Source of the DNA: Pseudomonas sp. ACM7
GTDB taxonomy: Bacteria; Pseudomonadota; Gammaproteobacteria; Pseudomonadales; Pseudomonadaceae
Direction of reading: 5' to 3'
NCBI RefSeq assembly: GCF_004136015.1
Contig: NZ_CP024866.1
Location: 450,327 to 514,326, forward strand
Length of the DNA: 64,000 nucleotides
Shown here: one piece after another, positions 1 through 64,000 of the stretch
How positions within the stretch are numbered: position 1 is the first letter of the stretch
How the letters are laid out: each line of letters starts with the position of its first letter
Program-made: the position numbers and the translations under genes
The notes under the pieces: model-generated
The model's database searches: none
What the model was told of the DNA's origin: nothing
What the model saw: the letters and a program-made list of their open reading frames with translations, nothing else

Positions 1-231
1 ATGGAGAAAGATATGAGAGGCGCCACGCAAAATCCGAAAAAAAGTGTAGACGAATCCATCTAGACAGACTTTAGCCAAGACTCGGAAAAGAGCTGTGAGC
101 GCGCGAAACTTTTCTTCGGCGGCTCGCTCAGCTCGGGCCTCCCAGCTGTATATTTTTTAAACAATGCAGTTAAAAGTTGCTCGAAAAAGAATCAACGCCT
201 ACAATTTTTTTGGCTTCTTGCTTTACGTCAG
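1..231. other. Non-coding, AT-rich upstream region
   Basis: I see no convincing gene here. The stretch is AT-rich, with A and T runs around 165-215, and leads into the oprI promoter. Short reading frames are present, but none has a ribosome binding site followed by a protein-like composition. It may hold the end of an upstream transcription unit or activator sites for oprI. Confidence 0.4.
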
Positions 232-259
232 TTTACTTACGACAAGTAATGGGTAGTAT
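232..259 (+). promoter_or_regulatory. Probable sigma-70 promoter of oprI
   Basis: TTTACT (232-237) and TAGTAT (254-259) are separated by 16 bp. This leaves a leader of roughly 60 nt before the oprI start codon. The boxes are imperfect, so the assignment is tentative, but the gene is normally very strongly expressed and no better pair is seen. Confidence 0.4.
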
Positions 260-327
260 GTACGCCGGCTATTTCCTCACTCTGAGGAGACAGCTAACTT
301 AATAGAAAGTCCTTGAAGGGGAACACG

Positions 328-579
328 ATGAACAACGTTCTGAAATTCTCTGCTCTGGCTCTGGCCGCAGTTCTGGCTACCGGTTGCAGCAGCGTATCGA
401 AAGAAACCGAAGCACGTCTGACCGCTACTGAAGACGCAGCAGCTCGCTCCCAGGCTCGTGCAGACGAAGCTTACCGTAAAGCTGATGAAGCTCTGGCTGC
501 TGCTCAAAAAGCACAACAGACTGCTGACGAAGCTAACGAGCGTGCTCTGCGCATGCTGGACAAAGCTAGCCGCAAGTAA
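328..579 (+). CDS. oprI: Major outer membrane lipoprotein OprI (Lpp-like)
   Basis: The 83-residue product matches the usual OprI length. It is the abundant small lipoprotein that helps tie the outer membrane to peptidoglycan. Residues 1-19 form a lipoprotein signal peptide ending in a lipobox (LATGC, lipidated Cys20). The mature part is an Ala/Glu/Lys-rich alpha-helical coiled coil rich in heptad-like EA repeats, and it ends in Arg-Lys, the terminal Lys being the expected peptidoglycan attachment point. ATG 328 is chosen over the in-frame TTG at 313 because AAGGGGA lies just upstream and the signal peptide starts there. A strong terminator follows directly. The convergent neighbour is an L,D-transpeptidase, the enzyme class that can attach such lipoproteins, an arrangement also recalled from P. 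aeruginosa. Confidence 0.97.
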
Positions 580-601
580 TAATCCTTCGGGATTGTTATC
601 A

Positions 602-632
602 AGCCGACCCATTTTTTGGGTCGGCTTTTTTA
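602..632 (+). terminator. Rho-independent terminator of oprI
   Basis: GCCGACCC (603-610) pairs with GGGTCGGC (618-625), extended by A-T pairs, with a T-rich loop and a following TTTTT tail. It lies 23 bp after the oprI stop codon. Confidence 0.9.
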
Positions 633-655
633 TTGCCCGCAATTTCGTACCGGCA

Positions 656-691
656 ATAAAAAACCCGCCGACGCGGTCAGCATCGGCGGGT
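656..691 (-). terminator. Rho-independent terminator of the L,D-transpeptidase gene
   Basis: CCCGCCGA (664-671) pairs with TCGGCGGG (683-690). Read leftward, the stem runs into a T tract (the A run at 656-663 on the plus strand). It closes the convergent minus-strand gene. Confidence 0.85.
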
Positions 692-703
692 TCCTTTCAA
701 ACA

Positions 704-1693
704 TTACTGCAACGGGTCGATCGGCGCACTCGTCACCATCGGCGCCGAGGAATTCGGCACTCCGATTTCCACCGGCAGACCATCTTCGGCGGCAACCACG
801 TCGCGGACCACATCCCAGTTCATGCGCAGGTTGTTGGTGATGTCCTCACGCTTGAGCATCGCGTTGATCACCGAGGTGTGTTTGTCGACCACAGAAGGGT
901 TGCCCTTGTCGTCCAGCGGCGTGTGCGCTTCCAGATACACCTTGCCGCCACTGACACCGAACTTGTACGGGTCGCTGATAATGCGCACCGACGTGCCTAC
1001 CGGCACCATGCTCGCCATTTCCAGCACGTTGTTGTTGAACATGCGGAAGCAACCGTGGCTGGTGCGCATGCCGATGCCGAACTTCTTGTTCGAACCGTGG
1101 ATCAGGTAGCCCGGCGTGCCCAACGTGAACTTGAACGGCCCCAACGGGTTGTCCGGGCCGGCCGGCACCACGTTCGGCAGTGGATCGCCATCGGCGGCGT
1201 GCTCGGCCTTGATCGACGCTGGAGGGGTCCAGGTCGGGTTCGGCGTCTTGGCGGTGATGCTGGTATGGGCAATCGGCGAGCCCCAGCCTTCACGGCCGAT
1301 ACCCAGCGGGAAGGTGTACACCACGTTCCGGCCTTTCGGGAAGTAATAGAGGCGGTACTCGGCCAGGTTGATGACGATGCCTTCACGCGGGCCCGGTGGC
1401 AGGATGAAGCGCGTCGGCAGCACCACTTCGGTGCCAGCACCCGGCAGCCATGGATCGACGCCAGGGTTGGCCGCGACCATTTCCGAATAGCCCAGATCGT
1501 AGGTGGTGCCAAGGTCAGCGAAGGTATCTTCGTACTTGGCCTTGATCACCTGGACCTGACCGACGATGTCTTCACCGGGCGGTGGCAGGGGCAGCTCCAA
1601 TGCTGCTACGGGACCCGCCACACAGAGGGCGGCGAGAGACAGGTAGCGGGTGACGGCAGGAAAGCGCGGCAACATCCGGAAAATCCTTCGCAT
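704..1693 (-). CDS. L,D-transpeptidase (LysM-like plus YkuD/ErfK domains)
   Basis: A 329-residue periplasmic enzyme of the ErfK/YbiS/YcfS/YnhG class. Such enzymes make 3-3 peptidoglycan cross-links or attach lipoproteins to meso-diaminopimelate. Residues 1-31 look like a signal peptide ending GPVAA. A LysM-like segment follows at about 45-93, then the YkuD catalytic domain at about 105-230. The signature is visible: a His in YLIHGS, then SHGCFRM carrying the catalytic Cys. ATG at 1693 is preferred to the longer frame starting at 1762 because the signal peptide begins there. The gene converges on oprI, so attachment of OprI to peptidoglycan is a plausible but unproven role. Confidence 0.93.
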   Translation of the reverse strand: MRRIFRMLPRFPAVTRYLSLAALCVAGPVAALELPLPPPGEDIVGQVQVIKAKYEDTFADLGTTYDLGYSEMVAANPGVDPWLPGAGTEVVLPTRFILPPGPREGIVINLAEYRLYYFPKGRNVVYTFPLGIGREGWGSPIAHTSITAKTPNPTWTPPASIKAEHAADGDPLPNVVPAGPDNPLGPFKFTLGTPGYLIHGSNKKFGIGMRTSHGCFRMFNNNVLEMASMVPVGTSVRIISDPYKFGVSGGKVYLEAHTPLDDKGNPSVVDKHTSVINAMLKREDITNNLRMNWDVVRDVVAAEDGLPVEIGVPNSSAPMVTSAPIDPLQ

Positions 1694-1777
1694 GATCGAC
1701 AAGGGTATAAAAACGGGATTGTACACCGGCATCTGGAAAATCGGGGAGTTGACCGATAGCAAGCAATCTATCGGGCT

Positions 1778-2071
1778 CTAAAGCTCGAAACGCAGTTCCG
1801 GCCAGATCGGCGATGTGCCGCGTTTTTGCGATTCCAGAATGGCCCGGCACAGCGAACACAGGCGCTGATCCTGAAACACACGGCGATCGACGCTCGACCA
1901 GCGCGGTTGTGCTGGCAACAGGCTGCCGCACAAGGTCCGGTCCGCCGAGCCGCCCAACTCCAGTTGACGGGTCACCAGATGTACCCGCACTTCCTGGCAG
2001 GCGAACAGATCCAGCTGTTCGTCAGGCTCGATCAGTTGGTAGGCAAAAAGTGACCAGGCAGGACGCGGCAT
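1778..2071 (-). CDS. Conserved hypothetical protein, cysteine-containing
   Basis: A 97-residue protein without signal peptide or membrane segment. I do not recognise a named family. It is Leu/Glu/Arg-rich and has four Cys, two of them in a CSLC pair (CSLCRAILESQKRG), which could hint at metal binding. ATG 2071 is chosen because GGAG lies 6 bp upstream; the longer frame would begin at TTG 2083. It lies between the L,D-transpeptidase and tesA on the same strand, 85 bp from the former and 56 bp from the latter. The same position is occupied by a small hypothetical gene in P. aeruginosa as I recall it, supporting a real conserved gene. Function unknown. Confidence 0.75.
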   Translation of the reverse strand: MPRPAWSLFAYQLIEPDEQLDLFACQEVRVHLVTRQLELGGSADRTLCGSLLPAQPRWSSVDRRVFQDQRLCSLCRAILESQKRGTSPIWPELRFEL

Positions 2072-2127
2072 CGGGGGCTCCAAATCGGGGGCGCCACCTT
2101 AGCCGAAACACCGCCACTAGAAAAGCG

Positions 2128-2733
2128 TCAAAGCAGCGGTTTCAGTGTCGGCCAGACATTTTCCAGCAACTTGTCCTGAGCCCCGACAGCCGGGTGCAGT
2201 CCGTCGGACTGCATCAAGTCTGGATGACCGCCCACGCCGTCGAGAAAAAACGGCACCAACGGGATCTTTTTCTCTTCGGCCAGCGTGCTGTAGACCTTCG
2301 CGAAGGCCTCGGTATAGCGAACGCCGTAGTTGGGTGGCAATTGCATGCCGAGCAGCAGCACCTTGGCGCCACTGGCGCGGGAGCTGTCGATCATTGCTGC
2401 AAGGTTTTGTTGCAATTGCGTCGGCAGCAATCCACGCAGGCCATCGTTGCCGCCCAACTCGAGGATTACCAACTCAGGCTTATGCTCTGCAAGCAGCGCG
2501 GACAGGCGCGCCTGGCCTCCGGCGCTGGTGTCGCCGCTGATGGACGCATTGACCACCTTATCGTCAAAACCTTCGCGCTTGAGCCGTTGCTCGAGCAGGG
2601 AGACCCACCCCAAGCGGGTATCCAGCCCGAAACCCGCGCTGATACTATCGCCAACGATCAGGACTGTACCCGCCGCTGCGTTCTGGGCCATGCACATCAA
2701 GGCCAGGCCAGCACTCAAAAACCACACACGCAT
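2128..2733 (-). CDS. tesA: Multifunctional esterase TesA (acyl-CoA thioesterase I / lysophospholipase, SGNH family)
   Basis: A 201-residue periplasmic SGNH hydrolase acting on acyl thioesters, lysophospholipids and other esters. Residues 1-21 form a signal peptide. The four family blocks are visible: GDSIS with the nucleophile Ser, the block I/II Gly region, GGNDGL (Asn of the oxyanion hole), and DGLHP near the C terminus carrying the catalytic Asp and His. Length and sequence match the P. aeruginosa enzyme as I recall it. ATG 2733 is preferred; an ATG at 2745 would add four residues. The gene is divergent from the lolD-like ATPase with only about 10 bp between start codons. Confidence 0.95.
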   Translation of the reverse strand: MRVWFLSAGLALMCMAQNAAAGTVLIVGDSISAGFGLDTRLGWVSLLEQRLKREGFDDKVVNASISGDTSAGGQARLSALLAEHKPELVILELGGNDGLRGLLPTQLQQNLAAMIDSSRASGAKVLLLGMQLPPNYGVRYTEAFAKVYSTLAEEKKIPLVPFFLDGVGGHPDLMQSDGLHPAVGAQDKLLENVWPTLKPLL

Positions 2734-2743
2734 CGGATTCTCC

Positions 2744-3427
2744 ATGGGCGCAAGCATTCTCACCGCGAAGAACCTCAGCAAAGTGGTTCCCAGCGCGGAA
2801 GGTGAACTGACTATCCTGCACGAACTCAGCCTGGAACTGAACAAGGGCGACAGCCTGGCCATTGTCGGCGCCTCCGGTTCCGGCAAATCCACCCTCCTCG
2901 GCTTGCTCGCCGGTCTCGACCTGCCGAGCAGCGGCGACGTCACCCTCGCAGGGCAAGCCCTGAGCAATCTCGATGAAGACCAACGCGCACGTATCCGGGC
3001 CGAGCATGTCGGGTTTGTGTTTCAGTCCTTTCAACTGCTCGACAGTCTCAATGCCCTGGAAAACGTCATGCTGCCGCTGGAACTCGATGGCCGCAAAGAC
3101 GCCCGTGAACGCGCCACCGAGTTACTGCAACGGGTCGGCCTGGGCCAGCGACTGACCCATTCGCCACGCCAGCTTTCGGGCGGCGAACAGCAACGCGTGG
3201 CGATTGCCCGTGCGTTTGCCGCCGAACCCGATGTGCTGTTCGCCGACGAACCAACCGGCAACCTCGACAGCCACACCGGTGAACGCATCAGCGATCTGCT
3301 GTTCGAACTCAACCAGGAACGCGGTACGACCCTGGTGCTGGTGACCCACGACGAACGCCTGGCACATCGCTGCCGACGCCTGATCCGCCTTGAAGCCGGC
3401 CTGCTGGTCGCCCCTCTGGAGCCTTGA
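2744..3427 (+). CDS. ABC transporter ATP-binding protein (LolD/YbbA type)
   Basis: The 227-residue ATPase carries Walker [11 protein letters not shown]-loop FQSFQL, signature LSGGEQQR, Walker B VLFADEP and the H-loop VTHD. It belongs to the LolD/MacB/YbbA class that drives FtsX-fold permeases in lipoprotein extraction, efflux or envelope stress. E. coli YbbA likewise sits divergent from tesA (tap) and next to the large permease YbbP, the same arrangement as here. The stop codon overlaps the permease start in TGATG, implying translational coupling. ATG 2744 lies about 10 bp from the tesA start, so promoters must overlap coding sequence. Confidence 0.93.
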
Positions 3428-5931
3428 TGGCACGCCTGCCGCTGTTGCGCCTGTTCAGTCTTGCCATCCGCCAACTGCTGCGCGACGCCCGCGCCGGTGA
3501 GTTGCGCGTGTTGTTTTTCGCCTTGCTGGTGGCCGTGGCGGCGAGTACCGCCATCGGTTACTTCGGCGCCCGCCTGAACGGTGCCATGATGCTGCGCGCC
3601 ACTGAGTTTCTCGGTGCCGACCTGTTGCTTGAAGGCAGTTCACCGGCGCGGCCCGAACAGATTAAAAGCGGCCTAGAGCTGGGCCTCGAACACGCTCAGG
3701 TGGTGGAATTCTCCAGCGTCATCGCCACTGACAATGGCATTCAGCTGTCCAGCATCAAAGCTGCCGACGACGTCTACCCACTGCGCGGCGAACTGAAAAG
3801 TGCCCCGGCGCCCTTCGCCCCGGAAGAACCCGGTGGCGGACCGAAACCCGGTGAAGCCTGGGTCGAAGCGCGACTGTTGACTGCGCTGGACCTGAAGATC
3901 GGCGACAGCATCGACGTCGGCATGAGAACCCTCAAACTGGCGCGAGTGCTGACCTACGAACCGGACCGCGCCGGCAATTTCTACAGCCTGACGCCGCGGG
4001 TGCTGATCAACCTCAGCGACCTCGCCGCGACCGGCGTGGTGCAACCCGGCAGCCGGGTCAGTTACCGCGAACTTTGGCGCGGTAAAGCCGAGGCGCTGGA
4101 AACCTATCATCAATTGATCAAACCCGGCTTGGCCGCCAACCAGCGTTTGCAGGATGCCCGTGATGGCAATCGACAGATCGGCGGTGCCTTGGGCAAGGCC
4201 GAGCGGTACTTGAACATGGCCAGTCTGGTGGCAGTTCTGCTGTCGGGTGTGGCGGTGGCACTGTCGGCCACTCGCTTCGCCACCCGCCGATTCGATGCCA
4301 GTGCATTGCTGCGTTGTCTGGGGTTGTCGCGGCGGGAAACCATGGTGTTATTCAGTTTGCAGCTGACGGTGCTCGGGCTGCTCGCCAGTATCAGTGGCGC
4401 CCTCATCGGCTGGTTTGCGCAGCTGGGGCTGTTCGCGCTGCTGCATGATTTATTACCGACCGACGTTCCACCGGGCGGTCTGTTTCCTGCCATTGCCGGG
4501 ATTGGCACCGGATTGGTGGCGTTGGCCGGTTTTGCCTTGCCGCCACTGGCGGCACTGGGCCGGGTTCCGCCATTGCGGGTATTGCGTCGGGACATGCTGC
4601 CAATTCCCTCTAGCACCTGGATGGTTTACGGCGCGGCATTGGGCGCCCTCGGGCTGATCATGTGGCGTCTGAGCCTGGACCTGGTGTTGACCTTCGCCCT
4701 GCTCGGTGGCGGCGTGATCGCAGCATTGGTGCTTGGCGGCTTGCTGTTGCTGCTTCTGAAGAGTCTGCGCCGAATGCTGGCGCGCGCCTCTTTGCCGTGG
4801 CGCCTCGGGCTAGGCCAATTGCTGCGTCATCCACTGGCGGCCGCGGGGCAATCCCTGGCCTTCGGCTTGATTCTGCTGTCCATGGCGCTGATCGCATTGC
4901 TGCGCGGCGAGTTGCTGGACACCTGGCAGAACCAGCTACCGAAAAACGCGCCTAACTATTTCGCGCTTAACATTCTGCCAGCGGACAAACAGGCGTTCAT
5001 TGATCGCCTGAACAAACTGTCGGCGCAATCGGCGCCGCTATACCCGGTGATACCTGGACGGCTGATCAGCGTCAACGGCGAGCCGGTACAGGAAATCGTC
5101 AGCAAGGATTCGGCCGGTGACCGAGCGATCCAGCGCGACCTGAGTCTGACTTGGGCGGCGGATTTGCCGGCGGGCAACAAACTCACTGCGGGCAACTGGT
5201 GGGCCGAACAGACGCCGGACGAAATACCCGGCGTATCGGTAGAAGGCAAAGTCGCCGAAAGCCTGAAGCTCAAGCTCGGCGATCACATGGTCTTTACTGT
5301 GGGCGGCGTCAATCGCGAAGCGAAAGTCACCAGCCTGCGGGAGATCAACTGGGACAACTTCCAGCCTAACTTCTTTATGATCTTCCAGCCCGGCACACTG
5401 AAGGATCTGCCTGCAACCTACCTGACCAGTTTTTATCTGGCGGCCGGTCATGATCAGCAGATCGTGGATCTGTCCCGGGCGTTTCCGGCGGTGACCATCT
5501 TGCAAGTCGAAGCCTTGCTCGAGCAGCTGCGCAGCATCCTCGCCCAAGTCACCCTGGCGGTGGAATACGTGCTGTTGTTCGTGTTGGCGGCGGGGATGGC
5601 GGTGTTGTTTTCAGGCTTGCAAGCGACGCTCGATGAACGCATTCGCCAAGGCGCCTTGTTGCGAGCGCTAGGGGCCGAGCGGCAACTGTTGGTCAAGGCC
5701 CGGCGGATCGAGTTCGGTTTGCTTGGAGCGGTCAGCGGATTGTTGGCAGCGCTGGGTTCGGAACTGGTGAGTCTGGTGCTCTACCGCTACGCCTTCGACC
5801 TGCCGTGGCACCCGCATCCGTGGTTGTTGGTGCTGCCACTGATCGGTGCGGTGCTGATCGAGGGAGCCGGTGTGTTTGGTACGCGCCGTGCGCTGAACGC
5901 CAGCCCCCTGACAGTCTTGCGCGAGGGTTGA
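3427..5931 (+). CDS. FtsX-family ABC permease (YbbP-like)
   Basis: An 834-residue inner-membrane permease, the partner of the ATPase just upstream (overlapping TGATG). Residues 20-45 form a first membrane segment. A large periplasmic domain follows (about 50-245), then three to four helices around 250-430 with the FtsX pattern, further helices at about 470-500, a second periplasmic domain (about 500-690), and a final helical bundle at about 700-830. This double FtsX layout is that of YbbP-type permeases. The substrate is unknown in this class, and an envelope or lipid role is inferred from linkage to tesA. Start ATG 3427 is used rather than TTG 3424. Confidence 0.92.
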
Positions 5932-5965
5932 TAGACTCAAGCTCTCTCTACCACAAGAAGTTGCC

Positions 5966-6463
5966 ATGAGCCGTTATCGCCCTCCCCGCACCGCTGGCAC
6001 CGCGCTGATCACCCCCGAAGGTGAAGCGCGGATGCGGGCCGAGTTTCATGAGCTCTGGCATGTTCGACGGCCGCAGGTGACACAGTCAGTCAGCGAGGCC
6101 GCGGCACAGGGCGATCGCTCGGAAAACGCCGAATACACCTACGGCAAAAAGATGCTGCGCGAGATCGACAGTCGCGTGCGCTTTCTCACCAAGCGACTGG
6201 AAGCGCTCAAAGTCGTCAGCGAAAAACCGAGCGATCCGAACAAGGTCTATTTTGGCGCCTGGGTCACGATTGAAGACGAGGACGGCAAAGAGTCACGCTA
6301 CCGTATCGTCGGGCCAGATGAGCTGGATTTGAAACTGGGCTTGATCAGCATCGATTCGCCGCTGGCCCGCGCACTGATCGGCAAGGCGCTGGACGCCGAA
6401 GTTCGGGTCCAGACACCGACTGGTGAGCAATGCGTGTATATCGTGGCGATCGACTATCTCTGA
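5966..6463 (+). CDS. greB: Transcription elongation factor GreB-like
   Basis: A 165-residue Gre-family protein that inserts a coiled coil into the RNA polymerase secondary channel to stimulate cleavage of backtracked RNA. The N-terminal coiled coil (about 15-85) contains the tip region with GDRSENAEY, the acidic residues typical of Gre factors, and the C-terminal FKBP-like domain (about 90-165) ends in YIVAIDYL. Length fits GreB rather than a truncated form. It follows the ABC permease by 34 bp and may share its transcript. A GreB versus GreA-like paralog distinction rests on my reading alone. Confidence 0.9.
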
Positions 6464-6481
6464 GCCATAGCGCTCTGAGCC

Positions 6482-6790
6482 TCAACGGCGGGTAATCAGC
6501 CCCTGTCGGGCAACGCGAGTCAATTGCTTGATCACTTCGGGGGCGTCCTCGAGGCTGGGCGATTGAATCACCGCCAGATCGAAACTGTCGCTGGCAAATC
6601 GAGCCAGCGATTCACCCTCTTCGACAAACTGGATCAGGAAGGCCGCAGGCCCACCGGTGCGACGTGGCCAGCCATCGAGATAACGCAAGAGTGTCGGCTG
6701 ATGTTTGCCGCCAAGCAGGATTTTTGGATTGCGCTGGGTGAGGTGTGCCGTGATCGGCGCGGGGCGTATAACGGGGCTTAATGCATTCAT
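6482..6790 (-). CDS. Conserved hypothetical protein
   Basis: A 102-residue protein, convergent with greB. No membrane segment, signal peptide or recognisable catalytic motif is visible. The middle contains LLRYLDGWPRRTGGPAAF, and the C-terminal half (about 60-100) reads like a small alpha/beta domain (FDLAVIQSPSLEDAPEVIKQLTRVARQGLI), reminiscent of the end of a Rossmann-like fold. ATG 6790 is chosen over a longer frame (6811) that would start inside probable leader DNA. A small hypothetical gene occupies the same slot after greB in other pseudomonads as I recall, so it is probably real. Function unknown. Confidence 0.7.
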   Translation of the reverse strand: MNALSPVIRPAPITAHLTQRNPKILLGGKHQPTLLRYLDGWPRRTGGPAAFLIQFVEEGESLARFASDSFDLAVIQSPSLEDAPEVIKQLTRVARQGLITRR

Positions 6791-6993
6791 TCTGTCGTGT
6801 CTCGGCCTCAAAAGTCTGCATGGCAGGTGAGAGGCAACACCGAACCAGCGCTTTAGCGGTATTTCGAAGCCTGTTTCAAGCTTCTATCGGCAACTGAATG
6901 AGTCACCTGGCGCCCCGCAAGTAGCTGTTTAAATCGGCGCATGGGCAGCATCCTAGAGAAGCTGACCGGACAGTGTCAAGAATGACGAGCAAC

Positions 6994-7022
6994 AAAAAGG
7001 CCCGCGCAATGCGAGCCTTTTC
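6994..7022 (-). terminator. Terminator of the DoxX-family gene
   Basis: AAAAGGC (6995-7001) pairs with GCCTTTT (7015-7021) around a GC-rich loop. Read leftward it ends in CCTTTTTGTTG, directly after the DoxX stop codon. Confidence 0.75.
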
Positions 7023-7037
7023 ATTAAGCCAGAGCGG

Positions 7038-7472
7038 TCAGCCAGCGATAGCGCGGTCAGCCGAGAGCTTGCCGGCGCCTTCGATCAGCACCGCGATGCT
7101 GCCGCCGAGCAGGGCCAGGGCGAATTCATAACCGTTGTTGACCATGAACAGACCGTGAGGGAGATGCACCGAGAAGATCGCCACCAGTGAGAGGATGGTC
7201 AGGCCGAGGGCTGCCGGGCGAACCAGCAAGCCGATGATCAAGGCCAGACCGGCGAAAAACTCGGTACCGCCCGCCAGCGTCGCCATCAGGTAACCCGGCG
7301 CCAGGCCGATGCTTTCCATGTACTGCGCGGTGCCCGCCAGACCGTAACCACCGAACGCCCCAAAGAGTTTCTGCGAGCCGTGGGCAGCGAAGATGATGCC
7401 GACGAAGATCCGCAAAACGGTCAGGCCGTAGCCAGCGCGGGTAAACAGTACCTTGTTGATCAGTGTGCTCAT
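7038..7472 (-). CDS. DoxX family membrane protein
   Basis: A 144-residue integral membrane protein with four predicted helices (about 15-35, 50-80, 85-105, 110-132), the DoxX/YphA architecture. The family signature HGSQKLFGAFGG after the first helix is visible. DoxX-type proteins are linked to oxidative or thiol stress and quinone chemistry, but their activity is mostly undefined. It is monocistronic, flanked by its own terminator, with the lytic transglycosylase gene about 100 bp upstream in the same direction. Start ATG 7472 gives the standard N terminus. Confidence 0.9.
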   Translation of the reverse strand: MSTLINKVLFTRAGYGLTVLRIFVGIIFAAHGSQKLFGAFGGYGLAGTAQYMESIGLAPGYLMATLAGGTEFFAGLALIIGLLVRPAALGLTILSLVAIFSVHLPHGLFMVNNGYEFALALLGGSIAVLIEGAGKLSADRAIAG

Positions 7473-7575
7473 GCTGTGTCATCCGTTGTCAGTGTGTGTT
7501 GGTTGGCCGCTATATTAATCAGTAAATCTCATGTTAAAAGCGCAATAAATTCGCCATAACAATCAGTTTATTCGA

Positions 7576-8997
7576 TTATTTACGTGACGCAACTTTCTGC
7601 CCCTGGGGCTCCAACGACTCCCGCTCCCGATCGAACGCCAGGTAATACTTGTTCACGCTATTAACATAGCTGACGGCGCCCATTCCCACCTGCTCCATGG
7701 CGATGCGCTCCACCTGGAAGAACCACTGATTGGGATTCAAACCGCGCCGACGAGCCTCGGCACGCATGCCCTGAACGCGCTCCGGCCCCATGTTGTAGGC
7801 CGCCAGCACGAACGCCATGCGCTCGCGCTCGTTGAGTTTGGGGCTGGCAAAGAATTTGCGGCGGATCATCGCCAGGTACTTGGCCCCGGCCTGCACATTG
7901 GCGTCGAGATTCTGAATGTTGTTGACCCCCACCCGCTGGGCGGCGGACGGGGTGATCTGCATCAGGCCGGTAGGGCCGCTGCCACCGCGGGCGTTGGGTT
8001 GCAGGGCTGATTCCTTGAACGCCAGGGCAGCCAGATTCAACCAGTCCATGCCTTGGGCTTCAGCGTGCTTCTGCAACACCGGGCGAAGTTTCTCGAGGCG
8101 CTGCCGATCAGCCTTGGCCAATGGATAGTGCACTTGATACAGACGTCGATAGATCCGCAGGAACGCGGCATCCTGATCCGATGGTTTCTTGTAACCGGTC
8201 AGGAAGCGATCAATGCTCGCCCGCAACATTGAGGCGTCGCGGCGCACGAACCAGAATTCTTCGCCCGGTTCACTGATGAGCACCTGGCGATCGAAACGCA
8301 ACTTGGGCAGGATCTTGCCCCAGCGCTCGGCGATGGGTTGCTCGACGATCGTCAGGTGAAAGATTCCGCCCTGGACCATTTCCAGCACATCCTCGACCGC
8401 CAGACTGGGATCGACCCACTCGATTGTCACCGGTGGCAGTTTAAGCAGCGCGAGCTTTTGATTGATCTGGCTGACCGCGTCCCCGGCGGCACTGCCGGTG
8501 GGCAACGCCAGGGTTTTGCCGGAGAGTTGTTCGAGATGGGTGTAACGTCGCTCGCCTTTGATCCCGACCAATACCAACGGGATGTTGCTGGCAATCGGTT
8601 CACTGGTGCTGACCGCGTGGCCCGGTTGCAGGTCGAGCAGCTCCCCCGGTGCGACCAGATCACCCTCGCCGCGCTGCAAAGCGCCGATCAGTTGATCCTT
8701 GGCCTTGGGTATGATCTTGAGGGTGATTTCCTGACCGTCACGGGCGTGACCGTTGAGGTACTGCTCGAAGGCACGCAAGCGGTGGTATTCAACACCGATG
8801 GCCTGGCCCTGAACTTCGCCGGAGCTGTTGCGGCTCTGGTTGACCAACACCCGCAGCACACGACTGCTGCGGATTTCCGCCAAGTCGCGCACTTTGGTCG
8901 AAGGCACGGCTTGCAGCGGCCCGGCCAGACGCGCAACCGCCGGCATCGGCAGCAGCAACGAACAACACAGCAGTAGCAAAACCGAGGGACGTATCAT
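7576..8997 (-). CDS. mltF: MltF-like membrane-bound lytic murein transglycosylase
   Basis: A 473-residue envelope protein with two modules. After a signal peptide (1-22) comes a periplasmic binding-protein type 3 domain (about 40-275; LRVLVNQSRNSSGEVQGQAIG...). A C-terminal SLT/lysozyme-like catalytic domain follows (about 300-450), with the catalytic Glu in AALAFKESALQPNARGGSGPTGLMQITPSAA and the late motif VLAAYNMGPERV. MltF enzymes cleave peptidoglycan to form 1,6-anhydromuropeptides, with the binding domain sensing peptide stems. No clear lipobox Cys precedes the mature region (CCSLLLPMPAVA lies in the signal core), so anchoring is uncertain. Pseudomonads carry two mltF paralogs; which one this is was not resolved. 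Confidence 0.9.
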   Translation of the reverse strand: MIRPSVLLLLCCSLLLPMPAVARLAGPLQAVPSTKVRDLAEIRSSRVLRVLVNQSRNSSGEVQGQAIGVEYHRLRAFEQYLNGHARDGQEITLKIIPKAKDQLIGALQRGEGDLVAPGELLDLQPGHAVSTSEPIASNIPLVLVGIKGERRYTHLEQLSGKTLALPTGSAAGDAVSQINQKLALLKLPPVTIEWVDPSLAVEDVLEMVQGGIFHLTIVEQPIAERWGKILPKLRFDRQVLISEPGEEFWFVRRDASMLRASIDRFLTGYKKPSDQDAAFLRIYRRLYQVHYPLAKADRQRLEKLRPVLQKHAEAQGMDWLNLAALAFKESALQPNARGGSGPTGLMQITPSAAQRVGVNNIQNLDANVQAGAKYLAMIRRKFFASPKLNERERMAFVLAAYNMGPERVQGMRAEARRRGLNPNQWFFQVERIAMEQVGMGAVSYVNSVNKYYLAFDRERESLEPQGQKVASRK

Positions 8998-9232
8998 CCA
9001 CTCTCCAGAAAGAATACTGGGCCGATCTCAAGAGTTTTCATGAAATCGAACGACAGAAACAGAGCGCCTTGAGCGCTGGCAAAGTGCGAAAGACTGGCAC
9101 AGTGATGGCATGCTAGCCACCCTGACCTGTCTCTCGGCATCAAGAGACAGCTTTAACTCGTTGTAGTTCTTGGCTTTTCTTATAAATCTACAGCTCTGAT
9201 ATGCTTTCCGGCCTTTGGTCCGAGGTAGCACC

Positions 9233-10039
9233 ATGCAACTCATCGATATCGGCGTCAACCTGACCAACCCCAGTTTTGCCGACAAACACCAGGCTGTACT
9301 CGACCGCGCCTACGCGGCCGGGGTCTGCCAATTGGTGCTCACCGGCACCAGTGTCGAGGGCAGCGAACAGGCGCTGGAACTGTGCCGGCAACTGGACGAA
9401 ACGGCTCAACGGCTGTTCGCCACCGCCGGCCTTCACCCCCACGGCGCCAGCGACTGGAACGCCGACAGCGCCCAGCGTCTGCGCAGTTTACTCAAGGAGC
9501 CGAACGTCGTGGCAGTGGGTGAATGCGGGCTGGATTTCAATCGTGATTTCTCGCCGCGCCCGCAGCAGGAAAAAGTCCTGGAAAAGCACTTGGAGTTGGC
9601 GGTCGAGTTGCAATTGCCGGTGTTCCTCCACGAGCGCGATGCCAGTCAGCGCTTGCTGGAAATCCTTCGCGATTACCGTGATCAATTGCCGGCCGCCGTG
9701 GTGCATTGCTTCACGGGCGAAAAGAAGGCGTTGTTCAGCTATCTCGATCTGGATTTGCACATCGGCATCACTGGCTGGATTTGTGACGAGCGCCGGGGCA
9801 CGCACCTGCATCCGTTGGTGAAAGAGATCAAACGGGGACGGTTAATGCTGGAGAGCGATGCGCCGTATCTGTTGCCGCGCAGTCTGCGACCCAAGCCGAA
9901 GAATGGTCGCAACGAACCGGCGTATCTGACCGAAGTATTGCGGGAAGTGGCGTTGCATCGCGGGGAAAGCGAGGAAGATCTGGCGGCTCACAGCACTGCG
10001 TGTGCGCGAGCGTTCTACGGGTTGCCAATGGTCGACTGA
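9233..10039 (+). CDS. tatD: TatD-family metal-dependent DNase/hydrolase
   Basis: A 268-residue TIM-barrel amidohydrolase. The N terminus [13 protein letters not shown] and the motifs [43 protein letters not shown] and [11 protein letters not shown] follow E. coli TatD, including the metal ligands His, Glu and Asp. TatD is a Mg-dependent 3'-5' exonuclease implicated in DNA repair after oxidative damage. Despite its name it is not part of the Tat translocase, and no tatABC is nearby. ATG 9233 is chosen over TTG 9215 because the conserved N terminus starts there and GAGG precedes it. A REPIN follows the stop. Confidence 0.94.
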
Positions 10040-10050
10040 CGAACCGAACC

Positions 10051-10170
10051 TGTGGGAGCGGCGGTGCGACGATTCGACTTGCTCGCGAAGGCGGTACATC
10101 AGTCAACATTTTTGTCGACTGACACACCGCTTTCGCGAGCAAGTCGAATCGTCGCACCGCCGCTCCCACA
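10051..10170. repeat. REPIN, long-armed variant (REP family 1)
   Basis: Two inverted REP copies start with TGTGGGAGCGGCGG and end with CCGCCGCTCCCACA, with arms of about 45 bp and a short central spacer. Unlike other copies in the window, each arm carries extra GTGCGACGATTCGA sequence between the GTGGGAGCGG head and the TTGCTCGCGAA core. It lies between the convergent tatD and acyl-CoA dehydrogenase genes, where it could act as a bidirectional stabilising hairpin. Confidence 0.9.
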
Positions 10171-10173
10171 TTA

Positions 10174-11403
10174 TCAGTGACTGTTGCGCATCATCTCTTT
10201 AGGCACGTACTTGCCGATTTCGAACTTGCCGATCGCCGCGCGGTGCACTTCGTCCGGGCCGTCGGCCAGGCGCAGGGTGCGCTGCATCGCATACATGTAG
10301 GCCAGCGGGAAATCGTTGGACACCCCTGCCCCGCCATGGATCTGGATCGCCCGGTCGATCACCCGCAAGGCCACGTTCGGCGCAACAACCTTGATCTGAG
10401 CGATTTCGCTCTTCGCAATCTTGTTGCCAACGGTGTCCATCATGTACGCCGCTTTCAACGTCAGCAGGCGTGCCATGTCGATTTCCATTCGCGAATCGGC
10501 AATCTTGTCGATGTTGCCGCCCAGGCGTGCCAAAGGTTTACCGAACGCAGTACGGGTTACCGCCCGTTTGCACATCAGTTCCAATGCACGTTCGGCCATG
10601 CCGATTGAACGCATGCAGTGGTGAATCCGACCCGGGCCAAGGCGACCCTGAGCGATTTCGAAGCCGCGTCCTTCGCCCAACAGGACGTTTTCGTACGGCA
10701 CGCGGACGTTTTCGAACAGCACTTCGGCGTGGCCGTGAGGTGCGTCGTCGTAACCGAACACTGGCAGCGGACGAACGATCTTCACGCCTGGGGCATCCAC
10801 CGGCACCAGAATCATCGAGTGCTGCGCATGACGCGGCGCGTCAGGATCGCTCAGGCCCATGAAGACCAGGATCTTGCAGCGTGGATCGCAGGCGCCTGAG
10901 GTCCACCATTTTTTGCCGTTGATCACCCATTCGTCGCCATCACGCACGGCACGGGCGGCCATGTTGGTGGCGTCGGACGAGGCCACGTCCGGTTCGGTCA
11001 TGGCGAACGCCGAGCGGATCTCGCCGCGCAGCAGCGGTTCGAGCCAGCGCTGTTTCTGTTCTTCATTGGCGTAGCGCACCAGCACTTCCATGTTGCCGGT
11101 GTCTGGCGCGGAGCAGTTGAACGGCTCGGGGCCCAGCAGCGAGCGGCCCATGATTTCGGCCAACGGCGCGTATTCGAGGTTGGTCAGACCGGCGCCGAGT
11201 TCGGACTCAGGCAGAAACAAATTCCACAAACCTTCAGCCTTGGCCTTGAGTTTGAGCTCCTCCATGATTGCGGTCGGCTGCCAGCGATCGCCCTCGGCGA
11301 CCTGGCGCTCGAACACCGCTTCGGCGGGATATACGTAGGTGTCCATGAACGCGGTCACGCGCTCACGCAGTTCTTGCACCTTGGGCGAATAAGCGAAATC
11401 CAT
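10174..11403 (-). CDS. Acyl-CoA dehydrogenase (ACAD10/11-like)
   Basis: A 409-residue FAD-dependent acyl-CoA dehydrogenase, the first step of beta-oxidation of an unidentified acyl-CoA. N-terminal helical, middle beta ([26 protein letters not shown]) and C-terminal helical domains are present in order. The late motif [17 protein letters not shown] is that of ACAD10/11-type enzymes rather than short-chain or isovaleryl-type dehydrogenases. It is divergent from a LysR regulator with 165 bp between starts, suggesting control by that regulator. This pairing is also recalled from P. aeruginosa. Substrate cannot be read from sequence. Confidence 0.92.
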
Positions 11404-11568
11404 GGGCAGCTCTACCTTTTAACGGAGGGTTTTGATGAGTTGTTCAGGTCATGCAATCGATGCTAGAACAGCTACGAAAATTTACCTAGCCTATTCTCGG
11501 CGTGTATTAACATTCATCACCGATATATGATCGGCTGATCGAGAGCCCAACAATAAGAGTGCAGCGCA

Positions 11569-12498
11569 ATGAATCTGAGCAAGGTCGACCTCAACCTTTT
11601 CATCGTCTTCGACGCGATCTACACCGAAGGCAACCTGACCCGTGCAGGGCAGATTGTCGGCATTACTCAACCGGCGGTCTCGAACGCTCTGGCCCGTCTG
11701 CGGGAGACCTTCAATGATCCGCTGTTCGTGCGTACCGCTCAGGGCATGGTCCCGACGCCCATGGCGCAGAACATTATCGGGCCGGTGCGTAACGCCCTCT
11801 CCTTGCTGCGGGTGTCGGTGCAGGAAAGCCGTATTTTCAACCCGTTGCAGGCGGTCAAGACCTACCGCATCAGCATGACCGACCTCACCGAAGCGGTGAT
11901 CCTGCCGGCACTGTTCCAGCGCCTGCGGCGCCTGGCGCCGACGGTGATCATCGAAAGCTTTCTGTCCAAGCGCCGCGAAACCACCAAGGAACTGGCGGCC
12001 GGGCGCCTCGATTTCGCCGTCGATGCGCCGCTCAACACCGACCCGCAAGTGCGCCACGTCAAGTTGATGGAAGACCGTTACGTGTGCGCCATGCGCAAGG
12101 GCCATCCGCTGGCGGGCAAAGAGAAATTCACCCTCGACGATTACCTGTCGCTGACCCATATCCATATTTCCAGCCGCCGCAGTGGTCTGGGCCATGTCGA
12201 CCTGGCCTTGGGCAAAATGGGCATTCAGCGCAAGATCGCCCTGCGATCCCAGCATTACTTGATGGCATCCCAGGTATTGCAGCAGACCGACATGGTGATG
12301 ACCGTGCCGGAACGCTTTGCCCGTCGCCATGATTTGTACTCGGTGAACCTGCCGGTCAACGATGTGCCGCCGGTAGAAACCCACCTCTACTGGCACGAAA
12401 GCACCGACCAGGACCCGGCCAACCGCTGGATGCGCGAGCAGATGATCGAGTTGTGCCAGCAGGTGACGGCACATGAGAAGAAGCTCGACAAAGTGTAG
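11569..12498 (+). CDS. LysR-family transcriptional regulator
   Basis: A 309-residue LysR protein. The winged helix-turn-helix occupies about residues 6-65 (NLTRAGQIVGITQPAVSNALARLRETFNDPLF), and the inducer-binding domain about 92-300. The N terminus MNLSKVDLNLFIVFDAIY places it with the NodD/SyrM-like branch. It is transcribed away from the acyl-CoA dehydrogenase gene at 10174-11403, so that gene is the likeliest target. The ligand is unknown. A REPIN follows the gene. Confidence 0.93.
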   Translation: MNLSKVDLNLFIVFDAIYTEGNLTRAGQIVGITQPAVSNALARLRETFNDPLFVRTAQGMVPTPMAQNIIGPVRNALSLLRVSVQESRIFNPLQAVKTYRISMTDLTEAVILPALFQRLRRLAPTVIIESFLSKRRETTKELAAGRLDFAVDAPLNTDPQVRHVKLMEDRYVCAMRKGHPLAGKEKFTLDDYLSLTHIHISSRRSGLGHVDLALGKMGIQRKIALRSQHYLMASQVLQQTDMVMTVPERFARRHDLYSVNLPVNDVPPVETHLYWHESTDQDPANRWMREQMIELCQQVTAHEKKLDKV

Positions 12499-12524
12499 GA
12501 CTTGGCACCGCGTCTTCGTTCTTC

Positions 12525-12618
12525 GTCGGAACGCCGCCCGGAGCAAGCCCGCACACATTCGATCGCATTCTTTCTGAAAGAACTGGGTTAAATGTGGGAG
12601 CGGGCTTGCTCGCGAATG
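12525..12618. repeat. REPIN (family 1, imperfect pair)
   Basis: A degenerate left copy (GGAGCAAGCCCGC within 12525-12555) and a canonical right copy (TGTGGGAGCGGGCTTGCTCG at about 12594-12613) face each other. It lies between the LysR gene and liuR. Confidence 0.75.
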
Positions 12619-12649
12619 GACCCGCAAGAACACTGAAGATTCATGCTGC

Positions 12650-12665
12650 TTGACGTAAACGTCAA
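12650..12665. promoter_or_regulatory. LiuR-like operator upstream of liuR
   Basis: TTGACGTAAACGTCAA has two perfect 7-bp inverted arms around a 2-bp centre. It matches the TTGACGTTAACGTAAA element before liuA, implying that the MerR-type regulator controls its own gene. It lies 43 bp upstream of the liuR start codon and overlaps a possible -35 box (TTGACG). Confidence 0.75.
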
Positions 12666-12707
12666 CCTGACATTAGCTTAGCGCCATGACCTTTTTCGAG
12701 CGCTTCC

Positions 12708-13109
12708 ATGAGCAGCCAGACCTATAGCATTTCCGACCTCGCCCGCGAGCTCGACATCACCACCCGGGCCATTCGCTTTTATGAAGAGCAAGGCCTGCTC
12801 AGCCCCGAGCGACGCGGTCAGGAACGCATCTACTCGCCCCGTGACAAGGTCAGCCTGAAGCTGATCCTGCGGGGCAAGCGCATTGGTTTCTCCCTGGCCG
12901 AATGCCGCGAGCTGATCGAACTCTACGATCCCTCCGGCGGCAATCAGAAACAGCTGCAAACCATGCTGACCAAAATCGCCGAACGTCGTGAACAGCTCGA
13001 GCAGCAGATGCTCGACATCGAACAGATGAAGCTGGAACTGGACACCGCGCAGGAGCGTTGCACCCAGGCGCTGGAACAGACCATCAAGAGCCAGCAGGTC
13101 ATTCAGTAG
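12708..13109 (+). CDS. liuR: MerR-family regulator LiuR of leucine/isovalerate catabolism
   Basis: A 133-residue MerR-type protein. The helix-turn-helix and wing are at residues 5-75 (YSISDLARELDITTRAIRFYEEQGLLSPERRG), and a C-terminal dimerisation coiled coil at about 80-128 is rich in Glu, Gln and Leu. No cysteine cluster for metal binding is seen; one Cys sits in the CTQALEQ segment. LiuR proteins control the liu genes for leucine degradation in gamma-proteobacteria. Support here is the identical palindrome upstream of this gene and of liuA. In this strain it sits beside mvaB, not beside liuA, separated from mvaB by a REPIN. Confidence 0.9.
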   Translation: MSSQTYSISDLARELDITTRAIRFYEEQGLLSPERRGQERIYSPRDKVSLKLILRGKRIGFSLAECRELIELYDPSGGNQKQLQTMLTKIAERREQLEQQMLDIEQMKLELDTAQERCTQALEQTIKSQQVIQ

Positions 13110-13123
13110 GTCTACACAAATCT

Positions 13124-13216
13124 AATGTGTGTGCGGGCTTGCTCGCGAAAGCGATCAGTCAGCCAGCATCAATGTTGAATGTAAGTCCGCTTTCGCGAGC
13201 AAGCCCGCTCCCACAT
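13124..13216. repeat. REPIN (family 1) between liuR and mvaB
   Basis: Inverted copies GTGTGTGCGGGCTTGCTCGC (13126-13145) and TTTCGCGAGCAAGCCCGCTC (13191-13210), with a spacer of about 40 bp. It occupies almost all of the liuR-mvaB gap. Confidence 0.88.
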
Positions 13217-13252
13217 TTGAACAGTGTTCGTCCATAACAATAGGTCAATCCC

Positions 13253-14152
13253 ATGTCCCTACCCACTCACGTACGCCTGGTCGAAGTCGGCCCACGCGAC
13301 GGTCTGCAAAACGAAGCCCAACCCATCAGCGTTGCGGACAAGGTGCAACTGGTCGACGCGCTGACCGCCGCCGGTCTCGGCTATATAGAAGTCGGCAGTT
13401 TTGTTTCGCCCAAATGGGTACCGCAAATGGCCGGTTCCGCCGACGTCTTCGCGCAGATCCAGCGTAAGCCTGGCGTGACTTATGGTGCACTCGCCCCCAA
13501 CCTGCGCGGGTTTGAAGACGCCATTGCAGCCGGGGTCAAGGAAGTCGCGGTGTTCGCCGCCGCGTCGGAATCGTTTTCCCAGCGCAATATCAATTGCTCG
13601 ATCAGCGAAAGCCTGGAGCGTTTCGTGCCGATCATGGACGCCGCCAGGCAACACGGGGTCAGCGTGCGCGGTTACGTGTCCTGTGTGCTGGGCTGCCCTT
13701 ACGAAGGAAACGTCGCGCCGGAACAAGTCGCTCGAGTCGCTCGCGAGCTCTATGCGATGGGCTGCTATGAAGTTTCCCTGGGCGACACCATCGGCACCGG
13801 CACCGCTGGCGTGACCCGCAAGATGTTCGAGGTGGTGTCGGCCGACGTACCCCGTGAAAAACTGGCCGGGCACTTCCACGACACTTATGGCCAGGCCATG
13901 GCCAACATCTACGCCAGCCTGCTGGAAGGCATCTCGGTGTTCGACAGCTCCATCGCCGGCCTCGGTGGCTGCCCATACGCCAAGGGCGCCAGCGGTAACG
14001 TCGCCACCGAAGACGTGGTTTACCTGCTCAATGGCCTGGGTATCGAGACCGGTATCGACCTGGACGCCTTGATTCTGGCCGGTCAGCAGATTTGCACGGT
14101 GCTGGGGCGACCGACCGGTTCGCGCGTGGCCAAGGCTCGTAGCGCACAGTGA
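13253..14152 (+). CDS. mvaB: Hydroxymethylglutaryl-CoA lyase
   Basis: A 299-residue TIM-barrel lyase that splits 3-hydroxy-3-methylglutaryl-CoA into acetoacetate and acetyl-CoA, the last step of leucine degradation (LiuE role). Family motifs are clear: VEVGPRDGLQNE at the N terminus, SLGDTIGTGT (metal-binding region), HFHDTYGQA, and the signature GGLGGCPYAKGASGNVATED with the catalytic Cys. Length is standard. The gene is separated from liuABCD by about 2.7 kb containing crcY and an acyl-CoA synthetase, unlike the contiguous liuABCDE of P. aeruginosa, but like the mvaB locus I recall from P. putida. Confidence 0.95.
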   Translation: MSLPTHVRLVEVGPRDGLQNEAQPISVADKVQLVDALTAAGLGYIEVGSFVSPKWVPQMAGSADVFAQIQRKPGVTYGALAPNLRGFEDAIAAGVKEVAVFAAASESFSQRNINCSISESLERFVPIMDAARQHGVSVRGYVSCVLGCPYEGNVAPEQVARVARELYAMGCYEVSLGDTIGTGTAGVTRKMFEVVSADVPREKLAGHFHDTYGQAMANIYASLLEGISVFDSSIAGLGGCPYAKGASGNVATEDVVYLLNGLGIETGIDLDALILAGQQICTVLGRPTGSRVAKARSAQ

Positions 14153-14170
14153 GTGCGCGGATGTGTCCGG

Positions 14171-14214
14171 GTGTTACCGCTGCGTCTGAAACGTGGGGCG
14201 CAAGCGAGTAACAC
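14171..14214. promoter_or_regulatory. Candidate CbrB activator site upstream of crcY
   Basis: GTGTTAC (14171-14177) and GTAACAC (14208-14214) form an inverted repeat about 107-150 bp before the predicted crcY start. CbrB, the sigma-54 activator of crcZ/crcY genes, is reported to use TGTTAC/GTAACA half-sites. The 30-bp gap here is longer than the spacing I remember, so the pair may be two halves of separate sites. Confidence 0.6.
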
Positions 14215-14223
14215 GGAAACAAA

Positions 14224-14257
14224 TTGTCGGGTTTTGACTGAACGAAAAATCCGACAA
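14224..14257. other. Hairpin between mvaB and crcY promoter
   Basis: TTGTCGG (14224-14230) pairs with CCGACAA (14251-14257), extended inward by TTTT/AAAA. No T tract follows on the plus strand (the bases after it are AAAACTTAAGG), so it is not a standard terminator. It could slow read-through from mvaB or be part of the activator and bending region. Confidence 0.45.
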
Positions 14258-14294
14258 AAACTTAAGGCATTGATTTTAAAGGCTTTTTAAAAGT

Positions 14295-14310
14295 TGGCAC
14301 GGCTTCTGCT
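14295..14310 (+). promoter_or_regulatory. Sigma-54 (-24/-12) promoter of crcY
   Basis: TGGCACGGCTTCTGCT has GG (14296-14297) and GC (14308-14309) exactly 10 bp apart, and the full TGGCAC upper box. The transcript is expected to start near 14321. Confidence 0.88.
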
Positions 14311-14320
14311 ATCTCTACTG

Positions 14321-14699
14321 CATAACAAGAACAAAAAAAGCGGCAAACCTAATAAAAATAAGACGTAACGACTCTGACATAACAAAAACAACACGGCAGA
14401 GACGCAGCTAACAGATTTTTTTGGAGAGGATGTGCTTTTCAGGGTGCTTTTCGGAGTAACCCGCAACCGGGCAGAGAACAATAAAACTACCTTCAGGTAG
14501 CTACCGAATTGGTTGGATCGCTTAGCGAAAAAGTAGATCAGCGCTCAAAAAAATACGTTTGCTCTTGATCCCGGATGGGGATCGACAAAAACAGCGGTAA
14601 AGGGCCACGGTTTCCAAAAACAACAAAAGACCGCCCCTCAATAATAAAAAAAGAGCACGCGCAACGACAAAATTAAAGGGGAGCTTCGGCTCCCCTTTG
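14321..14699 (+). ncRNA. crcY: CrcY-type small RNA, antagonist of Hfq/Crc catabolite repression
   Basis: A roughly 379-nt non-coding transcript predicted between a sigma-54 promoter and a strong terminator. It has no plausible reading frame, is much more A-rich than flanking genes, and carries repeated A-rich motifs of the AAnAAnAA type that bind the distal face of Hfq with Crc. Examples are at 14324-14335 (AACAAGAACAAA), 14351-14362, 14381-14392 (AACAAAAACAAC), 14477-14487, 14616-14630 and 14640-14655. CrcZ, CrcY and CrcX RNAs are induced by CbrAB on poor carbon sources and titrate Hfq/Crc away from catabolic mRNAs. The position directly after mvaB is that of crcY in P. putida as I recall, which decides the name. 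Exact ends are inferred. Confidence 0.88.
14675..14698 (+). terminator. Terminator of crcY
   Basis: AAAGGGGAGC (14675-14684) pairs perfectly with GCTCCCCTTT (14689-14698) around a TTCG tetraloop. Confidence 0.92.
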
Positions 14700-14733
14700 T
14701 GCTTTCTGGCGTTTGACTTTCCCCCTCTCCAAA

Positions 14734-14823
14734 TGTGGGAGCGGGCTTGCTCGCGAAAGCGGTGTGTCAGTCAACATTTTCGTCGGCTGATACACCGCTT
14801 TCGCGAGCAAGCCCGCTCCCACA
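14734..14823. repeat. REPIN (family 1) between crcY and the acyl-CoA synthetase gene
   Basis: Canonical pair: TGTGGGAGCGGGCTTGCTCG at the left and CGAGCAAGCCCGCTCCCACA at the right, with additional complementary GCGGTGT/ACACCGC. It lies between convergent units. Confidence 0.93.
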
Positions 14824-14834
14824 GGGGATTGTGG

Positions 14835-16532
14835 TCAGCCTTTGATATCGCGCAATTCCTCGATGCTGATCTCGCGCATCCGAAACTTCTGAATCTTCCC
14901 CGTCACCGTCATCGGAAACTCTTCGACGAACTTGAAGTAACGCGGTGTCTTGAAGTGCGCGATGCGCTCCTTGCACCAGGCTTGCAGCTCCTGCTCGGTG
15001 GCGCTGTGGCCCGGATGGAACTTGATCCACGCGACAATCTCTTCGCCATACCGCGAGCACGGAATCCCGATCACTTGCACATCCGCGACTGCCGGATGGG
15101 TGAAGAAGAACTCTTCCAACTCCCGCGGGTAAATATTCTCACCGCCGCGGATGATCATGTCCTTGTTACGTCCGGCAATGCATACGTAGCCTTCGTCGTT
15201 CATGCTCGCCAGATCACCGGTGTGCATCCAGCCAGCCTGGTCGATGGCTTCCGCGGTGCCTTGCGGGTTGTTCCAGTAACCGAGCATCACGCTGTAGCCG
15301 CGGGTGCACAGCTCACCGATAGTGCCGCGCGGCACCAGGTTGCCCGCCTCGTCGATGATCTTGCTTTCCAGTTGTGGCTGGGTGCGACCGACGGTGGTGA
15401 CGCGCAATTCCAGTTCGTCTGACGGACCGGTCTGCAATGACACCGGACTTGTTTCCGTCATGCCGTAGGCAATCTGCACTTCGCTCATGTGCATCTCACT
15501 GATGACCCGACGCATCACTTCGATCGGACAGGTCGCCCCGGCCATGATCCCGGTGCGCAGGCTCGACAGATTAAATTCAGCGCGCTTGGGCTGATCGAGC
15601 ATGGCGATGAACATGGTCGGTACGCCGTAAAGCGCGGTGGCCTTTTCTTCGGCGACGGTGGTCAATGTCAGCAGTGGATCGAACGCATCGTTGGGGTAAA
15701 TCATGGTGCTGCCGTGGGTCATGCAACCGAGGTTGCCCATGACCATGCCGAAGCAGTGGTACAGCGGCACCGGGATGACCAGACGATCACTCGCGGTCAG
15801 GCCGAGGCTTTCGCCGACCATGTAACCGTTATTGAGAATGTTGTAGTGACTGAGGGTCGCGCCCTTCGGGAAACCAGTGGTGCCGGAGGTGTACTGGATG
15901 TTCACCGCCTGGTCGAAATGCAGGCTGTGCTGACGTTCGCTCAATTGCTCTGCCGACACGCTCCCCGCGAGATCGGTCAATTGCGACCACGGCAGGAAAC
16001 CCGATGGCGGCTGAGCATCAAGGCTGATGACACCGCGCAGTTCCGGCAGTCGTTCACTCTGCAATTTTCCGATGGAGTGCTCAGCCAACTCGGGAACGAG
16101 GCCTTGCAGCATCCCGTGATAGTCGGAGGTCTTGAAGGCGCCTGCGCAGACCAGCCATTGGCAACCGGATTGCTTCAACACATATTCGAGTTCGGAGCTG
16201 CGGTAGGCCGGATTGATGTTGACCAGAATCACGCCAATTTTCGCGCTGGCGAACTGACTGATACACCATTGGGCGCAGTTCGGTGCCCAGATACCCAGGC
16301 GATCACCGGTCTGCAAACCCAGCGCCAACAGCGCTCTGGCATGCAGGTCCACGGCTTCGGCCAATTGCTGCCAAGTGTAGCGCAACTGTTGATGGCGCAC
16401 GACCAGCGCCTCCCCGCTCGGATACTGCGCGACGGTGTTATCGAACGCCTGGCCGATGGTCATCGCCAGCAAGGCTTTGTCCTGGGAACCACGGGTGTAA
16501 CTGCGCTGCGGGCTTGCACTGGGTTGATCCAT
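14835..16532 (-). CDS. AMP-binding acyl-CoA synthetase
   Basis: A 565-residue member of the ANL adenylating superfamily. It activates a carboxylic acid through an acyl-adenylate to the CoA thioester. Motifs: [16 protein letters not shown] (P-loop, about 200-215), YGMTETSP (about 345), [13 protein letters not shown] (about 430) and the C-terminal [15 protein letters not shown] with the catalytic Lys. Its position between crcY and liuA, divergent from the liu genes with LiuR-type palindromes in the shared gap, suggests an organic acid feeding the isovaleryl-CoA pathway. The substrate is inferred, and a medium-chain fatty acid is the main alternative. An identical family member near liu genes is known in other pseudomonads. 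Confidence 0.92.
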
Positions 16533-16575
16533 GACGACCCCTATTGTCTTTATTTATGGGTTGCCGACGGTCACC

Positions 16576-16665
16576 TGTGGGAGCGGGCTTGCTCGCGAAG
16601 GCGTCGTGTCAGTTGACATTAACTTTGACTGACACACCGCTTTCGCGAGCAAGCCCGCTCCCACA
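16576..16665. repeat. REPIN (family 1) in the acyl-CoA synthetase / liuA gap
   Basis: Inverted TGTGGGAGCGGGCTTGCTCG and its complement with a spacer of about 45 bp. It sits upstream of the synthetase start (minus strand) and upstream of the liuA operators. Confidence 0.93.
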
Positions 16666-16711
16666 GGGTTGGTCCGCGTTCTATCTTGAACTGGCTCTAC
16701 TCTCGCTCAAG

Positions 16712-16727
16712 TTGACGTTAACGTAAA
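16712..16727. promoter_or_regulatory. LiuR-like operator 1 before liuA
   Basis: TTGACGTTAACGTAAA closely matches the palindrome before liuR. Its centre is 43 bp from operator 2, about four helical turns, which suits cooperative binding. Confidence 0.75.
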
Positions 16728-16733
16728 GGGTGA

Positions 16734-16769
16734 TTGACAGCCATTCGTCACAGGCTTACGTTAACGTAA
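16734..16769 (+). promoter_or_regulatory. liuA promoter with LiuR-like operator 2
   Basis: A perfect -35 box TTGACA (16734-16739) is followed 17 bp later by TACGTT (16757-16762). The perfect palindrome TTACGTTAACGTAA (16756-16769) covers the -10 region. The overlap implies direct control by LiuR. Confidence 0.7.
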
Positions 16770-16825
16770 AGGTGAGAGCCACATCACTGCCCTCCCTACC
16801 CTACAAAAAAGCCAAAAGGTGACCC

Positions 16826-17989
16826 ATGAGCTACCCATCCCTGAACTTTGCCCTCGGTGAAACCATCGACATGCTGCGCGATCAGGTTCAGTCCTTCGTC
16901 GCCAAAGAGATCGCACCACGCGCCGCTCAAATCGACATCGACAACCTGTTCCCCGCCGACCTGTGGCGCAAATTCGGCGACATGGGCCTGCTGGGCGTGA
17001 CCGTCCCGGAAGAATACGGCGGCGCTGGCTTGGGTTACCTGGCCCACGTGGTGATCATGGAAGAAATCAGCCGTGGTTCGGCGTCCGTCGCCCTGTCCTA
17101 CGGCGCGCACTCCAACCTTTGCGTCAACCAGATCAACCGCAACGGCAATCACGAACAGAAAACCAAATATCTGCCGAAGCTGATCAGCGGCGAACACATC
17201 GGCGCCCTGGCCATGAGCGAACCGAATGCCGGTTCTGACGTGGTGTCGATGAAACTGCGCGCCGACAAGCGCGGCGATCACTACGTCCTGAACGGCAGCA
17301 AGACTTGGATCACCAACGGTCCGGACGCCAACACCTACGTGATCTACGCCAAGACCGACCTGGAAAAAGGCCCTCACGGCATCACCGCGTTCATCGTAGA
17401 GCGTGATTCCAAAGGCTTCAGCCGCAGCAACAAATTCGACAAGCTCGGCATGCGCGGTTCCAACACCTGCGAGCTGTTCTTCGACGACGTCGAAGTACCG
17501 GAAGAAAACATCCTCGGCGTGCTCAACGGTGGCGTGAAAGTGCTGATGAGCGGCCTCGATTACGAACGCGTTGTCCTGTCCGGCGGCCCGACCGGGATCA
17601 TGCAGGCCTGCATGGACTTGATCGTGCCGTACATCCACGACCGCAAGCAGTTCGGCCAAAGCATCGGCGAATTCCAGCTGATCCAGGGCAAAGTCGCCGA
17701 CATGTACACCCAACTCAACGCCAGCCGCGCCTACCTGTATGCAGTAGCCCAGGCCTGCGAACGCGGAGAAACCACCCGCAAGGATGCCGCAGGCGTGATC
17801 CTCTACAGCGCCGAACGCGCCACGCAAATGGCCCTCGACGCGATCCAGATTCTCGGTGGCAATGGCTACATCAACGAATTCCCGGCCGGTCGTCTGCTGC
17901 GTGACGCCAAGCTGTACGAAATCGGTGCCGGCACCAGTGAGATCCGTCGCATGCTGATCGGTCGCGAACTGTTCAACGAAACCCGCTAA
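16826..17989 (+). CDS. liuA: Isovaleryl-CoA dehydrogenase
   Basis: A 387-residue FAD acyl-CoA dehydrogenase that oxidises isovaleryl-CoA to 3-methylcrotonyl-CoA in leucine degradation, passing electrons to ETF. Motifs: [46 protein letters not shown], and [13 protein letters not shown], where the Glu is the catalytic base position peculiar to isovaleryl-CoA dehydrogenases, then QILGGNGY near the end. It is the first gene of liuABCD, preceded by two LiuR-type palindromes. The leader also has an A-rich stretch next to the ribosome binding site (ACAAAAAAGCCAAAAGG, about 16803-16819), a candidate Hfq/Crc target. Confidence 0.96.
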
Positions 17990-18001
17990 ACGGAGCTGTC
18001 C

Positions 18002-19609
18002 ATGGCTATCCTGCATACCCAGCTCAACCCCCGTTCGGCGGAGTTCGCGGCCAACAGCGCGGCGATGCTCAAACAGGTCGACGACCTGCACACCCTGCTC
18101 GCTAAAGTGCAGCAAGGTGGCGGCCCGAAGGCGCAAGAGCGCCACACCTCGCGGGGCAAACTGCTGCCTCGTGAACGGATCAATCGCCTGCTCGATCCGG
18201 GTTCGCCGTTTCTCGAAATCGGCCAATTGGCGGCCTACGAGGTTTATGGCGAAGACGTTCCGGCCGCTGGCGTGATTGCCGGGATCGGCCGTGTGGAAGG
18301 CGTCGAATGCATGATCGTCGCCAACGACGCCACCGTAAAAGGTGGCTCGTATTACCCGCTGACCGTGAAAAAACACCTGCGCGCCCAAACCATCGCCCAG
18401 CAGAACCGTTTGCCGTGCATCTATCTGGTGGACTCCGGCGGCGCCAACTTGCCGCGTCAGGATGAAGTGTTCCCGGACCGCGAGCATTTCGGGCGGATCT
18501 TCTTCAACCAGGCCAGCATGAGCGCTATGGGCATCCCGCAGATTGCGGTGGTCATGGGCTCCTGCACCGCCGGTGGCGCGTACGTGCCGGCCATGGCCGA
18601 CGAAGCAATCATGGTGCGCGAGCAAGCGACGATTTTCCTCGCCGGCCCGCCGCTGGTAAAAGCCGCGACCGGTGAAGTGGTCAGCGCCGAAGACCTTGGC
18701 GGGGCCGATGTGCACTGCAAGATTTCCGGGGTGGCCGACCACTACGCCGAGAGCGATGAACACGCCTTGGCCATTGCGCGACGCAGCATCGCCAACCTCA
18801 ACTGGCGCAAGCTCGGCGAAGTGCAACAGCGCACGCCCATCGCCCCGCTGTACAACAGCGACGAGCTCTACGGCGTGGTGTCGGCGGATGCCAAGCAGCC
18901 GTTCGACGTGCGCGAAGTGATCGCGCGGTTGGTGGACGGTTCGGTGTTCGACGAATTCAAAGCACTGTTCGGGACGACCCTGGTGTGCGGCTTTGCCCAC
19001 TTGCACGGTTACCCGATCGCGATCCTCGCCAACAACGGCATTCTGTTCGCCGAAGCCGCGCAGAAAGGCGCGCACTTCATCGAACTGGCCTGCCAGCGCG
19101 GCATTCCACTGCTGTTCCTGCAAAACATCACCGGTTTCATGGTCGGCCAGAAATACGAGGCCGGCGGCATCGCCAAGCACGGCGCCAAACTGGTGACCGC
19201 CGTGGCGTGCGCCAAGGTGCCGAAATTCACTGTAATCATCGGCGGCAGTTTCGGTGCCGGTAACTACGGCATGTGTGGGCGAGCTTACGATCCACGCTTC
19301 CTGTGGATGTGGCCGAACGCACGCATCGGCGTGATGGGCGCCGAGCAGGCCGCGGGTGTTTTGGTGCAGGTGAAACGCGAGCAGGCCGAACGCAGTGGCC
19401 ACGGTTTCAGTGCCGAGCAGGAAGCCGAGATCAAGCAACCGATCCTCGACCAGTATGAAGAACAGGGTCATCCCTACTACTCCAGCGCCCGTTTGTGGGA
19501 CGACGGCGTCATCGACCCGGCGCAAACCCGCGATGTATTGGCCCTGGCGTTGTCGGCTTCGCTGAACGCGCAAATAGAACCGAGCCGCTTCGGCGTGTTC
19601 CGGATGTGA
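18002..19609 (+). CDS. liuB: 3-Methylcrotonyl-CoA carboxylase beta subunit (carboxyltransferase)
   Basis: A 535-residue carboxyltransferase that moves the carboxyl group from biotin on LiuD to 3-methylcrotonyl-CoA, forming 3-methylglutaconyl-CoA. The tandem crotonase-like halves are visible: [30 protein letters not shown] in the first and [40 protein letters not shown] in the second, with [33 protein letters not shown]. This is the methylcrotonyl type rather than the propionyl-CoA type. It lies 12 bp after liuA and is separated from liuC by a REPIN. Confidence 0.96.
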
Positions 19610-19613
19610 TTTT

Positions 19614-19702
19614 ATGTGGGAGCGGGCTTGCTCGCGAAGGATTCACCGCGGTCTATCTGATGCACCGCGTTATCGTTCTTCGCGAGCAAGCCCGCTCCCA
19701 CA
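19614..19702. repeat. REPIN (family 1) inside the liu operon
   Basis: TGTGGGAGCGGGCTTGCTCG and its inverse complement flank a 45-bp spacer. The element fills the liuB-liuC gap, so the polycistronic message contains a large hairpin 23 nt before the liuC start. Confidence 0.93.
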
Positions 19703-19724
19703 TGAGTTGTGGAGACGGACAAAT

Positions 19725-20539
19725 ATGAGCGACTTCAACACCCTCGAACTGCTGACCGACCCGCGTGGTTTCGCGACCCTGTGGCTCAGCCGTGAAGAAA
19801 AGAACAACGCGTTCAACGCCGAAATGATCCGCGAACTGATCCTCGCGCTGGACAAAGTGTCGAGCGACACCAGCCTGCGGTTTCTGCTGGTGCGCGGACG
19901 CGGCAAGCATTTCAGCGCCGGCGCGGATCTGGCCTGGATGCAGCAATCGGCCGAACTCGATTACCACACCAACCTCGACGACGCCCGGGAACTGGCGGAG
20001 TTGATGTACAACCTCGCCAAGCTGAAAGTCCCGACGCTGGCGGTGGTGCAAGGCGCTGCATTCGGTGGTGCGCTGGGCCTGATCAGTTGCTGCGACATGG
20101 CCATCGGCGCCGATGACGCGCAGTTCTGCCTGTCGGAAGTGCGCATCGGCCTGGCCCCGGCGGTGATCAGTCCGTTCGTAGTGCAAGCCATCGGCGAACG
20201 CGCGGCACGTCGCTATGCGCTGACTGCCGAGCGTTTCGGCGGACAACGAGCGCGGGAAATCGGCTTGTTGTCGGAGAGTTATCCAATCGCTGAGCTGGAG
20301 CAAAAAGTCGAACAGTGGATCGACAACCTGCTGCTCAACAGCCCGGCCGCCATGCGCGCCAGCAAGGAATTGCTGCGCGAAGTCGGCCACGGCGCACTGA
20401 CCCCGGCACTACGCCGCTACACCGAAAACGCCATCGCCCGCATCCGCGTCAGCCTCGAAGGTCAGGAAGGCCTGCGGGCCTTTCTGCAAAAACGTCCGCC
20501 GAGCTGGCAAGCCGAAACCACCACCAAGGAGCCGCGTTG

Positions 20540-20540
<1 letters not shown>
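19725..20540 (+). CDS. liuC: 3-Methylglutaconyl-CoA hydratase
   Basis: A 271-residue crotonase-fold hydratase that converts 3-methylglutaconyl-CoA to HMG-CoA. Motifs: GRGKHFSAGADLAWMQ (CoA binding and oxyanion hole), VQGAAFGGALGLISCCDMAIG and the catalytic Glu regions around SEVRIGLAPAVISPFV. ATG 19725 is chosen; the longer frame from 19614 would translate the REPIN. GGAGACGG precedes it. The stop overlaps the liuD start (TGATG), which couples hydratase and carboxylase subunit translation. Confidence 0.95.
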
Positions 20541-22495
<1,955 letters not shown>

Positions 22496-22534
22496 AATGA
22501 AGATCGGTCCTACGTCTTGCGAGGACCGATCTGA

Positions 22535-23185
22535 TTAGAACCTGGCTGTCGCCTGAACCACCACGCCGATAATTCGGCACTCTTCGGTGTAAAGGGCTTT
22601 CGGATACGTCGGATTGAGCGGGACCAAGTAACGCTGCCCGCCCTCTTCTATCAGTTTGCGAAAGGTCGCCTCGGCGCTGTCCGGCCATTGGGCGATCACC
22701 AGCTTTCCGGGTTCCGGCACGATGGCCGGGTCCACCAGGATCATCATGCCCTCGGCAATGCTGATACCCGTGGGCGCGGTCATCGCATCGCCCACCACAC
22801 TCAGCCAGAAGGCCGGGCCCTGGGCGTGGTAGTCGGTCAGCTCGAAGCGTTCCTCTTTGCGATACACCGTCAGCTCACCATCGCGCAGCTGCGCCGGCTC
22901 CTTCCAGTCACTGACCGGGTAGCGGAAGTACGGGTTGTACTTCAGCGCCAGAGGCATCTCCTCCTCTTCCAAGATGAGTGGTTCGCGGATCACCAGCGCC
23001 ACTTCGAGAAAATCCATGCCCAGCGCCTTCAACACACGGTTCATGTTGACGACGCCGGGGTCGCGGCGTTTGTTTAGCCAGTGGCCGACGCCGCCCTGGG
23101 ACATCCCGAGGCGATCTGCGAGTTCTTCTTGAGTGACTTTGAGTTCACTCATCTTGGCCTTGACCAATTCAATCCATTTATCCAT
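22535..23185 (-). CDS. XRE / S24-type repressor, catalytic Ser replaced by Ala
   Basis: A 216-residue phage-style repressor. Residues 1-65 form an XRE helix-turn-helix (VTQEELADRLGMSQGGVGHWLNKRRDP). The C-terminal half (about 95-215) is a LexA/UmuD-type S24 domain. At the nucleophile position the sequence reads VVGDAMTAPTG, with Ala (codon GCG) where self-cleaving members have GDSM. The general-base Lys region ATFRKL is retained. Such a change would be expected to block autocleavage, so this protein should not be inactivated by RecA during the SOS response. ATG 23185 is preferred over the 42-bp longer frame. It is divergent from a DUF6124-like gene over an AT-rich gap with an inverted repeat. 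Confidence 0.88.
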   Translation of the reverse strand: MDKWIELVKAKMSELKVTQEELADRLGMSQGGVGHWLNKRRDPGVVNMNRVLKALGMDFLEVALVIREPLILEEEEMPLALKYNPYFRYPVSDWKEPAQLRDGELTVYRKEERFELTDYHAQGPAFWLSVVGDAMTAPTGISIAEGMMILVDPAIVPEPGKLVIAQWPDSAEATFRKLIEEGGQRYLVPLNPTYPKALYTEECRIIGVVVQATARF

Positions 23186-23233
23186 GTGCGGCACCATACG
23201 TGGGCGCCTCCGGCCATCAAAACACAAATTGTA

Positions 23234-23258
23234 GTATTTAATCTCTCGTCATAAATAC
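23234..23258. promoter_or_regulatory. Candidate operator in the divergent repressor / DUF6124 gap
   Basis: GTATTTA (23234-23240) and TAAATAC (23252-23258) form an inverted repeat with an 11-bp spacer in an AT-rich 129-bp gap. This is a typical place and shape for an XRE repressor site controlling both genes. GTACGTAC at 23260-23267 adds a second small palindrome. Confidence 0.5.
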
Positions 23259-23314
23259 AGTACGTACTAGGATTGGTTCACGGATCTGAATCTATCACGG
23301 AGCTTGCCATCGCC

Positions 23315-23656
23315 ATGTCCATCCCCTGCAACGACCTGCCTGACATGCAAATCGACACTTCCCTCACCTCGCCAAAAGGCTCTGCCGCCGCGCAACGAGC
23401 GCTGGACTATTACTTGAAACCAGCTGTTTCAGAGGAAGTGGTCGAAGAACGTTTCTTTGACGTAAACCGCAACATCAGCTGCGAAGAGGCGCTGGTCCAT
23501 GCCACGGATTTGCTACGTTGTGCCGCCGCCATCGCGTACGAGTCAGCCAGCAATTTGCAGGGCGCAAGTCGGGACCTGGCGTTTTCGGCGGTGCACATGA
23601 TCGACATGGCCAAGGCGATGGTGGATCGATCCCTGGAGGGCGATCAGAACGGGTGA
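23315..23656 (+). CDS. DUF6124-like Pseudomonas protein
   Basis: A 113-residue soluble protein. It contains the pattern of the Pseudomonas-restricted DUF6124 group as I know it: a disordered N terminus, then RALDYYL, an acidic segment, and two helices (SCEEALVHATDLLRCAAAIAYESASNL and SRDLAFSAVHMIDMAKAMVDRSLE). No enzyme motif is present. Many paralogs occur per genome, often near phage-like or toxin loci, and their function is unknown. ATG 23315 is preferred (CGGAG 12 bp upstream) over TTG 23273. Its divergent neighbour is the S24 repressor, a possible regulator. Confidence 0.7.
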   Translation: MSIPCNDLPDMQIDTSLTSPKGSAAAQRALDYYLKPAVSEEVVEERFFDVNRNISCEEALVHATDLLRCAAAIAYESASNLQGASRDLAFSAVHMIDMAKAMVDRSLEGDQNG

Positions 23657-23715
23657 GACACGGGTGCTGACGAGGAGGACGGGAAAGAATTTTCCAATCG
23701 TGCAGGTAAAAACAT

Positions 23716-23747
23716 TTGACTTGCAAACGAGAATGATTATTATTGCA
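23716..23747 (+). promoter_or_regulatory. prrF promoter with Fur box
   Basis: TTGAC (23716-23720) and TATTAT (23738-23743) form the promoter. GAGAATGATTATTATTGCA (23729-23747) resembles the 19-bp Fur consensus GATAATGATAATCATTATC and covers the -10 region, so Fur with iron should block initiation. Confidence 0.85.
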
Positions 23748-23750
23748 TGC

Positions 23751-23863
23751 AGCTGGTCGCGAGATCAGTCGATTGTCCAAGTGACCTTAGGTCGGTCTCC
23801 TGGACTATCTCCTCATCAGGCTAATCACGGTTTTTGACCCGGCTTTTTGCCGGGTCTTTTTTT
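23751..23863 (+). ncRNA. prrF: PrrF-type iron-responsive small RNA
   Basis: A transcript of about 113 nt from a Fur-controlled promoter to a strong terminator. The 5' hairpin CTGGTCGCGAGATCAG and the single-stranded core TCTCCTGGACTATCTCCTC match what I know of PrrF1/PrrF2. These RNAs pair with the 5' ends of mRNAs for iron-containing proteins (sodB, sdh, acn, ant genes) and cause their decay when iron is scarce. Only one copy is here, as in non-aeruginosa pseudomonads, where the two copies are dispersed. Whether it is PrrF1 or PrrF2 cannot be told. No protein-coding frame is needed to explain the interval. Confidence 0.9.
23836..23863 (+). terminator. Terminator of prrF
   Basis: GACCCGGC (23836-23843) pairs with GCCGGGTC (23849-23856) across a TTTTT loop, followed by seven T. 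Confidence 0.93.
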
Positions 23864-24139
23864 GCCAGTTATTCTGGCTTTACCTTCAGGCTAATGAAGT
23901 CTTTAGGTGCTGCAAATTCGAATGGCGCGGAGGATATCAAAAGAATATCCGTTGGCAAGAGAAGCCCAGCATCATTGGCCAAAACTGATCAAAAAATAGC
24001 GCTTGAGAATCAATCGTACAGTCTCTAAGCTGCGTCGGCGTCAAGGAGGACGCCCCCCGCTTCAGCGCAGAATTTCCCCCGGTTTTTCCCTTCCCAGCGT
24101 GTAAAGTAGCAGCCATAAAATCATATTCAGGAATCGACT
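23864..24139. other. Intergenic stretch after prrF
   Basis: I see no supported gene here. A 64-codon frame overlaps the prrF terminator and lacks a ribosome binding site. The last 80 bp probably hold the promoter and leader of the carboxypeptidase gene (TTCAGGAATCGACT before ATG 24140). Confidence 0.5.
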
Positions 24140-25291
24140 ATGACCGTGGCTAAATCCTCTTTCGACATCAGTGCCAACTTCGACAGTGGCAACATTGAAG
24201 TGCTGGACATCAGCAATCCGTTGCAAGCTCTGCTGGCCATCAAGCCAGACACCCGCAGCCAGCACTTTCAATGGTTCCACTTCAAGGCCAGCGGTCTGCA
24301 TGTCGGTCAGGAACACTGGTTTCGTCTGAACAATGCCAGCAAGTCCTCCTACAACAAAGCCTGGGATGGTTATCAGGCGGTGGCGTCCTATGACCACGTC
24401 AACTGGTTCCGGGTGCCGACCATTTTCGAAGGTGACTGCCTGCGCTTCAGCCTTGAAGCCACCGCCACCCACGCCTGGTTTGCTTACTTCGAACCCTACA
24501 GCCGCGGTCGCCATGACTGGTTGATCGAGCAAGCGCTGACCAAGGCCGGCACCGAACTGCTGGCCACCGGCAAGAGTGTCGAAGGTCGGGATATCCAGCT
24601 GCTGCGTAAAGGCACGGGTGCCGAAGGTCAACGCAAGGTCTGGATCATCGCCCAGCAACATCCCGGTGAACACATGGCCGAATGGTTCATGGAAGGCGTG
24701 ATCGAACGTCTCGAAAAACACGACGATCCGCTATTGAACAAACTGCTGACCAGCGCCGATCTGTATTTGGTGCCGAACATGAACCCGGACGGCGCTTTCC
24801 ATGGTCACCTGCGCACCAACGCCATGGGCCAGGACCTGAACCGCGCCTGGCAGAGCGCCAGCCAGGAAATCAGCCCGGAAGTGCTGTTCGTTCAGCAGCA
24901 GATGGAAAAGTACGGCGTGGACCTGTTCCTCGACATCCATGGCGATGAAGAAATCCCCTACGTGTTCACCGCCGGCTGCGAAGGCAACCCGGGTTACACG
25001 CCACGGATCGAAAAACTCGAAGAGCACTTCCGCAGTCATCTGAAGCACCTGACCAAGGACTTCCAGACCAAGCATGGCTACACCCGCGACGAACCGGGCA
25101 AAGCCAACATGACCCTGGCGTGCAACAGCGTCGGCGAGAAATTCGACTGCCTGTCGCTGACCCTCGAAATGCCCTTCAAGGACAACAACGATGCGCCGAA
25201 TGCGCTGACCGGCTGGTCTGGCAAACGCTCGAAACAATTGGGCAAGGATGTGCTGACCACCGTTGCTGACATGGTCGATACCTTGCGCTGA
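24140..25291 (+). CDS. M14-family cytosolic-type zinc carboxypeptidase
   Basis: A 383-residue protein with an N-terminal beta-sandwich domain (about 1-120) followed by an M14 carboxypeptidase domain (about 125-380), the layout of bacterial homologs of cytosolic carboxypeptidases (P. aeruginosa PaCCP type). Zinc ligands are visible in AQQHPGEHM (His and Glu) and LDIHGDEE (His), with NPDG and DLNRAW of the active-site wall, and the late catalytic Glu in LTLEMPF. There is no signal peptide, so it is cytoplasmic. Eukaryotic relatives trim glutamates from tubulin; the bacterial substrate is unknown. Confidence 0.92.
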   Translation: MTVAKSSFDISANFDSGNIEVLDISNPLQALLAIKPDTRSQHFQWFHFKASGLHVGQEHWFRLNNASKSSYNKAWDGYQAVASYDHVNWFRVPTIFEGDCLRFSLEATATHAWFAYFEPYSRGRHDWLIEQALTKAGTELLATGKSVEGRDIQLLRKGTGAEGQRKVWIIAQQHPGEHMAEWFMEGVIERLEKHDDPLLNKLLTSADLYLVPNMNPDGAFHGHLRTNAMGQDLNRAWQSASQEISPEVLFVQQQMEKYGVDLFLDIHGDEEIPYVFTAGCEGNPGYTPRIEKLEEHFRSHLKHLTKDFQTKHGYTRDEPGKANMTLACNSVGEKFDCLSLTLEMPFKDNNDAPNALTGWSGKRSKQLGKDVLTTVADMVDTLR

Positions 25292-25302
25292 ATGATCAGA
25301 AT

Positions 25303-25390
25303 CAAAAGATCGCAGGCTTCGCCAGCTCCTACGCCGATCGTGTGAACCGCACGAATCTTTGTAGGAGCTGCCGCAGGCTGCGATCTTTTA
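25303..25390. repeat. REPIN (family 2)
   Basis: AAAAGATCGCAGGCTTCGCC at the left and TAGGAGCTGCCGCAGGCTGC with GATCTTTT at the right form an inverted pair. This second repeat family (GATCGCAGCCTTCGGCAGCT core) differs from the GTGGGAGCGGG family. It overlaps the last codons of the cytochrome b561 gene. Confidence 0.88.
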
Positions 25391-25933
25391 GCCGCGATCC
25401 TTGCCCCGCAACATGCTGTCCAGCACGTCATCGCGGCGCACCCAACCGTGAAACAACGCCGCCGCCAAATGCAGCAGCACCGTCAGGAACAACAAATACG
25501 CCAGATACCCGTGAGCCTTGCGCAGGATCGCAAACACCTGCGCATTCGCCGGTACGATCGATGGCAACTGCAACGAGCTGCTGAGCATCACCGGGTCGCC
25601 GGCCGCCGAAATCATCGCCCAGCCCAGCAGCGGCAGGATCAGCATCAACGCGTACAACAAGACATGCGAAGCCTTGGCCGCCAGCGCTTGCCAACCCGGC
25701 AGATCCGCCGGCAGCGGTGGCTGTTGAGTGGAAAAGCGCACGGCCAGGCGCACGATCACCAACAGCAGAATCGCGACGCCCAAAGGTTTGTGCAGATGAA
25801 TAAGCCACTGATGACGCTCGGACACCGAAGCGGCCATGCCCGCGCCGATAAACAGCATGGCAATGATCATCAGCGCCATCAGCCAGTGCAGCAATCGCGC
25901 TAAAGGCGCGAAGTGGTTCGCTTGAGCGCTCAT
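25388..25933 (-). CDS. Cytochrome b561 family membrane protein
   Basis: A 181-residue di-haem b-type cytochrome with four membrane helices (about 13-35, 50-70, 90-112, 145-168) and conserved haem-ligand His residues (RLLHWLM, WLIHLHKPLG, HGYLAYLLFLTVLLHLAAALFH). Such proteins move electrons across or along the membrane, typically from the quinone pool. It overlaps the 3' end of the catalase-like gene by 4 bp (ATGA), so the two are translationally coupled. An electron feed to the periplasmic peroxidase is the likely role. The stop codon lies within a family-2 REPIN. Confidence 0.92.
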   Translation of the reverse strand: MSAQANHFAPLARLLHWLMALMIIAMLFIGAGMAASVSERHQWLIHLHKPLGVAILLLVIVRLAVRFSTQQPPLPADLPGWQALAAKASHVLLYALMLILPLLGWAMISAAGDPVMLSSSLQLPSIVPANAQVFAILRKAHGYLAYLLFLTVLLHLAAALFHGWVRRDDVLDSMLRGKDRG

Positions 25934-27018
25934 TGACGAGACTCCTGTTTATTCGCAGAGGGCAACTGGCTGACTTCGCTGGTACGACGCAAGTAGGAAG
26001 TGGCGTACCCCGCTGAACGAGCGGCGAGCAATGGGTCGTCGGAACCTTCTATGCCGGCGGGCAGTACCAGCGGGTCATAGTTGATGTCACGGCATTCGCC
26101 ATTGAGTTGCGGCTGGGTGCTTTCGAGCACCAGGGTGCCGGCGTTCAACACTTTGCGACCCTCGGGCCAGGCCTTGCTGGCGTCATTGACCGGATCACCG
26201 GGGTTGGCCAGGGTGATATTCAGCTGCCAACGCAGCGGCCCTGCGGAAATGCGCTGTACCAAGTCCTTTTCCAGGAAATCACCACCCTCAGGCGCCGTAG
26301 CACCCGCGGCATCCTGAGCGACTGGCACCATGCTCCAGCGCACCGCCTGCCGTTGTCCTGCAGCGTTCACCAGGTAAAACGCATTGACGCTGTTGTAGGT
26401 TTCCGTCACGTAACTGGCCGACGGCTTGGCGGTTTTGATCCAGGCCAGGAACGGTGCAGCTTCCGGATGCGAGCCGAAGAACGCCGGCACCGCAGTGGGG
26501 TTCGGCTTGCCGGTGGCCGGGTCCGGTGACTGAGCTTGTTGCAATTGGTAGAACGCTTCGGGCGTGCCCACCGGGAACACCGGCATGCTGTTCATCCCGG
26601 TGCGCCATTGCTGGCCGTTGGCCTGGGTGAATCGCAAGGCCAGACTGCGGATCGGCACGCTGTTGTCTGGCCCATAAGGATTACCGGCCGGCAATGCGAA
26701 ACGCCCGACCACCGGGGTCCGCGCTACATTGAACACCTGAGCGCTGGAATAGCTGCGCGCCTCACCGCTGCTCTCGAAGTGCCCGATCACGCATACACCT
26801 TTGGAGTGGTTACGCCGGAAGCCCGGGTGCACGCCGTTGTTGGTCTCCAGCACATTGATCAGTTTTTTCGGCGTCAGACGCTGTGGGTCAAAGGTGCCGT
26901 TGACGTAGGCAAAAGCCCCGGCCACTGCGGCAACCACCACAGCGATACCCGCCAGACGTAATGTCACGCTCGCGGCACTCAAGGGTGGCCGGGTTGGCGG
27001 TGATGAGCGATCTACCAT
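25930..27018 (-). CDS. srpA: SrpA-type catalase-related peroxidase, periplasmic
   Basis: A 362-residue haem protein of the small catalase-related peroxidase family. An N-terminal membrane or signal segment (about 22-45, LAGIAVVVAAVAGAFAYVNG) leads into the catalase core. Features include RRNHSKGVCVIGHF with the distal His, the conserved Asn region, and near the C terminus SAGYATSYLRR with the proximal haem Tyr. ATG 27018 is chosen because GGAG lies 7 bp upstream. It is transcribed with cytochrome b561 and faces an ECF sigma gene, with a shared pair of identical-type promoters between them, so it is probably a target of that sigma factor. Expected role: removal of organic or hydrogen peroxide in the periplasm. 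Confidence 0.92.
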   Translation of the reverse strand: MVDRSSPPTRPPLSAASVTLRLAGIAVVVAAVAGAFAYVNGTFDPQRLTPKKLINVLETNNGVHPGFRRNHSKGVCVIGHFESSGEARSYSSAQVFNVARTPVVGRFALPAGNPYGPDNSVPIRSLALRFTQANGQQWRTGMNSMPVFPVGTPEAFYQLQQAQSPDPATGKPNPTAVPAFFGSHPEAAPFLAWIKTAKPSASYVTETYNSVNAFYLVNAAGQRQAVRWSMVPVAQDAAGATAPEGGDFLEKDLVQRISAGPLRWQLNITLANPGDPVNDASKAWPEGRKVLNAGTLVLESTQPQLNGECRDINYDPLVLPAGIEGSDDPLLAARSAGYATSYLRRTSEVSQLPSANKQESRQ

Positions 27019-27060
27019 GAAAGACTCCAGGGCCATCGGCCACAAGTGAGAAGGATCAAG

Positions 27061-27087
27061 CAGACGAACCCCACGGCGGTTTATTCC
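27061..27087 (-). promoter_or_regulatory. ECF-type promoter of the srpA / cytochrome b561 unit
   Basis: On the minus strand GGAATA (27087-27082) and CGTCTG (27066-27061) are 15 bp apart. It is the same motif and spacing as the plus-strand element at 27116-27142, and CGTCT is a typical ECF -10. Confidence 0.72.
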
Positions 27088-27115
27088 ATCGCGCGGTGTT
27101 TATTTTTTCAGGCGT

Positions 27116-27142
27116 GGAATAACCTCGAATGCCGGGCGTCTT
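27116..27142 (+). promoter_or_regulatory. ECF-type promoter of the sigma / anti-sigma unit
   Basis: GGAATA (27116-27121) and CGTCTT (27137-27142) are 15 bp apart. This mirrors the divergent promoter and implies autoregulation by the ECF sigma encoded downstream. Confidence 0.72.
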
Positions 27143-27146
27143 CCTG

Positions 27147-27303
27147 GTGTCCGGTCTCACAAATACGTTCCTTTTTGGCGAGTGGCTGTTGTTGCCAGAC
27201 AAGGCGCCGCGACGAGTCATAGCCCGCTATGGCGAGGAGCGGCAACGCAGTATGGCGACAACAGACGCCGCCAAAAAGGAAACGTATTTGTGAGACCGGA
27301 CAC
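27147..27303. repeat. 157-bp MITE-like inverted-repeat element
   Basis: The ends GTGTCCGGTCTCACAAATAC (27147-27166) and its exact reverse complement (27284-27303) are the outer part of 23-bp perfect arms. They extend to about 35 bp with one extra A, through CTTTTTGGCG/CGCCAAAAAG. The middle also has self-complementary parts (TGTTGTTGCCA with TGGCGACAACA; GTCATAGC with GCTATGGC). No transposase is nearby. The element starts about where the sigma transcript should begin, so it forms most of that mRNA leader. Confidence 0.85.
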
Positions 27304-27334
27304 TCACCACAGCGTAGTGACTAGCCAGAACTTC

Positions 27335-27841
27335 ATGAACGATATCGACGAACAACTGCGAGAAATCATTCCCAGATTGCGCCGGTTTGCCGTGTCGTTG
27401 ACGCGCAATCCCAGCAGCGCCGACGACCTGGTGCAGTCTTGCCTTGAGCGCGCGCTGTCGAGTTGGGGCGACAAACGCCCCGACGGCGACTTGCGCGCCT
27501 GGTTGTTTTCGATTCTGTATCGACAGTTTCTCGATGCTCACCGGCGCTCCCGGCGTTATGCGCGGATGCTCGAATTCTTTACCGGGCGTGACGATACACA
27601 GCCGTCGGTGGAACGCACCGTGATCGCCCAATCGACCCTGAAAGCCTTCGATCAACTCACCACCGAACAACGTGCCCTGCTGCTCTGGGTCTCGGTCGAA
27701 GGCTTGAGTTATAAAGAGGTCGCCGAGATTCTCGACGCCCCCACCGGCACCGTGATGTCCCGCCTGTCCCGTGCCCGCCAGGCCTTGCGCCAGTTGAGCG
27801 ACGGCGAAATCACCCGCCCTTCTCTGCGGATACTCAAATGA
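27335..27841 (+). CDS. ECF RNA polymerase sigma factor
   Basis: A 168-residue ECF sigma. Region 2 is at about 10-75 (RRFAVSLTRNPSSADDLVQSCLERALS ... DLRAWLFSILYRQFLDAHRR) and region 4 at about 105-155 (LTTEQRALLLWVSVEGLSYKEVAEILDAPTGTVMSRLSRARQALR). ATG 27335 is chosen; the longer frame from 27182 would translate the inverted-repeat element. The stop overlaps the anti-sigma start (ATGA). Divergent matching promoters point to control of itself and of srpA/cytochrome b561, and a peroxide or redox signal is inferred. Confidence 0.93.
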   Translation: MNDIDEQLREIIPRLRRFAVSLTRNPSSADDLVQSCLERALSSWGDKRPDGDLRAWLFSILYRQFLDAHRRSRRYARMLEFFTGRDDTQPSVERTVIAQSTLKAFDQLTTEQRALLLWVSVEGLSYKEVAEILDAPTGTVMSRLSRARQALRQLSDGEITRPSLRILK

Positions 27842-28590
27842 TCAGCATGCCCCCAAGCGAGCGTGACCTGCACGCCTACGTCGACCATCAACTCAGCGAT
27901 GCCGACCGACGTCTGGTGGAGACTTTTCTGGCCAGCAACACTGAAGTGGCTGCACACGTGCGTGCCTGGCAGCAGGACGCCCAGCAACTGCGCGCGGCAT
28001 TGAGCGGCGCCCTGCAGCAACCGGCCAATCCGGACCTCGACCCGGCGCTGATTCGCCAACGCCTCAAACGACAATCGCGCCGTCACCTGGCCAGCGCCGC
28101 CCTGTTGCTGATCGCAGTCAGCGTCGGTGGGCTCAGCGGTTGGCAAGCCCGGGAGATGACACTTGTCAGTGCCCCGCCGCCGATGACCGATGCGATGCAG
28201 GCGTATCGACTGTTTGCCCAGCAAGGCATCCTGCCGGCCGATTACAAAGTCAGCGACGACGGTGATATGCAGGGTTGGCTTGACCGCTATTTCACTCAAG
28301 CCAATCGCTTGCCTGACCTCTCGGGCGCCGGTTTCAAACCGGTCAGCGGACGCTTGCTGAGCACCGAGCAAGGGCCGGCGGCGATGGTGGTTTACGAAGA
28401 TCAGGGCGGGCATAAAGTCAGTTTCTACGTCCGCCCACCGGGTCCGAAAAACTACCTGTTACCGAGGGGCAGTCGCTGCGATGGCGAGTTGCAGGCCGAG
28501 TACTGGTCGGGGGGCGGGTACAACTACGCGATGGTCAGCCCGAGCGATACGCCGGCGGCGCAGATGCTCAAGCAGACGGTACGGTTTTAA
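27838..28590 (+). CDS. Membrane anti-sigma factor
   Basis: A 250-residue partner of the ECF sigma, translationally coupled to it. The cytoplasmic N terminus (about 1-80; LHAYVDHQLSDADRRLVETFLASN) is an RsiW-like anti-sigma helix bundle without the zinc HxxxCxxC motif. A single membrane helix follows at about 83-102 (HLASAALLLIAVSVGGLSG), and a periplasmic domain at about 105-250 contains the few Cys. The topology suits release of the sigma factor by regulated proteolysis or by a periplasmic redox change. An alternative start at ATG 27847 would shorten it by three residues. Confidence 0.88.
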   Translation: MISMPPSERDLHAYVDHQLSDADRRLVETFLASNTEVAAHVRAWQQDAQQLRAALSGALQQPANPDLDPALIRQRLKRQSRRHLASAALLLIAVSVGGLSGWQAREMTLVSAPPPMTDAMQAYRLFAQQGILPADYKVSDDGDMQGWLDRYFTQANRLPDLSGAGFKPVSGRLLSTEQGPAAMVVYEDQGGHKVSFYVRPPGPKNYLLPRGSRCDGELQAEYWSGGGYNYAMVSPSDTPAAQMLKQTVRF

Positions 28591-28595
28591 AAGAT

Positions 28596-28673
28596 CAAAA
28601 GATCGCAGCCTTCGGCAGCTCCTACAGGGGAACTCAAAATCTGTGTAGGAGCTGCCGCAGGCTGCGATCTTTT
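28596..28673. repeat. REPIN (family 2)
   Basis: AAAGATCGCAGCCTTCGGCA and TGCCGCAGGCTGCGATCTTT are inverted around a 40-bp spacer between convergent anti-sigma and IclR genes. It reaches the IclR stop codon. Confidence 0.9.
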
Positions 28674-29509
28674 CAACCCTGCCCGAACACTTGCGAAGGC
28701 CTACGCAGCAACGGGTCGAACGGATTGATCCGCGGCCCGATCAGTGCCGCTTCGCGCTTGAGCATTTCCACCACCGTCGGCAAGCGATCCGGCCCCAGCC
28801 GATCACTCACAGTCGCCACACTCAGTGCCGCGACCGCCCGCCCTTCACGATCCAGAATCGGCACCGCCACCCCGGCCATGCCCTGCAATACGCCGGTGTT
28901 GCGCCCGGCATAACCCAGCTTGCGCACGTTCTCGACTTCCGAGCGCAGGAACACCTCGTCGTACAGGTGGAAATCCTTGAGCCGCGGCAAGTTGTAGTGA
29001 ATCACCGTGTCGCGCTCTTCTTCTGGCAGGAACGCCAGAATCGCCAGACTGCCCTGCCCCACGCCCAACGCCACCCGCCCGCCGATGTCACCGGTAAACG
29101 TGCGGATCGGAAACGGTCCTTCACTGCGATCCAGGCAGATCGCATCAAAACCACTGCGCGCCAGCAAGAACAACGAATCCCCCAACGACGCCGACAGCCG
29201 CAGCAGCGCCGGACGCACCAGTTCGCGCAGATTTCCAGTGTTCCCGGCACGAGCCGCCAGGGCGAAAAACTCCAGACTCAAGCGATAGCGTTTGCTGCGC
29301 GCATCCTGCTCGACCATGCCCTCATCCATCAGGCTGCGCAGCAATCGATGCGTGGTCGGTTGTGACAAACCGATGCGCTGGGCCAGTTGCGTCACCCGCT
29401 CCCCGCCCTCGACGGTGTCACCCAGACTGCGCAGCACGGCAAACAGTCTGGAGACTGCGCCAACACCGACATCACTTTTGCTTTCATTCCGCTCAATGGA
29501 ATCTGTCAT
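28673..29509 (-). CDS. IclR-family transcriptional regulator
   Basis: A 278-residue regulator. The winged helix-turn-helix is at about 18-75 (RVTQLAQRIGLSQPTTHRLLRSLMDEGMVEQD), and the GAF-like IclR effector domain at about 85-265 (GVLQGMAGVAVPILDREGRAVAALSVA). It is divergent from the ABC importer operon at 29754, which it most probably controls. The ligand is unknown and should relate to the substrate of the adjacent oxidase. Confidence 0.93.
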   Translation of the reverse strand: MTDSIERNESKSDVGVGAVSRLFAVLRSLGDTVEGGERVTQLAQRIGLSQPTTHRLLRSLMDEGMVEQDARSKRYRLSLEFFALAARAGNTGNLRELVRPALLRLSASLGDSLFLLARSGFDAICLDRSEGPFPIRTFTGDIGGRVALGVGQGSLAILAFLPEEERDTVIHYNLPRLKDFHLYDEVFLRSEVENVRKLGYAGRNTGVLQGMAGVAVPILDREGRAVAALSVATVSDRLGPDRLPTVVEMLKREAALIGPRINPFDPLLRRPSQVFGQG

Positions 29510-29753
29510 GGGTTTTCTCGAGTATTAATTTACTCACCGAATGAAACTGAAAATAGTCATCGCCTCAGTGAAATAGGCCATTGAGCCCATCCTATTCTTC
29601 GTCCTACTCTGCGTCCAGACAGGGGCGATTCGAACAACAGCGGCAGCCGACTGAAGTCGAGCGCCAACGCACCCAGCAAGACCTTTTCGTATCTGCCCAT
29701 ACAAAAAAGCGCGCCTTCGGGCGACGCATAACAATCTCAGGTGGAGCGCAGTT
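29510..29753. promoter_or_regulatory. Divergent control region of the IclR gene and ABC/oxidase operon
   Basis: AT-rich DNA next to the IclR start holds GAGTA (29520-29524) and TACTC (29531-29535) as a short inverted repeat, plus an ACTGAAA / AGTGAAA direct repeat at about 29548 and 29570. These are candidate regulator sites. GGTGGAG precedes the ATPase start at 29754. No gene is seen in this gap. Confidence 0.4.
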
Positions 29754-30773
29754 ATGGCTTTTGTGCAACTTGAAGGACTCGGCAAACGTTACGGTGAGAT
29801 CGACGCCGTCGTTGCCACCAACCTCTCGGTCGAGAAAGGCGAGTTCGTCTCGCTGCTCGGCCCCTCCGGATGCGGCAAAACCACCACCCTGCAAATGATC
29901 GCCGGCTTCGTCGAAGTTTCGAGCGGTCGTATCCTGCTGGATGATCGCGACATCACCCACGCCAAACCCGCCAGCCGTGGCCTGGGCGTGGTGTTCCAGA
30001 GTTACGCGCTGTTCCCGCACATGACCGTGAAAGACAACGTCGCCTTCGGCCTGCGCATGCGCAAAGTGGCCAACGGCGAGTTGCAGCAGCGAGTGGACCG
30101 GGTGCTGAAACTGGTGCGCCTCAACCAGCACGCCGAGCGTTACCCGCGAGAACTCTCCGGCGGCCAGCGTCAGCGTGTTGCATTGGCTCGGGCTCTGGTG
30201 ATCGAGCCGCCGGTGCTGTTGCTTGATGAGCCGCTGTCCAACCTCGACGCCAATCTGCGCGAAGAGATGCAATTCGAGATCCGCCGCATCCAGCGCGAAG
30301 TCGGGATCACCACGCTGATGGTCACCCATGACCAGTCCGAAGCGCTGTCCATCAGCGACCGGGTGGTGGTGATGCAGGCCGGGCGCATCACTCAGATCGA
30401 CGCTCCCTACACCCTGTACGAACACCCGCGCACCGAGTTCATTTCCGGGTTCGTCGGCAAGGCCAATCTGCTGCCCGGCGAACGGGACAATACCGGCGTC
30501 GTCCAAGTGAGCAGTGGCGGCGATCTGACCCTCAGCCTGCGCCCGGAAAAAATCGATCTGCGGGAAAAAGGTCAGGGCCGTCTGCAAGGCAACATCGTCA
30601 GTCGCTTCTTTCTCGGCAGCCAATGGCTGTACGGCGTATCGACGACCCTGGGCGAACTCAGCGTGGTGCGCCGCAACGACGGTTCGGCACCGCTGACCGA
30701 AGGCACGGCGGTCGGCCTCGATTGGGACGCAACGTTGCTGCGGGTGTTGAGTGTCGACGAGGTGCCGGCATGA
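29754..30773 (+). CDS. ABC importer ATPase, PotA/spermidine-putrescine class
   Basis: A 339-residue ATPase. It has Walker A GPSGCGKTT, Q-loop VFQSYALFPHMTV, signature LSGGQRQR, Walker B VLLLDEPLSNLD and the H-loop VTHDQ (about residues 38-205). A C-terminal TOBE regulatory domain follows (about 270-335). It energises two permeases that follow directly, with the stop overlapping the first permease start (ATGA). The class imports polyamines, opines, 2-aminoethylphosphonate or related amines; linkage to an amino-acid/opine-type oxidase supports an amine substrate. Confidence 0.93.
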   Translation: MAFVQLEGLGKRYGEIDAVVATNLSVEKGEFVSLLGPSGCGKTTTLQMIAGFVEVSSGRILLDDRDITHAKPASRGLGVVFQSYALFPHMTVKDNVAFGLRMRKVANGELQQRVDRVLKLVRLNQHAERYPRELSGGQRQRVALARALVIEPPVLLLDEPLSNLDANLREEMQFEIRRIQREVGITTLMVTHDQSEALSISDRVVVMQAGRITQIDAPYTLYEHPRTEFISGFVGKANLLPGERDNTGVVQVSSGGDLTLSLRPEKIDLREKGQGRLQGNIVSRFFLGSQWLYGVSTTLGELSVVRRNDGSAPLTEGTAVGLDWDATLLRVLSVDEVPA

Positions 30774-31639
30774 GTACGCTTGTCGCCATTCGCCAGGGAC
30801 GCCAGGGTTACTGGCTGTCGGCACCCGCCCTGGCCTTGTACCTCAGCCTGCTGGTTATCCCGCTGCTGCTGACCTTGGTGCTGTCTTTCAACGTCTTCGA
30901 CTACAGTTCGGGGATCAACGGCGATGCCTACACCCTCGACCACTACAGCAGCCTGCTGGGCGACCCGTACTTCTACGAGATCTTTCTGCGCACGATTTGG
31001 ATCAGTGTCCTGACCACCCTGCTCTGCGTGGCGATCGGCGTGCCCGAGGCCTACATCCTCAGTCGCATGGGCACGCCGTGGCGCTCGATTTTCCTGATTC
31101 TGATCCTCACCCCGCTGCTGATTTCAGTGGTGGTGCGCGCCTTCGGCTGGAGCCTGTTGCTCGGCGCCGACGGTCTGGTCAACCAGACCCTGCAAGCCTT
31201 CGGCGGCTCGCCAATGAAACTGCTCTACACGCCGTTCGCGGTGGTGATTGCGCTGGTCCACGTGATGCTGCCGTTCATGATCATTCCGGTCTGGACCTCG
31301 TTGCAAAAACTCGACCCGGCCGCCGAACAAGCCGCGATGTCCCTCGGTGCCAGCCACTTCACCGTGATGCGCCAAGTGGTGCTGCCGCAAATCATGCCCG
31401 GTGTGCTCTCCGGCACCTTGATCGTGTTCGGTCTCGCCGCCAGCTCTTTTGCGATTCCCGGTCTGCTCGGCGGACGCCGGATAAAAATGGTCGCCACGCT
31501 GATCTACGACCAATACCTGTCGGAGCTCAACTGGCCGATGGGTGCGGCCATCGCCGTGGCCCTGCTGTTGCTCAACCTGCTGATCATGCTGTCGTGGAAC
31601 CGGATGATCGAAGGCCGCTACAAGAAGTCATTGGGATAA
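30770..31639 (+). CDS. ABC permease 1 (PotB-like)
   Basis: A 289-residue inner-membrane permease with six predicted helices. The EAA loop is at about 190-210 (DPAAEQAAMSLGASHFTVMRQVVLPQIMPGV), which docks the ATPase. ATG 30770 overlaps the ATPase stop. PotB/PotH type by gene order and sequence style. Confidence 0.92.
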   Translation: MSTLVAIRQGRQGYWLSAPALALYLSLLVIPLLLTLVLSFNVFDYSSGINGDAYTLDHYSSLLGDPYFYEIFLRTIWISVLTTLLCVAIGVPEAYILSRMGTPWRSIFLILILTPLLISVVVRAFGWSLLLGADGLVNQTLQAFGGSPMKLLYTPFAVVIALVHVMLPFMIIPVWTSLQKLDPAAEQAAMSLGASHFTVMRQVVLPQIMPGVLSGTLIVFGLAASSFAIPGLLGGRRIKMVATLIYDQYLSELNWPMGAAIAVALLLLNLLIMLSWNRMIEGRYKKSLG

Positions 31640-31645
31640 CTCGTC

Positions 31646-32443
31646 ATGTCCAAGAACGGTCCTTTCGCCCTGCTGTTCCATACCCTCGTGGTGCTGTTCA
31701 TGCTGGCGCCGCTGGTGGTGGTGGTTTGCCTTGTGGCCTTCACCCCGGAAAACACCCTGAGCCTGCCAACCACGGAGTTTTCCCTGCGCTGGTTCCGCGC
31801 GGTGTTCGAGCGTGCTGACTTTGTCGATGCGTTCTACAACAGCCTGATCCTGGCCTTTTGCGCGGCCAGTCTGGCGACACTGATTGCGGTGCCGGCGGCG
31901 TTGGCGATCACTCGTTTCGAATTCCCCGGACGCGACTTTTTAAACGGCCTGTTCCTGTCGCCGATCATCATTCCGCACCTGGTGCTCGGCGTCGCGTTGC
32001 TGCGATTGTTTGCGCTGATGGGCGTCAACGGCAGCTTCGCCTGGCTGATCTTCGCCCACGTGCTGGTGATCACACCGTACGTGCTGCGGCTAGTGCTGGC
32101 GTCGGCCATCGGCCTGGATCGCAGCGCTGAACACGCCGCGCAATCGCTCGGTGCCGGGCGCTTCACGCTGTTCCGGGAAATTACTTTGCCGATGATTCTG
32201 CCGGGGGTCGCCGGTGGCTGGCTGCTGGCGTTCATCAACAGTTTCGATGAGGTCACGCTGTCGATCTTCGTCACCTCTCCGGCCACGCAAACCCTGCCGG
32301 TGCGGATGTACGTGTACGCCACCGAATCCATCGATCCGATGATGGCGGCGGTGTCGGCACTGGTGATTGGGTTGACCGCGTTGACGATGATTTTGCTCGA
32401 CCGGGTCTACGGCCTCGATCGGGTTCTGGTGGGCAAACAATGA
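31646..32443 (+). CDS. ABC permease 2 (PotC-like)
   Basis: A 265-residue permease with six helices and the EAA loop DRSAEHAAQSLGAGRFTLFREITLPMILPGV (about 150-180). It pairs with permease 1 to form the channel. It lies 6 bp after permease 1 and 7 bp before the ferredoxin-like subunit gene, so import and oxidation genes are co-transcribed. Confidence 0.92.
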   Translation: MSKNGPFALLFHTLVVLFMLAPLVVVVCLVAFTPENTLSLPTTEFSLRWFRAVFERADFVDAFYNSLILAFCAASLATLIAVPAALAITRFEFPGRDFLNGLFLSPIIIPHLVLGVALLRLFALMGVNGSFAWLIFAHVLVITPYVLRLVLASAIGLDRSAEHAAQSLGAGRFTLFREITLPMILPGVAGGWLLAFINSFDEVTLSIFVTSPATQTLPVRMYVYATESIDPMMAAVSALVIGLTALTMILLDRVYGLDRVLVGKQ

Positions 32444-32450
32444 GGGCGCC

Positions 32451-32741
32451 ATGGCTCTGCTGAAACGACTGGCCGAAGGCGACCGCCCGGCCCTGGACTT
32501 TACCCTCGACGGCACACCTGCCACCGGCCTGCTCGGCGACACCTTGCTGACGGCGGTGCTGACCTGCAGCGAACACTTGCGCGGTAGCGACTTCAGCGCC
32601 GAACCCCGCGCCGGGTTTTGCATGATGGGTGCGTGCCAGGACTGCTGGGTACGACTGGGCGATGGCCGGCGCGTGCGCGCCTGCTCGACGTTGCTCGAAG
32701 CCGGGCAGCAGGTCAGCCGCGAACCGGGGCGCAGCATATGA
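32451..32741 (+). CDS. [2Fe-2S]-binding small subunit of an HcnABC/opine-oxidase-like flavoenzyme
   Basis: A 96-residue ferredoxin-like protein. The cluster motif GFCMMGACQDCWVRLGDGRRVRACST gives CxxxxCxxC with a later Cys, as in HcnA and the small subunits of opine oxidases, D-hydroxyproline dehydrogenase and related complexes. It relays electrons between the two flavin subunits encoded next. A family-2 REPIN separates it from the next gene. Confidence 0.9.
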   Translation: MALLKRLAEGDRPALDFTLDGTPATGLLGDTLLTAVLTCSEHLRGSDFSAEPRAGFCMMGACQDCWVRLGDGRRVRACSTLLEAGQQVSREPGRSI

Positions 32742-32762
32742 CGGTCATTTATCCGGTGCGCC

Positions 32763-32837
32763 CAAAAGATCGCAGCCTTCGGCAGCTCCTACGCCGAACG
32801 CGGTCTCCTGTAGCTGGCGAAGCCTGCGATCTTTTGA
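32763..32837. repeat. REPIN (family 2) inside the oxidase operon
   Basis: AAAAGATCGCAGCCTTCGGC and AGCCTGCGATCTTTTG are inverted around a short spacer. It lies between the [2Fe-2S] subunit and the FAD subunit genes, 23 bp before the latter's start. Confidence 0.88.
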
Positions 32838-32859
32838 TCTTGAATTTCATGGGGTCTAT

Positions 32860-34215
32860 ATGAATTCCGTGATCATCATCGGTGCAGGCCCGGCCGGCAT
32901 TCGTGCCGCACAAACCCTGGTCGCCCACGGCGTTCGCCCGGTGCTGCTGGACGAAGCAGCACGCGGTGGCGGGCAGATTTATCGCCGCCAACCGGCAAAC
33001 TTCAAGCGTTCACCGGTCAAGCTGTATGGTTTCGAAGCTGGCAAGGCCAGCGCGTTGCACCAGACGATCGACACGCTGTGCGAGCAACTCGACTACCGCC
33101 CAGAGACCCTGGTATGGAACGCCGAGGACGGTGCGCTCGACACCTTGCATGAGGGCCGCGCCACGCGGCTGGCGTTCTCCCGTGTGATCGTCGCCACGGG
33201 CGCCACCGACCGGATTCTGCCGGTACCGGGCTGGACCCTTCCGGGGGTCTACAGCCTCGGTGCAGCGCAGATCGCCCTCAAGTTTCAAGGCTGCGCCATC
33301 GGTGAACGCGTGGTGTTCGCCGGCAGCGGGCCGTTGCTGTACCTGGTGGCGTATCAATACGCCAAGGCCGGTGCGAATGTCGTCGCGGTGCTCGACAGCT
33401 CGCCTTTCAGCGCTCAGGCCCGCGCCCTGCCCGGCCTGCTCTCGCAGCCCGCCACCCTGGCCAAAGGCATCTATTACCGCAGTTGGCTGACCGCCCACGG
33501 CATCCCGGTGCATCAGGGCGCCAGCCTGAAACGCATCAATGGCGAGCAACGTGTGCAATCGCTGAACTGGTCCAACTCAAAGGGTGAACAGCAACTCGAT
33601 TGCGACGCCGCCGCCTTCGCCCACGGCCTGCGCAGTGAAACCCAACTCGCCGACCTGCTCGGCTGTGAATTCGCCTGGAACCCGCTCAACCGCGCCTGGC
33701 TGCCGCAACGTGACAGCGCCGGTCGCAGCAGTGTCGCCGAGGTCTACCTGGCCGGTGACGGTGCCGGCATCATGGGCGCCGACGCGGCCGAAATGGCCGG
33801 CGAACGCGCGGCTCTGGCGTTGCTCGAAGACATCGGTTACCTGATCCCGCCGCAACGTGGGACGCAATTGGAGCAGGCGCTGGGACGGATCGATACCTTC
33901 CGCCAAGGTCTGGAACGGGCCTTCATCTTTCCCGAGAATTGGGCCGCCGATGCCCCGAATGACGTAATGATCTGCCGCTGCGAAGAAGTGCGGGCCGGCG
34001 ACATCCGCCAAGTCGTGCGCGAGGGCCATTGGGAAATCAACCGGGTCAAAGCGCATTGCCGGGTCGGCATGGGGCGCTGTCAGGGTCGGATGTGTGGCGC
34101 CGCCGCCGCGGAAATCATTGCCTGCGAAAGCCAGCGCGGCGTGTCCGACATCGGCAGGCTTCGGGCTCAGGCCCCCATCAAACCCCTACCGTTTGGTCTG
34201 GAGGTCGAGTCATGA
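32860..34215 (+). CDS. FAD/NAD-type oxidoreductase subunit (HcnB-like)
   Basis: A 451-residue flavoprotein. The N-terminal dinucleotide fold is GAGPAGIRAAQTLVAHG; a second nucleotide-binding site reads VVFAGSGPLLYLVAYQYAKAG (about 145-165). The C terminus has a BFD-like [2Fe-2S] motif, CRCEEV then CRVGMGRCQGRMC (about 370-410). This is the HcnB / opine oxidase alpha-subunit arrangement. ATG 32860 is used because the longer frame runs through the REPIN. Its stop overlaps the next gene (ATGA). Substrate cannot be assigned from the sequence. Confidence 0.92.
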   Translation: MNSVIIIGAGPAGIRAAQTLVAHGVRPVLLDEAARGGGQIYRRQPANFKRSPVKLYGFEAGKASALHQTIDTLCEQLDYRPETLVWNAEDGALDTLHEGRATRLAFSRVIVATGATDRILPVPGWTLPGVYSLGAAQIALKFQGCAIGERVVFAGSGPLLYLVAYQYAKAGANVVAVLDSSPFSAQARALPGLLSQPATLAKGIYYRSWLTAHGIPVHQGASLKRINGEQRVQSLNWSNSKGEQQLDCDAAAFAHGLRSETQLADLLGCEFAWNPLNRAWLPQRDSAGRSSVAEVYLAGDGAGIMGADAAEMAGERAALALLEDIGYLIPPQRGTQLEQALGRIDTFRQGLERAFIFPENWAADAPNDVMICRCEEVRAGDIRQVVREGHWEINRVKAHCRVGMGRCQGRMCGAAAAEIIACESQRGVSDIGRLRAQAPIKPLPFGLEVES

Positions 34216-35327
34216 TCGAAGTCGATGGCGTCATCATTGGCGGCGGAATTGTCGGTGCCTCCGCCGCGCTTTTTCTGAGCAAGGCCGGGCGTCGCGTGGC
34301 GCTGCTGGAGCGGGACTTCTGTGGCTCGCATTCCAGCGGCGTGAACTACGGCGGCGTACGGCGTCAGGGGCGACCGTTGTCGCAACTGCCGCTGTCGCAA
34401 CGGGCCCACGACATCTGGGGGCAACTGCCGCAGCTGATTGGCATCGACGGTGAATATCAGCGTAGCGGTCATCTGAAACTGGCCCGCAGCCTCAACGACC
34501 TGCACGCCTTGCAAGACTATGCCGCCAGCAGTCGGGGTTTTGGCCTCGATTTGCAGGTACTCGATCGCAGTGAATTACGCGCACGTTTTCCGTGGGTCGG
34601 CGAGGTGGCGGTCGGTGCCTCGTTTTGCCCCGATGACGGTCACGCCAACCCGCGACTGGTCTCCCCGGCGTTCGCCCGGGCGGCGCGGCGACATGGAGCA
34701 CAAGTCCATGAACAATGCCCAGTGACGGCGGTGGAACACGACGGGCAACGCTTTCGCATCAGCACGCAAAGCGGTCTGGAGTTGCAGGCGCCCTGGCTGC
34801 TGAATTGCGCCGGCGCCTGGGCCGGCACCCTGGCAGAGCAATTCGGTGAGGGCGTGCCGATGCACGCCGGGCACCCGGCGATGCTGGTCACCGAGTCGTT
34901 GCCGCTGGTGATGAACGCCAGCACCGGGGTCGAGGGCGGTGGCATTTATGCGCGCCAGGTCGCGCGCGGCAATTGCGTGTTGGGTGGCGGTCAGGGTTTT
35001 GCCCTCGACGGCGCCCGCGCCCGGCCCGGTCAACACGCCGTGATCGAGATCCTGCGTCAGGCCGTCGAGCTTTATCCGTTTCTTGAAGGCGCCCAGGCGA
35101 TTCGCACCTGGAGCGGCACCGAAGGTTACCTGCCCGATCGCCAACCGGTGATCGGCCACAGTGGCACTCAACCCGGTCTGCTGCACGCGTTCGGCTTTGC
35201 CGGTGCGGGCTTTCAGATCGGCCCCGCGGTGGGCCAGGCGCTCACCGAAATCATCTGCAGCGGCGCCTCAAAAGCGTCGCTGGATGCGTTTTCCATCACC
35301 CGGTTTCACTCCATCTCCGTTGCTTGA
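34212..35327 (+). CDS. D-amino-acid-oxidase-type FAD subunit (HcnC-like)
   Basis: A 371-residue DAO-fold flavoprotein. The FAD motif GGGIVGASAALFLSKAG is at the N terminus, and the C terminus GFAGAGFQIGPAVGQALTEII contributes to FAD binding. It should be the dehydrogenating subunit that oxidises the C-N bond of an amino acid or opine, working with the two preceding subunits. HcnABC itself makes cyanide from glycine; the linked ABC importer and IclR regulator argue instead for a catabolic substrate such as an opine, hydroxyproline-like or other secondary amine. Confidence 0.92.
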   Translation: MIEVDGVIIGGGIVGASAALFLSKAGRRVALLERDFCGSHSSGVNYGGVRRQGRPLSQLPLSQRAHDIWGQLPQLIGIDGEYQRSGHLKLARSLNDLHALQDYAASSRGFGLDLQVLDRSELRARFPWVGEVAVGASFCPDDGHANPRLVSPAFARAARRHGAQVHEQCPVTAVEHDGQRFRISTQSGLELQAPWLLNCAGAWAGTLAEQFGEGVPMHAGHPAMLVTESLPLVMNASTGVEGGGIYARQVARGNCVLGGGQGFALDGARARPGQHAVIEILRQAVELYPFLEGAQAIRTWSGTEGYLPDRQPVIGHSGTQPGLLHAFGFAGAGFQIGPAVGQALTEIICSGASKASLDAFSITRFHSISVA

Positions 35328-35345
35328 TAGAGGAAGGTCGCGCCA

Positions 35346-36392
35346 ATGAATAACGTCAAACGCAATGCTCTGCTCGGTATCTCCTGCTTGAGCGCCCTGC
35401 TCACGGTCACCCAGGCCCAGGCCGAACCGACGCTTTACCTGGGCATGAACGGCGGGACTATGGAGCGGCTCTACGCCGACAAGGTGCTGCCGGTTTTCGA
35501 GAAGGCCAACAACGTCAAAGTGGTGATCGTGCCCGGCACCTCCGCCGATATCCTGGCCAAGGTCCAGGCCAGCAAAGGCAACCCGCAGATGCATGTGATG
35601 TTCCTCGACGACGGCATCATGTACCGCGCCATCGCCATGGGGCTGTGCGACAAACTCGAAGACAGCGCGCCGCTGGCGCAGATTCCGGCCAAGGGCCGCA
35701 TCAAGGATCAAGCGGTGGCGGTCAGCCTAGGCGTGACCGGGCTGGCGTACAACACGCGTCTGTTCAAGGAGAAAGGCTGGACCGCACCGACTTCGTGGAT
35801 GGACATGGCCGACCCGCGCTTCAAGGACAAACTGGTGTTCCAGTCGATGGCGTCTTCGACCTTTGGCCTGCACGGCTTCCTGATGTTCAACCGGATTCAG
35901 GGCGGCAGCGAAACCGACGTCGAGCCAGGTTTCAAGGCTTGGCCGAACACCGTCGGGCGCAACGTGCTGGAGTACATTCCGAGTTCGGCGAAGATTTCCG
36001 AAATGCTTCAGACCGACGAAGCCGCGCTGTTCCCGCTGACGCCGACCCAGGTCACCGCCCTGAAACTCAAGGGCATGCCGGTGGAGTATGCGCAGCCGAA
36101 GGAAGGCGCCGTGGTGCTCAACGTGGCCGAATGTGCCATCGCCAACAACACTCAGCCGGAACTGGCGCAGAAACTCGCCGCCTTCTTGCTGACGCCGGAC
36201 GCTCAGGCTGCCGCGCTTGAAGACGGAGACCAGATCCCGTCCAACCCCAATACCCCGACCACCGACAAGACTCGTGGCCAGGTCGAGGCGATGAAGCAAT
36301 ACCTGACCACTGCCATTGCGATCGATTGGGATCAGGTCAACGAACAGCGCCCGGCATGGAATGCGCGGTGGAATCGTAGTATCGAGCGCTAA
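35346..36392 (+). CDS. Periplasmic substrate-binding protein of the ABC importer (PotD-like)
   Basis: A 348-residue binding protein with a signal peptide (about 1-26, ending TQAQA) and a type 2 periplasmic-binding fold (LYLGMNGGTMERLYADKVLPVFEKANNVKVVIVPGTSADILAKVQASKGNPQMHVMFLDDG). It lies last in the operon, 18 bp after the DAO-type gene, and supplies the ligand to the ATPase/permease set. The PotD-like fold is common to polyamine, opine, phosphonate and iron binders, so ligand identity remains open. Confidence 0.92.
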   Translation: MNNVKRNALLGISCLSALLTVTQAQAEPTLYLGMNGGTMERLYADKVLPVFEKANNVKVVIVPGTSADILAKVQASKGNPQMHVMFLDDGIMYRAIAMGLCDKLEDSAPLAQIPAKGRIKDQAVAVSLGVTGLAYNTRLFKEKGWTAPTSWMDMADPRFKDKLVFQSMASSTFGLHGFLMFNRIQGGSETDVEPGFKAWPNTVGRNVLEYIPSSAKISEMLQTDEAALFPLTPTQVTALKLKGMPVEYAQPKEGAVVLNVAECAIANNTQPELAQKLAAFLLTPDAQAAALEDGDQIPSNPNTPTTDKTRGQVEAMKQYLTTAIAIDWDQVNEQRPAWNARWNRSIER

Positions 36393-36430
36393 CTGACAAA
36401 CACCCCATAACTGTCAGCAGGAACGCAATC

Positions 36431-36580
36431 GATGTAGCAGCTGCCGAGCCTGCGAGGTTGCGTTCGGCTGCGAAGCAGTCGTAAAACCAAACACCGTGGT
36501 CATTCAGGAAAACCGCAGGGAATGGATTGGCGACTGCTGCGCAGCCGAACGCAGCCTCGCAGGCTCGGCAGTTGCTACAG
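36431..36580. repeat. Long inverted repeat (repeat family 3)
   Basis: Arms of about 45 bp: GTAGCAGCTGCCGAGCCTGC with GAGGTTGCGTTCGGCTGCG at the left, and CGCAGCCGAACGCAGCCTCG with CAGGCTCGGCAGTTGCTAC at the right. The spacer is about 60 bp. The core differs from both other REP families but shares the AGCTGCCG / GGCTGCG style of family 2. It fills most of the gap between the binding protein and the ZapE-like gene. Confidence 0.88.
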
Positions 36581-36671
36581 GTCGACACAACTGGAATGGA
36601 AATTCCCCCTTTGGTTACACTACGGCGCGGCAGCTCGGGGAGCTGCCTGACGATTACGGGGTGAAATCACA

Positions 36672-37799
36672 GTGGCCGTTCGACCGCCAAACCGTTCGCG
36701 ACTCACACCACGCTGGCCCACGCTACGCCGCTTGTTCGGCAAGTCATCGGAGGCATCCGCCGGTCACACCGCGACCAGTCGAGTCATCCACGACTACTTC
36801 CACCGCAAGGCCCACACCCAGGGTTACACCCTCAGCCATAGCCAACTGCGCGTCATCGACTGCATGGCGCAACACGCCGCAGCGCTGCCGGGCACCTCGG
36901 CAAAAACGCTTCCCGGCCTTTACCTGCACGGCGCCGTGGGTCGCGGCAAGAGCTGGCTGCTCGACGGGTTTTTCCAGGCCATTCCCATCGCGGAAAAACA
37001 GCGCCTGCATTTTCATGAGTTTTTTGCGCAACTACACCAAGGAATGTTCACTCATCGCGATCACCCCGATGCGCTGGAAACCACCCTTGATGAACAGCTG
37101 CGCGATTGCCGGGTGCTGTGTTTCGACGAGTTTCACGTCCATGATATCGGCGACGCGATGCTCATCACCCGGCTGTTCAAGGCACTGTTCCGCCGAGGCA
37201 TCCTGCTGCTGGTCACTTCTAACTACACACCGGAAGGACTGCTGCCCAACCCGCTGTACCACGCGCGCTTCAAACCGGTGATCGACCTGATCAACGAACG
37301 CATGCAGGTCATGGAGGTCGGCGGCCCCCACGACTACCGCAGTCAGGTCAGAACCCATGCCCAGCAGCTGTTTACCCAGGGACAGTACGTCTGGCCCGCT
37401 ACCGCAACGCAGCGTCAATCGCTGAACCTGCCCGAACGCGACGCGCCGGCCATTCAACTGCCCGTCGGGACACGCAACCTTCAGGCCCGACACTGCGAAG
37501 GGCGAACCATCGGTTTCACTTTCGGCGATCTGTGCGACCAACCCACCGCGGTCATGGATTACCTGGAGCTGTGCCGCCGTTTCGATCACTGGTTCATCGA
37601 TGAACTGCCCAACCTCGCCGATTGTTCCATCGCCGCCCAGCAGCGCTTCATCAATCTGGTCGACGTCCTGTACGACCAGGACAAGCACCTGATTTTGCTC
37701 GGGCAGCAGTCTTTGCGCGAAAGCCTGGGCGGCGATGCCATCGATCTGGCGCGCACGCGCAGCCGGTTGGGGCAGTTGGTGGAAGTCAGGGAGCCGTAG
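36672..37799 (+). CDS. AFG1/ZapE-like P-loop ATPase
   Basis: A 375-residue ATPase of the AFG1/ZapE family. Walker A is GAVGRGKSW (about 86-94), Walker B CFDEFHVHD (about 148-156), with the arginine-finger region SNYTPEGL. E. coli ZapE associates with the Z ring under stress. The GTG start at 36672 is used because no ATG lies before conserved sequence, and GGGGTG precedes it. Pseudomonads usually have another zapE near rpsI/rplM, so this is probably a second copy. There is no operon partner; it stands between two inverted repeats. Confidence 0.85.
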   Translation: MAVRPPNRSRLTPRWPTLRRLFGKSSEASAGHTATSRVIHDYFHRKAHTQGYTLSHSQLRVIDCMAQHAAALPGTSAKTLPGLYLHGAVGRGKSWLLDGFFQAIPIAEKQRLHFHEFFAQLHQGMFTHRDHPDALETTLDEQLRDCRVLCFDEFHVHDIGDAMLITRLFKALFRRGILLLVTSNYTPEGLLPNPLYHARFKPVIDLINERMQVMEVGGPHDYRSQVRTHAQQLFTQGQYVWPATATQRQSLNLPERDAPAIQLPVGTRNLQARHCEGRTIGFTFGDLCDQPTAVMDYLELCRRFDHWFIDELPNLADCSIAAQQRFINLVDVLYDQDKHLILLGQQSLRESLGGDAIDLARTRSRLGQLVEVREP

Positions 37800-37807
37800 G
37801 TTTTGTG

Positions 37808-37921
37808 GCGTCTGTCAGACCGCTATCGCGAGCAAGCTCGCTCCCACATTAGATCGCGTCCGTCCAGACAACTCGGTCAACTGTGGGAGCGAGCTTGCTC
37901 GCGATAGCGGTCTGACAGACA
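37808..37921. repeat. REPIN (family 1, GCGAGC variant)
   Basis: Arms of about 40 bp carry GTCTGTCAGACCGCTATCGC then GAGCAAGCTCGCTCCCACA, and the exact inverse at 37881-37921. The GAGCTTGCTC variant with long complementary arms lies between the ATPase and LRR-kinase genes. Confidence 0.93.
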
Positions 37922-37995
37922 CCACACCTTTGCCAGTATCATGTCGCCCATTTCCAGGCCCCGTGCCTTCCCTTTGATCAATAGTGAATCTGTTC

Positions 37996-39309
37996 ATGGA
38001 TACCCTTGCCCAACTGCGCACCGGCCAACTGTCGGGCGTTACCCGCCTGGACCTCACCGGCGGCCTGACGGAGTTTCCGCGAGAAATCTTCGACCTGGCG
38101 GACTCGCTGGAAGTCCTCAACCTCAGCGGCAATGCCTTGAGCAGCCTGCCGGACGACTTGCACCGCCTGACCCGTTTGCGCGTGTTGTTCTGCTCGGACA
38201 ATCTATTCACCGAACTGCCCGACTGCCTGGGCCAATGTGCCGCACTGACGATGGTCGGCTTCAAGGCCAACCGCATGGAGCGCGTGCCAGGCGCGGCCCT
38301 GCCACCGTTGCTTCGCTGGCTGATCCTGACCGATAACTGCATCACTGAACTGCCGGCCGAGCTGGGTGAACGCCCGCACCTGCAAAAACTCATGCTTGCT
38401 GGCAACCGCTTGCAACGTTTGCCGGAGAGCTTGCGTCATTGCCATCGACTCGAACTGATCCGTATCGCCGCCAACCAGTTGAGCGAATTACCCGAGTGGC
38501 TGCTGTCCCTGCCGAGCCTGACCTGGCTGGCGTACGCCGGTAACCCGCTGGAGACCGAAGCCGATGCGGCCGCCCTCGAAGCCACGCCTCGCATTCCCTG
38601 GTCTGAACTGCGTCTGGAGCAGCAACTGGGCGAAGGCGCCTCAGGAGTGATTCATCGGGCTATCTGGGATCGACCGGGCCAACCGGCCACTCAGGTCGCG
38701 GTCAAACTCTACAAAGGCGAAATGACCAGCGATGGCTCGCCGTTGCACGAGATGAACGCCTGCATCACCGCAGGTTGTCACTCCAACCTGATCCGGGTTG
38801 AAGGGCGAGTCGTCGGGCATCCAGAAGCCCAGGCCGGGCTGGTGATGCAACTGATCGATCCGAGCTATCGCAATCTGGCCGGGCTGCCGAGCCTCGCATC
38901 ATGTACCCGCGACGTTTACGCCAATGACACCCGGTTCAGCGCGGGTGTGGCATTGCGCATCGCTTGTGGCATCGCCTCGGCAGCCGAGCATTTGCACCAA
39001 CATGGCATCACCCACGGCGACCTCTACGGCCACAACATTCTGTGGAACGAGTACGGTGATTGCCTGCTGGGGGATTTCGGCGCGGCGTCGTTCCATGCCA
39101 CCTCGGACAGCCTTGAAAGCCGTGCGCTGCAACGGATCGAAGTGCGGGCGTTTGGTATTTTGCTGGGGGAATTGTTGGAGCGGATCGACTCGGGGTTGAG
39201 CGATGAGGGTCGGGGGCTGCTGGAGGCATTACAGCAGCGCTGCTGTCAGCCGCAGGTGCTGGCGCGACCGGGGTTCGGCGAGATAACTCAGGAGTTGAAT
39301 GGCTGGTGA
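37996..39309 (+). CDS. Leucine-rich-repeat protein kinase
   Basis: A 437-residue fusion. Residues about 15-195 form seven or so leucine-rich repeats (LEVLNLSGNALSSLPDDL, LRVLFCSDNLFTELPDCL, LQKLMLAGNRLQRLPESL). Residues about 205-430 form a eukaryotic-type kinase domain with Gly loop LGEGASGVIHRA, the Lys in QVAVKLYKGE, catalytic loop HGDLYGHN and LGDFGAA in place of DFG. Catalytic residues are all present, so it is probably active. There is no membrane helix or signal peptide. Such fusions are rare in bacteria outside pseudomonads and plant/animal pathogens; target unknown. Start could also be GTG 37984. No phosphatase gene is nearby. Confidence 0.88.
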   Translation: MDTLAQLRTGQLSGVTRLDLTGGLTEFPREIFDLADSLEVLNLSGNALSSLPDDLHRLTRLRVLFCSDNLFTELPDCLGQCAALTMVGFKANRMERVPGAALPPLLRWLILTDNCITELPAELGERPHLQKLMLAGNRLQRLPESLRHCHRLELIRIAANQLSELPEWLLSLPSLTWLAYAGNPLETEADAAALEATPRIPWSELRLEQQLGEGASGVIHRAIWDRPGQPATQVAVKLYKGEMTSDGSPLHEMNACITAGCHSNLIRVEGRVVGHPEAQAGLVMQLIDPSYRNLAGLPSLASCTRDVYANDTRFSAGVALRIACGIASAAEHLHQHGITHGDLYGHNILWNEYGDCLLGDFGAASFHATSDSLESRALQRIEVRAFGILLGELLERIDSGLSDEGRGLLEALQQRCCQPQVLARPGFGEITQELNGW

Positions 39310-39333
39310 CCGCTTCGCGGTCAATCGTCGGAT

Positions 39334-39432
39334 CGCCGCCCGGAGCCAGCTCGCTCCCACAGGGGTTCTGTATTGGTGACAAATCATGTGTACGACACAA
39401 AACCAATGTGGGAGCGAGCTTGCTCGCGATGA
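39334..39432. repeat. REPIN (family 1, GCGAGC variant)
   Basis: CGGAGCCAGCTCGCTCCCAC (39341-39360) and GTGGGAGCGAGCTTGCTCGC (39408-39427) are inverted between convergent LRR-kinase and YebC-family genes. Confidence 0.88.
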
Positions 39433-39453
39433 CGGTGTCACTGGCGAAAAATA

Positions 39454-40161
39454 TTAACCCGCCAACCCTACAAACATGTCCTGCACGTCATCGTGGTTAT
39501 CGAGGCCTTCGAGGAAGGCTTCGACTTCAGCCATCTGCTCATCGCTCAGACCGCTGACCGGATTTTTCGGCTGATAACCCAGCTTGGCCGACAACACGGT
39601 GAAACCTTGCTCGGGCAGGGCTTTCTGCACGGCGTCCAGGTCCGCAGGCTCGGTCAGAAACAGGGTCGTGCCCTCTTCTTCACCCGGCTCGAAATCCTGG
39701 GCGCCGGCTTCGATGGCGGCCATTTCCGGATCGGCGTCAGGGCTGTCCGGGGACGCCTCGATCATGCCCACATGGTTGAAGTCCCACGCGACCGAACCGG
39801 AAGCGCCCAATTGGCCCTTGCGGAACGCGACGCGGATTTCCGCCACGGTGCGGTTGATGTTGTCGGTCACGCATTCGACGATCAACGGAACCTGGTGCGG
39901 AGCGAAACCCTCGTAAGTCACGCGATGGTACTGAACGGTCTCACCCAGCAGGCCCGCGCCTTTCTTGATGGCGCGATCCAGAGTTTCCTTGGGCATCGAG
40001 GCTTTCTTTGCCTGTTCAACCACCAGACGCAGGTGTGCGTTGGTAGCGACATCGGTACCGTTGCGGGCAGCGATGGTGATTTCTTTTACCAGTTTGCCGA
40101 AGATCTTGCCCTTGGCGTTAGATGCCGCTTCTTTGTGTTTAACCTTCCACTGTGCGCCCAT
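39454..40161 (-). CDS. YebC/PmpR-family regulator (YeeN-type)
   Basis: A 235-residue protein of the YebC/TACO1 family. It starts [35 protein letters not shown], with the family segments [15 protein letters not shown] and [11 protein letters not shown]. Members act as DNA-binding regulators or relieve ribosome stalling at proline stretches. The N terminus MGAQWK (rather than MAGHSK) and isolation from ruvC point to the YeeN-like second paralog. It is convergent with the LRR-kinase gene. Confidence 0.93.
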
Positions 40162-40375
40162 TACTCACTCTCTTGATCTGTGGCGCCGAGACATCTATTG
40201 GCCGACGCATGGCGCAAGTTTATACGCCCTAAAGTTGGCAATCGACCAAAAAATCCACCCTGTTCACCCGCATGACGAATCGACATCTCCACCGGCAGTT
40301 GTAGGGGGATTCTGAAACTTCGATTTGCGGTGACCATAAAGGGCTGTGGTTTCGTACCCTCTGCGCCCGAATTCC

Positions 40376-41818
40376 ATGGCAGAAGCGCGTTCGATGCACA
40401 ACGACAAGGAAAGTCCCTTCACCCTGACACTTCTCGACGGCGATTTGAGTTTGCAGGTGTTGCAGTTCAGTGGCCGAGAAGCCCTCAACCAGCCCTATCG
40501 ATTCGACATCGAAGTCATCGGCCTCGCACCGGCCATGAACCTCGACCGATTGCTGCAACAACCGGTGTTCCTCAGCCTGATGGAGGGCCAGGGTATTCAT
40601 GGCGTTCTTCACAGTGCCAGTCGCGAGCATCGCGGCCCCCACCGGATCGGCTACAAACTGGTGCTGGTGCCCTACCTTCAATGGCTCGACCGACAGCGTT
40701 CACGCCGCGTCTTTCATCACCTCAGCGTACCGATGATCCTGCGCCAACTGCTGAAGGAACATGATGTGCCCGAGGGGAGCTATCGCTTCGAATTATCCAA
40801 CGGACACTATCCCGTCCGGCCTTTTTGCATTCAGTACGAGGAGAGCGATCTGGCATTGCTGCAACGGCTGTGCGAAGAAGAAGGCATTCACTATCACTTC
40901 GAACATCAGCGCGACGGGCATGTGCTGGTCCTGGCGGATGACAGCCTGAGTTTCCCCCAAGAACCAGTCCTTACACCTTTCCAGGGCAACGCGCCCGAAG
41001 ACAGTGACGCGCCCGTGATCAGTGAGTTGTTCCAGCGCCATGACTCGCCGCCCTTTCCCTCACGACTGGAGGCCAGGAACCGTGGCTCGCAAAAACCCAA
41101 CGAGGGCGCGGCCAACCACGCTTTCAGCAAACCATTGCCGGTGATGGTCCGGCCCGCGGCCGAGCACATCCATCACGATCAGCTGAGCCGACGACAACTG
41201 GAACGTCTGCGTTGCCAGCATCTGCAGATCCACGGTCAAAGCAACCAGAGCGCACTGCGCAGCGCACGGATAGTGCAAGTGTCAGAACATCCACTGCCCA
41301 ATTTCAACGATCAATGGCTGCTCACCGAAATCCGACATCAGGGGCAACAACCTTCGATTCTGGCCGCCGACAAACCCGATACGGTTCGCCATTATCGCAA
41401 TCAGTTCACCGCCATTCCCTGGTCAACGGTATTCAGGCCCGCGCTCAAACAGACCAGGCCGAGCATCCCGGGCTATCAGCCCGCCCAGGTGCAGGGCCCT
41501 GCCGGGCATCCGGCGGCGCTGGATGATCGAGGTCGAATACAGGTCAGGCTGTGGCCAACAGCGCAAGCGAATCCGCTTGAATCTGCCGGTCTCTGGCTAC
41601 CGGTCGCCCTTGCTGCGCCGGACGGTCGGATTGCCCCGTCCAGCCTGCCAACGGCCGGCAGCGACGTCCTCATCAGTTTTCTCGACAGTGACCCGGACCG
41701 GCCGGTGCTGTGCGTCGGCATGGGCCATCACCCGCGCACTCGGCCTGTTCCCGAGCCACGCCGCGATAGCCACTTGCTGCTCGATTGGCTGGTCAATCGC
41801 TCGGACCTCACACCCTGA
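40376..41818 (+). CDS. Short VgrG-like type VI secretion spike protein, isolated
   Basis: A 480-residue VgrG homolog. The gp27-like hub occupies about 10-360 (REALNQPYRFDIEVIGLAP, LSVPMILRQLLKEHDVPEGSYRFEL, ESDLALLQRLCEEEGIHYHFEH). The gp5-like OB fold is at about 375-460 (DDRGRIQVRLWP, VLISFLDSDPDRPVLCVGMGHHP). The C terminus stops soon after the OB fold, so the trimeric beta-helix needle of full VgrG (usually 600 or more residues) is lacking. No effector, adaptor, Hcp or PAAR gene adjoins; the next gene is convergent 3 bp away. Start is uncertain (ATG 40376 or 40394). Confidence 0.85.
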   Translation: MAEARSMHNDKESPFTLTLLDGDLSLQVLQFSGREALNQPYRFDIEVIGLAPAMNLDRLLQQPVFLSLMEGQGIHGVLHSASREHRGPHRIGYKLVLVPYLQWLDRQRSRRVFHHLSVPMILRQLLKEHDVPEGSYRFELSNGHYPVRPFCIQYEESDLALLQRLCEEEGIHYHFEHQRDGHVLVLADDSLSFPQEPVLTPFQGNAPEDSDAPVISELFQRHDSPPFPSRLEARNRGSQKPNEGAANHAFSKPLPVMVRPAAEHIHHDQLSRRQLERLRCQHLQIHGQSNQSALRSARIVQVSEHPLPNFNDQWLLTEIRHQGQQPSILAADKPDTVRHYRNQFTAIPWSTVFRPALKQTRPSIPGYQPAQVQGPAGHPAALDDRGRIQVRLWPTAQANPLESAGLWLPVALAAPDGRIAPSSLPTAGSDVLISFLDSDPDRPVLCVGMGHHPRTRPVPEPRRDSHLLLDWLVNRSDLTP

Positions 41819-41821
41819 CTC

Positions 41822-43213
41822 TCAACCCTTGTCGGCCTTGCCGGCCGCCGCCGCGAACTTCGCCAGACGCACATCCAGATGCCGTGGCCGGTGCCCGTGA
41901 TCCTCGGCGCGCTCCTTGCGACGGATGGCGTTGCGCACCATCAGGGAGCCGAGGTAACGAATCGGTTCCGGCGGAAACAAGCCCAGCGGGCCGTTGACCA
42001 GAGGCGAACGGGTCCAGGCGTTGTCCAGCCCCTGGACCATCGAGGCGAGAATCTGCCCGCCCATGTGACACGGGCCAACCCCACTGCCGGAGTATCCGAA
42101 ACCATAAAACACGTTGCCACTGGCGCTCATCTGACCGAAGAACGGCAAACCGGTGACCGAGCGATCAGACGGACCGTTCCATGTCGCCTCGACCTTGACC
42201 TCGGCAAACGCCGGAAAGAACTCGCTCAGGCTGTGCTGCAACAAACCGGCATAGGGCGATGGCTGATCGAACACCGGCAACATTCGCCCACCGTAAGCAA
42301 AGGTGTTGCCGCCCTTGCCGAGCATGATTCGGCCGTCCGGGGTGTTGTGGTAGTAGTGCACGAAAATCCGCGAATCGAGCACGGTGACGCCGCTGGTCAA
42401 ACCGATCTCATTAAGCAGATCGGGTCGCGGTTCAGTGATCAGCATGTCGCTGGAAACGATCGCTATACTGCGCTCGAACTGTGGAAACGCCCGGGCCATC
42501 CAGGCGTTCATCGCCAGCACCACGCGATCCGCGCGAACGGTGCCATTCGGGGTTTGTATCCCCGCAGGCTTGCCCTCCTGCAACCCGGTCATGGCGGTGT
42601 GCTCGTGAATCCTCACCCCGAGTTGCAAGGCGACCCGGCGCAAGCCGCGCACCAGTTTGCCCGGTTGCACACTTGCCGCCGCCGGGGAAAACCAGCCTTC
42701 CAGATGTTTGCTGGAACCGGCCATGCGTTGCACATCGGCCACCGGCCGTTGGGTGAAAGAGTTGATGCCATTGCGCTCCAACGCCGCGATCACGGCGTCG
42801 GTCGAGCCGCATTGGGCGCGGTTGGTGGCGGTGTACAGCGTACCGTCGAGGCGGTAATCGGCGTCCACCGCGTACTGCTCGCAAAAGGCGCCGATGGCAT
42901 GGATGCTGCGCTCCGATTCCTTGACCAGTCGCACGGCTTCTTCGACGCCGAAGAGCCGCTCAAGGGTGAAGTACTTGGCCGACCACGACAGTGCACAACC
43001 ACCGTTGCGACCACTGGCGCCGGCGCCGCAGATATCGGCCTCGATCAGCAGCACATCCAGTTCGGGGTTCTGTTCCTTGAGCATGATCGCGGTCCACAAC
43101 CCGGTGTAGCCGCCGCCGACGATGCAGACGTCGGCGCGGGTGTCGCCCGCCAAGGATTCGCATGGCGCGCAGGACTCGGCCGCCAGCGCCTGTTCCAGCC
43201 AAAAAGGTCTCAT
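41822..43213 (-). CDS. DAO-type FAD-dependent amine oxidoreductase linked to 2-aminoethylphosphonate genes
   Basis: A 463-residue FAD protein of the glycine/D-amino-acid oxidase fold, closest in style to gamma-glutamylputrescine oxidase (FAD motif VCIVGGGYTGLWTAIMLKE, GAGASGRNGG, and GYSGSGVGPCHMGGQ at the end). It lies 10 bp downstream of an organophosphate-type transporter gene and next to phnWX. Flavin oxidases recurrent in phosphonate clusters (called PbfC/PbfD in recent work) oxidise N-alkylated 2-aminoethylphosphonates, which gives the best guess for its substrate; that link is contextual. Its C terminus meets the vgrG-like gene. Confidence 0.88.
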   Translation of the reverse strand: MRPFWLEQALAAESCAPCESLAGDTRADVCIVGGGYTGLWTAIMLKEQNPELDVLLIEADICGAGASGRNGGCALSWSAKYFTLERLFGVEEAVRLVKESERSIHAIGAFCEQYAVDADYRLDGTLYTATNRAQCGSTDAVIAALERNGINSFTQRPVADVQRMAGSSKHLEGWFSPAAASVQPGKLVRGLRRVALQLGVRIHEHTAMTGLQEGKPAGIQTPNGTVRADRVVLAMNAWMARAFPQFERSIAIVSSDMLITEPRPDLLNEIGLTSGVTVLDSRIFVHYYHNTPDGRIMLGKGGNTFAYGGRMLPVFDQPSPYAGLLQHSLSEFFPAFAEVKVEATWNGPSDRSVTGLPFFGQMSASGNVFYGFGYSGSGVGPCHMGGQILASMVQGLDNAWTRSPLVNGPLGLFPPEPIRYLGSLMVRNAIRRKERAEDHGHRPRHLDVRLAKFAAAAGKADKG

Positions 43214-43223
43214 GGGTCAATCC

Positions 43224-44549
43224 TTAAGTACGCAGAGGTTTTACGGTGATCGGTTGGTTAGGCACGAAAGCGCTTTCGGCACGCAGGCCAGCCGGGCGGC
43301 TGTTCCAGTGCGGGATCAGCACCAGGGCCGAGAACATCGCGCAGCCAGCGAAGACGATGAACACGGTGACCGAGTCGAAGTAGCCCGGCAGCAAGCCGCC
43401 GAGAATCGCCCCGACCGAGCCGCAACCGTTGACGAAACCGGCCGCTGTGGCGCCCGCCTTGGCGGTGCCGAAATCGATCGCGGCCGCGCCGCTGATCATC
43501 GAGTCCGGTCCATACAGGGTCAGGCCCATGACGAACAGCAGCGCCACCACCAGCATCACGCTGCCGGTATGCAGAGCACCCATGAACAACGCCAGGCTCA
43601 CGGTCAACGCCAACAGGCTGAGCACACACGCCGGCATGCGTCGGGCGCCGAACAGTTTGTCCGAAGCGAGCCCCAGCAGAATCGGCCCGAGTAACCCGGC
43701 CAGTTCAAACGCGGTCGGAATGATTGCCGCGCCGACCTTGCCCACCGAGGGCATCTGCTCGAAGACGATCACTGGTCCCCAGAGCAGAATCGCGTAGCGA
43801 GCCGGCTTCAGCAGAAAGTAGGCGAGGCCCAGAACCAGCACGGTGCGGTTGCGCAGAATTTCTTTTAACGGTTCCAGAATGCTGATCTTGCTTTGCAAGT
43901 CGGCCTCTTGCGCCGTCAGTTCCGGCTCTGGTTCCACCGCCGGCAAGCCAACGTCTTCGGGTTTGTTGCGCTGAAAAATAAAAAACAGCACGGCGACCAG
44001 CCCAACCACCGCCGCACTGGAAAAGAACGCCGCATGCCAGGTGCCGATCAGCGTATACGCCCACCAGCCAGCGAACGGCGACGCCACCAGCCCACCAAAG
44101 GCGTAGCAGGAACTCCACAACCCCAGCACCCGCCCGCGCTGTTCGGCGGGAAAGAAACTGCCGAGGTTCTTGCACAGCCCGGACCAGCCGGTGGACTGGG
44201 CAAACCCTTGAATCAACATGCAGGTAGCGAAGATTGGCAACGTCGCAAAACTGCCCATCACCAAGGCTGCCGCCGCTGAAATCAACAACCCGCCAAACAC
44301 TACGACCCTTGGGCCAAAGCGGTCGGCCAGGACGCCCCAGGTGAATTGCCCGATGGCGTAAGCCGTCAGGTAGATGGCGTCGAGGTTGGCCATGGCCATT
44401 TTGTCGAGCATGAAGGTGGGGTCTTCGGCGATCCCCAGTTTTGCCACGGAAAAAGCTTTGCGGGTGAAGTAGAAAGCGGCGTAAGCGAGCCAGGTGATCG
44501 CGAAGATCTGCACGCGCCAACGCTTGATAGTGCCGATGTGCTTGTTCAT
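43224..44549 (-). CDS. MFS transporter, organophosphate/phosphoglycerate (GlpT/UhpT-like) class
   Basis: A 441-residue 12-helix transporter. Motifs RWRVQIFAITWLAYAAFYFTRKAFSVAK near the N terminus, GVLADRFGPR after helix 2, and STGWSGLCKNLGSFFP resemble the organophosphate:phosphate antiporter family. Position with an amine oxidase and phnWX suggests import of 2-aminoethylphosphonate or an N-substituted form. ATG 44549 is chosen rather than the longer frame starting at 44624. It forms a two-gene unit with the oxidase. Confidence 0.9.
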   Translation of the reverse strand: MNKHIGTIKRWRVQIFAITWLAYAAFYFTRKAFSVAKLGIAEDPTFMLDKMAMANLDAIYLTAYAIGQFTWGVLADRFGPRVVVFGGLLISAAAALVMGSFATLPIFATCMLIQGFAQSTGWSGLCKNLGSFFPAEQRGRVLGLWSSCYAFGGLVASPFAGWWAYTLIGTWHAAFFSSAAVVGLVAVLFFIFQRNKPEDVGLPAVEPEPELTAQEADLQSKISILEPLKEILRNRTVLVLGLAYFLLKPARYAILLWGPVIVFEQMPSVGKVGAAIIPTAFELAGLLGPILLGLASDKLFGARRMPACVLSLLALTVSLALFMGALHTGSVMLVVALLFVMGLTLYGPDSMISGAAAIDFGTAKAGATAAGFVNGCGSVGAILGGLLPGYFDSVTVFIVFAGCAMFSALVLIPHWNSRPAGLRAESAFVPNQPITVKPLRT

Positions 44550-44817
44550 GGTGGTTCTGACCTCAGGGTGTGAGTGTGCCGGCAGAAATTGAGAAATCAC
44601 GCCTGTTTTTTTATTGTTGAGCACTTCGATATCGCAGCGTCCCTGAGGCGATATCGGTCAGATGAGTCCTGCTGTTGCACGCACAGGCTCATGGCCGCCG
44701 ACGCTGTTCGACTGACCAGTCACCGGGGCTGAGGTGGATAAAAACAATTACTGATTAATAAGTGAAATCGATTTATCGTATTTCCAATATAAGCTCAGCT
44801 TGTTACTGGAGGTTTCG
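44550..44817. promoter_or_regulatory. Divergent region between transporter and LysR genes
   Basis: CGATATCG occurs twice (44627-44634 and 44649-44656), making a 22-bp-spaced palindromic pair whose extended arms GATATCGC and GCGATATC are inverted. It could be a regulator site or a hairpin. AT-rich DNA before the LysR start (44750-44800) contains TTATCG and TATAAG boxes. No gene is seen. Confidence 0.4.
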
Positions 44818-45690
44818 ATGTCGGTTTCCCACGCCCAGCTCAAAGCCTTCCACGCCGTGGCCGTGCACGGAAGCTTTACCAAAGCCGCCGAGCGGCTATT
44901 CCTCACCCAACCGGCGATTTCCGACCAAGTGCGCAAGCTCGAAGAGCGTTTCGGTGTGCTGCTGTTCCATCGCAATAAACGCTCGGTCCGGCTGACGGAT
45001 CTGGGCGAGCGTTTGCTGAGCATTACCCAGCGATTGTTCGTTATCGAGGCCGAGGCGCAGGAGCTCTTGCATGACTCCAGGGCCTTGCAGACCGGCAGCC
45101 TGATTCTCGCGGTGGATGCGCCAGTGCACGTGTTGCCGCAGATTGCTCGCTTCTGTGAGCGCTACCCCGGCATCAGCGTGAAGATCGAAACCGGCAACAC
45201 CGACGAATCGCTGTTTCGGCTGTTCAACTATCAGGCCGACCTGGCGTTGCTGGGCCGGGAGGTGAGTGACGAACGTCTGATCTCGTTGCCGCTGCGCAAC
45301 GACCCGATGGTGGCGTTCGTTTCGCGCAATCATCCATGGGCCGACCGGGAGTCGATTTGCCTCGCGGATCTGGATGACACGCCTTTGGTGCTGCGGGAAA
45401 TCGGCTCGGTGACGCGCCAGACGCTGGAAGAAGAAATGGCTCAGGCAGGCTTTCGCATTCGGCCGGCGATTCAGGTTGAAGGCCGGGAAGCGGCGCGTGA
45501 GGCGGTGGTCGTGGGGATTGGCGTTGGTGTTGTATCAGCCGCCGAGTTCGGTGCAGATTCGAGGGTTTGCGCGTTGCCGATTACCGACTGCAAACGACGA
45601 TTGACCGAGACTCTGGTGTGCTTGCGCGAGCAAAGTTCGCGGCGGGTGGTGGCGACGTTTCTGGAGATGGTTCGCGAGAGTTTGGTGTAA
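44818..45690 (+). CDS. LysR-family regulator, phosphonate cluster copy 1
   Basis: A 290-residue LysR protein. The helix-turn-helix is GSFTKAAERLFLTQPAISDQVRKLEERFG (about 20-48), and the effector domain about 90-290. It is divergent from the transporter/oxidase unit, its probable target. It is clearly similar in layout to the second LysR at 45812-46675 (same N-terminal pattern and REAVREAVV/SREAVTEAV segment). CTGGAGG precedes ATG 44818. Ligand probably a phosphonate, inferred from location. Confidence 0.92.
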   Translation: MSVSHAQLKAFHAVAVHGSFTKAAERLFLTQPAISDQVRKLEERFGVLLFHRNKRSVRLTDLGERLLSITQRLFVIEAEAQELLHDSRALQTGSLILAVDAPVHVLPQIARFCERYPGISVKIETGNTDESLFRLFNYQADLALLGREVSDERLISLPLRNDPMVAFVSRNHPWADRESICLADLDDTPLVLREIGSVTRQTLEEEMAQAGFRIRPAIQVEGREAAREAVVVGIGVGVVSAAEFGADSRVCALPITDCKRRLTETLVCLREQSSRRVVATFLEMVRESLV

Positions 45691-45703
45691 ACAGGTCCTC
45701 CCC

Positions 45704-45800
45704 CTTCGCGAGCAAGCCCGCTCCCACACTGGTTTTGCGTTGATCACATAATCTGTGGCCAACATAGATCCCCTGTGGGAGCGGGCTTGCTCGCGAAGGC
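45704..45800. repeat. REPIN (family 1)
   Basis: TTCGCGAGCAAGCCCGCTCC at the left and GTGGGAGCGGGCTTGCTCGC at the right lie between the two convergent LysR genes. Confidence 0.9.
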
Positions 45801-45811
45801 CGCGCCGCAGA

Positions 45812-46675
45812 TCAACTGGATGGCGCCAAGTCGAAAAACGCCTGTATCAAGCGCAAATCTCGCCGCCGCTCCATGCAGCCAATCATGTGTCGGTTAACCA
45901 ACCCTTCACCAAGAATCGGCACCGCCGCCACCCGCGGGTCATGACTGACTTCCACCGACGACACCACGCCAACCCCCAACTCTGCGGCGACGGCTTCGGT
46001 CACCGCCTCGCGACTGTCCAGCTCCAGCAACACCCGTGGACTGACCAACGCCGCCGCACAGGCCTCGTCGAAGGTGCGCCGGGTGATCGAACTTGGCTCG
46101 CGCAACACCATGATCACCTGATCCAGCGCCTTGAGCGGCACCCCCTCGGACATCTGCGCCCACGGATGACCGTCGGGCACCAGCGCACAAATCCGTGATT
46201 CGCTTAAGTCTTGCAAATGCAGCCCCTTGCGCGGTTCGACCTCGGTCAGCACCGCCACGTCGGCATGCTCCGACAGCAACGCCGCCAAGGTTTCCTGTGC
46301 ATTACCCAAACGCAGGTTCACGGTGATCCCCGGATAACGCGCGCGCAAACTGGCGAGCATCGGCATGACCATGTGCGGCCCGTCCGCCGCCACTTCCAGG
46401 CGTCCGGTCAGCAACTGCCGGTTGGCCTCGAGCATCACCTGCGCCTCTTCGGCCAGACCGAACATTGCCCGGGTGATCGCGGCCAGTTTGGTGCCCTCCT
46501 CCGTCAGCTCCACCCGTCGTGCGGTGCGCCGCAACAGGGTGATCTGGTAATGCTCCTCCAGCGCCTTGATGTGCCCGGTGACCGCCGGTTGGCTGATGAA
46601 CAGTCGCGCAGCGGCCCGGGTGAAGCTGCCCTCACGGGCCACGGCGTCGAAGGCGCGGAGCTGGAACAGGTTCAT
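45812..46675 (-). CDS. LysR-family regulator, phosphonate cluster copy 2
   Basis: A 287-residue LysR protein. The helix-turn-helix is GSFTRAAARLFISQPAVTGHIKALEEHYQ (about 16-44), with a complete effector domain. It is divergent from phnW with 109 bp between them containing an inverted repeat typical of LysR boxes, so it is the likely activator of phnWX (a PhnR-type role). It and copy 1 probably arose by duplication; each faces one half of the cluster. Confidence 0.92.
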   Translation of the reverse strand: MNLFQLRAFDAVAREGSFTRAAARLFISQPAVTGHIKALEEHYQITLLRRTARRVELTEEGTKLAAITRAMFGLAEEAQVMLEANRQLLTGRLEVAADGPHMVMPMLASLRARYPGITVNLRLGNAQETLAALLSEHADVAVLTEVEPRKGLHLQDLSESRICALVPDGHPWAQMSEGVPLKALDQVIMVLREPSSITRRTFDEACAAALVSPRVLLELDSREAVTEAVAAELGVGVVSSVEVSHDPRVAAVPILGEGLVNRHMIGCMERRRDLRLIQAFFDLAPSS

Positions 46676-46710
46676 GAATAACCCTCACTGATGGCTGGCA
46701 TAACAACAAA

Positions 46711-46743
46711 CAATTTGATTGATAGCACGGCAAATTGCAATTT
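46711..46743. promoter_or_regulatory. Candidate LysR box controlling phnW
   Basis: CAATTTG (46711-46717) and CAAATTG (46731-46737) form an inverted repeat, and the latter overlaps the palindrome AAATTGCAATTT (46732-46743). This is consistent with recognition and activation half-sites of a LysR protein. Confidence 0.55.
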
Positions 46744-46784
46744 AAGCCCCGTAGCTTCATTCCATCGATTGCGAGGACACGAGA

Positions 46785-47894
46785 ATGAGTACTGCCGAAC
46801 CCATCCTGCTCACCCCCGGCCCACTGACCACATCGGCCCGCACCCGTCAGGCGATGATGGTCGACTGGGGTTCATGGGATGACCGCTTCAATCAACTGAC
46901 CGCCAGCCTGTGCGAACAACTGCTGGCGATCGTCAACGGCGGCGACAGCCACCACTGCGTGCCCCTGCAAGGCAGCGGCACGTTCGCGGTCGAAGCGGCG
47001 ATCGGCACGCTGGTGCCTCGCGACGGCAAAATCCTGGTGCTGATCAATGGCGCCTACGGCAAACGCCTGGCGAAAATCTGCGAAGTCCTCGGCCGCTCCT
47101 TCAGCACCTTTGAAACCGCCGAAGACGAACCGACCACCGCCGCCGACGTCGACCGTCTGCTGCGCGCCGACGCAAGCATCACCCACGTCGCGCTGATTCA
47201 CTGCGAAACCAGCACCGGGATCCTCAACCCGCTGCCGGAAATCGCCCACGTCATCGCGCAACACGGCAAACGCCTGATCATCGACGCTATGAGCTCTTTC
47301 GGCGCGCTGCCGATCGACGCGCAACAGGTGCCGTTCGACGCGCTGATCGCCGCCTCGGGCAAATGCCTGGAAGGCGTGCCGGGAATGGGCGTTGTCTTCG
47401 CTCGCAAAGAAGCACTGGCCAATGCCGCCGGTAACTCGCACTCGCTGGCAATGGACCTTTTCGATCAGCACACCTACATGGCCAAGACCGGCCAATGGCG
47501 CTTCACCCCGCCGACCCACGTGGTCGCGGCGTTGCACGAAGCCCTGCTGCAATACAACGAAGAAGGTGGATTGCCCGCCCGGCATCAGCGCTATGCCAAC
47601 AACTGCCAGGTGCTGCTGGATGACATGGCCAAACTGGGGCTGCGCAGTTTCCTGCCCGCCGAGATTCAGGCGCCGATCATCGTCACCTTTCATGCGCCGA
47701 AAGATCCGCGCTACCAGTTCAAGGAATTCTACGAACGCGTCAAGGCCAAGGGTTTCATCCTCTACCCCGGCAAATTGACCCAGGTCGAAACCTTCCGCGT
47801 CGGCTGCATCGGCCACGTCAACCAGGCCGAGATGCACGCGGCCGTGGCGGCGATCGCCGAGGTGTTGCAGGAAATGGAAGTGTTGGAAATCTAA
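46785..47894 (+). CDS. phnW: 2-Aminoethylphosphonate:pyruvate aminotransferase
   Basis: A 369-residue PLP enzyme that converts 2-aminoethylphosphonate and pyruvate to phosphonoacetaldehyde and alanine. It has the characteristic start [26 protein letters not shown], the PLP region [28 protein letters not shown] and the Lys-containing [13 protein letters not shown]. Class V aminotransferase fold, standard length. It heads the phnWX unit, with a REPIN between the two genes. Confidence 0.96.
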
Positions 47895-47911
47895 ACCACA
47901 CCGCAATCCAC

Positions 47912-48000
47912 TGTGGGAGCGGGCTTGCTCGCGAATGCTGACTGACATTCAACATTGATGTCGTCTGACGCACCGCCTTCGCGAGCAAGCCCGCTCCCAC
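47912..48000. repeat. REPIN (family 1) between phnW and phnX
   Basis: TGTGGGAGCGGGCTTGCTCG and its inverse complement flank a 45-bp spacer inside the phnWX unit, 47 bp before the phnX start. Confidence 0.93.
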
Positions 48001-48046
48001 CAAAAGCAGCTCCCCTATTAGCCAGTTGCCCCAGGACTTGATCACC

Positions 48047-48874
48047 ATGAACTATACAAACCCAACCAAACTGCAAGCCGCCATCCTCGACTGGGCCGGC
48101 ACCGTGGTCGACTTCGGCTCCTTCGCCCCGACACAGATTTTTGTCGAAGCTTTCGCCGAATTCGACGTTCAGGTTTCCATCGAAGAAGCCCGCGGGCCGA
48201 TGGGCATGGGCAAATGGGACCACATCCGAACCCTGTGCGATCAGCCGGAAGTGGCCGAACGTTATCGCACAGTGTTCGGCCGTACGCCGACCGACGACGA
48301 CGTCACCGCCATCTACAAACGCTTCATGCCCCTGCAAATCGAGAAAATCGCCGAGCACTCGGCGCTGATCCCGGGCGCACTGGACACCATCGCCAATCTG
48401 CGCCGGCAAGGGATCAAGATCGGTTCCTGCTCCGGCTACCCGAAACAGGTCATGGACAAAGTTGTCGAGCTGGCCGCCACCAACGGTTACGTCGCCGACC
48501 ACGTGGTCGCCACCGACGAAGTGCCCAACGGACGCCCATGGCCGGCCCAGGCGCTGGCTAACGTGATTGCGCTGGGCATCGATGATGTCGCGGCCTGCGT
48601 GAAGATCGACGACACCGTGCCGGGCATTCTCGAAGGTCGTCGCGCCGGCATGTGGACCGTGGCGTTGATCTGCTCGGGCAACGCACTGGGCCTGGACTAC
48701 GAAGGTTATCGGGCCTTGGGCAGCGACAAACTGGCCAGCGAACGCAAGCGCATCCATGCGATGTTCGAAGGCTCGCGGCCGCACTACATGATCGACACCA
48801 TCAGCGATTTGCCGGAAGTGATCGCCGATATCAACCAGCGCCTGGCCAAGGGTGAGATGCCACAAACCAACTGA
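48047..48874 (+). CDS. phnX: Phosphonoacetaldehyde hydrolase (phosphonatase)
   Basis: A 275-residue HAD-superfamily enzyme that splits phosphonoacetaldehyde into acetaldehyde and phosphate. The nucleophile motif is [14 protein letters not shown] (Asp, with the Ala/Gly pattern of phosphonatases). The cap Lys region [12 protein letters not shown] carries the Schiff-base Lys, and the Mg site is [13 protein letters not shown]. Length equals the standard enzyme. ATG 48047 is chosen. A strong terminator follows. Confidence 0.95.
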
Positions 48875-48892
48875 TTGCGCCTGTCGCCGCAT

Positions 48893-48933
48893 AAAAAAGC
48901 GCCAGTTTCTTAACGGAACTGGCGCTTTTTTTT
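48893..48933 (+). terminator. Terminator of phnWX
   Basis: AGCGCCAGTT (48898-48907) pairs with AACTGGCGCT (48917-48926), with A run upstream and eight T downstream. Symmetric enough to work in both directions. Confidence 0.93.
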
Positions 48934-49060
48934 GGTCGACCACCTGATCCAGAGCATTGAACACCCAAATAGCCACAGGCAAATCCACCAAAGCGGATTA
49001 CAGTTAAAGCACACCGTCGAACAAGAACGGTGGCTCGACCTGACCTGTGAGGAACACCGT

Positions 49061-49609
49061 ATGCCCTGGAAGAATTCCGACTCACGCTACAGCACCGTAT
49101 CGATCGTGCTGCATTGGTTGATGCTGGTCCTGCTGGCGCTGGTTTACGCATGTATTGAATTTCGCGGAATCTTTCCAAAAGGCAGTGGCGGCCGGACGCT
49201 GATCACCGAATCGCACTTTTTGCTGGGCTTGACGGTGTTTGTCCTGGTTTGGCTGCGGCTGTTTGCGCGCAGCCTGGGCTCGGCACCGCAAATCTTCCCG
49301 GCCTCCCCTCACTGGCAGACCGTGCTGGCCAAATTGATGCACTGGGCGCTGTACATTTTCATGATCGCCATGCCGATTCTGGGCTGGCTGGTCACCAGCG
49401 CCAAGGGTCACCAAGTGATGTTCTTCGGCTTCGACCTGCCGTTGCTGGTCGCGGAGGACAAGGCGTTGGCCAAGCAGATTCAGGGTTGGCATGAACTCGG
49501 CGGCACCCTTGGTTACTGGCTGATCGGTCTGCATGCCGTGGCGGGGATTTATCACCACTATGTGGTGGGCGATAACACCTTGCTGCGGATGATGCCCAAG
49601 CGCGGGTGA
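49061..49609 (+). CDS. Cytochrome b561 family protein
   Basis: A 182-residue membrane cytochrome with four helices (about 10-32, 48-70, 90-112, 148-170) and haem-ligand His residues in VLHWLMLV, ITESHFLLGLTV, LMHWALYIFM and GLHAVAGIYHHY. It is a paralog of the b561 at 25388 but stands alone, without a catalase partner. AGGAACACCGT precedes ATG 49061; the longer frame lacks support. Confidence 0.9.
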   Translation: MPWKNSDSRYSTVSIVLHWLMLVLLALVYACIEFRGIFPKGSGGRTLITESHFLLGLTVFVLVWLRLFARSLGSAPQIFPASPHWQTVLAKLMHWALYIFMIAMPILGWLVTSAKGHQVMFFGFDLPLLVAEDKALAKQIQGWHELGGTLGYWLIGLHAVAGIYHHYVVGDNTLLRMMPKRG

Positions 49610-49619
49610 ATCCCGCCGC

Positions 49620-50570
49620 TCACTGGAAACCCCGGCGGCCCTGCAAACCGCCGGTATGGATAAAGATCAGGCGTGTGCCCTTTTCGAATCTTCCGGCTTC
49701 GACTTGCTGCTTGAGCGCCAACAGTGCTTTGCCGGTGTACAGCGGTTCGAGGGGAATGCCGCTGGCCTGTTCGGCCTGATCGATGAATTCGAGCAACAGC
49801 GGATCGACTTTGGCAAAGCCGCCAAGGCTGGCGTCGAACAATTCATAGGCGCGATTGTGTAAACCCGCCTCCCGCACGATCGAATCGACCTGCTGCGCAA
49901 CCCCATGATCGTCGGGCACCGCCAGCGCGCCATACACTGGGTGTTCACCTGCTTCGGCCAGCACCAGACCGGCCAGGGTCGTGCCCGTTCCACAGGCTAG
50001 CCACCAGCCGTCATAGTCGCTCCAGCCAAGACCGTTCAGTTGCTCGCTTACCATTGTCCTCAGCTGCAGGCAGCCCTTGGCGCCCTGCAAACCGCCGCCA
50101 CCTTCCGGCACCGGATGCAGATCGGGATACTGCGCCTGCCATGGCAGCCAGAAACCCGGCTCGTGCCGCGCTCGATAACCGCCATAACCCAGCCAATGCA
50201 ATTGCATGCCAAACGCCTGCAAGTCTTTCACCGTCGGCGTTTCTTGCGGATGACCGCGCAGCAGGCCAACGGTGCGAAAACCAAAACGCTTACCCGCCGC
50301 GGCCAGTGCATGCAGATGATTGGAGTGGGCACCGCCCAGACTGATGATGCCTTTGGCACCGATCTGGTCAGCAGCTTTCAGGTGCTCGATGAGTTTGAAC
50401 CACTTGTTGCCGCTGATCAGCGGGTCGATTTGGTCAAGGCGCAGGATCGCGACTTCGATGCTTGATCGGGTGAGCCAATCAAGATGAAGGTGCTCGAGGG
50501 GGGCCTGGGGTAGCCAATCGGTTGGAGGGGAAAGCATTGGCGCCTGATTGTGCTCGGGTAGATCCAGCAT
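49620..50570 (-). CDS. PLP-dependent ACC deaminase / D-cysteine desulfhydrase family enzyme
   Basis: A 316-residue fold-type II PLP enzyme. The Schiff-base Lys is in ISGNKWFKL (about 55), the substrate-binding segment LGGAHSNHLHALAAAG follows, and the phosphate-binding loop is CGTGTTLAGL. The family contains 1-aminocyclopropane-1-carboxylate deaminases and D-cysteine desulfhydrases; the HSNHLHA segment suits the desulfhydrase-like group, but the activity cannot be fixed from sequence. Start could be ATG 50537. Convergent with cytochrome b561. Confidence 0.85.
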   Translation of the reverse strand: MLDLPEHNQAPMLSPPTDWLPQAPLEHLHLDWLTRSSIEVAILRLDQIDPLISGNKWFKLIEHLKAADQIGAKGIISLGGAHSNHLHALAAAGKRFGFRTVGLLRGHPQETPTVKDLQAFGMQLHWLGYGGYRARHEPGFWLPWQAQYPDLHPVPEGGGGLQGAKGCLQLRTMVSEQLNGLGWSDYDGWWLACGTGTTLAGLVLAEAGEHPVYGALAVPDDHGVAQQVDSIVREAGLHNRAYELFDASLGGFAKVDPLLLEFIDQAEQASGIPLEPLYTGKALLALKQQVEAGRFEKGTRLIFIHTGGLQGRRGFQ

Positions 50571-50590
50571 TCTAGTCGCTCAAAGTCAGC

Positions 50591-50691
50591 CATCGCGAGC
50601 AAGCTCGCTCCCACAGGGGTTTTGAATCGGTCACAAAATTTGTGAGCAACACAGAACCTGTGGGAGCGAGCTTGCTCCGGGCGGCGTTCCG
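50591..50691. repeat. REPIN (family 1, GCGAGC variant)
   Basis: CATCGCGAGCAAGCTCGCTC at the left and GTGGGAGCGAGCTTGCTCCG at the right are inverted around a 40-bp spacer, between fadH and the PLP enzyme gene. Confidence 0.9.
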
Positions 50692-50722
50692 ACGATGGCC
50701 ATTGGCACGCTCGACCTGCGGA

Positions 50723-52783
<2,061 letters not shown>

Positions 52784-52971
52784 TCACGGAAAAAGTGCAG
52801 GAGCTCTTTGGCCCCCGTCAGTCATGTTGAACAGACTAAGAGTCGCGCCGCTGTCACTCAATGACCGTAACTGACAACTTATTGATCCAAATGTGCAGCG
52901 CCCCTTGGCAAGTGCCGGCATGCGCCCTACCCTAGTCGCGAACCCTGCACACGGCCGTCGACTGTTTCCCC

Positions 52972-54102
52972 ATGCGCAAACTTCTGTACCTGACCTTCTC
53001 CATGGCATTGATTGCCGCCCTTACAACCTACGCCATGTGGGCCGCGGACCGTCCGGTGGGTCATTACCTGTCGGACCTGCGCATCAACCTGGCGGTCGAC
53101 CAAGGCATACCCGCCGATCGCGGCAACTTGCTGGGCATCCAGCCCGAGCTGTTCCCCACCGACTATCAAAGCTCCGAGCGCTTGCACCGCAAGCTGGCGG
53201 CCTATTTGCAGAAAGCCCAGGACCAAGGCCTGCTAAATGCAAAAACCATCGTTGTACTGCCCGAACATGTCGGCACCTGGTTGATGGTCAGCGGCGAGAA
53301 AGATGAGCTGTACCAGGCGACCACGCTCAAGGAAGCCATGAACTGGCTGGCGGTCAGTAACCCACTGAAGTTCGTCCGCGCGCTGATCAGCGCCAAGGGC
53401 GACAAACGTCTGGACGACGCGCACCTGCGCATGAAGGCCAAAGGCATGGCCAAGGACTACCAGGCGCTATTTGGTGGTCTGGCGAAAGAATTCCACGTGA
53501 CGTTGGTGGCGGGCTCCATCGTGCTGCCCGAGCCTAGCGTCATCGACGGCACCCTGAAAATCGGCCGCGGCGCGTTGTACAACAGCAGCGTGGTGTTCGG
53601 CCGCGATGGCCTGCCGATCGGCCAACCCCAGCGCCAGATGCATCCGATTTTCGATGAACATGAAGTCATCGCCGCCAATGGCGAACATACGCTCAACGTC
53701 GTCGACACCCCGGCCGGACGCCTGGGTGTGCTGATCGGCAGCGACAGCTGGTACCCGGACAATTACCGCAAGCTCGACGACCAGGGTGCGCAGTTCGTCG
53801 CGGTCCCGGCGTTTGTGCTCGGGCGCGGCACCTGGGACAAACCGTGGCGCGGTTACAAGGGCCTGTCGACGCCTGGCTCCGTCAGCCTCAAGGCCGGGGA
53901 ACTCAGCGAAGGCCAGGCCTGGCATCGTCTGACACTCACCGCTCAACCGCCCAGTAGCCAGGCAATCGCCGGCATGAGCGTGTTCCTGCGCGGTCAGTTC
54001 TGGGATCAAGGCAGCGCCGGTCAAAGTTTTCTCAGCAGCAACGGCCAGCAGTTCGCCGACGGCAATGCCCGTGGCGCGCGTTTGCTGAACCTCTGGTTGT
54101 AA
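52972..54102 (+). CDS. Nitrilase-superfamily protein without the catalytic Cys
   Basis: A 376-residue protein with an N-terminal signal or anchor segment (about 5-25) and a carbon-nitrogen hydrolase fold. The expected Glu is present (IVVLPEHVGT). Where active members have a CyD-type nucleophile motif, this protein reads VLIGSDSWYPDNY, so Cys is replaced by Gly or Ser. The middle Lys region reads GQPQRQMHPIFDE without an obvious Lys. The protein is therefore probably not a classical amidase; it may be a binding protein or use different chemistry. It is followed 3 bp later by an AraC regulator, and the same trio with fadH is recalled in P. aeruginosa. Confidence 0.78.
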   Translation: MRKLLYLTFSMALIAALTTYAMWAADRPVGHYLSDLRINLAVDQGIPADRGNLLGIQPELFPTDYQSSERLHRKLAAYLQKAQDQGLLNAKTIVVLPEHVGTWLMVSGEKDELYQATTLKEAMNWLAVSNPLKFVRALISAKGDKRLDDAHLRMKAKGMAKDYQALFGGLAKEFHVTLVAGSIVLPEPSVIDGTLKIGRGALYNSSVVFGRDGLPIGQPQRQMHPIFDEHEVIAANGEHTLNVVDTPAGRLGVLIGSDSWYPDNYRKLDDQGAQFVAVPAFVLGRGTWDKPWRGYKGLSTPGSVSLKAGELSEGQAWHRLTLTAQPPSSQAIAGMSVFLRGQFWDQGSAGQSFLSSNGQQFADGNARGARLLNLWL

Positions 54103-54105
54103 CCG

Positions 54106-55146
54106 ATGAAACCGTTGCCGATGCGCCTCGGCGATCTGTCGGTGGGCTTTGTTCATAGCCTGGCCGACGCCGTGCGCAGCCACGGTGCAGACCCTCAGCC
54201 GCTACTCGAACAATACGGTCTCGACGCAGCTCGCCTCAGCGAAGCGGGCGCCCGGCTCTCGATCCCGCGCTACATGCGCCTGGGCCACAGTGCCATTCAA
54301 CTGACCGACAACCCGGCACTTGGCTTGCGCATGGGTCAGCTCAGTCGCCTGAGCCAGGTCGGCCTGGCCGGGGTCACGGCCGCTCAGGCGCCAACGGTGC
54401 GAGAAGCCGCGCGGTGCCTGATTCGCTTCGAAGCCTTGTATGGCTCCAACTATCGCGGTCAATCGAGCTTTCACGAAGACGCCCAAGGTGCCTGGCTGCG
54501 GTTCTATTCCATCAGCCCTTATAACGCCTACAACCGCTTCGTCGTGGATTCGATCATCGCTGGCTGGTTGCAGCAATTGTCCAGCATAAGCCCTGCCCGG
54601 TTGCGGGCCGAACGCATCGAGATCGAGTTTGATGAGCCTGATTACCGAGCTGCTTATGAAGTGCTCGGCGACTGCCCGATCCAGTTTGGCTGTGAGCACA
54701 ATCAACTGCGCTTGAGCCTTGCCAGCCTCGCCCAGCGCAACCCGGAACACTGCCCGAGCACCTGGCGACACTTGCTGCAACTGTGTGAGCGGGAACTGGA
54801 GCAACTGACACGCACCCGCAGCCTGCGTGAACGCATCACTCAGTTACTGGGGCCGTTGCTCAATGGTGGCCGGGAACCCGACCTGGAAGAAGTGGCGGCA
54901 CGCCTGAAGCTGCCAACCTGGACCTTGCGCCGCAAACTCGCCGAGGAAGGCACGCAATTTCGCGCGATCCTCAATGACACGCGTCGCGACCTGGCCATGA
55001 CCTACATTCGCGATACCGAACTGGCGTTCGGAGAAATCGCCTACCTGCTGGGCTTTGCCTCAGCCGAAGCCTTTCAACGGGCCTTCAAACGCTGGAGCGG
55101 CCAGACTCCCGGCGAGTTTCGCCGCAGTCATCGCCAATCCGCTTGA
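54106..55146 (+). CDS. AraC-family regulator (OruR/ArgR-like, arabinose-binding type N domain)
   Basis: A 346-residue AraC protein. The N-terminal sensing domain (about 15-215) is of the type found in OruR/MmsR-like regulators. The C-terminal double helix-turn-helix is at about 235-340 (EEVAARLKLPTWTLRRKLAEEGTQFRAILNDTRRDLAMTYIRDTELAFGEIAYLLGFASAEAFQRAFKRWSGQTPGEFRRS). It is coupled to the nitrilase-fold gene by a 3-bp gap and close to fadH, so a role in lipid or unsaturated fatty-acid use is plausible. Confidence 0.92.
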   Translation: MKPLPMRLGDLSVGFVHSLADAVRSHGADPQPLLEQYGLDAARLSEAGARLSIPRYMRLGHSAIQLTDNPALGLRMGQLSRLSQVGLAGVTAAQAPTVREAARCLIRFEALYGSNYRGQSSFHEDAQGAWLRFYSISPYNAYNRFVVDSIIAGWLQQLSSISPARLRAERIEIEFDEPDYRAAYEVLGDCPIQFGCEHNQLRLSLASLAQRNPEHCPSTWRHLLQLCERELEQLTRTRSLRERITQLLGPLLNGGREPDLEEVAARLKLPTWTLRRKLAEEGTQFRAILNDTRRDLAMTYIRDTELAFGEIAYLLGFASAEAFQRAFKRWSGQTPGEFRRSHRQSA

Positions 55147-55149
55147 CGC

Positions 55150-55236
55150 TTACAGCTCGGTAGCGTCTTCGGCCGGTTCCAGCGGGTCCAGTTCAAACGC
55201 CTGATACTCGAGCAGCTCTTCTTGATAATCGTCCAT
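55150..55236 (-). CDS. Small acidic protein, 28 residues
   Basis: The frame encodes 28 residues with about one third Asp/Glu (DDYQEELLEYQAFELDPLEP...). ATG 55236 is preceded by GTGGGGGATTAAAA, a strong ribosome binding site 7 bp upstream. There is no signal peptide or membrane segment. Composition and the clean start argue for a real microprotein; I believe similar short acidic ORFs exist in other pseudomonads but cannot confirm it. It converges on the AraC gene with 3 bp between. Function unknown. Confidence 0.55.
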   Translation of the reverse strand: MDDYQEELLEYQAFELDPLEPAEDATEL

Positions 55237-55451
55237 TTTTAATCCCCCACAGCTCGTTGAAAAAAACGCCTGAATAAATGACCAGCGCCCCGAGCATAAA
55301 GTGCCCACGTGAAAGAAAAATGACGCAGGCACGCCGCTCAGCGGCTACTTAATAAAACGTAGCAGGCCGTCAGGAATTTATCACAGGATTTTTTCGATAC
55401 AGGCCGTAGGACAACGGCATGGGGTGACGCGGATCAATTTAAAAGCCGCCG

Positions 55452-55480
55452 CGGGATCGGTGTCGTCTGACCCGATCCCG
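55452..55480 (-). terminator. Weak terminator-like hairpin after the DUF2242 gene
   Basis: CGGGATCGG (55452-55460) pairs with CCGATCCCG (55472-55480). Read leftward a TTTTAAATT stretch follows about 8 nt later. The distance makes it an imperfect terminator. Confidence 0.5.
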
Positions 55481-55496
55481 TAGCGTCAGAGCACGA

Positions 55497-56315
55497 TTAC
55501 TGGCCAGATACAGGAATGGCCGAAATAGGCTCGGTGGGTGGAGGCAGGCTTGATTGGGGCGGCGGAGTGACCGTTTCCGTGGTCGATGCCGGCTCGCTGT
55601 TCTCGGCCGGAGCAATCGGAGCGGCTTCAGGCGGCGGTGCAACAGGCTCAGAGGCTGCTGGAGCCGCTTCGGCAGGTGCCGGCGCAGGTTCTGCCGCAGA
55701 CGGCGCCAACGGAGCCGGTGCAACCTTGGCTTCAGGCACACCGAGATCGGGTTTCGGCTTATCCTTGATGTGCGCGGCCTTTTTCGCTTCCGGCGGCAGG
55801 AACAACTCGACCAGGGTGAAGAACCGCTCGTAGAACTTGGGCGCCGATACGGTTTCGCTGGCGACCTTGACCATCGAGTCGTCGGACGAGCCGATCGGCA
55901 TCGACACCGAGCCCAGCACGCCCACACCCACGCTGGCGGAGTTGTTGGTCTTCTTCAGCGCATAACGGTCCTGCAGGGCGTTGGCGAACATCGTCGCGTG
56001 GTGCCCTTCACTGCCATCATCGGCACAGACCACACTGAAGCTGATCTCCAAGTGGCTCTCGCCGGTCTGCTGGAAGCTTTTGTGTCCGCTGACCAGTTTC
56101 GGGTCGGAGCTGGTGATGATGTAGCCCTGGCTGAGCAACGCCCGACGGGCGGCTTCGCACGTCTGCGCATCAGTCACCGGGTAGCTACGCGAAAACGTTC
56201 CGGAGTCATCGAAGTTCTCATGCTCGTAGATGGGGGCTTTCTTCGAAGAGCAGCCGGCCGCGGCGGCCAGCACCAACGCCAGCCCTGCAACACGCATGGG
56301 AAATGATTTAAACAT
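55497..56315 (-). CDS. DUF2242-like lipoprotein with Pro/Ala-rich tail
   Basis: A 272-residue lipoprotein with a signal peptide and lipobox LAAAAGCSSKKAP (Cys about 22). The folded part (about 30-165) follows the DUF2242 pattern (TCEAARRALLSQGYIITSSDPKLVSGHKSFQ, VCADD, HATMFANALQDRYALKKTNNSASVGVGVLGSVSMPIG). The last 100 residues are low-complexity Pro, Ala and Glu, suitable for spanning or contacting the cell wall. Function unknown. It is monocistronic, facing ppiD in the same direction. Confidence 0.85.
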   Translation of the reverse strand: MFKSFPMRVAGLALVLAAAAGCSSKKAPIYEHENFDDSGTFSRSYPVTDAQTCEAARRALLSQGYIITSSDPKLVSGHKSFQQTGESHLEISFSVVCADDGSEGHHATMFANALQDRYALKKTNNSASVGVGVLGSVSMPIGSSDDSMVKVASETVSAPKFYERFFTLVELFLPPEAKKAAHIKDKPKPDLGVPEAKVAPAPLAPSAAEPAPAPAEAAPAASEPVAPPPEAAPIAPAENSEPASTTETVTPPPQSSLPPPTEPISAIPVSGQ

Positions 56316-56486
56316 TGAACATCCTGAGGAAAACGGTCCGGGGCGTATTGTGCAACAGATCGATGCTTAGCGGAGTATCGATTAGTGTCTTAAAACAGCT
56401 ACAAGTCTACTGACTGTCATTTACAGGAAAAAGTCGCACGGTAAATACTCAGGCGACGGGTAACCCGTGCGGCTTTCGTTTCACCC

Positions 56487-56522
56487 ACAAAAAACCCCAG
56501 CCTTACGGCCGGGGTCTTTGTG
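56487..56522 (-). terminator. Terminator of ppiD
   Basis: ACCCC (56494-56498) and GGGGT (56511-56515), extended by the inner GCC/GGC pairs, give a stem that read leftward ends in GGTTTTTTGTG. It lies 23 bp after the ppiD stop. Confidence 0.85.
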
Positions 56523-56544
56523 TAGCGCAAAACTCAGTCCGGCA

Positions 56545-58416
56545 TCAGTAGCGTTTGATCTCAGCCTGGCTTTCCAGCAGTTTGCGGTAGGCCGCAAAGT
56601 CCTGCTGACCAATGCGCGAAGCGAGGAAGCGACGGTACTGGGCCTTCTCTTCATCGGTCGGCGCTGCGGCTTCGTTCACGCCGTTCAGACGCACGATCAC
56701 CAGGCTACCATCGGCCAGGGTCACGCTGCTGAAGGTCGGCTTGTCCTTGGCGGCAGGCTTGGGCATGCGGAACAGCGCCTGCAGCACGGTTGGGTCAACC
56801 CCTTCCTGGCCACGAGTGGCTGCCTGGGTCACTTTCCAGCTCTGACCGTCGATCGCCTTGTCCAGCGCAGCCTTGCCATCGCGCAGGCTGACAATCAGCT
56901 CTTCAGCCTTGGTCTTGGCGGCAGCACTGGCGTGCTCCTTGGCCAATTGCACGCGAATACTTGCAGCTACGCTTTCCAGCGGCAGTTGCGCAGGCTTCAG
57001 GTGCTCCTTGGCGCGCAGCACGATCACGGTTTCCGGATCGAGTTCGATGGCGGTGCTGTTGGCACCCTCATCCAGCACTTCAGGGCTGAACGCTGCAGTG
57101 ACCACGGCACGGTTGGCCGCAACACCTTCGCCACCTTCACGGCCGAACGGCTTGGACGTATGAACAGTGAGCTTCAGGTCCTGCGCCGGCTGAGCCAGAT
57201 CGGAGGATTCGAACGACGAATCTTCCAGTTGCTTGGTCGCCTCGACGAAACGCTGCTCGACCTGCTGGGTTTTCAGCTCACGGGTCAGCTTGTCTTTCAG
57301 GCTCGCGAGCGTCGGCACCTCAGGTGCTTCCACGCCCAACAGCTTGATCAGATGGAAACCGAAGTCGGTACGAACCGGCGCCGAGACCTGATCCTTGGCC
57401 AACGCATACAGCGCTGTTTCGAAGGCTGGATCGTAGACACCAGGACCGGCAAAGCCGAGGTCGCCGCCGTTGTTCGCCGAACCCGGGTCCTGGGAGAATT
57501 CCTTGGCCAGAGCCTCGAACTTCTCGCCTTTTGCCAGACGTGCCTGGATCTCTTCGATCTTGGCCTTGGCTTGCGCTTCGGTCACCTTGTCGTTCACTTC
57601 GATCAGAATGTGCGCGGCCCGGCGTTGTTCCGACAGGTTCGCGGTTTCTTTCTGATACGCCGCTTGCAGGTCTTCGTCCTTGACGCTGACCTGATCAAAG
57701 AAGGAAGCCTTCTTCAACTCGAGGTAATCGATGACCACCTGATCCGGCGTCATGAATTCCTTGGCGTGTTCGTCGTAGTAGGCTTTGACTTCATCGTCGG
57801 TCAGCTTCACAGCCGCCGGGTCAACCTTGACGTTCAGAGAAGCGAAATCGCGGGTCTGTTTTTCCAGACGGGCGAATGCCAGAACCTGTGCGTCGGTGAC
57901 GAAACCGCTACCTGCCAGACCAGCGCGCATCTGACCGATCAGCATTTCCTGAGCCAGCATCTGGCGGAATTGCATGCGGCTGTAGCCGAGTTGGCGAACA
58001 ACCTGGTCGAAACGCTCAGGGCTGAACTTGCCATCAACCTGGAATTCAGGCGTTTGCAGGATCACCTGGTCCAAAGCAGCTTCGGAAAAAGCGAACTTCG
58101 AGTTTTCTGCGCCTTGCAGCAGCAGCTTGCGATCGATCAGGCCTTTGAGGGCCGATTCGCGCAGCATTTTTTCGTCGAGCAACGAAGCATCGAAATCCTT
58201 GCCCAGCTGTTGCATGAGCTGACGGCGTTGCATATCGACCGCTTGGCTCAGCTCGTTCTGGCTGATTTCTTCGCCATTGACCTTGGCCGCATCATTGCTG
58301 TGCGTCGTGGCCTTGAAGATGGCGTCGAAACCGGTCAAAGCCATAAGTGCAACGATGACCCCGATAATGGTCTTGGCAATCCAGCCTTGTGAATTGTCCC
58401 TGATATTCTGCAGCAT
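56545..58416 (-). CDS. ppiD: Periplasmic folding chaperone PpiD
   Basis: A 623-residue inner-membrane-anchored chaperone. One N-terminal helix (about 12-33, WIAKTIIGVIVALMALTGF) is followed by SurA-type chaperone segments (about 35-255), a parvulin domain (about 265-360, RRAAHILIEVNDKVTEAQAKAKIEEIQ ... LGFAGPGVYDPAFETALYAL) and a C-terminal helical region. It helps newly exported outer-membrane proteins leave the Sec channel. It forms part of the tig-clp-lon-hupB-ppiD quality-control block, with a terminator and tRNA-like sequence separating it from hupB. Confidence 0.95.
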   Translation of the reverse strand: MLQNIRDNSQGWIAKTIIGVIVALMALTGFDAIFKATTHSNDAAKVNGEEISQNELSQAVDMQRRQLMQQLGKDFDASLLDEKMLRESALKGLIDRKLLLQGAENSKFAFSEAALDQVILQTPEFQVDGKFSPERFDQVVRQLGYSRMQFRQMLAQEMLIGQMRAGLAGSGFVTDAQVLAFARLEKQTRDFASLNVKVDPAAVKLTDDEVKAYYDEHAKEFMTPDQVVIDYLELKKASFFDQVSVKDEDLQAAYQKETANLSEQRRAAHILIEVNDKVTEAQAKAKIEEIQARLAKGEKFEALAKEFSQDPGSANNGGDLGFAGPGVYDPAFETALYALAKDQVSAPVRTDFGFHLIKLLGVEAPEVPTLASLKDKLTRELKTQQVEQRFVEATKQLEDSSFESSDLAQPAQDLKLTVHTSKPFGREGGEGVAANRAVVTAAFSPEVLDEGANSTAIELDPETVIVLRAKEHLKPAQLPLESVAASIRVQLAKEHASAAAKTKAEELIVSLRDGKAALDKAIDGQSWKVTQAATRGQEGVDPTVLQALFRMPKPAAKDKPTFSSVTLADGSLVIVRLNGVNEAAAPTDEEKAQYRRFLASRIGQQDFAAYRKLLESQAEIKRY

Positions 58417-58481
58417 GCGTCCCCCAGAAACGGTTGAACTTCAAAATTAGGCAACCGTGGAGCGTGGGTAGAATCCGGATA

Positions 58482-58510
58482 GAAGAAAGGCGCATCCGAG
58501 GATGCGCCTT
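58482..58510 (-). terminator. Terminator downstream of hupB and the tRNA-like sequence
   Basis: AAGGCGCATCC (58487-58497) pairs with GGATGCGCCTT (58500-58510). Read leftward the stem ends in CTTTCTTCT. Confidence 0.85.
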
Positions 58511-58518
58511 CTCGTAAC

Positions 58519-58596
58519 TGGCGGAGCGGACCGATGACTCGAACTTGCGAGCCTCGGCGTCTCGGGTCGGCGCCTCGCCGACTGGACTACCGCTCC
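58519..58596 (-). pseudogene. tRNA-Asp-like sequence, degenerate
   Basis: On the minus strand the 78-nt segment begins GGAGCGGTAGTCCAGTCGGC (compare tRNA-Asp GGAGCGGTAGTTCAGTCGGT) and ends TCCGCTCCGCCA. The 7-bp acceptor stem (GGAGCGG with CCGCTCC), a discriminator G and CCA are all present, and so is the T-loop TTCGAGT. The T stem (GCAAG against CATCG) cannot pair, and no normal anticodon loop with T33 is found. It is therefore more likely a decayed or recombined tRNA than a functional one. It lies between hupB and a terminator and would be co-transcribed. Confidence 0.5.
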
Positions 58597-58649
58597 GCTG
58601 CCAGGTCAGGCATGACCCCGACCCGGATAGGCAAAAACCTGAATCGAAC

Positions 58650-58922
58650 TTAGTTGACAGCTTCTTTCAGTGCTTTACCGGCTTTGAAACCTGGTTTTTT
58701 AGCAGCTGCGATTTCCAGCGTCTTACCGGTCTGTGGGTTACGACCAATGCGAGCTGGACGATCAGTTACGGAGAAGGTACCGAAACCAACCAGAACAACA
58801 GAGTCGCCAGCCTTGAGAGCGCCAGTGACGGATTCGATTACAGCGTCCAGCGCACGGCCAGCAGCAGCTTTCGGGATATCAGCGGATGCAGCGATAGCAT
58901 CAATCAGTTCCGACTTGTTCAC
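58650..58922 (-). CDS. hupB: DNA-binding protein HU-beta
   Basis: A 90-residue HU protein ([37 protein letters not shown] ... [44 protein letters not shown]). It bends DNA and organises the nucleoid. Standard length with the conserved beta-arm RxxRxGRNPQTG. It has its own strong promoter in the lon-hupB gap. Confidence 0.97.
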
Positions 58923-59017
58923 TCTAAGTCCCCTTATATCTATTTGAGTATGATTCTAAGTTTTTTGGTGAAAGCAAAAACGAGTGCTGAATGGCCTACA
59001 GACACTTAAGAGCCGCT

Positions 59018-59046
59018 TTATAACAAGGGCTCTAAAAAGCTGTCAA
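59018..59046 (-). promoter_or_regulatory. Strong sigma-70 promoter of hupB
   Basis: On the minus strand TTGACA (59046-59041) and TTATAA (59023-59018) are separated by exactly 17 bp, one mismatch short of a consensus promoter. AGAGCC/GGCTCT within the spacer and discriminator form a small inverted repeat. Confidence 0.85.
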
Positions 59047-59069
59047 CAAGCCACCCAGGCAAATGCGTA

Positions 59070-61466
59070 CTAATGCGTGCTAATTCTTTCCTTAGAGTCA
59101 GACTCGCGTTTTTCATCCTTTGCAACTATCTCTGGAGCTACATCTGGCAAGGGCTCCGGCGCGTATTGCAGCGCAATTTGCAGGACCTCGTCAATCCATT
59201 TAACCGGTTTAATCTGCAGATCTTGCTTGATATTGTCAGGAATTTCCTTCAGATCGCGTACGTTCTCTTCAGGAATGATAACGGTCTTGATTCCGCCACG
59301 GTGAGCAGCGAGCAGTTTTTCTTTCAAACCGCCAATCGCCAGCACCTGACCACGCAGCGTAATTTCGCCAGTCATGGCGACGTCCGCGCGCACAGGAATC
59401 CCGGTCAATGCCGACACCAGAGCCGTGCACATGCCCACACCGGCGCTAGGGCCGTCCTTCGGGGTCGCCCCTTCCGGCATATGGATATGCGTGTCGCGCT
59501 TCTCGTGGAAGTCCAGGGGAATCCCCAGGCTCTTCGCGCGACTGCGAACAACGGTCAGGGCCGCGGTGATCGATTCGACCATCACATCCCCCAGGGAACC
59601 GGTCTTGATCAACTGGCCTTTACCCGGCACGACGGCGGCTTCGATGGTTAGCAATTCGCCACCCACCTGAGTCCACGCCAGCCCGGTGACCTGACCGATC
59701 TGATCCTGAGATTCGGCCAGACCGTAGCGGAATTTGCGCACGCCCAGGAAGTGTTCCAGCATCTCGGCAGTGACCTTCACCGAGAAGCGTTTTTCCATTG
59801 CATGCTCTTTGACCGCCTTGCGGCAAACCTTGGCAATCTGGCGCTCCAGCCCACGTACACCGGCTTCGCGGGTGTAGTAGCGGATAATGTCGCGGATCGC
59901 TTCGGCGTCGAATTCCAGCTCACCTTTTTTCAAACCGTTGGCAGTAATCTGCTTTGGCGAAAGGTATTTGACGGCGATGTTGATCTTCTCGTCTTCGGTG
60001 TAACCCGGCAGACGAATCACTTCCATCCGGTCCAGCAAGGCTGGTGGAATGTTCATGGAGTTCGAGGTGCAAAGGAACATCACATCGGACAGGTCGTAGT
60101 CGACTTCCAGATAGTGATCGTTGAAGTTATGGTTCTGCTCAGGGTCGAGCACTTCCAGCAACGCCGACGCCGGATCGCCACGCATGTCGCTGCCCATTTT
60201 GTCGATTTCATCGAGCAGGAACAGCGGGTTGCGGACGCCCACCTTTGTCATCTTTTGAATCAATCTACCTGGCATCGAACCGATATAAGTACGGCGATGA
60301 CCACGAATTTCCGCTTCATCACGCACACCGCCGAGGGCCATGCGCACGAATTTGCGGTTGGTAGCGTGAGCAATCGACTCCGCCAGAGAGGTTTTACCCA
60401 CCCCTGGAGGACCGACCAGGCACAACACCGGACCACGAATTTTCTTCACGCGCTTTTGCACGGCGAGGTATTCGAGGATCCGCTCTTTGACTTCTTCCAG
60501 ACCATAGTGGTCTGCATCGAGAATGTCTTCAGCGCGCGCCAGATCCAGTCGCACTTTGCTCTGCGCCTTCCACGGCACCTGAACCAGCCAGTCAATATAC
60601 GAGCGCACCACGGTCGCTTCCGCAGACATTGGCGACATTTGTTTTAACTTGTTCAGTTCGCCCTGGGCTTTGGCCAAGGCATCTTTCGGCAGACCGGCGG
60701 CATCGATGCGCTTTTTCAGCTCTTCGATTTCGTTGTGGCCTTCGTCGCTGTCGCCGAGCTCTTTCTGAATGGCCTTCATCTGCTCATTCAGGTAGTACTC
60801 GCGCTGGCTGCGCTCCATTTGTTTTTTGACGCGACCACGAATGCGTTTTTCGACTTGCAGCAGGTCGATCTCGGCATCCAGCAACGCCAGAACGTGCTCG
60901 ACCCGGGCCGACAAATCAATGATTTCGAGGATTTCCTGCTTCTGCTCGATCTTCAGGGCCATGTGTGCGGCCATGGTGTCGACCAGGCGGCCTGGTTCGT
61001 CGATGCTGTTGAGCGACGACAGGACTTCAGCCGGAACTTTCTTGCCCAGCTGCACATATTGTTCGAACTGAGCCAGCAGGCTGCGTACGAACACTTCCGA
61101 CTCGCGCTCTGGCGCGTCGACTTCGTCGATCAATGAGACTTCGGCACGGCAGTGGCCGTCCACTTCGCTGAAACGCTCAACAGCGCCCCGCTGCTCACCT
61201 TCGACCAAAACCTTGACCGTGCCGTCAGGCAGCTTGAGCAGCTGTAGAACGGTAGCAATGGTACCTACGCGATAAAGTGCATCTTCACCGGGATCGTCGT
61301 CAGCAGGGTTTCTCTGAGCCAGCAGAAGGATCTGCTTGTCGCCCGTCATCGCTGCCTCGAGGGCTTCGATGGATTTCTCGCGCCCCACGAACAGCGGGAT
61401 AACCATGTGCGGATAAACCACAACATCACGCAATGGCAGGAGAGGCAATTCGATGGTTGTCTTCAT
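59070..61466 (-). CDS. lon: ATP-dependent protease Lon
   Basis: A 798-residue Lon A-type protease. The N-terminal substrate-binding domain (about 1-200, [23 protein letters not shown]), AAA+ module (about 250-560, Walker [10 protein letters not shown]) and C-terminal protease domain (about 600-780, catalytic Ser in [11 protein letters not shown] and the Lys about 43 residues later in [13 protein letters not shown]) are intact. ATG 61466 is chosen over the 120-nt longer frame, which would cover the promoter. It degrades damaged and regulatory proteins. A heat-shock-type promoter lies just upstream. Confidence 0.97.
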
Positions 61467-61524
61467 GATTTCGCCTCTACGGCGGCCATAAGGCCGTAAA
61501 CAGATGGAAGTGAGCTTGAAACCA

Positions 61525-61553
61525 AGATGGGGGCTACCTTCAAAAAAAACAAG
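61525..61553 (-). promoter_or_regulatory. Sigma-32 (heat shock) promoter of lon
   Basis: On the minus strand CTTGTT (61553-61548) and CCCCATCT (61532-61525) are 15 bp apart, close to the consensus CTTGAA-N13-17-CCCCATNT. The position, 60 bp before the lon start codon, is suitable. Confidence 0.75.
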
Positions 61554-61576
61554 CTTAAAGAAGGTGTTAAAACGCG

Positions 61577-61610
61577 CAAAAAGCAAAGGGGCCCGAAGGC
61601 CCCTTCTTTA
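61577..61610 (-). terminator. Terminator of clpX
   Basis: GGGGCC (61588-61593) pairs with GGCCCC (61598-61603) around CGAA. Read leftward it continues CCCCTTTGCTTTTTG, just after the clpX stop codon. Confidence 0.85.
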
Positions 61611-61627
61611 TTCCAGCAGCGTGACGC

Positions 61628-62911
61628 TTAGGCGTCTGGCGCTGCCTTGGCAGCCGGCTCACTGTTTTCGTAGATATACAGTGGCTTGGACTTGCCTTCT
61701 ATAACGCTTTCGTCGATCACTACTTTACTCACCTCGGACTGCGAGGGAATTTCATACATAGTGTCGAGCAATACACCTTCGAGAATCGAACGCAGTCCAC
61801 GGGCACCGGTTTTGCGTTCCAGGGCACGCTTGGCGACCGATTTCAGAGCGTCGGCCCGGAATTCCAGGTCCACACCTTCCATCTCGAACAGCTTGGCATA
61901 TTGTTTGGTCAGAGCATTTTTCGGCTCGGTGAGAATCTGCATCAGCGCAGCCTCATCAAGCTCGTCCAGCGTGGCAAGTACCGGCAGACGACCGACGAAT
62001 TCCGGGATCAGACCGAACTTGACCAAATCGTCAGGCTCGACTTCACGCAGGGACTCACCGACTTTCTTGCCTTCTTCCTTGCTGCGCACTTCCGCGTTGA
62101 AACCGATGCCGCCCTTGGTGGAACGGTTTTGAATAACCTTTTCCAGACCGGAGAACGCACCACCGCAGATGAACAGGATGTTACGGGTGTCGACCTGAAG
62201 GAATTCCTGCTGCGGATGCTTGCGACCACCTTGAGGCGGAACGGAAGCGACCGTGCCTTCGATCAACTTGAGCAGGGCCTGCTGCACGCCTTCACCGGAA
62301 ACGTCCCGGGTGATCGACGGGTTGTCAGACTTGCGCGAGATCTTGTCGATCTCATCGATGTAGACAATGCCCATTTGGGCCTTTTCTACGTCGTAATCGC
62401 ACTTCTGCAGCAGCTTCTGAATGATGTTTTCGACATCTTCACCTACGTAACCTGCCTCGGTGAGGGTGGTTGCGTCGGCGATGGTGAACGGAACGTTCAG
62501 TAAGCGGGCCAGTGTTTCGGCAAGCAGGGTTTTACCCGAGCCTGTCGGGCCGATCAGCAAGATGTTGCTCTTGCCGAGTTCGACATCGTCATTCTTTTTG
62601 TCACGCTGGTTCAGGCGCTTGTAGTGGTTGTACACCGCTACGGCCAGAACCTTTTTCGCACGCTCCTGACCAATCACGTACTGATCAAGGATGCCGCTGA
62701 TTTCTTTAGGCGAAGGCAATTTATGCGCGCTGCTTTCGGCCTGGGCTTCCTGCACCTCCTCACGGATGATGTCATTGCACAGGTCGACGCACTCGTCGCA
62801 GATAAAGACCGAGGGGCCGGCAATCAATTTGCGCACTTCATGCTGGCTTTTGCCACAGAAGGAGCAATAGAGCAGCTTGCCGTTGTCCTCGCCGTTGCGG
62901 GTGTCAGTCAT
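61628..62911 (-). CDS. clpX: ATP-dependent Clp protease ATPase subunit ClpX
   Basis: A 427-residue unfoldase. The zinc-binding domain ([27 protein letters not shown], residues about 16-45) is followed by the AAA+ module with Walker [11 protein letters not shown], Walker B IVYIDEID, the [11 protein letters not shown] pore-2 region, sensor and C domain. It recognises tagged substrates and feeds them to ClpP, encoded directly upstream in the same direction. ATG 62911 is preferred over the longer frame. Confidence 0.97.
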
Positions 62912-63023
62912 TCGTTCGATCCAAATCCGATAGGCTTGCAACACAAGATGAAGGCTATTGCGGGCTTTTTCAAGCCCGCTGGTGATCGGACGCGCCGACC
63001 AACCCTATTTTGAGCTGCTTAAT

Positions 63024-63659
63024 TTAAGCGGGGCGCTGGCTGATCACTTCATCGATCAACCCGTATTCACGTGCTGCTTCTGCACTCATGAAATTATCGC
63101 GGTTGGTATCGCGCTCGATTTCTTCAAGAGTGTGCCCGCTATGCTTGGCCATCAGCGTGTTGAGACGCTCACGAATGAAGAGGATTTCCTTGGCATGGAT
63201 TTCGATGTCCGAAGCCTGGCCCTGGAAACCGCCCAGTGGCTGGTGAATCATCACACGCGAGTTCGGCAGGCAGTAACGCTTGCCGGGGGCACCGGCCGTC
63301 AGTAGAAACGCACCCATGCTGCACGCCTGGCCGATACAGGTGGTCGACACGTTTGGCTTGATGAACTGCATGGTGTCATAGATCGACATGCCCGCCGTCA
63401 CCGAACCGCCCGGGGAGTTGATATAGAGATGGATGTCCTTGTCCGGGTTTTCCGCTTCAAGGAACAGCAGTTGCGCACAGATCAGGTTGGCCATGTAGTC
63501 CTCTACCGGACCAACCAGAAAGATCACTCGCTCCTTGAGAAGGCGCGAATAGATGTCGTAGGCGCGCTCGCCACGAGCGGACTGCTCGACAACCATCGGG
63601 ACCAGGCCGCCTGCGGCCTGGATATCAGAGTTCTGCTGAATATACGAATTACGGAACAT
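63024..63659 (-). CDS. clpP: ATP-dependent Clp protease proteolytic subunit ClpP
   Basis: A 211-residue serine peptidase that forms the double heptamer with ClpX/ClpA. The catalytic Ser is in [14 protein letters not shown], the His in VMIHQPLGG, and the Asp follows in the head domain ([19 protein letters not shown]). A short propeptide (about 1-15) is as expected. It is transcribed between tig and clpX. Confidence 0.97.
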
Positions 63660-63698
63660 GCTCTGCAGTCACTCCCAAATAGTTATGTCTTGAATACG

Positions 63699-63726
63699 CA
63701 TAAGCCAGCGCGAAGGCTGGCTTATG
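63699..63726 (-). other. Intercistronic hairpin between tig and clpP
   Basis: CATAAGCCAGC (63699-63709) pairs perfectly with GCTGGCTTATG (63716-63726) around a 6-nt loop. No T tract follows in the leftward direction, so it may stabilise the tig message or attenuate read-through into clpP rather than terminate fully. Confidence 0.7.
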
Positions 63727-63753
63727 GTGATTACTTCTTACCGCAAAAAGCTA

Positions 63754-64000
63754 TCAGTCGGCTTGTGGAGCTTCTACCGGCTTGACTGCTTCTTCGTAAG
63801 AGACCGATTTGTCGGTCACGTTAGCCTTCTGCAGAACAGTATCCACAACTTGTTCTTCCAGCACAACCGAACGGACTTCGTTCAGTTGCTGGTCGTTCTT
63901 GTAGTACCAGGACACAACCTGCTCAGGCTCTTGGTAAGCCGAAGCCATTTCCTGAATCATTTCACGAACGCGAGCTTCGTCAGGCTTGAGGTCGAATTGC
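63754..64000 (-). CDS. tig: Trigger factor, C-terminal end (partial)
   Basis: The reading frame runs to the window edge without a start. The 82 or so visible residues (…[59 protein letters not shown]) match the last helices of trigger factor, the ribosome-bound folding chaperone and prolyl isomerase. The tig-clpP-clpX-lon order is the usual one. The rest of the gene lies outside the window. Confidence 0.93.

Follow-up and report, generated by a model that had tools for sequence, protein, structure and literature searches.

A crcY small RNA gene behind mvaB in Pseudomonas sp. ACM7, and CbrB-linked candidate RNA genes across the Pseudomonadales

The window analyzed here, a 64-kb stretch of DNA from Pseudomonas sp. 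ACM7, carries on its plus strand (14322-14702) the small RNA gene crcY, the second CrcZ-family copy of this genome, whose product would be made under the control of CbrB and sigma-54 and would act by holding Hfq-Crc. We put the probability of this reading, identity and proposed working together, at about 95%. The gene adds one member to an established family, at an established location, and confirms a known design. Its value lies in the correct placement of a non-coding gene that is easily missed and in a conserved promoter layout that is at odds with the published CbrB consensus. The probable spread of the circuit through the order and the switch suggested for the Alcanivoracaceae matter more than crcY itself.

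The crcY locus

A sequence-only reading of this DNA had proposed a CrcY-type RNA of about 379 nt directly after mvaB, with a covariance search as a check. The Rfam model for CrcZ (RF01675) matches there over its entire length (model positions 1 to 398, window positions 14322-14730) with a score of 364.7 bits, far above the gathering score of 95, which places the RNA in the CrcZ/CrcY/CrcX family; the family was already known, as that reading had said, and the place beside mvaB has been published for crcY of P. putida. From the promoter and the Rfam alignment, we infer a start at 14320-14322, an end at about 14700-14705, and a length of about 380 nt. The ACM7 genome contains one other RF01675 match (3740415-3740809) and no third copy. 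The other match lies 198 nt downstream of the CbrB gene, which is preceded by a gene for a CbrA-like protein of 984 residues with PAS, HisKA, and HATPase domains. It is therefore crcZ, and the copy in the window is crcY. The genome also encodes Crc, CbrB, and RpoN. The two RNAs are identical at 267 of 349 aligned bases (77%), and crcY resembles crcZ of ACM7, and of Pseudomonas generally, in RNA family, promoter type, CA motifs, and terminator; unlike crcY, crcZ sits behind cbrB, and its CbrB half-sites are in the published F1-R1-R2 layout. Across 36 genomes of the genus, ACM7 included, CrcZ-family copies number one in 6 genomes, two in 26, and three in 4, with none lacking the family. CrcX of P. 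syringae is described as a further copy under CbrB (PMC8871633), and the third copies are candidates for CrcX; ACM7 differs from P. syringae in having no such copy.

The sequence was read on both strands from the mvaB stop (14152) to the acyl-CoA ligase gene (14835-16532, minus strand), which is convergent with crcY. The mvaB gene for hydroxymethylglutaryl-CoA lyase (13253-14152, plus strand; model NF004283, 492 bits against a cut-off of 246) stands directly upstream of crcY and is preceded by an open reading frame for a MerR-family regulator (12708-13109, plus strand; MerR-type models with E values down to 2.5e-17, all under their curated cut-offs). This regulator is likely the counterpart of PP3539 of P. 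putida, a LiuR homologue that is cotranscribed with mvaB and crcY in a transcript yielding a processed form (PMC6292655), and its gene is possibly the first of a read-through transcript. A title cited in PMC8637051 places leucine catabolism genes of P. aeruginosa under the control of LiuR and CbrAB/Crc, and this control may bear on the placement of crcY. The search for mvaB gave more than 80 loci, and among the 80 kept from named genomes, 20 carry a crcY-type RNA, all of them in Pseudomonas, on the same strand and directly 3' of mvaB. Within Pseudomonas, Halopseudomonas, and Stutzerimonas records, the RNA follows mvaB at 20 of 34 loci and is absent from 14. In A. vinelandii, crcY sits at another place (PMC6292655), so the gene cannot be defined by its position beside mvaB. 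What is directly observed for crcY is its anatomy, its membership in the family, its copy number, its synteny, and its conservation.

Two other small RNAs were recognized in the window, both on the plus strand: the iron-regulated PrrF (23716-23864; RF00444, 156.3 bits against a cut-off of 90) and the Pseudomonas sRNA P14 (146-290; RF01669, 109.3 bits against a cut-off of 45). The sequence TGGGAGCGGGCTTGCTCGC, which we take to be a REP-like element, occurs in six plus- and six minus-strand copies as inverted pairs, one of them (14736-14821) directly after the crcY terminator and the others near 12595, 16578, 19617, 45708, and 47914.

Promoter and RNA body of crcY

The promoter was examined in an alignment of 21 sequences, those of the window and of 20 named relatives. 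The sigma-54 element TGGCACGGCTTCTGC (14295-14309, plus strand) is an exact GG-N10-GC site, as had been claimed for it, and has one mismatch to the longer consensus TGGCAC-N5-TTGCW. The window contains 8 sites with one mismatch to that consensus and 56 with two or fewer (44.5 expected); because the consensus alone is not rare, the weight of the site rests on its place and on its conservation in all 21 promoters. Upstream lie the half-sites TGTTAC (F1, 14172-14177) and GTAACA (14208-14213), both on the plus strand and both present in 21 of 21 promoters, so that crcY has, on its sequence, the sigma-54 promoter with upstream CbrB half-sites that is typical of the family. They form the sole TGTTAC/GTAACA pair with a gap of 0 to 30 nt in the 64 kb, where 0.02 would be expected. 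The gap between them is 30 nt in ACM7, 29 nt in 15 of the 20 relatives, and 28 to 30 nt in 20 of the 21 promoters, the exception being 18 nt in L039.

The published CbrB consensus is TGTTAC-N12-14-GTAACA-N15-19-GTAACA (PMC8871633). The crcY promoters depart from this three-site arrangement: in all 21, the R1 slot, at a gap of 12 to 14 nt after F1, contains no match to GTAACA within one mismatch, and the published layout therefore fits crcY poorly. In P. putida, crcY has been described as having an extra subsite, R', at -112, and substituting R1 or R' left its expression unchanged (PMC6296734). The GTAACA of ACM7 is centered at about -111 from the inferred start and thus corresponds to R'. The TGTTAC/GTAACA repeat of the sequence-only reading is accordingly real (14172-14213), with a start that had been set one nucleotide off, and it consists of F1 and R' rather than of F1 and R1. 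R', dispensable in one P. putida assay, is invariant in all 21 promoters, whereas the R1 slot, also without effect there, is unconserved. Eight nucleotides after the start of GTAACA, a GRAACA begins in 21 of 21 promoters; in ACM7, it reads GAAACA (14216-14221, plus strand) and is, from its spacing, a candidate degenerate R2 half-site. Like CrcY of P. putida KT2440, the ACM7 gene follows mvaB and combines a sigma-54 promoter, F1 with R' near -112, and CA motifs in a CrcZ-like RNA; it differs in being known here from sequence and in its gap of 30 nt.

The invariant GTAACA could have been kept for a reason other than CbrB, for example, to form an RNA hairpin with TGTTAC in a read-through transcript. 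F1 and GTAACA are reverse complements of each other and are paired in the predicted RNA fold, as such a hairpin would have it, but other families also have GTAACA 3' of cbrB, about as far from the sigma-54 site, and we regard this explanation as unlikely.

Between the half-sites and the sigma-54 element is an IHF-like site that the sequence-only reading had left unmentioned, TAAGGCATTGATT (14263-14275, plus strand), found at -32 from TGGCAC in 18 of 21 promoters; the window as a whole contains one IHF consensus site, with 0.9 expected. An inverted repeat (TTGTCGG..CCGACAA, 14224-14257, with arms at 14224-14235 and 14246-14257) was considered as the site of a further regulator and dropped, since it is not conserved among the relatives. 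In the interval between cbrB and crcZ of ACM7 (L149/L153, 3737000-3748000), the R2 half-site of crcZ, GTAACG, lies in the loop of an apparent cbrB terminator hairpin (AAGCCGGGGCTT..AAGCCCCGGCTTTTTTT), and binding of CbrB at R2 and termination of cbrB may interfere with each other.

The body of the RNA contains 12 overlapping AANAANAA motifs in exactly six clusters on the plus strand (14324-14337, 14351-14361, 14381-14391, 14477-14484, 14616-14626, and 14640-14650), which bears out the expectation of at least six AAnAAnAA-like motifs and gives crcY the several A-rich CA motifs of its family. As many motifs were reached in only 2 of 2,000 dinucleotide shuffles (mean, 2.55), and the 381-nt tiles richest in CA motifs in the window fall on crcY. 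Six clusters are also present in 18 of the 20 relatives, with seven in L056 and five in L063. The CA motifs of crcY are predicted to be unpaired.

A possible long-range helix joins AGCTAACAGATTTTTTTGG (14406-14424) to TCAAAAAAATACGTTTGCT (14545-14563), both on the plus strand; the helix is not significant in this sequence alone. Its score of 23 in crcY falls inside the range of shuffled sequences (mean, 21; maximum, 28), as does the score of 25 in crcZ of the same genome (mean, 22.3; maximum, 30), and the helix was rejected as a covariation-proven core. Against 60 shuffles, it scored above all in family f2 and in G162 of family f34, equaled or exceeded the shuffles in three Marinobacter sequences, and did not stand out in G187 of f34. 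The arms are found again, in 13 distinct pairs, in Pseudomonas, f2, f34, and Marinobacter and were not seen in Cellvibrio, Halomonas, Neptuniibacter, Marinobacterium, and families f38, f40, and f44. Varied pairs are few, so the arms indicate conservation of sequence only.

The RNA ends in an intrinsic terminator hairpin (14674-14699, plus strand) with the TTCG loop that had been noted, followed by a poor U-tract, TGCTTTCTGG. Terminator-like sites number 3 on both strands of 1.1 kb (1.4 expected), and that at 14674 is the sole one on the plus strand in 13900-15000. A terminator of mvaB ahead of crcY was considered and rejected, there being no plus-strand terminator-like site in that interval. 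For this reason, read-through from the regulator-mvaB unit into crcY may occur, and CrcY might even be mainly a product of processing, in line with the processed form reported for P. putida, with a level that tracks leucine/isovalerate catabolism rather than CbrB. We consider this improbable: the sigma-54 promoter and the half-sites are strongly conserved, and in P. putida, PcrcY-lacZ expression was reported to be 4.8-fold higher with oxaloacetate than in LB and mainly CbrB dependent (PMC6296734). That crcY is a decayed or silent relic of a duplication is hardly credible: the genome does have a second copy, and 6 of the 36 genus genomes have only one, but a relic would not keep a promoter, half-sites, and CA clusters that are conserved in 20 named relatives, 17 of which also have the IHF-like site.

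A functional crcY with its own CbrB-dependent promoter would work as follows. When good carbon sources are scarce, CbrA would activate CbrB, which would bind the TGTTAC/GTAACA half-sites 110 to 150 nt upstream of the crcY start; IHF would bend the promoter DNA, and the sigma-54 polymerase would fire at 14295-14309. The CrcY RNA of about 380 nt would then offer its six A-rich clusters to hold Hfq-Crc, freeing catabolic mRNAs, and read-through from the regulator-mvaB unit may yield additional, processed CrcY. The dependence on CbrB, RpoN, and IHF, the binding of Hfq-Crc, and the processing are carried over from relatives: activation of the sigma-54 polymerase by CbrB and IHF in poor carbon and titration of Hfq-Crc by the RNA have been described in P. 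putida, P. aeruginosa, and A. vinelandii, and work on promoters, binding, and expression in P. putida and A. vinelandii supports the design (PMC6296734, PMC6292655, PMC8871633).

CbrB and candidate sponge RNA genes across the Pseudomonadales

CbrAB has been called unique to the Pseudomonadaceae, with Pseudomonas and Azotobacter as its exclusive hosts (PMC8871633). The genomes compared here make it probable that CbrAB-CrcZ is ancestral to the Pseudomonadales as delimited in the GTDB, that the RNA can change in sequence beyond recognition, and that activator and target left sigma-54 jointly in the Alcanivoracaceae. On this reading, the RNA beside cbrB would be free to diverge in sequence, and what it keeps would be the promoter, the CbrB half-sites, and the CA motifs.

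The protein components are widespread. The CbrB of ACM7, used as a query, found one far-leading match in each of 18 other genomes (506 to 651 bits; next paralog, at most 324), among them named Marinobacter, Halomonas, Cellvibrio, Marinobacterium, and Neptuniibacter genomes. At an E value of 1e-120, a strong CbrB match was obtained for 130 of the 155 genomes from the order and for 72 of 87 genera, the weakest match (404 bits) being partial. Crc was present in 26 of 26 genomes tested (214 to 541 bits; next paralog, at most 127). CbrA-like proteins aligned over their full length at 47 to 63% (six proteins from six families), and PAS, HisKA, and HATPase domains were found in 7 of 7. Pfam did not find the SLC5 domain of CbrA, even in the ACM7 protein, and the orthology therefore rests on the full-length alignment and the other domains. 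No paper describing CbrB or CrcZ in these bacteria outside the Pseudomonadaceae was found among the openly licensed papers searched, an absence that is weak evidence. Community transcripts of cbrAB are reported in PMC5073097, and the genera are named in other contexts only in the relevant parts of PMC9049629, PMC8637051, and PMC10748600.

The CrcZ model, at an E value of 1e-3 per genome or better, matched 60 of 293 genomes, 12 in the Pseudomonadaceae and 48 elsewhere in the order. Outside the Pseudomonadaceae, three matches, all in family f2, exceeded the gathering score, and the weakest (22 to 25 bits) may be due to chance. In a set of 34 named genomes, 17 matched: above the cut-off, 12 that come only from records of Pseudomonas, Halopseudomonas, or Stutzerimonas, and, below it, 4 of 4 Marinobacter genomes (44 to 51 bits) and one Alishewanella (23 bits). 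No match was found in the named genomes of Halomonas (four), Marinobacterium (two), Cellvibrio, and Neptuniibacter. A sigma-54 activator gene stands directly upstream at 16 of 20 hit loci outside the Pseudomonadaceae; one of the remaining four is at a contig start, and three belong to family f8. Of the 13 loci with enough upstream sequence, 12 (all but L142) have a gene for a protein of 977 to 1,024 residues ahead of the activator.

About 1,300 nt after cbrB was then scored by a rule in one genome per genus for 72 genera (G062 was dropped for lack of sequence). The rule called for a [TC]GGCA[CT]-N7-GC site with at least one TGTTAC or GTAAC[AG] in the preceding 260 nt and for four or more CA motifs in the 500 nt that follow; no more than 2 of 200 shuffles, which kept base composition only, were allowed to reach the motif count. 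It was set after some 30 loci had been viewed (two sets of 21 and 19 that overlap in part), some of them from the same genera, so the test was not blind. The same rule was applied to the controls, 19 CbrB-like genes outside the order and 20 activator paralogs (9 + 11; L179 with only 295 nt). Under this nonblind rule, 54 of the 71 genera for which 500 nt or more were available passed (32 of 39 families), or 51 of 68 genera (31 of 38 families) when the Pseudomonadaceae are set aside. None of the 19 CbrB-like loci outside the order and none of the 20 paralogs passed; two of the former, G469 and G497, combine half-sites with a sigma-54-like site but contain at most one CA motif.

The 17 failing genera include four of family f43 and three of family f8. 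In f8, a CrcZ-model RNA lies upstream of pcnB at all three loci read (L140, L146, and L113), detached from cbrB, and in genome G219 of this family, the two are 187 kb apart. As an order-wide marker, pcnB was rejected, as it was recognized in the sequenced stretch at only 22 of the 54 passing loci. The failure in f26 is due to GTAACA sites that lie inside the end of cbrB, the locus fitting otherwise; f7 (G041) has half-sites and CA motifs without a matching sigma-54 site, and f9 (G043) has two CA motifs. In seven genera (G044, G052, G070, G077, G094, G154, and G185), no such RNA is visible after cbrB.

In Cellvibrio, which has no CrcZ-model match, the 800 nt after cbrB contain 29 CA motifs, against a mean of 3.1 and a maximum of 10 in shuffled sequence. 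The RNAs of f2, f34, and Marinobacter are very likely homologous to those of Pseudomonas because they share the arm sequences; for RNAs that agree in no more than position, promoter, and motifs, homology is presumed. Were the order-wide reading true, the Pseudomonas model could be used for the ranking of carbon sources in Marinobacter, Halomonas, Cellvibrio, and Alcanivorax, among them marine and oil-degrading bacteria. At one locus of family f38 (L164), cbrB is followed by CbrB half-sites and CA motifs in two tandem sets, an arrangement that suggests two successive sponge RNA genes. Second copies may also be marked by the late sigma-54 sites of G063 in f28 (465 nt) and of two further f38 genomes (610 and 718 nt).

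CbrB and the RNA promoter in the Alcanivoracaceae

Family f43 was named Alcanivoracaceae from its best named protein matches (Alcanivorax, Alloalcanivorax, and Isoalcanivorax). CbrB is present in 45 of its 46 genomes, which span 8 genera, with 30 of the 45 coming from two of them; the genome without it is 64% complete. The G[AS]FTGA motif is absent from all 45 proteins, including those of A. borkumensis, Alloalcanivorax venustensis, and Isoalcanivorax indicus. The loop is plainly deleted in 30, reads DALPGA in 6, and takes nine other forms once each, the nearest to the original being GAFEGA, GAFAGA, and GAFAAA. All 45 proteins retain the aspartate and lysine of the receiver, and 44 retain the Walker A pattern. 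In 37 CbrBs of other families, the motif is G[AS]FTGA in 36 and GAFSGA in one. All five f43 genomes tested for RpoN have it, and G[AS]FTGA is intact in each of the 10 f43 activator paralogs that were parsed (12 fetched from six genomes).

The DNA after cbrB has changed in the same family. In all 45 genomes, cbrB is followed by half-sites and by seven or more CA motifs, and the stretch contained no sigma-54 site in the four f43 genera of the order-wide test; across the family, there are five weak CGGCAT..CCGC matches 588 to 666 nt after cbrB, about 380 nt past TTGCA. A sigma-54 site is present at 26 of 30 CbrB loci of other families with at least 300 nt downstream. What follows cbrB in 44 of 45 f43 genomes is TTGCAW-N17-CANNAT, and the remaining one, L326, has TTGCCA-N17-CAGGAT. 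An IHF-like block was recognized at 16 of 45 f43 loci and 15 of 30 other loci; at 14 of the 16, TTGCA begins 27 nt after the block (30 nt at two), and in the other families, TGGCA begins 26 to 27 nt after it in 13 of 15. Since the distance from the block is nearly the same, the TTGCAW element stands in place of the sigma-54 element.

These observations suggest that CbrB and the RNA promoter of the Alcanivoracaceae switched jointly to a sigma-70-type circuit. CANNAT would be the -10 element, and the presumed order of events is that the circuit moved once to a sigma-70-type promoter, after which the unused CbrB loop would have decayed differently among genera. Some enhancer-binding proteins without GAFTGA are reported to act at sigma-70 promoters, as described for NtrC of Rhodobacter capsulatus and Caulobacter (PMC10274813), and the Alcanivoracaceae CbrB resembles these and VspR in the deletion or alteration of the AAA+ loop that contacts sigma-54. 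It differs in that the loss is coupled with a replaced promoter of the adjacent target RNA, in 44 of 45 genomes. If this reading is true, the family is a natural experiment on the joint departure of an enhancer-binding protein and its target from sigma-54.

In public annotation, the f43 CbrBs are often still called sigma-54 dependent. In family f26, the CbrB of genome G099 (L289) keeps GAFTGA and has a receiver that looks degenerate, LPLPTD replacing AKPFD, which suggests that this protein acts independently of phosphorylation.
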